Below, piece by piece: positions 1 through 28,301 of a stretch of DNA of 28,301 nucleotides. The notes below the pieces were generated by a model, which was given only the letters and a program-made list of their open reading frames with translations, had not been told where the DNA came from and searched no databases. Both the position numbers and the translations under genes were made by a program. Source of the DNA: a virus; IMG/VR virus record IMGVR_UViG_3300032294_000268, positions 1 through 28,301 of that record; one strand, written 5' to 3'. How positions within the stretch are numbered: position 1 is the stretch's first letter; the number at the start of each line of letters is the position of its first letter.

Positions 1-40
1 CTTGTTTGCACATGGTCGCAGTTCAAACCATTTCGGGTTA

Positions 41-54
41 CACTACATGTAGTG
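41..54. other. 14-bp perfect palindrome upstream of the terminase genes
   Basis: CACTACATGTAGTG reads the same on both strands and lies about 40 bases before the small terminase start. The 96 bases before that start hold no other gene I can support. A perfect 14-bp dyad next to the terminase genes could be an operator or a packaging-related site, but nothing in the sequence decides between these. The function is unknown. Confidence 0.4.
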
Positions 55-96
55 GTGCAACACCCACGCAGACACAACATCTAGTAAAGGGACAAC

Positions 97-561
97 ATGC
101 CTAACCCACCAAGGCCAGTTGAGGAAAAACGCAGACTCGGAAACCCTGGCAGACGACCGCTTCCGGTTGGTATTCCGCTAGTCGAAGGCGGTTACATCGA
201 GCCAGCGCGTCCGCTCGAGTTTGCAGGGATGCAACTTTGGCAAGCAGCCATGACAACTGGCGAGCGTTGGATTGCGCGGAACTCAGACACTCAGTTACTG
301 CTTCTGGTGTGCGAGCAGATGGATCGGCGCACAGACCTAATTGCCAAGATCGAAGAAACGCAAGAATGGCGACTGTATCGCGCACTTCACGACCTCGAGA
401 AAATGATTAGTAGCAACCTGTCAATGCTTGGCTTTACGCCGACAGACCGCACAAGACTAGGACTTGCAGAAGTAAAGACTGCAAGCAAGCTGGAAGAACT
501 AATGAACCGAAAGGCGAATCGTGTGGCCTCCACAATGGCTGACTCCAGTTCCTCAGAGTGA
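97..561 (+). CDS. terS: Terminase small subunit, P27-like
   Basis: 154 residues. The N-terminus carries RRLGNPGRRPLP (residues 12-23), a signature of the P27 family of phage terminase small subunits, which recognise the packaging site on concatemeric DNA and hand it to the large subunit. The rest is mostly helical and charged, ending in a Ser-rich tail. The ATG is preceded by AAAGGGA at good spacing. Its 3' end overlaps the large terminase start by 41 bases in another frame, so the two are probably translationally coupled. Position immediately before the large terminase supports the call; the family match rests on the N-terminal motif and the length. Confidence 0.85.
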   Translation: MPNPPRPVEEKRRLGNPGRRPLPVGIPLVEGGYIEPARPLEFAGMQLWQAAMTTGERWIARNSDTQLLLLVCEQMDRRTDLIAKIEETQEWRLYRALHDLEKMISSNLSMLGFTPTDRTRLGLAEVKTASKLEELMNRKANRVASTMADSSSSE

Positions 562-2029
562 TTTAGAGAATGGTGAAGGCGAAGTAGTCATTGACTTTGC
601 CGAAGCGTTTGGCATCATCACAAAGGACTCAATTGCTGGCAGAGCTGGCGAGCCATTGCATCTGCGTGACTGGCAGAAGCAACTAATCCGCCATGTCTTC
701 GCCGGTGATGGCAATTCGTATAGGGCAAAAATTAGCCTTATAGGTCAGCCCCGCAAAAACGGCAAGTCGGCTTTGGGATCGGTGTTCGGCGTCTACTCAT
801 TGATTCTCGGCGCTCGCGGTGCTGAGGTTTATTCAGTTGCTGCCGAAAAAGAACAGGCTCGCATTGTGTTCGCGGATGCAAAAAGAATGATTGAGGCATC
901 ACCAGAGCTAAGCGCAATAACAAAGCTTTACCGAGATGCTATCGAACTCCCAAAGGCAGGTTCGGTTTACCGCGTTCTATCTGCGGAAGCCTACTCAAAA
1001 GAAGGTCTAAATCCTTCTGCCACAATCTTCGATGAGCTACACGCACAGCCAAACCGAGAGCTATTCGATGTGCTATCCCTAGCCATGGGAGCTAGGCCGA
1101 GCGCAACCTTGATCGCCATCACGACCGCCGGCACACGCTCTGACCAAACTGGCAATGACTCGATTGCTTACAGCCTGTATCAATACGGAAAGAAAATCGT
1201 CAACAAAGAAATCGAGGATGATTCATTCTTTATGGCATGGTGGGAAGCGCCAGAAACTGCCGATCACCGTGAGCCTGAAACTTGGAGATTAGCTAACCCT
1301 GGCTATGGGGACATCTGTTCAGCCGAGGACTTTGAGTCAGCAGTAAGGCGAACGCCTGAAGCGGAGTTCCGCACTAAGCGCTGTAACCAATGGGTCAACT
1401 CAAAGAACGCATGGCTACCAACCGGTGTTTGGGAAAATCTAGAGCAAGAGTTCGAGCTACTGCCCACCGATGAGTATGTCCTAGGGTTCGATGGATCGTG
1501 GAAGAACGACTCAACCGCTTTGGTCGCAGTCATCATGCCACGCACCGAGGATGATGTCTTTCGCGCGTTTAGGGTTGCAAGCTGGGAAAAGGACTTTGCC
1601 CTAGATGATGACTCATGGATAGTTGACAAGAATGAGGTCAGCAAAACAGTCATTGACTTCTTCTTGGCTAACCCTAATTGCCGAGAGCTAGTCTGTGACC
1701 CTGCTTACTGGCAGGATGAAATGTTCCAATGGGCTGATGCAGGGATTCAGGTTGTTGAATACCCGAACACAATTTCTCGCACCGTTCCAGCCACTTCTAA
1801 GCTTTACGAAGCGATTATGAATGGCAAGCTAGTTCACAATGGAGATGCAGCTTTATCGCGTCACCTCGAGAACTGTATCCTCAAGGTAGACTCGCAAAGA
1901 GGCGCACGAATCACCAAGGACTACAGAAACCCGAAGCTCAAGATTGACTTAGCCATTGCACTTCTAATGGCGTATGACAGAGCAAGCGGTAGAATTGAAG
2001 AACAACTAGTGCCTCAGTTCTTTGTTTAG
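521..2029 (+). CDS. terL: Terminase large subunit (packaging ATPase/nuclease)
   Basis: 502 residues with a GTG start inside the small terminase gene. The ATPase domain shows a Walker A-like GQPRKNGKS (75-83) and a Walker B TIFDELH (168-174) with D171 and catalytic E172. The C-terminal RNase H-like nuclease shows the expected spaced acids: D324 in LGFDGSWKNDS, D393 in LVCDPAYW and D476 in KIDLAIALLMA. This enzyme pumps DNA into the prohead through the portal and cuts the concatemer. The length is normal for the family. The start is supported by a WPPQWLTPV opening of the kind seen in actinophage homologues. Confidence 0.95.
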   Translation: MWPPQWLTPVPQSDLENGEGEVVIDFAEAFGIITKDSIAGRAGEPLHLRDWQKQLIRHVFAGDGNSYRAKISLIGQPRKNGKSALGSVFGVYSLILGARGAEVYSVAAEKEQARIVFADAKRMIEASPELSAITKLYRDAIELPKAGSVYRVLSAEAYSKEGLNPSATIFDELHAQPNRELFDVLSLAMGARPSATLIAITTAGTRSDQTGNDSIAYSLYQYGKKIVNKEIEDDSFFMAWWEAPETADHREPETWRLANPGYGDICSAEDFESAVRRTPEAEFRTKRCNQWVNSKNAWLPTGVWENLEQEFELLPTDEYVLGFDGSWKNDSTALVAVIMPRTEDDVFRAFRVASWEKDFALDDDSWIVDKNEVSKTVIDFFLANPNCRELVCDPAYWQDEMFQWADAGIQVVEYPNTISRTVPATSKLYEAIMNGKLVHNGDAALSRHLENCILKVDSQRGARITKDYRNPKLKIDLAIALLMAYDRASGRIEEQLVPQFFV

Positions 2030-2040
2030 GCGGTATAACT

Positions 2041-3402
2041 TTGGGAATTTTTGACGGATTGTTCAACAAGCGAGCAATCAGCTACCAGTCCATCTGGGGT
2101 GCAGGTGACGACTTCAACACGCTCACCAGCCTGTCAGCGACTAACATCAACAGCGAAACCGCGTTCCAGGTCAACGCAATCTACTCGGCTGTGTCCCTAA
2201 TCTCTGACACCATCTCATCGTTGCCGGTGGACTCATACATTCGCAGGGATGGCGCGAGATTCCCATTCAGACCACGACCAGTCTGGCTATCACGCCCAGA
2301 CATTGACACGACAAAAGAAGCCTTCTGGGGAGCATGTATCGTTTCCCTACTGCTTGATGGAAATGCGTTCGTTCGTGTTTACAGCAACCAGCGCGGTCAG
2401 GTCGTAAACCTAACCGTCCTAAACCCGCTTAGCGTTGAGATTATTCGCAACGGAATCGGACGAGTCATGTTCCGCGTTGAGGGTGAGGATGAGCTTCTCT
2501 CGAGCGATCAGGTCGTGTTTATTCCAGACGTAGTTCGTCCAGGTCACATTCGTGGTGTATCTCGCGTGGACGCACTCAAGGAAAACTGGGGACTTGCACT
2601 TGCCCTTCAGAGCTACGCTGCCAAGTTCTTTGGCTCAGGCACTCAGACTTCTGGCGTAATCGAATACCCAGGCAACCTGACAGCCGAGCAAGCCAAGAAC
2701 CTAGTGGATGGATTCGACAACCGACACAAGGGCTGGTATCGCGCACACAAGACCGGCGTTCTATCAGGCGGTGCAAAGTATGTTCCAACTTCGGTTGAGA
2801 ACGACAAGGCGCAATTCATTGACTCACGCCGAATGGCTGTCGAGGACATCGCCCGCGCCTTCAATGTGCCACCACACCTTTTGGGGCTTCCAGGCACAAT
2901 GAGTTACGCATCGGTCGAGCAAAACAACCTCGCTTGGGTCACACATTGCTTACGTCCAATTATCCAGAAGCTTGAAACTGCCTTTACTCCATTGCTATCG
3001 CGTGAGCCAGGCGGAGAAACTGCGTTTATCAAGTTCAACCTAGACGCACTTCTCAGGGCAGACATCGGCGCACGAATGAGCGCCTACAGCACAGGATTGC
3101 AGTCAGGCTTCTTGACGATCAACGATGTTCGCAGACTTGAAGACATGTCGCCTATCAACGACCCTGCCGCAGACAACGTGCGCGTTCCACTTGCAAATGT
3201 CAACATTGACGCAGCAGACCTAACCGCAATTGACAAGCGCGTCAACATGGCTCAGAAGCTAGTCAACTCTGGATTCGACCCTTCAGAGGTTCTAACCGCA
3301 ATGGGACTCCCAGCAATCGGACACACCGGATTGCCAACGGTTCAGCTACAGGGAATCGCACAAGTGAACCCAGAAGACCCACAGAGCGCATACGAGGTCT
3401 AA
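2041..3402 (+). CDS. Portal protein, HK97-like
   Basis: 453 residues beginning at a TTG, with a weak AGGCGG upstream. It lies directly after the large terminase, the usual place for the portal. Family features include the N-terminal segment with AIYSAVSLISDTISSLP (48-64) and the C-terminal half with FNVPPHLLGLPG followed by a Ser-Tyr-Ala and a Glu-Gln-Asn stretch, a pattern typical of HK97-type portals. The portal forms the dodecameric ring at one capsid vertex through which DNA enters and leaves and to which the connector binds. No better upstream start is visible. The C-terminal tail is rich in Pro, Gln and Asp, as often seen. Confidence 0.93.
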   Translation: MGIFDGLFNKRAISYQSIWGAGDDFNTLTSLSATNINSETAFQVNAIYSAVSLISDTISSLPVDSYIRRDGARFPFRPRPVWLSRPDIDTTKEAFWGACIVSLLLDGNAFVRVYSNQRGQVVNLTVLNPLSVEIIRNGIGRVMFRVEGEDELLSSDQVVFIPDVVRPGHIRGVSRVDALKENWGLALALQSYAAKFFGSGTQTSGVIEYPGNLTAEQAKNLVDGFDNRHKGWYRAHKTGVLSGGAKYVPTSVENDKAQFIDSRRMAVEDIARAFNVPPHLLGLPGTMSYASVEQNNLAWVTHCLRPIIQKLETAFTPLLSREPGGETAFIKFNLDALLRADIGARMSAYSTGLQSGFLTINDVRRLEDMSPINDPAADNVRVPLANVNIDAADLTAIDKRVNMAQKLVNSGFDPSEVLTAMGLPAIGHTGLPTVQLQGIAQVNPEDPQSAYEV

Positions 3403-3665
3403 TGATTAGCTCAGGCACTCAAATGATTGGGACAACCCGATCACAGATTGACGGCAACTCAGTTCATTGGGTAACGCTGACGATCCGAAACAATGAGGAC
3501 ACCAAAACGCTATTCATTGGCAACTCAGATGTCACCATTGCAAACGGATTGCCTATTGACAAAACATCAACACAAAGTTTCACCATCCCACCAGGGGCAA
3601 GACTTTTTATGGTTTCGGATAGCGGAACACACTCAGTATCATGGCTAAGAATCGAGCATGTATAA
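3402..3665 (+). CDS. Small beta-rich phage protein of unknown function
   Basis: 87 residues. Its ATG overlaps the portal stop codon by one base (TAATG), so it is translationally coupled to the portal. The sequence alternates hydrophobic and polar residues (VHWVTLTIRN, KTLFIGNSDVTI, SFTIPPGARLFMV, SVSWLRIEHV), which predicts a compact beta sandwich with no signal peptide or membrane segment. Small proteins of this kind often sit between portal and protease genes in siphophages. A capsid decoration or assembly role is possible, but I do not recognise a family. Confidence 0.7.
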   Translation: MISSGTQMIGTTRSQIDGNSVHWVTLTIRNNEDTKTLFIGNSDVTIANGLPIDKTSTQSFTIPPGARLFMVSDSGTHSVSWLRIEHV

Positions 3666-5414
3666 ATGCCTTACTTTATTTGGGACGAATCACCGAGCTG
3701 CTCGGGTTGGGCTGTAGTCAAGGCAAATGGCGAAGAAATGTCATGCCACAACAGCAAGCAAGAAGCCATTGACGCAATGGTTGGCGTGAGTGTTGCTGAA
3801 GGTATTGAACCTGGCGGAACTTATGAGCCAACACCCAACATTGGCGCAGTCGAACAAAATGAGATTAGGGACACCTGCGAGGATTGCGATGGCAATTGCG
3901 AGGTGTGCAAAAAGAATCTAAGACTTGAATCTGGGCCACCGGCTGTAATCGCAGACATAGATGGAACGCTGATAACTTTTCAAGGTCAGCGAATGGATAG
4001 AACTCAGGATTATCTAGATTCATTTGACGATACTGAAATCATCATCATTACAGCTCGACTTGCTTCCGATCGGGCTGAAACAGAAAATGAACTTGATTCA
4101 TTGGACATTGACTACGACCTGCTGTTCATGAAGCCAACCGAAGAAACTGACTCAACCGAATGGAAGAAGTCAATCGCGGAGCGTTTGCTTGAAACCTACA
4201 ACGTCATGGTTGCAGTTGACGACAATGAGGACATCCGTAATGCCTATGCTGATTTAGGAATTACTGCCATCGCGCCTTCACAAGTTCCAGCGTCAACTGA
4301 CGATGAGGACATGGATGAGATGGATGAGCGCCAGATAAACCTAACCCCACCAGCCTACATGCGCGCAGCAGCCCGACAGGGACTGCGCTACTACGAGCAA
4401 GGATTGGCTGGCGATGGATTGGTTGAAAGAACTGTTCGCGAAGCTAGGGCAATGGCGGCAGGAAACGTCACCGCTGACAAGTGGGTTCGGATTGCCGCTT
4501 GGATTGCTCGCCACATGGGTGATTTGGATGCACCCGCCGCTCGACCTAATTCCCCTGATTATCCTAGTGCTGGTGTAGTCGCACACTTGCTATGGGGTTC
4601 AGGCCCAAGCAAGGCAGCAGCTAACCGCGCCTTGGAATACGCGCAGGGTGTAGTTAGTAGAATTGAAGCAGAAAACGAAGGCAGAGCGAAAGGCGAAGCA
4701 TTGTCCAAGATTGAAACTCGCGTTTTTACAAACGAGTTTGAGGTTCGTGAAGAAGCCCAAGGCATGCGCCTTACCGGTTACGCTGCTAGGTTCAACGAGC
4801 CAAGCGAGCCACTTCCTTTCATCGAGAGGATTGCGCCTGGAGCTTTCAAGCGTTCGCTGAAGTCACGCAATGACATCAAGTTGCTTTGGAATCACGACAG
4901 CTCAATGGTTCTCGGATCAACTCGCGCAGGAACGCTGAAGCTTTACGAAGATGAGCGCGGTCTATACGTTGACGCTATTCTGCCCGACACCAGCTACGGA
5001 CGGGATGCAAAGGTTAGCATCCAGCGTGGAGATGTCACCGGCTTCTCATTTGGATTCACAGTCCCAGCGGGCGGTGACTCATGGAACAGCGAAGGAACAG
5101 AGCGCACCCTAAAGAGCGTTCGACTACTTGAGGTTTCGACTGGCGTGGCGTTCCCTGCTTACCCAAGCACTAACGGCACAGCTCAGGTTCGCGGACTGGA
5201 CAAAGTAGCCCAGCGCACAGGCATTGATGCAGATGCCCTAGCTGATGCACTTCTCAAGATTGAGGATGGACAGGAAATCACGGGCGAGGAAAAGGACATG
5301 CTGTCCCGAGTCATTTCTGATCTATCTCCAGTAGTTGAGCAAAAGACCCCTGACATGTCTATACTGAACCTAAAGAAGAAGAAGCTCGACCTACTAGCCA
5401 AGGGAATTATCTAA
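3666..5414 (+). CDS. Multidomain prohead protease with embedded HAD-type phosphatase domain
   Basis: 582 residues, far longer than the roughly 200 of a simple HK97-type prohead protease. In order: an N-terminal module with CSGWAVVK and SCHNSKQEAI (12-36); a CxxC-x3-CxxC cluster at C71, C74, C78 and C81; a HAD-like domain (about 93-203) with motif I DIDGT (97-101), motif II TAR (129-131), candidate motif III lysines K167/K168 and motif IV VDDN (184-187); an acidic linker (211-221); a helical module (about 228-330); and the S78-type protease domain (about 352-505) with candidate catalytic H410 in LLWNHD and S461 in GFSFGF. The tail (505-582) is charged and may be scaffold-like. Such proteases trim capsid and assembly proteins during maturation. 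The phosphatase domain has all four expected motifs and may be active, but its substrate is unknown. Confidence 0.9.
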   Translation: MPYFIWDESPSCSGWAVVKANGEEMSCHNSKQEAIDAMVGVSVAEGIEPGGTYEPTPNIGAVEQNEIRDTCEDCDGNCEVCKKNLRLESGPPAVIADIDGTLITFQGQRMDRTQDYLDSFDDTEIIIITARLASDRAETENELDSLDIDYDLLFMKPTEETDSTEWKKSIAERLLETYNVMVAVDDNEDIRNAYADLGITAIAPSQVPASTDDEDMDEMDERQINLTPPAYMRAAARQGLRYYEQGLAGDGLVERTVREARAMAAGNVTADKWVRIAAWIARHMGDLDAPAARPNSPDYPSAGVVAHLLWGSGPSKAAANRALEYAQGVVSRIEAENEGRAKGEALSKIETRVFTNEFEVREEAQGMRLTGYAARFNEPSEPLPFIERIAPGAFKRSLKSRNDIKLLWNHDSSMVLGSTRAGTLKLYEDERGLYVDAILPDTSYGRDAKVSIQRGDVTGFSFGFTVPAGGDSWNSEGTERTLKSVRLLEVSTGVAFPAYPSTNGTAQVRGLDKVAQRTGIDADALADALLKIEDGQEITGEEKDMLSRVISDLSPVVEQKTPDMSILNLKKKKLDLLAKGII

Positions 5415-5590
5415 TGCCAACTAAGGCAGACATCAAGGCAGCAATTCTCAAGGCAGCGGGCAACCCTACTGTTGGCGTTATTGCCGACCTAGCAGACTCG
5501 ATGGCAGAGGAAATTCTTGCCATTGATAATCCACCTGTAAAGGTGCAGGAAAAAGAATCTCGCGTAACCAAGCCAGAGGAAACGCGCTAA
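5414..5590 (+). CDS. Small helical protein following the protease
   Basis: 58 residues. The ATG overlaps the protease stop codon (TAATG), and the frame runs to a TAA at 5588-5590. The N-terminal half (KADIKAAILKAAGNP, then a Val-Gly-Val-Ile and Asp-Leu-Ala segment) looks like two amphipathic helices; the C-terminal half is charged (Lys/Glu-rich). No membrane segment is present. Coupling to the protease and position just before the capsid gene suggest a role in capsid assembly, for example a scaffold-like helper, but this is inference and I do not recognise a family. Confidence 0.7.
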   Translation: MPTKADIKAAILKAAGNPTVGVIADLADSMAEEILAIDNPPVKVQEKESRVTKPEETR

Positions 5591-5618
5591 CGCGACTCTG
5601 CCAAGCAGCAAGATTCTT

Positions 5619-5650
5619 CCCGCCGGTTTCCCCCTTTCGCCGGCGGGTTT
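5619..5650 (+). terminator. Intrinsic terminator before the major capsid gene
   Basis: CCCGCCGG (5619-5626) pairs perfectly with CCGGCGGG (5640-5647) across a 13-base pyrimidine-rich loop and is followed by a short T run. It lies 28 bases after the stop of the 58-residue gene, so it would close or attenuate the packaging operon before the capsid promoter. Confidence 0.75.
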
Positions 5651-5691
5651 CTTGCATCTAGGGGGACTTTACAAAACTTTGCTATGCACAC

Positions 5692-5733
5692 TTGCTATAA
5701 ACTATTTCTATCGGTGTGAGTTAGCTCTACCGA
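5692..5733 (+). promoter_or_regulatory. Candidate capsid promoter and 5' leader hairpin
   Basis: TTGCTATAAACT at 5692-5703 contains an extended -10 (TGC then TATAAA, 5696-5701). The best upstream -35-like hexamer, TTTACA (5668-5673), is 22 bases away, too far to be convincing, so the extended -10 would have to carry recognition. Transcription would start near 5708. Just downstream TCGGT (5711-5715) pairs with ACCGA (5729-5733), with an inner GAG/CTC stem, giving a hairpin at the extreme 5' end of the capsid transcript. The leader runs to a strong AAGGAG site before the capsid ATG. Confidence 0.5.
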
Positions 5734-5786
5734 ACCAGTTGAGCGTAAGCGCCGCTGACCTAATAACTAATTACTAAGGAGAACAA

Positions 5787-6941
5787 ATGTCTGAGTTCAT
5801 TACTCGTCAGACTGAGGTTCGCAACAACCTAATCATGCAGGTTCGTGAGGTCATTGACTTCGCTGAGGCTGAGGGTCGCGGACTAGATTCAGAGGAGCTT
5901 CGTAAGATCGAGGCTATCGAAAGCGACATCGCAAAGGCTGATGAGGCCATTGCTGTTGCACAGCGTTCCGAGGAGCGCAAGGTTGAGGCTTCTGTTGCAG
6001 CGCGTGGATTCGTTCCTGCCGTTTCAGAGCGTTCAGCTTCCGAGATTCTGCGCGAGGTTGCACAGACCCGCTCAGCTCACACCTTCGAGAAGCGCACCCT
6101 AGTGCCTTCAGCTAACACCGTTCCAAAGTCCTTCTTCGATGAGGTATTCGACATTGCTCGCCTAACCTCCCCGATGCTTGAGGTTTCGGATGTCATCACC
6201 ACCACTTCCGGTGAGGACTTGACCATCCCAACCCTGACTGCTTACTCAACCGCAAGCTTGACTTCAGCAGGTTCAGCGCTGAACACCAGCGAGCCTACCT
6301 ACTCCAGCATCACCCTTGGTGCAAAGAAGTATGGCATGCTGATCCAGGCAGCGAACGAGCTAGTAACAGACGCTGGCTTCGACCTAGCTGCTCACTTGGC
6401 TCGCCAGGCTGGTAACGCAATCGGTGCAGCCGTTGGAAACGCCTTGACACTTGGCACCGGCACGACTCAGCCGACTGGTGTTGCAGTAGCCGCAGGTTCT
6501 GGCATCACCGGTGGAACTGGTGTTGCAGGTGCGTTCACCGCTGACAACCTGATTGACCTTGCTTACTCGGTTGACGGTGCAGTTCGCCGTCTACCAGGCG
6601 CTGCCTACATGGCAAACGGTCAGACCATTGGTGCAATGCGTAAGCTCAAGGACACCGCTGGAAACTACCTATACCAGGTTGGCGTTGGATACCCTGACAC
6701 CTTCGCTGGCTTCCGCGTAGTGGAGAACCCATTCATCGCTGCAATTGCAACTGGCGCAAAGTCGGTTCTGTTCGGTGACTTGGCAAGCTACAAGGTTCGT
6801 GTTGCAGGTGGCCTACAGGTCAGCTCGTCACAGGACTACGCTTTCAACGAGGACTTGACCACTTGGAGATTCCTCATCCGCCTAGATGGTAACCTGACTC
6901 ACTCAGCACACATCAAGACCTTCCAGGGTGCAGCTAGCTAA
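5787..6941 (+). CDS. Major capsid protein, HK97 fold
   Basis: 384 residues, with a strong AAGGAG 6 bases before the ATG. Residues 1-90 are charged and helical (many Glu, Arg, Ala), matching the delta/scaffolding domain that the prohead protease removes in HK97-type phages. The rest carries patterns typical of HK97 capsid subunits: a Pro-Lys-Ser-Phe-Phe segment near residue 113, SGEDLTIPTLTAYS, then Gly/Ala-rich strands and a C-terminal IRLDGNLTHSAHIKTF. It makes the icosahedral shell. It has its own promoter and is bracketed by terminators, which fits the high expression needed. The coding sequence favours ACC, GTT and CGC codons more uniformly than nearby genes, consistent with strong expression. 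Confidence 0.95.
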   Translation: MSEFITRQTEVRNNLIMQVREVIDFAEAEGRGLDSEELRKIEAIESDIAKADEAIAVAQRSEERKVEASVAARGFVPAVSERSASEILREVAQTRSAHTFEKRTLVPSANTVPKSFFDEVFDIARLTSPMLEVSDVITTTSGEDLTIPTLTAYSTASLTSAGSALNTSEPTYSSITLGAKKYGMLIQAANELVTDAGFDLAAHLARQAGNAIGAAVGNALTLGTGTTQPTGVAVAAGSGITGGTGVAGAFTADNLIDLAYSVDGAVRRLPGAAYMANGQTIGAMRKLKDTAGNYLYQVGVGYPDTFAGFRVVENPFIAAIATGAKSVLFGDLASYKVRVAGGLQVSSSQDYAFNEDLTTWRFLIRLDGNLTHSAHIKTFQGAAS

Positions 6942-6962
6942 TCCCTAGGAAATAGGCCGAAG

Positions 6963-6993
6963 CCCCGTCAGTTGTAGGTTGCTGGCGGGGTTT
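6963..6993 (+). terminator. Intrinsic terminator after the major capsid gene
   Basis: CCCCGTCAG (6963-6971) pairs with CTGGCGGGG (6982-6990), with a single G-T pair, across a 10-base loop and followed by TTT. It begins 21 bases after the capsid stop and would separate capsid transcription from the glycosyltransferase genes. Confidence 0.75.
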
Positions 6994-6994
6994 C

Positions 6995-7010
6995 GCTATA
7001 AACTGGAAAC
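6995..7010 (+). promoter_or_regulatory. Candidate promoter for the glycosyltransferase genes, possibly leaderless
   Basis: GCTATAAACT (6995-7004) repeats ten bases of the capsid -10 region (5694-5703). The -10-like TATAAA ends at 7002, so transcription would start within a base or two of the ATG at 7011. No convincing Shine-Dalgarno lies before that ATG, which fits a leaderless message. The -35 region overlaps the preceding terminator and has no clear match. Confidence 0.4.
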
Positions 7011-8171
7011 ATGAAAACCTACAAAGCTGCAATCTCTATCGCATCCAATTCGCCTGGCACACCTACCGGCTACGGCGTTCAAGCACTACTACTTGCCGAA
7101 CGCTTGAAGCGCGATGGCTACGATGTCGCCGCACTATCCAACTATGGGCTTGAGGGCAACATCTCAACGCTTGAAACCAAGCATGGAAAAATCAAGCATT
7201 ACCCACGCGGTTACACGCTGTATTCGGGCGATGTTCTAAACCTTCATCACAATGACTTCTTAGCGGGTCGTGAAATTCCTAATGCTATCTTGACTCTGTA
7301 TGACGCTTGGGTTTTCAACGATGTCCCAAACATTGACGAACTCAATTTCTGGAGCTGGACGCCAGTAGATCACATCACAGTCCCACCAAATGTTATGAAG
7401 TGGGCTAAGCGAGCGAATGTAAAAACAATTGCCATGTCACCATTCGGGCAAAAGCAGTTTGAAAGCTTGGGCATTGACTCGACCTACATCCCTCACGCAA
7501 TTGACACCAGCGTGTATAAACCGCAACCAGCGCAGAAGCAAGCTATGGGCATCCCAGAAGATGCGTTTCTAATTGGCATGGTGGCAGCAAACAAAGCCAA
7601 TGGAAGCATCCACCGGAAAGGTTTCTCAGAAGCCCTACTGGCTTTTGCCCTATTTCGCAAGGAAAATCCAAACAGCTACCTATACATTCACAGCGACCCT
7701 ACAAAGGTATTTGGCGGCTTTGACCTAGCTAACCTAATGCGAGCAGTTGGGTTGCCAAAAGATTCAGTAATCTTTCCTGATCCAGTCAAGCATCGCTACG
7801 GATACACACCGCAGGAGATGGCTGTCTTTTATTCGACCTTCGATGTTCTATTGCATGCAAGCTATGGAGAAGGATTCGGCGTTCCCGCAATCGAGGCTCA
7901 AGCATGTGGCACTCGAGTTATTGGAAGCAACTGGGCCGCAACCCCTGATTTGCTAAGTGACGATAGCTGGACTGTCGAAGGGCAACCATTCTGGGATGAA
8001 GCTCAGACATCATTCTTTATGATTCCCCTAATCCCTAGCCTAATTAGCGCACTTAGGGAAGCCGATAAGAATCGTGGTCACTCTGATTTGTCGGTTGAGT
8101 TCGCCTCACAGTTTGATGCCGATAAAGTCTGGCGTGAATACTGGCAACCATTCATCAAGGCTAATCTGTGA
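7011..8171 (+). CDS. Glycosyltransferase, GT4-like (GT-B fold)
   Basis: 386 residues. The N-terminal half opens with a Gly-rich GTPTGYGVQ loop (16-24). The C-terminal half carries the hallmark E-x7-E motif in EGFGVPAIEAQACGT, with E287 and E295, which in GT4 enzymes contacts the nucleotide-sugar donor. A short HAIDTSVYKP segment (165-174) marks the linker between the two Rossmann-like domains. It would transfer a sugar from an activated nucleotide donor; the acceptor is unknown. It heads a block of three glycosyltransferases joined by GTGA overlaps and lies between capsid and connector genes, which suggests that virion proteins are the acceptors. No signal peptide or membrane segment is seen. 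Confidence 0.88.
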   Translation: MKTYKAAISIASNSPGTPTGYGVQALLLAERLKRDGYDVAALSNYGLEGNISTLETKHGKIKHYPRGYTLYSGDVLNLHHNDFLAGREIPNAILTLYDAWVFNDVPNIDELNFWSWTPVDHITVPPNVMKWAKRANVKTIAMSPFGQKQFESLGIDSTYIPHAIDTSVYKPQPAQKQAMGIPEDAFLIGMVAANKANGSIHRKGFSEALLAFALFRKENPNSYLYIHSDPTKVFGGFDLANLMRAVGLPKDSVIFPDPVKHRYGYTPQEMAVFYSTFDVLLHASYGEGFGVPAIEAQACGTRVIGSNWAATPDLLSDDSWTVEGQPFWDEAQTSFFMIPLIPSLISALREADKNRGHSDLSVEFASQFDADKVWREYWQPFIKANL

Positions 8172-9193
8172 ACATCGCAGCCTTAGCACCATTTCAGTTC
8201 CACTATGGACAGTTCGGTGGAGCAGAGCGAATCCTTGAGCTACTTAGTCGTGTCCAAGCACCGGTCAATGTCTTTGCTGCCACTAGCGGGCAAAGTGAAC
8301 TCGTCAGAATCAACAACCTGACAATCCACTACAAGCAAGTCCCTGACTGGATTAGAACCCAGCCCGAATACGATACGAATCTGGCTCTGGTCGCTAGGGA
8401 CATGTTTGCTCAAGAACTTGAGGAGCAGAACCCTGATGTCGTTATCTTGGAACACCCCTGGCAGGTTGATGCACTAAGCGGTCAGAAGTTTGTCTATGAC
8501 GCGCACAATGACGAAACCAAAATCAAGTTGCAACTGACTACTGAGGAAATCGCTAGACAGGCGAACGCACTAGAACTCAAAGCGCTAAAGGCTGATCATG
8601 TTACATACTGCTCGGATGCCGATGAGCTGGAAACCGATAGCCCTAAGACTTACATTCCCAATGGCACACACCTGCCAAACATTAGCCGCGTGAATGGATC
8701 AAAGCTGAAGAACATTCTGTTTGTTGGAAGCGCTCATCCGCCAAATGTTGCTGCCGCTCTAATGCTTTCCAACCTAGCGCCGGCGCTCGCAGATTATGAA
8801 ATCATCATCGCAGGACAATGTTCTCAATACATCCAGACAACAGCAGAGAATGTGCGACTGCTAGGACATGTTGGCCCAGAGGTGCTTGACTACCTATTTG
8901 CGAACACGCATGCCTTTATCAACCTGATTACCGCAGGTTCTGGAACATCCCTCAAGGTTGCCAGAGCGCTTAGCTATGGATTGCCCGTCATCTCATCAAA
9001 GCTCGGAGCGCGAGGTTACGAGCAAAGTTGCATAATTGCCAATAACGCAGCAGAGGTCTTAGAAGCCCTTGAGAACTTACGCAATGGCTCTAACTACAAA
9101 CTGCAATCAGAAACCGCTAGAACTGGCGCTGAGAGCTTCTCATGGGATGCTATCGGCAAGCGGTTTAGCGATGTTGTTTTAGGACTGCTGTGA
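8168..9193 (+). CDS. Glycosyltransferase, GT-B type
   Basis: 341 residues from a GTG that overlaps the previous stop (GTGA). The C-terminal half resembles GT4/GT1-type enzymes: ILFVGSAHPPNVAAA (a donor-domain strand and loop), IIAGQ, VRLLGHVG and then a Ser-Gly-Thr-Ser-Leu-Lys segment with ARALSYGLPVISS, the typical nucleotide-sugar binding region. The canonical E-x7-E is less clear than in its upstream neighbour; the first acid is replaced within AGSGTSLKVARA. The N-terminal half starts with a Gly-rich YGQFGGAERI acceptor-domain loop. The acceptor is unknown; co-translation with its neighbours suggests successive sugar additions to one target. Confidence 0.85.
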   Translation: MNIAALAPFQFHYGQFGGAERILELLSRVQAPVNVFAATSGQSELVRINNLTIHYKQVPDWIRTQPEYDTNLALVARDMFAQELEEQNPDVVILEHPWQVDALSGQKFVYDAHNDETKIKLQLTTEEIARQANALELKALKADHVTYCSDADELETDSPKTYIPNGTHLPNISRVNGSKLKNILFVGSAHPPNVAAALMLSNLAPALADYEIIIAGQCSQYIQTTAENVRLLGHVGPEVLDYLFANTHAFINLITAGSGTSLKVARALSYGLPVISSKLGARGYEQSCIIANNAAEVLEALENLRNGSNYKLQSETARTGAESFSWDAIGKRFSDVVLGLL

Positions 9194-9864
9194 CCACTAT
9201 AAGTTTGCCTCTAGCTATCTGGGGTAATGGCTATGGTCAGTTCCTAGAACGCTGGCTGGGTGGAGTTCGCGGACTTGAGCGTAAGCCTGACGAAATAGTG
9301 ATCGTGACCGATGTAAAAAACAAAGACATCGTTCAAGACCTAGACATAGACATACCGGTGACAACGCACTATCTAGACTGTGCTGATTATCGGTTGTGGG
9401 ATTACGCAATCCGCAATTGCAAGTCGGACTGGATTGCTATCTGCAATGTTGATGATGAGTTTCTGCCAGGAGCGCTCAATCAAATAGAAGAAGCCGATGA
9501 TGCGGGATGCAATCTATTGCTTGATCACCTAATCGTCCGCACAAATCGTCAGGTTTGGTCTGGCACTTTTGACCCTAATGTAATCCCCTATCAGTTCACA
9601 ATGCCAGGGGCTGAACCGATGAAGCGCCAACTCTACCTAGATGCCGGTGGATTTGATTATCACTTTCAATTCCCTGACTGGGCTATGGCTGTTCACATGG
9701 TTCACAAGTCTTTAGCAAAGCCCTTCACAGCTACAACTGAGCGCATACTTTTTGACCCTGGCGAAACGCATCTAACGATGAGCGGTATGCAACAGAATCC
9801 CAGCGTCAAGTCAGCGGGAACAGCTCAAGTGCATGAATTGTCCAGAAGCCTTGGACTGCTGTAG
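9190..9864 (+). CDS. Glycosyltransferase, GT2-like (GT-A fold)
   Basis: 224 residues from a GTG overlapping the previous stop (GTGA). It has the layout of a GT-A enzyme: an N-terminal strand-helix unit (ISLPLAIWGNG, then EIVIVTD at 35-41), a stretch resembling the nucleotide-binding fold, and ICNVDDEFLPGAL with D88-D89 in the DxD-like metal site. The C-terminal part holds an FPDWAMAVHMVH segment that may form the acceptor side. At 224 residues it is short, so it probably consists of the catalytic domain alone. It completes the three-gene glycosylation block. Whether it starts the glycan on protein or extends it cannot be told from sequence. Confidence 0.8.
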   Translation: MTTISLPLAIWGNGYGQFLERWLGGVRGLERKPDEIVIVTDVKNKDIVQDLDIDIPVTTHYLDCADYRLWDYAIRNCKSDWIAICNVDDEFLPGALNQIEEADDAGCNLLLDHLIVRTNRQVWSGTFDPNVIPYQFTMPGAEPMKRQLYLDAGGFDYHFQFPDWAMAVHMVHKSLAKPFTATTERILFDPGETHLTMSGMQQNPSVKSAGTAQVHELSRSLGLL

Positions 9865-9865
9865 G

Positions 9866-9879
9866 ACTACAATAGAACT
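9866..9879 (+). promoter_or_regulatory. Candidate -10 element directly before the connector gene
   Basis: TACAAT (9868-9873) differs at one position from the -10 consensus and ends six bases before the ATG at 9880. There is no Shine-Dalgarno, so a leaderless start is possible. No good -35 is visible. The motif shares TA-N-AATAGAA with the region at 24962-24971. Confidence 0.35.
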
Positions 9880-10479
9880 ATGGCAATCACTAATGGCTAC
9901 TGTTCTTTAGCTGAACTAAAGGCTGCTCTACGCATCCCATCATCTGACACAATTGACGATGCCCTGCTAGAACTCGCAGTTGAATCAGCTTCGCGCGAGA
10001 TTGACGCTGCAACCGAACGCCAGTTCTTCTCAACTTCTGCCACTCGTATCTACACACCGCGTGACAGCTACATCACCGAAACCGATGACATCATCACCCT
10101 GACGACCCTAAAGGTTTCAGGATCAGCAAATGGCATTTATGACGTTACTTGGAAAACATCTGACTATCAGCTCGAGCCACTAAACGGACTAGCCGGTGGA
10201 GTGCCAATGCCATTCTGCTTCATTCGTGCAGTCGGTGACTTCACCTTCCCAACAAGCGGAGGCGAGGCGACAGTTCAAATTGTAGGCACATTCGGTTTCT
10301 CGAGTGTTCCAATTGCCATCAAGCAAGCCACCATGATTCTGGCATCTCGCATTTTCAAGCGCCTAGACTCTCCACTCGGAGTTGCTGGCTTCGGTGACAT
10401 CGGCGTTATGCGTGTCGGCAAGCTTGACCCAGATGTCGAGGCTCTGATCATGCCTTACAAGAAGGTTCGGTTCGCGTGA
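9880..10479 (+). CDS. Head-tail connector (adaptor), gp6-like
   Basis: 199 residues. The N-terminal helical part (CSLAELKAALRIPSSDTIDD, residues 8-27, then an acidic Leu/Ala helix with SASREIDAAT) is typical of gp6/gp15-like head completion proteins, which form the ring under the portal. The middle is beta-rich and the C-terminus is helical again (AIKQATMILASRIFKRLDSP). It is the first gene after the glycosyltransferase block, so the normal capsid-to-connector order is interrupted by that block. The next gene begins at a GTGA overlap. Confidence 0.85.
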   Translation: MAITNGYCSLAELKAALRIPSSDTIDDALLELAVESASREIDAATERQFFSTSATRIYTPRDSYITETDDIITLTTLKVSGSANGIYDVTWKTSDYQLEPLNGLAGGVPMPFCFIRAVGDFTFPTSGGEATVQIVGTFGFSSVPIAIKQATMILASRIFKRLDSPLGVAGFGDIGVMRVGKLDPDVEALIMPYKKVRFA

Positions 10480-10880
10480 GCATCAGCGACATCCGGCAGG
10501 GTATTGCTAATAACCTAGCGACAATCTCAGGGCTTCGGGCAACAGCCGAAATCCCAGACAATCCTTCTCCACCAATCGCAGTAGTCCAGTTGCAGAATGT
10601 CAACTATGACGGTGCGTTTGCGAAGGGAATGACAACCTACAATTTCACAGTCAGCGTCATCGTAGGCAGACAGGCTGAGAGAGATGCACAGCGAAAGCTA
10701 AATGCCTACGCCTCACCAAGTGGAACGCAATCGGTCAAGTTAGCTATTGAAAGCGATAGGACACTCGGAGGCAAAGCCTTCGACCTACGCGTCACAGAGC
10801 TTACAAACATCGGTGCGGTATTATTGAACGAGGCAACTTACCTAGCCGCAGACTTTGCGGTTACCGTTTACGCACAATAA
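10476..10880 (+). CDS. Probable tail terminator / tail completion protein
   Basis: 134 residues with a GTG start overlapping the connector stop. The fold pattern (N-terminal helix SISDIRQGIANNLATI, then beta strands PPIAVVQLQNV, NFTVSVIVG, a helix with AERDAQRKLNAY, then beta strands) matches gpU-like tail terminators that cap the tail tube and join it to the head. Its position between connector and major tail protein is where tail terminators are found. The name rests on order and predicted fold rather than on a diagnostic motif. Confidence 0.7.
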   Translation: MSISDIRQGIANNLATISGLRATAEIPDNPSPPIAVVQLQNVNYDGAFAKGMTTYNFTVSVIVGRQAERDAQRKLNAYASPSGTQSVKLAIESDRTLGGKAFDLRVTELTNIGAVLLNEATYLAADFAVTVYAQ

Positions 10881-10889
10881 GGAGAAATC

Positions 10890-11300
10890 GTGGCAAAGTT
10901 TGTAGCTACTGATTACAGCATCACAATCAACGGGGCAAGCTTCAGCTCAAGCCTTGCCGCCGTCACTCTCGACATCACCATCGAGGAGCAGGACACAACC
11001 AGCTTCGGCAACACCGCTCGCACTCGCGTTGGCGGATTGCAGGACGCTTCTCTGTCGCTTGACTTCCACCAGGACTTCGCTGCCGGTGCGGTTGACGCAG
11101 TTCTTTACCCGCTACTAGGAAGCTACGCAACTGTAGTTATCAAGCCAACCAGCGGAACTGTAACTGCAACCAACCCGACTTACACCGCAGTTTGCCTAGT
11201 AACCCAATACCAGCCTTTCGCATCCACGGTGGGCGATCTAGCAAGTCTTTCTGTGTCGTGGCCTGTAAGTGGCCCAGTTGTTCGTGGAACTGCGGCATAA
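10890..11300 (+). CDS. Major tail (tube) protein
   Basis: 136 residues with a GTG start and a clear AAGGAG upstream. The protein is almost entirely beta-structured: FVATDYSITINGASF, then LDITIEEQDTTSFGNTARTR, a pattern common to the small tail tube proteins of actinophages. It lies just before the frameshifted chaperone pair, the usual place for the tube gene. It would polymerise into the hexameric rings of a non-contractile tail. No Ig-like C-terminal domain is present; the length is close to the minimal tube fold. Confidence 0.88.
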   Translation: MAKFVATDYSITINGASFSSSLAAVTLDITIEEQDTTSFGNTARTRVGGLQDASLSLDFHQDFAAGAVDAVLYPLLGSYATVVIKPTSGTVTATNPTYTAVCLVTQYQPFASTVGDLASLSVSWPVSGPVVRGTAA

Positions 11301-11309
11301 GGAAAACAA

Positions 11310-11558
11310 ATGCAAATCAACCTACAAATCACCTACACAGACGAATCAGTAAGAGTCGTCAAAGCTGTCGCGGCTGACCTAGTTGCGTTCGAAAGTAAGT
11401 TCGACCTAAGCATTGCCCGCCTTGAGCAGAGCGTGAAACTAACTCACCTTCTGTTCTTGGCGTGGCATGTCGAGCATCGTCTAAAGCAGACTGCTCTGGA
11501 CTTTGACGCTTGGATTGATACTGTCGAAGGCGTAGAAGCGGCTGAAGCAAAAAAATAA
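11310..11558 (+). CDS. Tail assembly chaperone, short (unshifted) form
   Basis: 82 residues ending with Glu-Ala-Lys-Lys at a TAA (11556-11558). It lies between tail tube and tape measure genes, where siphophages encode a gpG-like chaperone. Strands and an amphipathic helix (SKFDLSIARLEQ, TALDFDAWIDTVEG) fit that fold. The last two sense codons lie on a run of seven A residues that permits a -1 shift into a longer product. The chaperone would coat the tape measure during tail assembly and is absent from the mature virion. Confidence 0.85.
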   Translation: MQINLQITYTDESVRVVKAVAADLVAFESKFDLSIARLEQSVKLTHLLFLAWHVEHRLKQTALDFDAWIDTVEGVEAAEAKK

Positions 11559-11713
11559 CTGGGCTGGGTGATTCATCCGCTCATTGGTATCTGGCGAACC
11601 TTGCCTACGAATACAAGATAAGCCCAGCCGAGCTAGAAAAGCTTGAACCACGCATGCTCTGGACAATGGGGCGTGTCTTGGAGAGTCGTAATCAGCGACA
11701 GCGCAAGCGGTAA
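11310..11713 (+). CDS. Tail assembly chaperone, long form made by -1 frameshift
   Basis: If the ribosome slips back one base on A_AAA_AAA (11549-11555), translation continues from 11555 in the -1 frame through 52 more codons to the TAA at 11711-11713, giving 134 residues. The extension (LGDSSAHWYLANLAYEYKIS, then a Glu/Leu-rich helix and a basic QRQRKR tail) is clearly protein-like and has no start codon of its own near its beginning. This matches the gpG/gpGT arrangement of lambda and of most siphophages, where the shifted product binds the tube protein. Confidence 0.85.
11549..11629 (+). promoter_or_regulatory. Programmed -1 frameshift signal
   Basis: The heptamer A_AAA_AAA (11549-11555) is in the correct zero-frame phase and directly precedes the stop codon. 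Six bases later GGCTGGG (11562-11568) can pair with CCCAGCC (11623-11629), a 7-bp GC-rich stem across 54 bases. The spacer length is in the range typical of stimulatory structures. The slip site is clear; the stem is a candidate. Confidence 0.8.
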
Positions 11714-11737
11714 ACTTGAAGCGTTAGGAGTCGCACG

Positions 11738-12253
11738 ATGATAGAAACGCCAAGGCTTGACCCAGTTCAAGTAAAGCGCGTGATGCGTATCCTGAGAGAA
11801 CTCGACCCGCAAATCGTAAAAGACATGCGAACCGAACTCAAATCAAAAATTCGACCTGTTGCCGATCAAGTCGCTTCAGCCGTTCCTATTGAGCCACCGC
11901 TTTCCGGTATGCGTAACAATGGGCCATTGGCCTGGAGTTCTGTCCGACCTACTATTGGATTCACGCCATCGAAAAAGCAGGGCAACTCAATTGTTGCTAT
12001 TCGCATCAACCCTCAAAAGGGCAAGCGCGGACTCTATCTTGCAGAGTTGGCAGGTTCTCGCTCACAGGGCTTTACTGACGCAGGGCGCAATCTAGTTTCA
12101 GTTCTAAATGAGCGCCGACCAATGAAGGGTCGTGGCGGTCGCTTTGCATACGCACAGTTCCGCATGCTTAGACCAGATGTCATCAGCATCGCAGAAAGAA
12201 TCTTGAACAAAACTTTCGAGGATGCCGAACGGAGATTAGCAAGTGGCGATTAA
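11738..12253 (+). CDS. Putative tail/neck-region protein of unknown function
   Basis: 171 residues with TAGGAG before the ATG. It is basic, with an N-terminal helical section (VQVKRVMRILRELDPQIVKD) and a C-terminal part rich in Arg, Gly and Lys (RRPMKGRGGRFAYAQFR) that ends in a helix. The overall pattern recalls HK97 gp10-like neck proteins, but those normally lie before the tail tube gene; here it sits between chaperone and tape measure. It overlaps the tape measure start by 11 bases, so it is co-translated with it. A structural role is likely and the exact role is unknown. Confidence 0.6.
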   Translation: MIETPRLDPVQVKRVMRILRELDPQIVKDMRTELKSKIRPVADQVASAVPIEPPLSGMRNNGPLAWSSVRPTIGFTPSKKQGNSIVAIRINPQKGKRGLYLAELAGSRSQGFTDAGRNLVSVLNERRPMKGRGGRFAYAQFRMLRPDVISIAERILNKTFEDAERRLASGD

Positions 12254-14057
12254 CTTAAATGTCATTTCCAAGTTTGACGACAAGGGAATCAAGAAGGCTA
12301 CTGCTGAAATCAGCGGAATGAGTTCAGGGCTAAAGAAGCTCGGTGGTCTGATTGCGGCAGCGTTCTCAATCCAGGCAATCACAAACTTTACAAAAGAGGC
12401 AATCCTCGCCGCCGAAGGTGTAGAACAAGCCAACTCACGCTTGGATCAAATCGCCAACCAGATGAACCTGTTCGGCAAAGAAACTGATGCCGTAACACAA
12501 AGGCTTATCAAGTTTGCTGAGGCGAACGAACTTACAGTCGCTGTGGACGCTGAGGTCATCAAGGCGACACAGGCAAAGCTACTTACATTCAAGGAACTCG
12601 CAAAGACTGCCGATGATGCCGGTGGGTCGTTTGACCGCGCTACAAAGGCCGCACTAGACCTAGCTGCCGCTGGCTTTGGTTCTGCCGAAACCAACGCTGT
12701 TCAATTGGGTAAGGCGTTGCAAGACCCAATCAAGGGAATCACAGCACTAGCTCGATCAGGTGTGACCTTTACCGCTGTCGAGCGAGAGAAAATCAAAGCC
12801 CTAACTGAATCGGGCAAGATTCTAGAAGCTCAGAACATGATTCTGGGAGCTATCGAAACTCAGGTTGGCGGAACTGCTGCCGCTACCGCAACTGCCAGCG
12901 AGAAGATGAAGCTCGCCTTCGACAATGTAAAAGAATCAGTTGGCGCTGCCCTACTGCCTGTCTTTGACGAACTGGTGGTAAAGCTTCTCCCACTCATTGA
13001 AAAGCTTGGGCCACAGCTAGTCACTATCTTTAGCGCTCTAGCGCCGGTCTTTGACAAGATTGCGGTTCTACTGCCAAAGCTAGTGGACTCATTCATTCCG
13101 CTGATTGATGTGTTTGCAGACATCATGGTTTTGGCTGCTGATCTAGCCATTGAGTTTATGCCAGCGCTTCTGGCAATCTTTGACGCAATCATTCCAGTCA
13201 TCAAGGCAATCCTGCCTCCACTAGCAGAGTTCCTAAAAGACTTGATGCAACCACTAGCACCTGCCATCGAAGCGTTTATGGAAGCGCTACAGCCGGTCAT
13301 TGACCTAGTGCTACCAGTTCTGCTTGACATGCTAAATCAGCTTTTGCCTGTATTCCTTATGCTTCTCAATGATGCAATTGTTCCGCTAATCCCAGTCTTT
13401 ACCAGCTTGATTCTGGCGATGCTTCCACTACTTGAGGAACTGTTGCCACTTCTGACAATGCTTCTAAAGGATGTCGTTGTTCCAGCGCTAAAACTTGCAG
13501 CTAGCGTGGTTAGCCAGGTTCTAGTTGAGTCAGTCAAGTTCTTGGCTGGAACGCTAGACAATGTTCTGCCAGGCATCAGCAAGTTTGCCGAGGTCTTTAG
13601 AACTGTGTTCAAGGGCTTACTCGACTTTATGAAGCCGATTGTGAACAGCATCATCGGGCTTATTGAAGGCATGGTCAACGGAATCATCAGCGGTATCAAC
13701 GCAATGACGAGAGCGTTGAACAAGATTTCATTCTCATTGCCAGACTGGATTCCGCTAATCGGTGGTCAGAAGTTCGCTCTGAACCTGCCAGAGATTTCTA
13801 AGATGAAGATTCCACGCCTAGCCGAAGGTGGCGTTGTCATGCCACAGCCAGGCGGAGTCCTAGCCAACATCGCTGAAGGTGGTCAGGCTGAGGCTGTAAT
13901 ACCACTTGACCGCTTTGGCGACATGGGTTCAAAGCAAACCTTCAACATCACAGTCAATGCTGGCATTGGAGCAGATGGAGCGGAAATCGGGCGAAAGATA
14001 GTGGATGAGATTCTGCGCTACGAGCGTTCTTCCGGTCGCGTGTTTGCGAGGGCATAG
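12243..14057 (+). CDS. Tape measure protein
   Basis: 604 residues with a GTG start and GGAGA upstream. The N-terminal third is helical (NLNVISKFDDKGIKKATAEI, then Ala/Lys/Glu-rich helices). The middle (about 230-440) is a long run of very hydrophobic Leu/Pro/Ile helices with repeating LLP and PLI motifs. The C-terminus has EGGVVMPQPGGVLANIAEGG followed by a Gln-Ala-Glu-Ala-Val-Ile-Pro-Leu stretch, a motif often found near the end of tape measures. At roughly 1.5 Angstrom per residue this predicts a tail near 90 nm. No peptidase or lytic domain is visible, unlike many longer tape measures. Confidence 0.92.
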   Translation: MAINLNVISKFDDKGIKKATAEISGMSSGLKKLGGLIAAAFSIQAITNFTKEAILAAEGVEQANSRLDQIANQMNLFGKETDAVTQRLIKFAEANELTVAVDAEVIKATQAKLLTFKELAKTADDAGGSFDRATKAALDLAAAGFGSAETNAVQLGKALQDPIKGITALARSGVTFTAVEREKIKALTESGKILEAQNMILGAIETQVGGTAAATATASEKMKLAFDNVKESVGAALLPVFDELVVKLLPLIEKLGPQLVTIFSALAPVFDKIAVLLPKLVDSFIPLIDVFADIMVLAADLAIEFMPALLAIFDAIIPVIKAILPPLAEFLKDLMQPLAPAIEAFMEALQPVIDLVLPVLLDMLNQLLPVFLMLLNDAIVPLIPVFTSLILAMLPLLEELLPLLTMLLKDVVVPALKLAASVVSQVLVESVKFLAGTLDNVLPGISKFAEVFRTVFKGLLDFMKPIVNSIIGLIEGMVNGIISGINAMTRALNKISFSLPDWIPLIGGQKFALNLPEISKMKIPRLAEGGVVMPQPGGVLANIAEGGQAEAVIPLDRFGDMGSKQTFNITVNAGIGADGAEIGRKIVDEILRYERSSGRVFARA

Positions 14058-15277
14058 TGGACAACAAAGTAGAAATTGGCTTTGACCTATCGGGACTGCC
14101 AGACGCAGAGTTTGCTCGCCTTGACGATGCGTTCTATGGCATCCTAGACGCACCACAGACAATCCTTGGTGGAGCTATCTATCAGGATGTAACACCATTC
14201 GTAATCAACTACTCAATTGGCAGAGGTAAGTCCCGTCAGCTAGATCGCTATCAATCAGGAAAGCTCTCAGTTGACCTTGACAATAACACGCGTGTCTTTG
14301 ACCCGCTGTATGGGGAATCGCCTTATCGCGGTCAGATTATTCCAAAGCGAGCGGTTCGCGTCACTTCAAATGACATTGTTCAATACGAAGGACTCATTGA
14401 CGACTGGGACTTGAGTTATCAGCCACAGGGCAACTCGGTTGCTTCTATCGTGGCTTCAGATGCTTTTACGCAATTTGCTAACCAGACGCTAACGCAAACC
14501 ACAAATACCGCTCAGTTCACCGGTGCGCGTATCGGGGCAATCCTTGGCAACGCTGGCGTTCAATGGCCAATCACGAAAGTGATAGCAGAAACAGGAAAGC
14601 AATTCCTGCAAGCTGACACAGTAGCCGAAGGAACTGGCGCACTCTCATACCTCCAGACTGTCGCTGATTCAGAGCCAGGCGCGCTATTTGTTGACAAGCA
14701 GGGAAACGTTGTTTTCAAGGATCGTCAAGCAGCAACGATAGGCACACCAGTAGCGTTCACCGATGATGGCACAGGCATCCCTTATCAGGGCTTGGCGGTG
14801 GTTTATGGGGCAGAACTTCTATTCAATGAGGTAATTGTCAACCGCGTCAATGGCGGGACTGCTACAGCCATAAATCTGACATCGCAGAACGAATACGGAA
14901 TCCAGACCCTGACTCGTTCTAGCCTTCCGCTTGACAATGACGACAGCGCACAAGACCTAGCAGATTACCTAGCCGCTCAGTTTGCACAGCCCGAGTATCG
15001 CTTTGAGTCAATTCAAATTGAGCTTCGGGAGCTAACTCCAACACAACAGGATCAGGTTCTGGCTCTGGAGCTTGGTGACTTCGTGAGTGTAAAGTTCACA
15101 CCAAACAATGTTCCGCCGGCAATTGAGCGAGCGGCAGAAGTCATTCGAATCGCACAAACAGTAACGCCAACTTCACACCGCGTCACGCTAGGACTAGCCT
15201 CGACTGAATACAACTTCTTTAGGCTGTCAGACTTGGTGTTTGGTAGGCTATCAACAGGAAACGCTTTGGCGTATTAG
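14057..15277 (+). CDS. Minor tail protein at the tail tip
   Basis: 406 residues starting at a GTG that overlaps the tape measure stop (TAGTG). The segment with YSIGRGKSRQLDRYQSGKLS, followed by Asp-Leu-Asp-Asn-Asn-Thr, is characteristic of actinophage minor tail proteins encoded right after the tape measure. The protein is beta-rich with one mid-helix region (LSYLQTVADSEPGALFVD), as expected for a distal tail or baseplate hub component. It probably links the tail tube to the fibres encoded downstream. The exact position in the tip cannot be told from sequence. Confidence 0.82.
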   Translation: MDNKVEIGFDLSGLPDAEFARLDDAFYGILDAPQTILGGAIYQDVTPFVINYSIGRGKSRQLDRYQSGKLSVDLDNNTRVFDPLYGESPYRGQIIPKRAVRVTSNDIVQYEGLIDDWDLSYQPQGNSVASIVASDAFTQFANQTLTQTTNTAQFTGARIGAILGNAGVQWPITKVIAETGKQFLQADTVAEGTGALSYLQTVADSEPGALFVDKQGNVVFKDRQAATIGTPVAFTDDGTGIPYQGLAVVYGAELLFNEVIVNRVNGGTATAINLTSQNEYGIQTLTRSSLPLDNDDSAQDLADYLAAQFAQPEYRFESIQIELRELTPTQQDQVLALELGDFVSVKFTPNNVPPAIERAAEVIRIAQTVTPTSHRVTLGLASTEYNFFRLSDLVFGRLSTGNALAY

Positions 15278-15284
15278 GAGAATC

Positions 15285-15944
15285 ATGTCGGGTTGGAAAC
15301 AATGGCAACTTGCCGAGGTCGTTGAGTTTGGCGAGTTCCAAAGCTACCTGCAAAACCAGGTCGTTCAGGTTTATGACAATGCAACTGCGCGAACAACTGC
15401 GCTAGGAACTGCGGTTGCTGAAGGCATGATGTCCTACCTAAAGGACACTAATCAGCTACAGGTTTACGGAACAGCTTGGGCAGATGTATCTAGTCCTGGC
15501 GACATAACCGCTGTAACCGCTGGCACAGGGTTGTCAGGTGGGGGTTCAGCGGGAGATGTGACACTAAACGTAAACTACGCCGCAGTCGGTTCGGCTGTTC
15601 TGGCATCTCCAAACATCACAGGAACGGCAACTATTGCTGCTGGTTCGGTTACTGGAAACCTAGTTGTCGGTGGCGACCTATCAGACCCAAACTGGACAGG
15701 CTCGAGAGTTCTAACTACTTCAGGCTCAACCGCAGTTACCTCAACAGTAACCTCGACAGAGCTTGGTCATCTATCAGGCGTAACTTCTGCAATCCAGACA
15801 CAGCTAAACGCCAGAGTCTTGACAACTAATGGTGCGGTCACAACTGCGGCTGTCGGATCAGTTGTCGTCAGAAACATCGCAATCAGCACAGCAACGCCTT
15901 CCGGTGGTATGGATGGCGATGTCTGGTTGCAATACACACCATAA
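15285..15944 (+). CDS. Tail fibre/tip protein, first copy of a duplicated head module
   Basis: 219 residues. An upstream in-frame start at 15240 exists, but the ATG at 15285 has a strong AGGAG and matches the start of a paralogue (MSGW here, MSGY at 17819). Residues 1-68 (QSYLQNQVVQV, EGMMSYLKD, GTAWADV) align with the same region of that paralogue and may be the attachment domain. The remainder is Thr/Ser/Val/Gly-rich with repeats typical of fibre shafts (VTAGTGLSGGG, VTSAIQTQLNARVLTTNG). It is followed by a glycine-rich adhesin-like gene. Confidence 0.75.
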   Translation: MSGWKQWQLAEVVEFGEFQSYLQNQVVQVYDNATARTTALGTAVAEGMMSYLKDTNQLQVYGTAWADVSSPGDITAVTAGTGLSGGGSAGDVTLNVNYAAVGSAVLASPNITGTATIAAGSVTGNLVVGGDLSDPNWTGSRVLTTSGSTAVTSTVTSTELGHLSGVTSAIQTQLNARVLTTNGAVTTAAVGSVVVRNIAISTATPSGGMDGDVWLQYTP

Positions 15945-15953
15945 GGGGTATAA

Positions 15954-17795
15954 GTGCCAGCGAATGTTCGTGTAAGCGGAACTTTTAGAAACGTATCCAA
16001 GATTAGTTGTCGTGTCGGCGGGTCTTGGAAAGATGTCACAAATGGATACATTCGAGAGAGTGGGGCTTGGAAACAATTCTTTGCCTCAACAATTCCACTA
16101 ACTGTAGATTACCTGGTAATCGCAGGTGGCGGTGGAGGTGGTAAACAGCACGGCGGCGGCGGCGGTGCTGGTGGTTACAGAACCTCGGCTGGCACATCTG
16201 GTGGTGGCGCTGGCGCTGCATCGAGCCTAAGCCTTGCAGTATCTACAAACTACACAGTCACAATAGGCGCTGGAGGAATCGGAACTCCTGGCGGCCCTAA
16301 TGGCGTTGGCGCTGCTGGAGGTCTTGGGGGCAATTCTGTTTTCGCTACCATTACTTCAACTGGTGGCGGTGGTGGTGCGACTTGGGTATCAAGCTCACCT
16401 ACTTCTGGTGGTTCTGGAGGCGGTGGTAATGGTGCGGCGGTTGGCCCTCCATCAAGCGTAGGAGCTTCTGGAACTGCTAATCAAGGTTTCGCTGGCGGTA
16501 ATGGTGGGGGCGATTTCAATGGAGGCGGTGGTGGCGGTGCTGGAGCAGTTGGTGGAACTGGCACAAGTAGCACAATTGGAAACTCTGGCGGTGCTGGTGT
16601 TGCTTCTACTATTACCGGCACTTCTGTAACCCGAGCCGGTGGCGGCGGCGGTGGCATCTATCAAGGCACAACCGTAGGTGCTGGAGGTTCTGGAGGTGGT
16701 GGAAATGGTGGAAATGCTGACGCGGCTGGTGTGCAAACACAAGCCCCAACAAGCGGAACAGCTAACACAGGCGGAGGCGGTGGTGGGCATGGAGCTTTTG
16801 CAACCCCAGGCGCTAATGGAGGTTCGGGTGTAGTAATTCTTCGATACCCAAACAGTTATGTAATCACCAATGGATCGGGGCTAACCTTCTCAACTACCAC
16901 AAGTGGTAGCAATAACATCACGACTTTTACTGCTGGAACTGGAAACATCCAGTTTGCGACTGCCATAACAGTTGATTTCTTGGTTATTGCTGGTGGCGGC
17001 GGTGGTGCTAATAATGCACCAGCGGGTGGTGGTGCTGGTGGGTATAGAACTAGCGCTGGAACTAGCGGTGGTGGCGCAAGTGCAGAAAGTGCAGTTGGAC
17101 TGGCAATGTCTACTAACTACACCGTTACTGTCGGTGCTGGCGGTGCATGCGGGCCAGCAGGAAATGGTTTTCAACTTGATCGCGGTAGCAATGGGTCAAA
17201 TTCAGTTTTTGCAACTATAACCTCTCTGGGAGGTGGTGGTGCAGCGCCAGGTGGAAACCTAATTCCAAATACTAAGCATGTTGGTCTTGCTGGTGGTTCA
17301 GGCGGTGGCTCAAGTGCATGGCCACCAGATGGAACTACATTTGTAGCAGGTGGAGCAGGAACAAGCAATCAAGGATTCAAGGGTGGTGACGCCACAAGCA
17401 GCGGAAGCACATTGGTTCAAGCGGGTGGGGGAGGTGCTGGCGGTGCGGCTGCTAACGTATCGGGATCAGGAGGAGTTCATGTTTCTGGTAGTGGTGGTGC
17501 TGGAGTAAGTTCTAGCATTGATGGCAGTTCAGTCACTAGAGCTTCCGGAGGCAGCGCTTGGACTGCTGCGCCTGTAACTGGGGGTGGCGGTGGTAGTGGT
17601 CAGCCAAATGGTGTTGCAAATACTGGCGGTGGCGGTGGCGATACTGGCAATGGCGGTTCGGGTGTAGTGATTCTTAGATACCCATCAAGCTTGACAATAA
17701 CAGTTGGCGCAGGACTGACAGCAAGCACTTCGACTGTAGGCGCAAATAGAGTAACAACATTTACAGCCGGCACAGGAAACATTAGCTTTAGCTAG
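15954..17795 (+). CDS. Glycine-rich tail fibre/adhesin with two tandem modules
   Basis: 613 residues from a GTG with AGGGG upstream. The N-terminus has two GxW-type units (GGSWKDV and SGAWKQFF, residues 22-43), a pattern found in tail fibre attachment regions. Two modules follow (about 51-339 and 340-613). Each opens with VDYLVIAGGGGGG or VDFLVIAGGGGG, contains long Gly-rich stretches and closes with GSGVVILRYP and a Phe-Thr-Ala-Gly-Thr-Gly-Asn-Ile strand. Gly-rich layers of this kind form the receptor-binding fold of some tail-tip adhesins such as gp38 of T-even-like phages; similarity here is by composition only. It probably binds the host surface. Confidence 0.8.
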   Translation: MPANVRVSGTFRNVSKISCRVGGSWKDVTNGYIRESGAWKQFFASTIPLTVDYLVIAGGGGGGKQHGGGGGAGGYRTSAGTSGGGAGAASSLSLAVSTNYTVTIGAGGIGTPGGPNGVGAAGGLGGNSVFATITSTGGGGGATWVSSSPTSGGSGGGGNGAAVGPPSSVGASGTANQGFAGGNGGGDFNGGGGGGAGAVGGTGTSSTIGNSGGAGVASTITGTSVTRAGGGGGGIYQGTTVGAGGSGGGGNGGNADAAGVQTQAPTSGTANTGGGGGGHGAFATPGANGGSGVVILRYPNSYVITNGSGLTFSTTTSGSNNITTFTAGTGNIQFATAITVDFLVIAGGGGGANNAPAGGGAGGYRTSAGTSGGGASAESAVGLAMSTNYTVTVGAGGACGPAGNGFQLDRGSNGSNSVFATITSLGGGGAAPGGNLIPNTKHVGLAGGSGGGSSAWPPDGTTFVAGGAGTSNQGFKGGDATSSGSTLVQAGGGGAGGAAANVSGSGGVHVSGSGGAGVSSSIDGSSVTRASGGSAWTAAPVTGGGGGSGQPNGVANTGGGGGDTGNGGSGVVILRYPSSLTITVGAGLTASTSTVGANRVTTFTAGTGNISFS

Positions 17796-17818
17796 AATTG
17801 ACTAGACGTTAGGAAACC

Positions 17819-18427
17819 ATGAGCGGATACAGAACTTGGACACCATTAGAAGTAATCACGGCTTCTAATGTCCAAAGCTACCTACAAGATCAGACTGTTA
17901 TGGTCTTTCCTTCAAGCGCAGTTAGGTCAACTGCCATTGTTGTTCCTACTGAAGGCATGTTGTCGTGGCTTGAGGATGCTAATAAGTATCAGTATTATTC
18001 TGGGTCAGCCTGGGAAGATTTGATTATTCCGATTGTTGGAGGCACAGCAGGTCAGGCTTATGTTTCTGGCGGGACTGCTTCAGCTACATTTGGGGATGTC
18101 AAAGCCGAGTTCATTCAAACAACCCTTCAGGCAAAGTCGGCAAACTACACAGTTGCAGTTGGCGACACGAACACCGTTCTAAATGTCACTTCGGCAAGCA
18201 CGGTAACAGTCCCCGATGTCTTGACCACTATCGGTGATCGCGTTGACATCATGAGAAACACCGCAGGAACTGTATTCATTACCGCAGGAACTGGCGTGAC
18301 TTCTTGGGCAGGTGCTGGAACAGCCGGTGTAGGCGTGACCTTTTACATTGATACTCCATACGCAGCCGCAAGCGTTATCAAGACAGCTTCTCAGGAATAC
18401 CGCATCGTGGGTCGAATTTCCGCATGA
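17819..18427 (+). CDS. Tail fibre/tip protein, second copy of the head module
   Basis: 202 residues, with AGGA before the ATG. Residues 1-68 resemble the N-terminus of the gene at 15285 (MSG start, LxEV, QSYLQDQTVMV, EGMLSWLED, GSAWEDL), which indicates duplication. The C-terminal part (NYTVAVGDTNTVLNV, VTVPDVLTTIGDRVDIMRN) looks like a beta-helix or fibre tip domain that is common in phage fibres and differs from the first copy. Its stop overlaps the start of the next glycine-rich gene (ATGA), repeating the head-then-adhesin order of the first cassette. Confidence 0.75.
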   Translation: MSGYRTWTPLEVITASNVQSYLQDQTVMVFPSSAVRSTAIVVPTEGMLSWLEDANKYQYYSGSAWEDLIIPIVGGTAGQAYVSGGTASATFGDVKAEFIQTTLQAKSANYTVAVGDTNTVLNVTSASTVTVPDVLTTIGDRVDIMRNTAGTVFITAGTGVTSWAGAGTAGVGVTFYIDTPYAAASVIKTASQEYRIVGRISA

Positions 18428-19338
18428 TTCCCATCTACATAATGACAGGTAGCGAGCCATACAAGCTTGACTATCTAGTTGTAGCTGGTGGTGGTGGAGG
18501 CGGCTACAGCACGACAGGAGGTAACTCGGCTGTAGATGGCGGAGGCGGAGGGGGCGGAGGCTATCTCGCTGGAGTCCCTGGAGAGGGTTCTGGCGGTGGT
18601 AGTTCAGCGCTAGAGCAGATAGTTTTCTATGGTGGCACAACCGTAACAGTTACTGTTGGCGCTGGTGGTGCTGTAAACACAAATGGTTCAAATTCAGTTT
18701 TCGGCTCACTAACTGCTATTGGCGGGGGACGCGGAGGCAGATCAAATACAATCAATAACAATGGCGGCGATGGCGGTTGCGGTGGTGGCGGTGGAGCTAA
18801 TACTCTCAATGGACTAGGAACTGCCAATCAGGGTTTCGATGGAGAAGATGGGGCTGGCAATGGCGGAAACTATCCAGCTACGTTTAGAGCTGCTGGTGGC
18901 GGTGGTTCTAGCGCGATTGGTAGCGTTTCAACCGGTGGAAGTGGTCAAGCTTCCATCATTACCGGAACTTCGGTAGCGCGAGCTGGTGGTGGTGGTGGTG
19001 CTGTTGGATCAACCGCTGCCGCAGGTGCTGGTGGTGCTGGAGGAGGCGGACGAGGCGCAAGAAGTGACTGGACAGAGCCTTCACTAGGTAGAAATGCGGA
19101 TGCAGGAACTGCCAATACTGGCGGCGGCGGTGGTGGCGGATGTTATTACAATGTGTCAGGCGTTGGTTTCTACAACTTTACTGGAGGCAATGGTGGCTCT
19201 GGCGTTGTTATTCTTAGATACCCCTCCCGCGCGAGAATCATTGACCGCATCGGCGCAGGTTTGACTTATACCTACAGCGATGACGGCGTGTGGAAGCGAT
19301 ACATTTTCACAGCCGGCACAGGTAACATTACTTTCTAA
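18424..19338 (+). CDS. Glycine-rich tail fibre/adhesin with one module
   Basis: 304 residues whose ATG overlaps the preceding stop (ATGA). After a 14-residue lead, a single module runs from LDYLVVAGGGGGG to a closing GSGVVILRYP and a final FTAGTGNITF. It is the third copy of the module found twice in the gene at 15954, with different loop sequences between the Gly-rich stretches. Variation in these loops while the framework stays constant is what one expects of a receptor-binding surface. It lacks the GxW attachment units, so it may rely on its co-translated partner at 17819 for mounting. Confidence 0.78.
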   Translation: MIPIYIMTGSEPYKLDYLVVAGGGGGGYSTTGGNSAVDGGGGGGGGYLAGVPGEGSGGGSSALEQIVFYGGTTVTVTVGAGGAVNTNGSNSVFGSLTAIGGGRGGRSNTINNNGGDGGCGGGGGANTLNGLGTANQGFDGEDGAGNGGNYPATFRAAGGGGSSAIGSVSTGGSGQASIITGTSVARAGGGGGAVGSTAAAGAGGAGGGGRGARSDWTEPSLGRNADAGTANTGGGGGGGCYYNVSGVGFYNFTGGNGGSGVVILRYPSRARIIDRIGAGLTYTYSDDGVWKRYIFTAGTGNITF

Positions 19339-19347
19339 GGAGAAAAG

Positions 19348-19716
19348 ATGGCACACTACGCATTTCTAGACGAAAACAACATCGTCACAGAGGTAATCGT
19401 TGGCATCAACGAGAACGAACTAATTGAAGGCAAGTCGCCTGAAGTTTGGTATGCCGAGTTTAGGGGTCAGCGTTGCGTTCGCACCTCATACAACGGCAAC
19501 ATTCGAAAGAACTACGCTGGCATCGGCTACAGCTACAGCGATGAGCTAGATGCTTTCATTCCGCCACAGCCATTCGCATCCTGGCTACTTGACGAAGAAA
19601 CCGCGCAATGGGTCGCACCAATTCCTTACCCTACCGACAATCTCATTTACTCATGGGACGAAGAAGCCGGCGACTGGGTGGCTACTGACTTCCAAAGTCA
19701 AGGTGAACTCGAATAG
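19348..19716 (+). CDS. Conserved phage protein downstream of the tail fibres
   Basis: 122 residues with a strong AAGGAG before the ATG. The sequence MAHYAFLDENNIVTEVIVG, then TSYNGNIRKNYAGIGYSY and AFIPPQPFASWLLDEET, follows a pattern I recognise from small proteins encoded next to fibre genes in aquatic phages. Two or three Trp-containing repeats near the C-terminus (ASWLLDEETAQWVAP and YSWDEEAGDWVA) resemble carbohydrate-contacting or fibre-associated units. A tail-fibre accessory or chaperone role is likely from position, but no biochemical role can be assigned. Confidence 0.7.
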   Translation: MAHYAFLDENNIVTEVIVGINENELIEGKSPEVWYAEFRGQRCVRTSYNGNIRKNYAGIGYSYSDELDAFIPPQPFASWLLDEETAQWVAPIPYPTDNLIYSWDEEAGDWVATDFQSQGELE

Positions 19717-19728
19717 TAAACTAGAGTA

Positions 19729-19968
19729 ATGGCAGAAGAAACAAACTCAGTTCGCATTACTAACGCTCAGGTTTACGCCGAGCTACTCGAAGTCAAGGCT
19801 ATTCAGATCGAGGCTGTAACCGAACTTCGAGGCATGAAGAATCTGCCAGACAAGGTTGCGGCTATTGAGCAGGAACTTGCCAGACTCAAAGTAATCGCAG
19901 GACTCGCTTATGCGGTCTTCGGTGCGGTTTTGACTGGCGTTGTTGCTGCGGTATTGAGGATTGTATGA
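19729..19968 (+). CDS. Holin-like small membrane protein with coiled coil
   Basis: 79 residues. A soluble coiled-coil-like segment (about 15-53, ending VAAIEQELARLK) is followed by a single C-terminal membrane helix (54-79, with LAYAVFGAVLTGVVAAVL). This layout resembles XhlA-type haemolysin/holin partners, which sit next to endolysins. It is directly followed by the M23 peptidase gene, whose ATG overlaps its stop (ATGA). It probably helps permeabilise the membrane at lysis. With only one helix it may need a partner such as the protein at 20402. Confidence 0.65.
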   Translation: MAEETNSVRITNAQVYAELLEVKAIQIEAVTELRGMKNLPDKVAAIEQELARLKVIAGLAYAVFGAVLTGVVAAVLRIV

Positions 19969-20405
19969 AACTGCCATTTCACCACTCAAAGATAACTGGG
20001 CGCTTCGGCACACTTTCTGAGTTCAGACGCGCTCGAGGCATGCAACCACACAGCGGTCTTGACTTCGCTATGCCAGAAGGAACGCCAATCCCTGCTCTCG
20101 CAAATGGCACAATTGTTCTGCAACAGTTCAGCCAGGTTCTTGGAAACGTCAGCGTTCTACGAATCATGGACAAGGATGGCAAGCTCGCTTATGTCGGCTA
20201 TTGCCACCTAAAAGCTGAAGGGCTAGAGGTCGGTCAGCGCGTCAAAGAAGGCGACACGATCGGGTTCATCGGCAACACCGGAAGCGCATCATCAGGGCCA
20301 CATCTGCACATGACCATTAGTCGCGAGGTCAAGGGCGTGTTTGGGCCTACATCGGTCAAGCAAGACCCAATCGAATTTATCAAGGCAAACAAGAAGGCAA
20401 AATGA
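19965..20405 (+). CDS. M23-family peptidoglycan endopeptidase (endolysin)
   Basis: 146 residues with an ATGA overlap at each end. The LytM/M23 zinc motifs are complete: HSGLDFA gives H29 and D33, and GPHLHM gives H113 and H115; H81 in YCHLKAE is the other expected active-site histidine. By analogy with LytM, H29, D33 and H115 would bind zinc. M23 enzymes cut peptide cross-links of the cell wall. There is no signal peptide, so export would need the neighbouring membrane proteins, and there is no cell-wall-binding domain, so this is a minimal one-domain lysin. Confidence 0.9.
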   Translation: MKLPFHHSKITGRFGTLSEFRRARGMQPHSGLDFAMPEGTPIPALANGTIVLQQFSQVLGNVSVLRIMDKDGKLAYVGYCHLKAEGLEVGQRVKEGDTIGFIGNTGSASSGPHLHMTISREVKGVFGPTSVKQDPIEFIKANKKAK

Positions 20406-20764
20406 AGCAGACAATCAAGCAGATACTAATTCGCTCAATCGGTCTGACGATGGCTACCTTCTTTGGTGGCACAGCGGTTGGTGCAGTCGCCGGTGACTGG
20501 CTATTCGGTGCGCTAGTGGGAGTTTTATCAGCCTTCGCTGTAGTTGCCACCATGATCGGTGTGAGCGTGGCATGGTCTGGCGAGCTTACTGAGCAGTCTG
20601 TAACCAACGCTTTCCGCGCTGCTGTATCAAAGGCGGCTGAGGACAATGAGAATCTACAGGATGCACTCAAGGTCGAGAAGGATGGCGAGTTCGACTTTGA
20701 CGATGTTGTGTTCGATGGTGACGATGACCTATACGAAGCAAACGCCAAGGATGAAGTCAACTAG
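20402..20764 (+). CDS. Two-helix membrane protein, candidate holin
   Basis: 120 residues whose ATG overlaps the lysin stop (ATGA). Two membrane helices are predicted at about 12-31 (with LTMATFFGGTAVGAVAGDWL) and 35-57 (with LVGVLSAFAVVATMIGVSVA). A cytoplasmic-type tail rich in Asp and Glu follows. Such a protein beside an endolysin is a reasonable holin candidate, working with or against the one-helix protein at 19729. It is the last gene of the + strand late operon; its stop codon shares the bases CTAG with the stop of the - strand WhiB gene. Confidence 0.65.
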   Translation: MKQTIKQILIRSIGLTMATFFGGTAVGAVAGDWLFGALVGVLSAFAVVATMIGVSVAWSGELTEQSVTNAFRAAVSKAAEDNENLQDALKVEKDGEFDFDDVVFDGDDDLYEANAKDEVN

Positions 20765-21024
20765 CGCTTTCGGCGCAACCTGGCTCGCTCATTAGAAGTT
20801 AGTCCACCCCAAATTCCATAGACCTCACCGGCGCTCATTGCGTAAGTCAGGCACTCGGACTTTACAGGGCAACTTTCACACAGTTTCTTAGCCATTCTTA
20901 TCTCTGCACTAGCCTGTAAACCCTTCGGCGGGTAATACATTTCAGGATCGGTGGTCGCGCAAGGCGGTTCACCATGCTCTCGGATGGCTTCTGCTAAGGC
21001 TAAGTATTCGCGTGTGATTTCCAT
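20761..21024 (-). CDS. WhiB-family Fe-S transcription regulator, second of a pair
   Basis: 87 residues from the ATG at 21024. The four cluster cysteines are C22, C49, C52 and C58 (CESCPVKSEC), followed by the family G(I/V)WGG turn (GIWGG, 70-74) and a basic RARLRRKR tail that would contact DNA. An in-frame start at 21117 would overlap the upstream gene and precede a good promoter, so I prefer the ATG at 21024. WhiB proteins bind the primary sigma factor of Actinobacteria and alter promoter choice; phage versions can block a host WhiB. It reads opposite to all the + strand genes around it. Confidence 0.88.
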   Translation of the reverse strand: MEITREYLALAEAIREHGEPPCATTDPEMYYPPKGLQASAEIRMAKKLCESCPVKSECLTYAMSAGEVYGIWGGLTSNERARLRRKR

Positions 21025-21030
21025 AACCGA

Positions 21031-21060
21031 ACGATAATGCTCAGTTATTGAAACTGTCAA
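21031..21060 (-). promoter_or_regulatory. Promoter for the second WhiB gene, probably leaderless
   Basis: On the - strand TTGACA, a perfect -35 consensus, occupies 21060-21055, and TATCGT, a 4-of-6 match to the -10, occupies 21036-21031, with an 18-base spacer. The predicted start of transcription falls on or next to the ATG at 21024. No Shine-Dalgarno is present. The whole element fits into the 37-base gap between the two WhiB genes. Confidence 0.6.
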
Positions 21061-21061
21061 A

Positions 21062-21322
21062 TCAGCGTTCGTGACCTTGAGTTGCACCCCAGATGCCAAA
21101 GCGCTGATTGGTTTCAATGGCGTAGGTAAAACACTCGTCCTTTATTGGGCATGCGTTGCACAATGCCTTAGCCAGCTTTATCGCAACAGCTCGCTTCTCA
21201 GGGTCGTCAATGTCCTCGGGGAAAAAGAGGTCTGGATACTTTTCACATTCGACACCATCGGCTTCGCGAATACTTCGCAACAACGCAAAGTATTTCGTGT
21301 CCGATAAATGTCGGTTAGTCAT
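21062..21322 (-). CDS. WhiB-family Fe-S transcription regulator, first of a pair
   Basis: 86 residues. The cluster cysteines are C26, C55, C58 and C64 (CNACPIKDEC), followed by FGIWGATQGHER. It lacks the long basic C-terminal tail of its neighbour, so DNA contact may be weaker or it may act by binding the sigma factor. The FFPEDIDDP segment between the first and second cysteines is typical of the family. The gene is divergent from the exonuclease at 21355, with only 32 bases between the two starts, so their control regions must overlap. The pair appears to be a tandem duplication that has diverged strongly. Confidence 0.9.
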   Translation of the reverse strand: MTNRHLSDTKYFALLRSIREADGVECEKYPDLFFPEDIDDPEKRAVAIKLAKALCNACPIKDECFTYAIETNQRFGIWGATQGHER

Positions 21323-21325
21323 AGT

Positions 21326-21337
21326 AGCCTAAGCCTA
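21326..21337. promoter_or_regulatory. Tandem hexamer in the divergent control region
   Basis: AGCCTA occurs twice in direct tandem in the 32-base gap between the divergent WhiB and exonuclease starts. It could be a binding site for a regulator acting on both genes. No convincing promoter hexamers could be fixed on either strand here, so this is a weak call. Confidence 0.3.
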
Positions 21338-21354
21338 TTAGTGAAAGGGAATAA

Positions 21355-22239
21355 ATGGAGCTATACGCACCAGAGAAATTCAACGAGGCAAAACTGCTCG
21401 GAGTGTTCGAATCAGGCTCGTCAGAGTGGCACGAAGTTCGGGCAGACGGCATTGGCGGTTCTGAGGTCGGGACGATCATGGGGCTAAACCAATGGGAATC
21501 GGCTTACTACCTATGGGCAAGCAAGACTGGGCAAATACCACCAAAGGTCATTGACAGCTTTCCAGCCTGGCTAGGCACAAACCTAGAGCCGTTCATTCTT
21601 GGCCCTATGCTGAACCATTTGCACCCTGACTGGGAAATTTTCACCACCGGCACTTACCAGCACCCAAAGCTTCCATTTCTACACGCAAACCCCGATGCGC
21701 TGGCAAAGGTAGATGGAGAATGGGTAATTGTTGAGGCGAAGACTAGCCGCAACTACTGGAGCGAAGTTCCGCCAAGCTATGTAGCTCAGGTGCAGCACTA
21801 CATGAACATTCTTGGCGTGAAGCGAGCAGTCATTGTCGGGCTAGTTGCCATGGATCCGGTTGAGTATTGGATTGAGGCTGACTTATTCGAGCAACAGGTA
21901 ATCGAGCAGACCGCAACCGAGTTCTGGAACTGCGTTACAACTGGCACAGCGCCTGACTGGGATGGAAGCGAGTCAACCTACGAAGCGGTGCGTGAGATGC
22001 ACCCAGACATTGACGGAACAGAGGTGGAAATTGACGGGATTCATTCTTTGGTTGTTGCTCAACTTGCGTTCGACCAGGCGGAAACCGAGCTACGCAAGCA
22101 AAAAAGCGAAGTCCTAGCGATGATGGGTAAGGCACAGCATGCCATTACCGAACACGAAGGCAAAACCTATAGAGTTGCCTCAAGGCAAGCAAGAGGAGCG
22201 GGGAAACCGTTTCTCATCGTTCACAAAGGAAAGAAATGA
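21355..22239 (+). CDS. YqaJ-like recombination exonuclease
   Basis: 294 residues with AAAGGGA before the ATG. Motifs of the lambda-exonuclease/YqaJ fold are present: GIGGSEVGTIMGLN (32-45), LGTNLEP with E78, ANPDAL with D114, VEAKTS with E127 and K129, and QVQHYM (145-150). These acids and the lysine bind metal and cut DNA. The enzyme resects double-stranded ends so that a partner protein can anneal single strands. It opens the early operon and is followed two genes later by the candidate annealing protein. The C-terminal 60 residues are helical and charged, beyond the nuclease core. Confidence 0.9.
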   Translation: MELYAPEKFNEAKLLGVFESGSSEWHEVRADGIGGSEVGTIMGLNQWESAYYLWASKTGQIPPKVIDSFPAWLGTNLEPFILGPMLNHLHPDWEIFTTGTYQHPKLPFLHANPDALAKVDGEWVIVEAKTSRNYWSEVPPSYVAQVQHYMNILGVKRAVIVGLVAMDPVEYWIEADLFEQQVIEQTATEFWNCVTTGTAPDWDGSESTYEAVREMHPDIDGTEVEIDGIHSLVVAQLAFDQAETELRKQKSEVLAMMGKAQHAITEHEGKTYRVASRQARGAGKPFLIVHKGKK

Positions 22240-22448
22240 TGCAAATCTTTTTAGGGGACTCAGTAACAGCGACACGCGAAATCGGAGGCGATGTCACAGT
22301 CGTGTCAGGTCGAGTTCAGGGCTTAGTTCAAAAGGACAACGGCGACCTGAAGTATTTCTACATTCGCGGAATTGACACCGCGCTGTATTTGAGCGATGGC
22401 TGGCAGTTTGACGAGCCATTCACAATCGAGGAGGACGAAGAAGAATGA
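22236..22448 (+). CDS. Small acidic protein of unknown function
   Basis: 70 residues, starting at an ATG that overlaps the exonuclease stop (ATGA) with AAAGGAAAG upstream. It is beta-rich (DVTVVSGRVQGLVQKD, LKYFYIRG) and ends in a very acidic tail (IEEDEEE). The predicted small beta barrel might be OB-like or SH3-like. Its place between exonuclease and candidate annealing protein suggests an accessory role in recombination, but I do not recognise a family. Confidence 0.7.
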   Translation: MMQIFLGDSVTATREIGGDVTVVSGRVQGLVQKDNGDLKYFYIRGIDTALYLSDGWQFDEPFTIEEDEEE

Positions 22449-22966
22449 GATTCAATCTAGATGACTATGAAACAGTCGAATCACGCATCAAGCGCTTTTA
22501 TGAGCTTCACGATGATGGTCGCATTGTTACCGAGTGGGAGAACAACAACCGCTTTGAAGTGGAAGCCGACAAGCCACAGCCAAAGACTTGGGTTGTCAAG
22601 GCATTGGTTTACCTAACCGCTGGCGATCAGGCTAATCACTTGCCAAAGGCTACCGGTTACGCATTTGAGGTTGATGGCACAGGCGGTGCGAATAACACAT
22701 CTGCGTTGGAGAACGCTGAAACATCGGCAATCGGTCGAGCGCTAGCCAACATGAACCTATCGGGTAACAAGCGCGCCTCACGCGAGGAGATGCAAAAGGT
22801 TGCCAAGGCTGAAGTGGATTGGATGGCGGAAGCTGATAAGGTTCTAAATGTCAACCAGGCGCGTGAACTTTACGCGAAGGCAAAGGCAGCGAAAGCACCG
22901 GCAGAGGTGCTAGACAGGTTGAAGGACATTGGTAAGGCACTCAGTTCTGGAAGCGAAAATTCGTGA
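22445..22966 (+). CDS. Candidate single-strand annealing protein, Erf-like
   Basis: 173 residues with GAGGA before an ATG that overlaps the previous stop. The segment SALENAETSAIGRALANMNL (about 95-114) is a pattern shared by Erf-type annealing proteins and related actinophage proteins; the N-terminus (RIKRFYELHDDGRIVTEW) and the strand KTWVVKALVYL also fit that group. Such proteins pair single strands left by the exonuclease and work as a two-gene recombination set. The C-terminal 60 residues are Ala/Lys-rich and helical. Family membership rests on this motif and position; an alternative is an accessory DNA-binding protein of the same gene set. Confidence 0.65.
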   Translation: MRFNLDDYETVESRIKRFYELHDDGRIVTEWENNNRFEVEADKPQPKTWVVKALVYLTAGDQANHLPKATGYAFEVDGTGGANNTSALENAETSAIGRALANMNLSGNKRASREEMQKVAKAEVDWMAEADKVLNVNQARELYAKAKAAKAPAEVLDRLKDIGKALSSGSENS

Positions 22967-23096
22967 ACTCGAAGAAGCGTTTCAAGAGTCCGCTCGTAGT
23001 GGCGATGTCCCCTGCGCTCAGATGTATAACGCCGAACTCATTCCGCTACTGATAAAGCTCGCTGATGTTATTAGAGATTCAAAAACAAATAGCTGA
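22929..23096 (+). CDS. Small overlapping ORF, start codon uncertain
   Basis: The gap between the annealing protein and the next gene is filled by a frame that is clearly protein-like: KIRELEEAFQESARSGDVPC, then AQMYNAELIPLLIKLADVI, ending at TGA 23094-23096. It has no ATG or GTG near its beginning. Possible starts are TTG at 22929 (55 residues, poorly spaced AAGGA), CTG at 22947, or ATT at 22959 (45 residues, with GGAAG five bases upstream). It overlaps both neighbours. The predicted two-helix peptide resembles small helical proteins in phage recombination operons; no function can be given. Confidence 0.45.
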   Translation: MVRHSVLEAKIRELEEAFQESARSGDVPCAQMYNAELIPLLIKLADVIRDSKTNS

Positions 23097-23388
23097 ACTG
23101 ATAGCCGAGAACGCTAAGGGGGCAACAGCCCTATTCGAAACAGAATCGGCTCTGGCACAAGCGGAATACGATTTAGACACAACTGAGCAAAAGGCGTTTC
23201 TAGCCGCTGAAGGAACTGTGGCTGACCGAACTGCCATCGCTCGCCTAAAGTCGGCTGAGAATCGCTTACAGCGTGATTTACGCAAGGCAGAGCATAACCG
23301 CGTGAAAGTCAAAATCAAGCAAATTGAAACAGCGCTGATTGCACTTTCGACACAAGCCAAGCTAATCGGCGTAGAAACTAGAATGTAG
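23065..23388 (+). CDS. Coiled-coil protein of unknown function
   Basis: 107 residues, almost wholly helical and strongly charged (EIQKQIAELIAENAKGA, then RLKSAENRLQRDLRKAEHNR), predicting a long coiled coil with a basic second half. It starts inside the small overlapping gene and ends two bases before the HNH-like gene. Proteins of this kind often lie in phage recombination operons near the exonuclease, possibly as an annealing-protein helper. No enzymatic motif is present. Confidence 0.7.
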   Translation: MLLEIQKQIAELIAENAKGATALFETESALAQAEYDLDTTEQKAFLAAEGTVADRTAIARLKSAENRLQRDLRKAEHNRVKVKIKQIETALIALSTQAKLIGVETRM

Positions 23389-23390
23389 CG

Positions 23391-23729
23391 GTGAAGAACT
23401 CAGACCTGCAAAAACTACGCGCTCGCGATGGTTGGTGCTGGCATTGCGCCACCGAGTCAGACCTTGTGCCTCATCACCGCGCAAATCGCGGAATGGGCGG
23501 ATCAAAGGTTCTGGATAGCTTGCAGAACGTAATTTTGGTTTGCAGTCAATACAACGGTGCTATGGAAGCCGATGCCAATGTCGCAGCGCAAGCGCGTGAC
23601 CTAGGACACAAACTCTCAAAATTTATGTCGCCAAGTGCGCCGGTATTTGACGCATTTAGTCGCAAGTGGTATGTTCTCGATGAGAAGGGTGGCAAGTTCG
23701 AAACCGAACCGCCAAACTATCTGATTTAG
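23391..23729 (+). CDS. HNH-like endonuclease family protein
   Basis: 112 residues from a GTG, two bases after the previous stop. The zinc-knuckle pair C16 and C19 (CWHC) is followed by VPHHRANRGMGGS with H28 and H29, then LQNVILVCSQYN with N46 and C51. This order matches a group of small phage HNH proteins with a VPHHR-type motif. The second zinc pair is reduced to one cysteine, as is usual in that group, so zinc binding may be partial. It might nick DNA during packaging or recombination; activity is not assured. Confidence 0.75.
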   Translation: MKNSDLQKLRARDGWCWHCATESDLVPHHRANRGMGGSKVLDSLQNVILVCSQYNGAMEADANVAAQARDLGHKLSKFMSPSAPVFDAFSRKWYVLDEKGGKFETEPPNYLI

Positions 23730-23750
23730 TAAATGTCGAAAGGGGACATT

Positions 23751-23990
23751 ATGGATGTAAACGAACTCGCTAAATACATGCGAGATAGGGCATTGCTCAT
23801 AGAAGGCGATGAATCCCTTGACGAGCGGTCACTACGCAACTTTGCCGAAGTGCAAACAGCTAAGCAAGCAAAGCTACAACGCGTGGATGAAATGAAGAAG
23901 CTCTACTTCAACGCCGGTCGCTGGGTTGGCGGAGCTAGGGACTACACCGCTCGGGAAGCGTTTATGCGCATGAAAGCGAGTGAGAAGTGA
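23751..23990 (+). CDS. Small charged helical protein of unknown function
   Basis: 79 residues from the ATG at 23751, which has AAAGGGG at ideal spacing; an upstream ATG at 23733 has no ribosome site and overlaps that Shine-Dalgarno. The protein is helical with many Glu, Arg and Lys (NELAKYMRDRALLIEGDESL, then a helical MKKLYFNAGRWVGGARDY). No membrane segment or catalytic motif is seen. Its stop overlaps the methyltransferase GTG (GTGA), so the two are co-translated. I do not recognise a family. Confidence 0.7.
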   Translation: MDVNELAKYMRDRALLIEGDESLDERSLRNFAEVQTAKQAKLQRVDEMKKLYFNAGRWVGGARDYTAREAFMRMKASEK

Positions 23991-24964
23991 ACCTCAAAGC
24001 GCAAGTTCTTGTCGGGGATAACAGAGAAACCCTAAAGACGTTGCCTGACAAGAGCGTTCAAACAGTCGTGACTTCACCGCCCTACTGGGGACTAAGAGAT
24101 TATGGGAACGATGACCAGATTGGTCTTGAGCAAACGCCTGACGAATTTATTGAACAGCTATGCCTAGTCTTTGACGAGGTGTGGCGAGTTCTTAAAGATG
24201 ACGGAACTATCTGGGTGAATCTAGGTGACAGCTACTCAGCGATGAGAGATAGCAAAGCATCACCTGACACGCTAAGAGCAGGCGAGGGGACTCGCGTTGC
24301 ATCGGCGGCCAATCGCAACCCTGAGAATCTACGCAAGGCAGGACTCAAGCATAAAGACCTTGTTGGGATTCCTTGGCGCTTTGCGTTCGCTATGCAAGCA
24401 AGGGGCTGGTATTTGCGTTCTGACATAATTTGGCACAAACCAAACCCAATGCCTGAGAGCGTTCAAGACAGGCCAACAAAGTCACACGAATACATTTTTC
24501 TGATGACTAAGAACCCTCGCTACTACTATGACCACAAGGCAATCCTTGAGCCAGTTTCAGAAGTCAGCCTAAAGCGTTCAGAGTATGGTTGGGACTCAGA
24601 CAGGCCATCTACCAAGAACAACAGCATGGGTGGTGGCGGTATCCATGTCGAGCAGATGGGAACTCGCTTCGTAAATCCAGAAGGCCGTAATAAAAGGACT
24701 GTTTGGACTATTACAACCAAAGGTTACGCAGAGGCTCACTTTGCAACCTATCCGCCAGACCTAATTCTTCCATGTATCCTTGCTGGAAGTAAAGATGGCG
24801 ACATTGTTCTAGATCCGTTTAGCGGTTCAGGAACGACAGGCGAGGTTGCTTTACAAAACAATCGCAATTACATCGGGCTTGAGCTAAATCCAGAGTATGC
24901 AACCATTTCAGAGAAGCGGTTGACTCAAGCGGTAGGCATGTTCGGCGATGTCATCATCAGGTAG
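23987..24964 (+). CDS. DNA methyltransferase (N4-cytosine/N6-adenine type)
   Basis: 325 residues from a GTG overlapping the previous stop. The catalytic motif TSPPYW (29-34) comes first and the AdoMet-binding DPFSGSGTTG (276-285) last, so this is a beta-class enzyme of the N6_N4_Mtase group. YIGLEL (295-300) is the downstream AdoMet-pocket strand. The SPPYW form is often seen in N4-cytosine enzymes, but base choice cannot be fixed here. No restriction nuclease gene lies nearby, so it is a solitary methylase, probably protecting phage DNA from host restriction. The variable middle (about 80-260) should set the target sequence. Confidence 0.92.
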   Translation: MNLKAQVLVGDNRETLKTLPDKSVQTVVTSPPYWGLRDYGNDDQIGLEQTPDEFIEQLCLVFDEVWRVLKDDGTIWVNLGDSYSAMRDSKASPDTLRAGEGTRVASAANRNPENLRKAGLKHKDLVGIPWRFAFAMQARGWYLRSDIIWHKPNPMPESVQDRPTKSHEYIFLMTKNPRYYYDHKAILEPVSEVSLKRSEYGWDSDRPSTKNNSMGGGGIHVEQMGTRFVNPEGRNKRTVWTITTKGYAEAHFATYPPDLILPCILAGSKDGDIVLDPFSGSGTTGEVALQNNRNYIGLELNPEYATISEKRLTQAVGMFGDVIIR

Positions 24965-25062
24965 AATAGAAGCGGGCCAAGAGCTATCAACCCTTGACCC
25001 GCGAACCGATAATCCGAGTATCGGCAGAGGTAATTCTACTGCCGAAGATAGGCAGTAAGCAA
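24962..25062 (+). promoter_or_regulatory. Candidate promoter and structured leader of the replication initiator
   Basis: TAGAAT (24962-24967) is a good -10-like hexamer without a clear -35. The next 95 bases hold three inverted repeats: GCGGGCCAAG (24972-24981) with CTTGACCCGC (24993-25002), one mismatch; CCGATA (25006-25011) with TATCGG (25019-25024); and TCGGCAG (25021-25027) with CTGCCGA (25039-25045). The last two share bases, so they cannot form together. No T run follows any of them, so simple termination is unlikely. CCGAGTATCGG here resembles the initiator's internal iterons. Confidence 0.45.
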
Positions 25063-25866
25063 ATGCCACTTATTAGAGGGCATCACTCATTTGATGACCA
25101 GTTCGTGCAAATCCCAAACGCCTGGATGCGTGATAGCAGACTAAGCCTAAAAGCGCGCGGTCTAATGGCGCAGATTATGACTCACCGCGAGGATTGGTCA
25201 TTGTCAATCAATCGGCTCGCACTTGACAATGGTGAAGGAAAACACGCAATACGCCAAGCCATTTCTGAGCTTGAAAAGTATGGCTATCTTGTGCGTGATC
25301 AGGTAAACGATAAGCGCTTTGCCGAGGCCATTTGGACTACGCACGACCCCTTCGATTTGCCGTTATCGGAAAAGCCGTTGTCGGAAATTCCGTTGTCGGA
25401 TAATCAAACCACTAAGAATAACACTCTATTAGAAGAACAACTAATAGAAGAACACTCTAAGAACACTAAGGCTAAAGAGCTTTTTGAGGAATTTTGGGCT
25501 GAATACCCTCGCAAGGTAGATCGTGCCAAAGCACTAAGAGCGTTCAAGTCGGCACTCACCCGAGCAACGTTTGAGCAAGTCCTGGCTGGCGCTATCGCCT
25601 ACAAGAACGACACATCTCGCAAGGCAGAGTTCACGAAGTATCCAGCCACCTGGCTAAATGCCGATAGCTGGGAAAATGAAATCGCACCTTCACCGGACTC
25701 CGAAGCCGCCGAACGCGCAAGAATCCGCCGAGAGAAGGAACGTGCTGCCACAGAGCAATTTCTAGCCGAACAGAGGCAAGCCATGGCAAGTTCAACGCTC
25801 AAATTGTGCAAGCATGATCTAACGATTGCTAGATGCCTACCCTGCGCAAAGGAAATAAATGGCTAG
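25063..25866 (+). CDS. Phage replication initiator with N-terminal winged helix
   Basis: 267 residues from the ATG at 25063; a TTG at 24994 would add 23 residues but lies inside a hairpin, so I reject it. The N-terminal 100 residues (VQIPNAWMRDSRLSLKARGL, then SINRLALDNGEGKHAIRQAI) form a winged-helix DNA-binding domain like those of phage replisome organisers. A linker with three LSE/LSD repeats follows (PLSEKPLSEIPLSDNQ). The C-terminal part (FEEFWAEYPRKVDRAKALRA, then YPATWLNADSWENE) is common in replication initiators and probably recruits the host helicase or its loader. Cysteines near the end (KLCKHD, CLPCAK) may bind zinc. The gene appears to contain the origin. Confidence 0.85.
   Translation: MPLIRGHHSFDDQFVQIPNAWMRDSRLSLKARGLMAQIMTHREDWSLSINRLALDNGEGKHAIRQAISELEKYGYLVRDQVNDKRFAEAIWTTHDPFDLPLSEKPLSEIPLSDNQTTKNNTLLEEQLIEEHSKNTKAKELFEEFWAEYPRKVDRAKALRAFKSALTRATFEQVLAGAIAYKNDTSRKAEFTKYPATWLNADSWENEIAPSPDSEAAERARIRREKERAATEQFLAEQRQAMASSTLKLCKHDLTIARCLPCAKEING
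25360..25470 (+). other. Candidate replication origin inside the initiator gene
   Basis: Three tandem 15-bp iterons start at 25360, 25375 and 25390: CCGTTATCGGAAAAG, CCGTTGTCGGAAATT and CCGTTGTCGGATAAT. Each contains an imperfect dyad CCG-N4-CGG. The next 70 bases (25401-25470) are only about 30% GC, against about 50% around them. Iterons followed by an AT-rich unwinding region within the initiator gene, encoding the linker between its two domains, is the layout of the lambda origin within gene O. Confidence 0.7.
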
Positions 25867-26101
25867 TCAACAATGCACACGCTGTGGCTGGATTTGGGAT
25901 GTTCACAGCACACGCAACAATCACGAAATCTGCGAATCGTGTCGCGCTCGGAAAGTGCAAAAGGTCGGATCGTGTTTAGCGTGGCATGGAAGATTTGCCG
26001 CTGACATGGTTACGCCGATTGACGAGGATGGTAACGAAGTAATGCCGGGTGTAAGGATTTGCGGTAATACGGATTGCGTAACGGTAAGCCATGTCAAATG
26101 A
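25859..26101 (+). CDS. Zinc-ribbon protein with an HNH-like C-terminal motif
   Basis: 80 residues with AAAGGA before an ATG that overlaps the initiator stop by 8 bases. C6 and C9 (CTRC) with C25 and C28 (CESC) form a zinc ribbon. The C-terminal half has C39, H43 and then ICGNTDCVTVSHV with C68, C73 and H78, which resembles the closing CxxxxCVxxxH motif of some HNH nucleases. Whether it is a nuclease remnant or a DNA/RNA-binding protein is unclear. It overlaps the following HNH gene by 11 bases. Confidence 0.7.
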   Translation: MASQQCTRCGWIWDVHSTRNNHEICESCRARKVQKVGSCLAWHGRFAADMVTPIDEDGNEVMPGVRICGNTDCVTVSHVK

Positions 26102-26612
26102 GTTATTGCGTTGTGGCTATTGTGAGCAAATGCTTCCGTTAGAAAATTTTTGGAAATCAAAGAGTAAGTCAAGGGGTTATCAGACCTACTGCAAAGCATG
26201 TTCTAAATTACAAAAACGAAGCACTTACTCGATTCACAAGATAAAACGCAACGCCTACAAAAGAGAGTGGCGAAAGACAGATGAAAACGGTCGAGAATAC
26301 AATCGCAAGTATCGAAGGGAAAAGCCACACGTCTACGCCGCCAAAGAGCAACGGCGAAGAACTCGGCTAAAAAACAACGGAGTCTATTTAGTCACAGAAA
26401 AAGAAATGCAAAAAATGTATGCCTCTAAATGCTTCTATTGCAAGGTAGCAGATGCGACAACCGTTGATCATGTTGTTCCGATAGCTAAGGGAGGCACACA
26501 CTCAATAGGCAATTTATTACCAGCGTGTAGACCATGTAACGAATCAAAAAAGGCTAAACTACTAATCGAATGGAAAATAGAAAGGGCTAGAAATGGCAAC
26601 CATTACAATTGA
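26091..26612 (+). CDS. HNH homing-type endonuclease
   Basis: 173 residues. The N-terminal zinc finger has C8, C11, C34 and C37 (CGYC and CKAC); a long Lys/Arg-rich helical region follows (about 40-100); then the HNH domain with C114 and C117 (CFYC), VDHVVPIAKGGTHS with D126 and H127, N141 in IGNLLPACRPCN, and C146 and C149. This layout is typical of free-standing HNH homing enzymes of phages. The gene is about 37% GC in three sampled 60-base lines, against about 53% in the SSB gene next to it, which suggests recent arrival. It overlaps both neighbours (11 and 20 bases) without breaking them. Confidence 0.9.
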   Translation: MSNELLRCGYCEQMLPLENFWKSKSKSRGYQTYCKACSKLQKRSTYSIHKIKRNAYKREWRKTDENGREYNRKYRREKPHVYAAKEQRRRTRLKNNGVYLVTEKEMQKMYASKCFYCKVADATTVDHVVPIAKGGTHSIGNLLPACRPCNESKKAKLLIEWKIERARNGNHYN

Positions 26613-26874
26613 GAACGCGCGCGTTGAGCGCATCATTGTCGGATACGGCTTCAAGGCATCCGAGTCAACGCTTGTGAAGGGTGAGGAAAGAAAAACTTGG
26701 TTTACGGTGTGGAGTAAGGAATCCGTCACCGAAGGTCAGATTGTCACCATCGAGGGCGACCTAAGTGTGAAGCTAGAGGAGTTCACCGGTCGCGATGGCT
26801 CACCTAAGCAGACCGCAGCAATCCACGTCAACAACGCGCTTCTCATGACTCAGGACACAGAAGCACCATTTTAG
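26593..26874 (+). CDS. SSB-like single-stranded DNA-binding protein, short form
   Basis: 93 residues. Beta strands (TITIENARVERIIVGYGFKA, KTWFTVWSKE, QIVTIEGDLSVKLEEFTGRD, AAIHVNNALLM) match a compact OB fold, and the C-terminus ends DTEAPF, which follows the acidic-then-PF pattern of bacterial SSB tails used to recruit partner proteins. At 93 residues it is shorter than a standard SSB and has no long flexible linker. It would coat single strands during replication and recombination beside the RusA gene that follows. The ATG lies inside the HNH gene's end, which suggests that the HNH gene was inserted without disturbing this start. Confidence 0.75.
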   Translation: MATITIENARVERIIVGYGFKASESTLVKGEERKTWFTVWSKESVTEGQIVTIEGDLSVKLEEFTGRDGSPKQTAAIHVNNALLMTQDTEAPF

Positions 26875-27290
26875 AGTTCGAGGTATTTGGCGAACCTGCT
26901 CCGCAAGGGTCTAAGACGATCTACAGGGGCAGGTTAGTCGAGTCCTCAGCCAAGAAGCTAAACCCTTGGCGCAAAGCCATCGCCGCCGAAGTAGAAAACA
27001 AACTGCCGGCAGACCACTTGCCACTTCTAGGGCCAGTCAGGGTAGAAATTGACTTCTACCTAACCAGACCACCAAGCATCAAGCAAACCAAGCGAGCATT
27101 TCCAATCGTGCCACCCGACACCGACAAATTGTGTAGGGCGGGGTTAGACGGACTCAATCAAGGGCCTGATGGCAAAGCCAACAACGGCAGGTTATGGGGA
27201 GATGATTCGCAAGTTGTCGAGTTACTCGCCAGGAAGTTCTACGCTGACGATCGCGCGCCAGGAGCAGACATCCGCATTTTTCCGTTATAG
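26868..27290 (+). CDS. RusA-like Holliday junction resolvase, apparent ATT start
   Basis: 140 residues if translation starts at ATT (26868). The N-terminal motif FEVFGEPAPQGSK (4-16) is a RusA hallmark; PPDTDKL with D84 and D86 and WGDD with D112 and D113 are the expected catalytic acids. RusA cuts four-way junctions before packaging. No ATG, GTG, TTG or CTG lies in frame between the upstream stop (26805-26807) and this motif, whereas the first downstream start (TTG at 27018) would delete the conserved N-terminus. ATT overlaps the SSB stop (ATTTTAG), so coupling could help. A frameshift from the SSB gene looks unlikely because no slippery heptamer is present. Confidence 0.85.
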   Translation: MLEFEVFGEPAPQGSKTIYRGRLVESSAKKLNPWRKAIAAEVENKLPADHLPLLGPVRVEIDFYLTRPPSIKQTKRAFPIVPPDTDKLCRAGLDGLNQGPDGKANNGRLWGDDSQVVELLARKFYADDRAPGADIRIFPL

Positions 27291-27377
27291 AACTGTTACA
27301 TAAACACGCTAAAAATGTGCTTGCAGTCTTATTTCGAAACGACTAATCTTTAGATAGTCAAACGAAAGGGAAATCAA

Positions 27378-27521
27378 ATGACTACTACAACACGCCAGGC
27401 AATTTTCATTACCGTTCTCATGGTCGGCGGAATCGCCTTCTTTGTCGGTGACTTGCATCGCATCATTCTTCAAGCAGTATGGCCTTACATCGAGACCTTC
27501 TGGGACTACCAATCAAGATAG
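27378..27521 (+). CDS. Very small membrane protein
   Basis: 47 residues with AAAGGG well spaced before the ATG. One hydrophobic helix (about 8-23, with AIFITVLMVGGIAFFVG) is followed by a short aromatic tail. It opens a new group of genes after an 87-base gap that holds no gene and only weak promoter-like hexamers. Function is unknown; small membrane proteins in early phage operons often act on host membrane or superinfection processes, which is only a possibility here. Confidence 0.65.
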   Translation: MTTTTRQAIFITVLMVGGIAFFVGDLHRIILQAVWPYIETFWDYQSR

Positions 27522-27530
27522 GGGAAACAA

Positions 27531-27818
27531 ATGCCACACACACGCACCACCGATCCACAGACATCACACGAAGCCGCGAAGTCGGTTTCACGCCTTGCAG
27601 ACAGCTACAGAATTATTCTCGATCTGTTTGCAAGCTTTGGCCCAATGAATGACGAACAGCTCATCAAGCTTTGGAAGTCACACAGCAACAAGCCAGCCAG
27701 CGATTCCGGTATCCGTTCACGCCGAAGCGAACTAGCAGCGCATGGCAAAGTCATTGACACCGGCGAGCGCGTCAAAATGTCGTCAGGTCGTGCCAGCATT
27801 GTCTGGGGTATCGCGTGA
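27531..27818 (+). CDS. Winged-helix DNA-binding protein
   Basis: 95 residues with AGGGGA before the ATG. The opening TTDPQTSHEAAKSV, then ILDLFASFGPMNDEQLIKLW, RSRRSELAAHGKVIDTGE and a closing beta wing (SGRASIVWGIA), make a winged-helix fold that I recognise from small phage proteins near replication genes. It may regulate early promoters or assist replication. Its stop overlaps the next gene's GTG (GTGA). Confidence 0.75.
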   Translation: MPHTRTTDPQTSHEAAKSVSRLADSYRIILDLFASFGPMNDEQLIKLWKSHSNKPASDSGIRSRRSELAAHGKVIDTGERVKMSSGRASIVWGIA

Positions 27819-28015
27819 GCGCCGCAACCCAGGCACTTCGCCACTCACTAGAACATACTCTCGACATGATGGAGATGGCTAACTTCAATGAAGGCTTTGA
27901 GGCTGCTATTGAGTCGGTCGAGGAACTATCCAACAAGCTACACAACGAAGGCGATACAACCGGCGCAGAAATTCTGCGTTGGACTGCGAAAGAACTAAGG
28001 GGAGAGAATTGCTAA
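27815..28015 (+). CDS. Small helical protein of unknown function
   Basis: 66 residues from a GTG overlapping the previous stop. It is acidic and helical (LEHTLDMMEMANFNEGFEAA, then EELSNKLHNEGDTTGAEILR) with no membrane segment or known motif. It is coupled to both neighbours: its last seven bases overlap the next start. The N/GFEAA segment has a loose echo in the following gene (GYVDGFRAA), so the two may be distant relatives; I do not recognise a family. Confidence 0.65.
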   Translation: MSAATQALRHSLEHTLDMMEMANFNEGFEAAIESVEELSNKLHNEGDTTGAEILRWTAKELRGENC

Positions 28016-28221
28016 AGACACTTGACAAAATTTGGTTCTGGTTCAAAGACCGTTCCATCGGATACAACTCGGGCTATGTTGATGGCTTCAGAGCAGCACA
28101 GGAAGTCACACACGCGCAGACACTAGCCAGGCTCAAGGAAAAGAACCCAGAGCTTAGCAACAAGCCATTCCAGCTCGGTTACGACCACGCTGTTGAGGTA
28201 GTGAAAGGCAACGTCCAATGA
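28009..28221 (+). CDS. Small helical protein, TTG start
   Basis: 70 residues from the TTG at 28009, which has AAGGGGAG at ideal spacing; an earlier in-frame start at 27979 has no ribosome site. The N-terminus (KTLDKIWFWFKDRSIGYNSG) is aromatic and amphipathic, then YVDGFRAAQEV and YDHAVEVVKGN form helices. Repeated GY-x-x-G/A patterns suggest two similar halves. No membrane segment is long enough to be sure of. Its stop overlaps the next start by three bases. Confidence 0.65.
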   Translation: MLKTLDKIWFWFKDRSIGYNSGYVDGFRAAQEVTHAQTLARLKEKNPELSNKPFQLGYDHAVEVVKGNVQ

Positions 28222-28301
28222 TGAAGATAACCGTCTGGGAACTACCTAACTGCTCTCAATGCATGATGACCAAGCGTGAGTTTGACAAGCGTGGCATCAT
28301 C
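28218..28301 (+). CDS. Glutaredoxin/NrdH-like redoxin, partial at window end
   Basis: The first 28 residues of a gene cut by the window edge. The opening strand KITVWELPN followed by CSQC (residues 12-15) and TKREFDKRGI is the thioredoxin-fold start of NrdH and glutaredoxins, with the redox CxxC at the helix N-terminus. NrdH supplies electrons to class Ib ribonucleotide reductase, so a nucleotide synthesis gene may lie beyond the window. Start is at ATGATG; the first ATG overlaps the previous stop. Confidence 0.7.
   Translation, partial: MMKITVWELPNCSQCMMTKREFDKRGII

Follow-up and report, generated by a model that had tools for sequence, protein, structure and literature searches.

The segment at 25360-25479, which lies within the initiator gene of this phage, is very probably its replication origin. 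The window, that is the whole 28.3-kb stretch of DNA that was analysed, encodes a replication initiator of the HTH_36 type (Table 1), and the linker-coding part of this gene holds three head-to-tail 15-bp units, each with a CCG-N4-CGG dyad. The initial annotation had placed three such repeats here, and indeed they lie at these positions (25360-25404), beginning about 300 bp 3' of the start codon, with a period of exactly 15 bp; in this phage the array consists of three units only. Our reading builds on this array, on selection acting on its DNA, on its constant position behind the DNA-binding domain, on an A+T-rich flank and on homology to a studied initiator. Most likely, the winged-helix N-terminal domain would bind the three dyad iterons, whose CCG/CGG half-sites alternate in inverted orientation, and the resulting nucleoprotein complex would strain and open the adjoining A+T-rich DNA, whereupon the C-terminal domain would bring the replicative helicase or primosome, so that this phage would use the segment as its origin. 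The linker peptide PLSEKPLSEIPLSDN would then be largely a side effect of the DNA site.

Table 1. Coordinates of the initiator gene and of the proposed origin within it (positions in the window).
Feature	Position	Strand	Basis or detail
Replication initiator gene, 267 aa	25063..25866	+	HTH_36 N-terminal domain, disordered linker, helical C-terminal domain
Winged-helix DNA-binding domain, coding region	25099..25338	+	Pfam match, AlphaFold2 model
Recognition helix, residues 60-72 of the model	25240-25278	+	AlphaFold2 model
Iteron 1, CCGTTATCGGAAAAG	25360..25374	+	dyad 25360-25369
Iteron 2, CCGTTGTCGGAAATT	25375..25389	+	dyad 25375-25384
Iteron 3, CCGTTGTCGGATAAT	25390..25404	+	dyad 25390-25399
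A+T-rich stretch, likely unwinding element	25405..25479	+	33% GC; ACACTAA-type motifs at 25410-25464
Imperfect second 15-bp repeat, CTA[TA]TAGAAGAACA (CTATTAGAAGAACA / CTAATAGAAGAACA)	25426, 25441 (25426-25454)	+	repeat search
C-terminal domain (FEEFWAEYPRK...)	25480..25863	+	phrog_9327 match; helices 120-243 in the model

The protein matches PF13730 (HTH_36) in Pfam at 1e-5, with 25.7 bits against a cut-off of 25, and its best PHROG match is phrog_270, 'replication initiation protein' (2.4e-34), while its C-terminal domain matches phrog_9327, a primosomal-protein PHROG, over residues 113-213 (8.5e-16). An AlphaFold2 model has a mean pLDDT of 84, with linker residues 107-119 below 50 and hence predicted to be disordered. 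The nearest solved folds of the winged-helix domain are RctB domain 1 (Z 9.2) and Geobacillus DnaB (Z 8.8), followed by the N-terminal domains of RepA (Z 6.7-7.6) and by DnaD (Z 6.5); the scores are middling, and all four are replication proteins. A phmmer search returned no credible relative in the PDB, and blastn against a collection of annotated phages no DNA-level relative of the locus. Neighbouring genes encode a RecE-like exonuclease, an SSB-like protein (a weak match), a RusA resolvase and two WhiB-family proteins (PF02467; 20761-21322, minus strand), the last of which suggest that the host is an actinobacterium.

Within the window CCGN4CGG occurs seven times, with 4.06 expected by chance, and four of these are single copies outside 25360-25404, so that the initiator array is the sole cluster; a pattern search revealed no second copy of the array elsewhere in the 28.3-kb record. 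The codons of the array are CCG TTA TCG, CCG TTG TCG and CCG TTG TCG. When synonymous codons were shuffled within the gene, the observed number of 15-bp-paired dyads arose in 304 of 200,000 shuffles, and three CCGN4CGG at the array codons in 35 of 200,000. For an unbiased test, relatives were chosen by their N-terminal peptide alone, together with seven loci found before (159 non-redundant in all). Their linkers contain 205 dyads paired at exactly 15 bp, against 21.3 ± 4.6 after shuffling, and within-gene synonymous shuffles of the linkers yielded at most 35 in 400 shuffles; outside the linkers, the N-terminal and C-terminal coding DNA of the same relatives hold 8 and 7. The signal is specific for a spacer of 4 combined with a period of 15, from which, given the alternating orientation of the half-sites, a further signal at spacer 5 follows. 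Repeat units defined by peptide alone were counted in the clade of the window: CCG encodes the Pro of the repeat in 130 of 134 (41.3 expected), and the third codon is NCG in 125 of 133 (35.2 expected), even as the third residue varies between S, T, A and P. In the nearest relatives the dyad is kept with the peptide altered from PLSE to PTTE. When viral contigs were searched with the DNA pattern by itself, 83 of 120 matches fell in initiator ORFs, while 0 of 120 did so for a control pattern matched in composition; the GC content of the matched loci ranges from 21% to 72%. Selection therefore acts on the DNA of the array rather than only on the peptide, as had been proposed from the near-constant CCG and TCG codons: the shuffles and the peptide-defined codon counts agree on it. 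The comparison of relatives had been suggested as a check, with a peptide repeat kept in divergent codons as the result that would refute the proposed origin; the opposite was found, the 15-bp spacing and the dyad being kept while amino acids, or even the reading frame, change, and also where the array lies past the stop codon.

Relatives in which the array is read differently, or not at all, serve as natural experiments, and they point to a DNA site that imposes the repeat on the protein. Six relatives with at least three CCGN4CGG dyads read them in the +1 frame (L628, which is the Exiguobacterium plasmid pA, L037, L031, L103, L486 and L076), giving unrelated linker peptides, of the SEIGD, DHGET or SASGF type. 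The initiator gene of some Streptococcus phages ends after the DNA-binding domain and the array lies in non-coding DNA beyond it, the layout being a short gene, then intergenic CTAAAGTTAGAAAAT units at 15 bp, then A+T-rich DNA. Javan119 (L626, 939-1719) has a separate DnaD-domain gene 3' of its intergenic array and A+T-rich DNA, and there the array might be spanned by a very short ORF. The array is likewise beyond the stop codon in L579 and L600, and no ORF with a start codon was seen over that of L600; in phiNJ2 and Javan83 related arrays with a spacing of 15-16 bp follow the stop codon. These cases bear on the idea that the repeat is a feature of the protein, a flexible, Pro-rich linker that grew by slippage and whose codons are alike as recent duplicates. 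Low-complexity linkers rich in Pro, Glu and Asn are common, and this one is predicted to be disordered. However, CCG...CGG is retained where codon 2 and the spacer have diverged freely, residue 3 may be S, T, A or P yet is almost always encoded by NCG, and synonymous shuffling destroys the signal. That this DNA can encode PTTEN, SEIGD or SASGF, or lie beyond a stop codon, already contradicts such an origin of the repeat, to which we would give next to no credence.

The 75 nt 3' of the array have a GC content of 33.3%, against 50.8% in the remaining ORF. The description of this stretch as about 70 bases of roughly 30% GC was a fair one, since it is the lowest window of the initiator gene and every other 75-nt window has at least 42.7%. 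The imperfect second repeat starts inside it, 21 bp past the end of iteron 3. Among 104 arrays of relatives, the 75 nt 3' of the array are poorer in GC than the remaining gene in 103 (mean 32% vs 48%), and in 79 of 104 they are the lowest-GC 75 nt of the gene. Synonymous choice in these flanks is shifted to A+T (summed GC 32.76 vs 40.11 ± 0.29), and A[CT]ACTAA motifs are commoner than expected (69 vs 25.0 ± 3.9). Motifs of the AATACTAA/AACACTAA type are enriched in the A+T-rich flank whether it is coding or non-coding (25405-25479 in the window, L579, L556).

Of the proven systems, the closest relative is ORF13 of phage TP901-1 rather than lambda O. With the N-terminal domain of the window initiator alone as query, tblastn matched TP901-1 rep (E 6e-7), the two sharing a homologous HTH_36-type domain. 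According to a later paper (PMC8965321, summarising Ostergaard 2001 and McGrath 1999), TP901-1 ORF13 and Rep2009 of Tuc2009 each bind a region rich in repeats within the gene that encodes them, and these regions serve as origins. The TP901-1 linker carries CCAGATGTGG units at 15 bp, with direct repeats CCAGATTCCGATTTT, CCAGATGTGGCTTTT and CCAGATGTGGGAAAT followed by A+T-rich DNA, as in the window, but its half-site is CCA/TGG whereas that of the window is CCG/CGG. The C-terminal parts differ: TP901-1 has a DnaB_2 domain (DnaD-like, PF07261), and the window protein has the primosomal-PHROG domain instead. Since PF07261 is absent, the window shares the DNA-binding and origin module of TP901-1, not the whole protein. 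The DNA-binding and DnaD domains are fused in TP901-1, with the array in the linker, and reside on two genes in Javan119. Together, the homologous TP901-1 initiator and the selection at the DNA level support the proposal that the initiator gene contains the replication origin.

Two other roles for the array have to be weighed against this origin. Perhaps it is an autoregulatory operator at which the initiator, or another HTH protein, represses its own transcription or blocks readthrough, with replication starting elsewhere. Iteron-binding initiators often autoregulate, and the array does lie inside a transcribed gene. Its distance from the start codon, about 300 bp, is far for a normal operator, and an operator would not need the GC-poor segment that follows the array in 103 of 104 cases with codons pushed to A+T. 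Since, moreover, the summary cited above (PMC8965321) reports the repeats within the TP901-1 and Tuc2009 genes to be origins, we consider an operator unlikely. Alternatively, a recombination, packaging (pac) or partition (parS-like) site could have come to lie in the initiator gene by chance, as direct-repeat arrays serve such sites too and RecE-like and RusA genes are nearby. Chance placement is difficult to reconcile with an array that, across many hosts, follows the DNA-binding domain of one initiator family in phages as well as in plasmids, that stays by this domain in split genes, and whose TP901-1 counterpart is, in the same summary, a replication origin (PMC8965321); it strikes us as highly improbable.

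An origin inside the initiator gene is by no means peculiar to this family. The window array had been called lambda-like, which holds for the architecture and not for the protein family: Pfam gave no match to Phage_rep_O, the lambda O family, at E 0.1, and phrog_678, 'O-like', was matched only at 0.0097. The lambda origin lies in gene O, where initiator-binding repeats and an A+T-rich region are found inside the initiator gene, and the window shares with it the dyad iterons within such a gene and the A+T-rich region thereafter. The lambda iterons are spaced and of about 18-19 bp, whereas those of the window are three contiguous 15-bp units. In SPP1, oriL in gene 38 likewise combines initiator-binding repeats and an A+T-rich region inside the initiator gene (PMC6316719). 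The Rep boxes of plasmid pSK41 are likewise part of its rep gene, where they encode a linker that is dispensable as protein (PMC5703833). The likeness to such RepA_N initiators lies in the sites in the linker-coding centre and may extend to the winged-helix fold of the N-terminal domain. The window protein belongs to a different sequence family; Pfam detected no RepA_N domain (PF06970) in it, and its winged-helix domain compares with 4pql, 4pt7 and 5kbj at Z 7.6, 7.3 and 6.7, in the middling range. In hybrids of the pPR9/pUSA03 type the N-terminal domain has been swapped together with the origin segment, and a mini-replicon of pPR9 is able to replicate (PMC5703833). These hybrids join an HTH_36 N-terminal domain to a C-terminal domain of the pSK41 type (Bac_RepA_C), from which the C-terminal domain of the window differs. 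The S. aureus plasmid pV030-8 (L627, 100-1125) encodes a hybrid of similar layout, a weak HTH_36-type N-terminus with a Bac_RepA_C C-terminus, and a clean CCGN4CGG array was not found in it. A plasmid of Streptomyces sp. NBC_00015 (L629) encodes, in a CDS from 956, an initiator-like protein in which the HTH domain occurs twice in tandem. For mycobacteriophage RepA no repeats were found, and the origin was suggested to lie immediately upstream of or inside repA (Wetzel 2020; PMC7157519).

A plot of GC skew, also proposed as a check, gave no origin signal. The record is a linear one by its classification, possibly a fragment, so that the lack of a signal speaks neither for nor against the origin. 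Between 15 and 19 kb a large skew coincides with Gly-rich tail-type genes (15954-19338) and would mislead origin calls based on skew.

Beyond the window's own clade the half-sites vary, being CCA/CCT, CTA, CTG or CAG, and some clades have an imperfect dyad (CAA-N4-TAG) or no array that was recognised. Scans with two predicted alternative half-site patterns placed 36 of 54 matches in initiator ORFs. We discarded the notion of universal perfect dyad symmetry, as only 37 of 108 initiator units pair perfectly in these two non-CCG scans; covariation between the arms outside CCG is real, though partial (0.33 vs 0.16; 0 of 1000 shuffles). A syntax of head-to-tail 15-bp units, each with a 3-4-3 dyad and a 5-bp A-rich spacer, followed by A+T-rich DNA with AATACTAA motifs, is well supported. 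The start of the recognition helix may be related to the half-site: residue 60 is K or R with CCG in 67 of 79 cases and V, I or E with CCA/CCT in 17 of 19. A code in which K/R60 would specify CCG, V/I/E60 CCA/CCT and T61 CT/CA is only suggestive. K60 ranks fourth by mutual information, the top three columns lying outside the recognition helix, and the tree holds one supported independent pair; with so few supported changes the code is only a lead. The wider proposition, that a single HTH_36 origin syntax extends over several bacterial phyla, in phages and in plasmids, in any frame or in non-coding DNA, with the half-site set by the start of the recognition helix, is one that we put forward tentatively, at somewhat less than even odds.

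What is new here is the evidence for one array syntax that accompanies an initiator family independently of the coding frame; in the part of the literature covered, we found no paper with an account of a family-wide array. Most phages have no known replication origin. Should the array mark the origin in all members of the family, start sites and specificity groups would become predictable for many phages and plasmids whose initiators are now annotated merely as 'helix-turn-helix domain protein' or 'RepA-like', and if the helix code were true as well, both the position of an origin and its specificity could be read from sequence.
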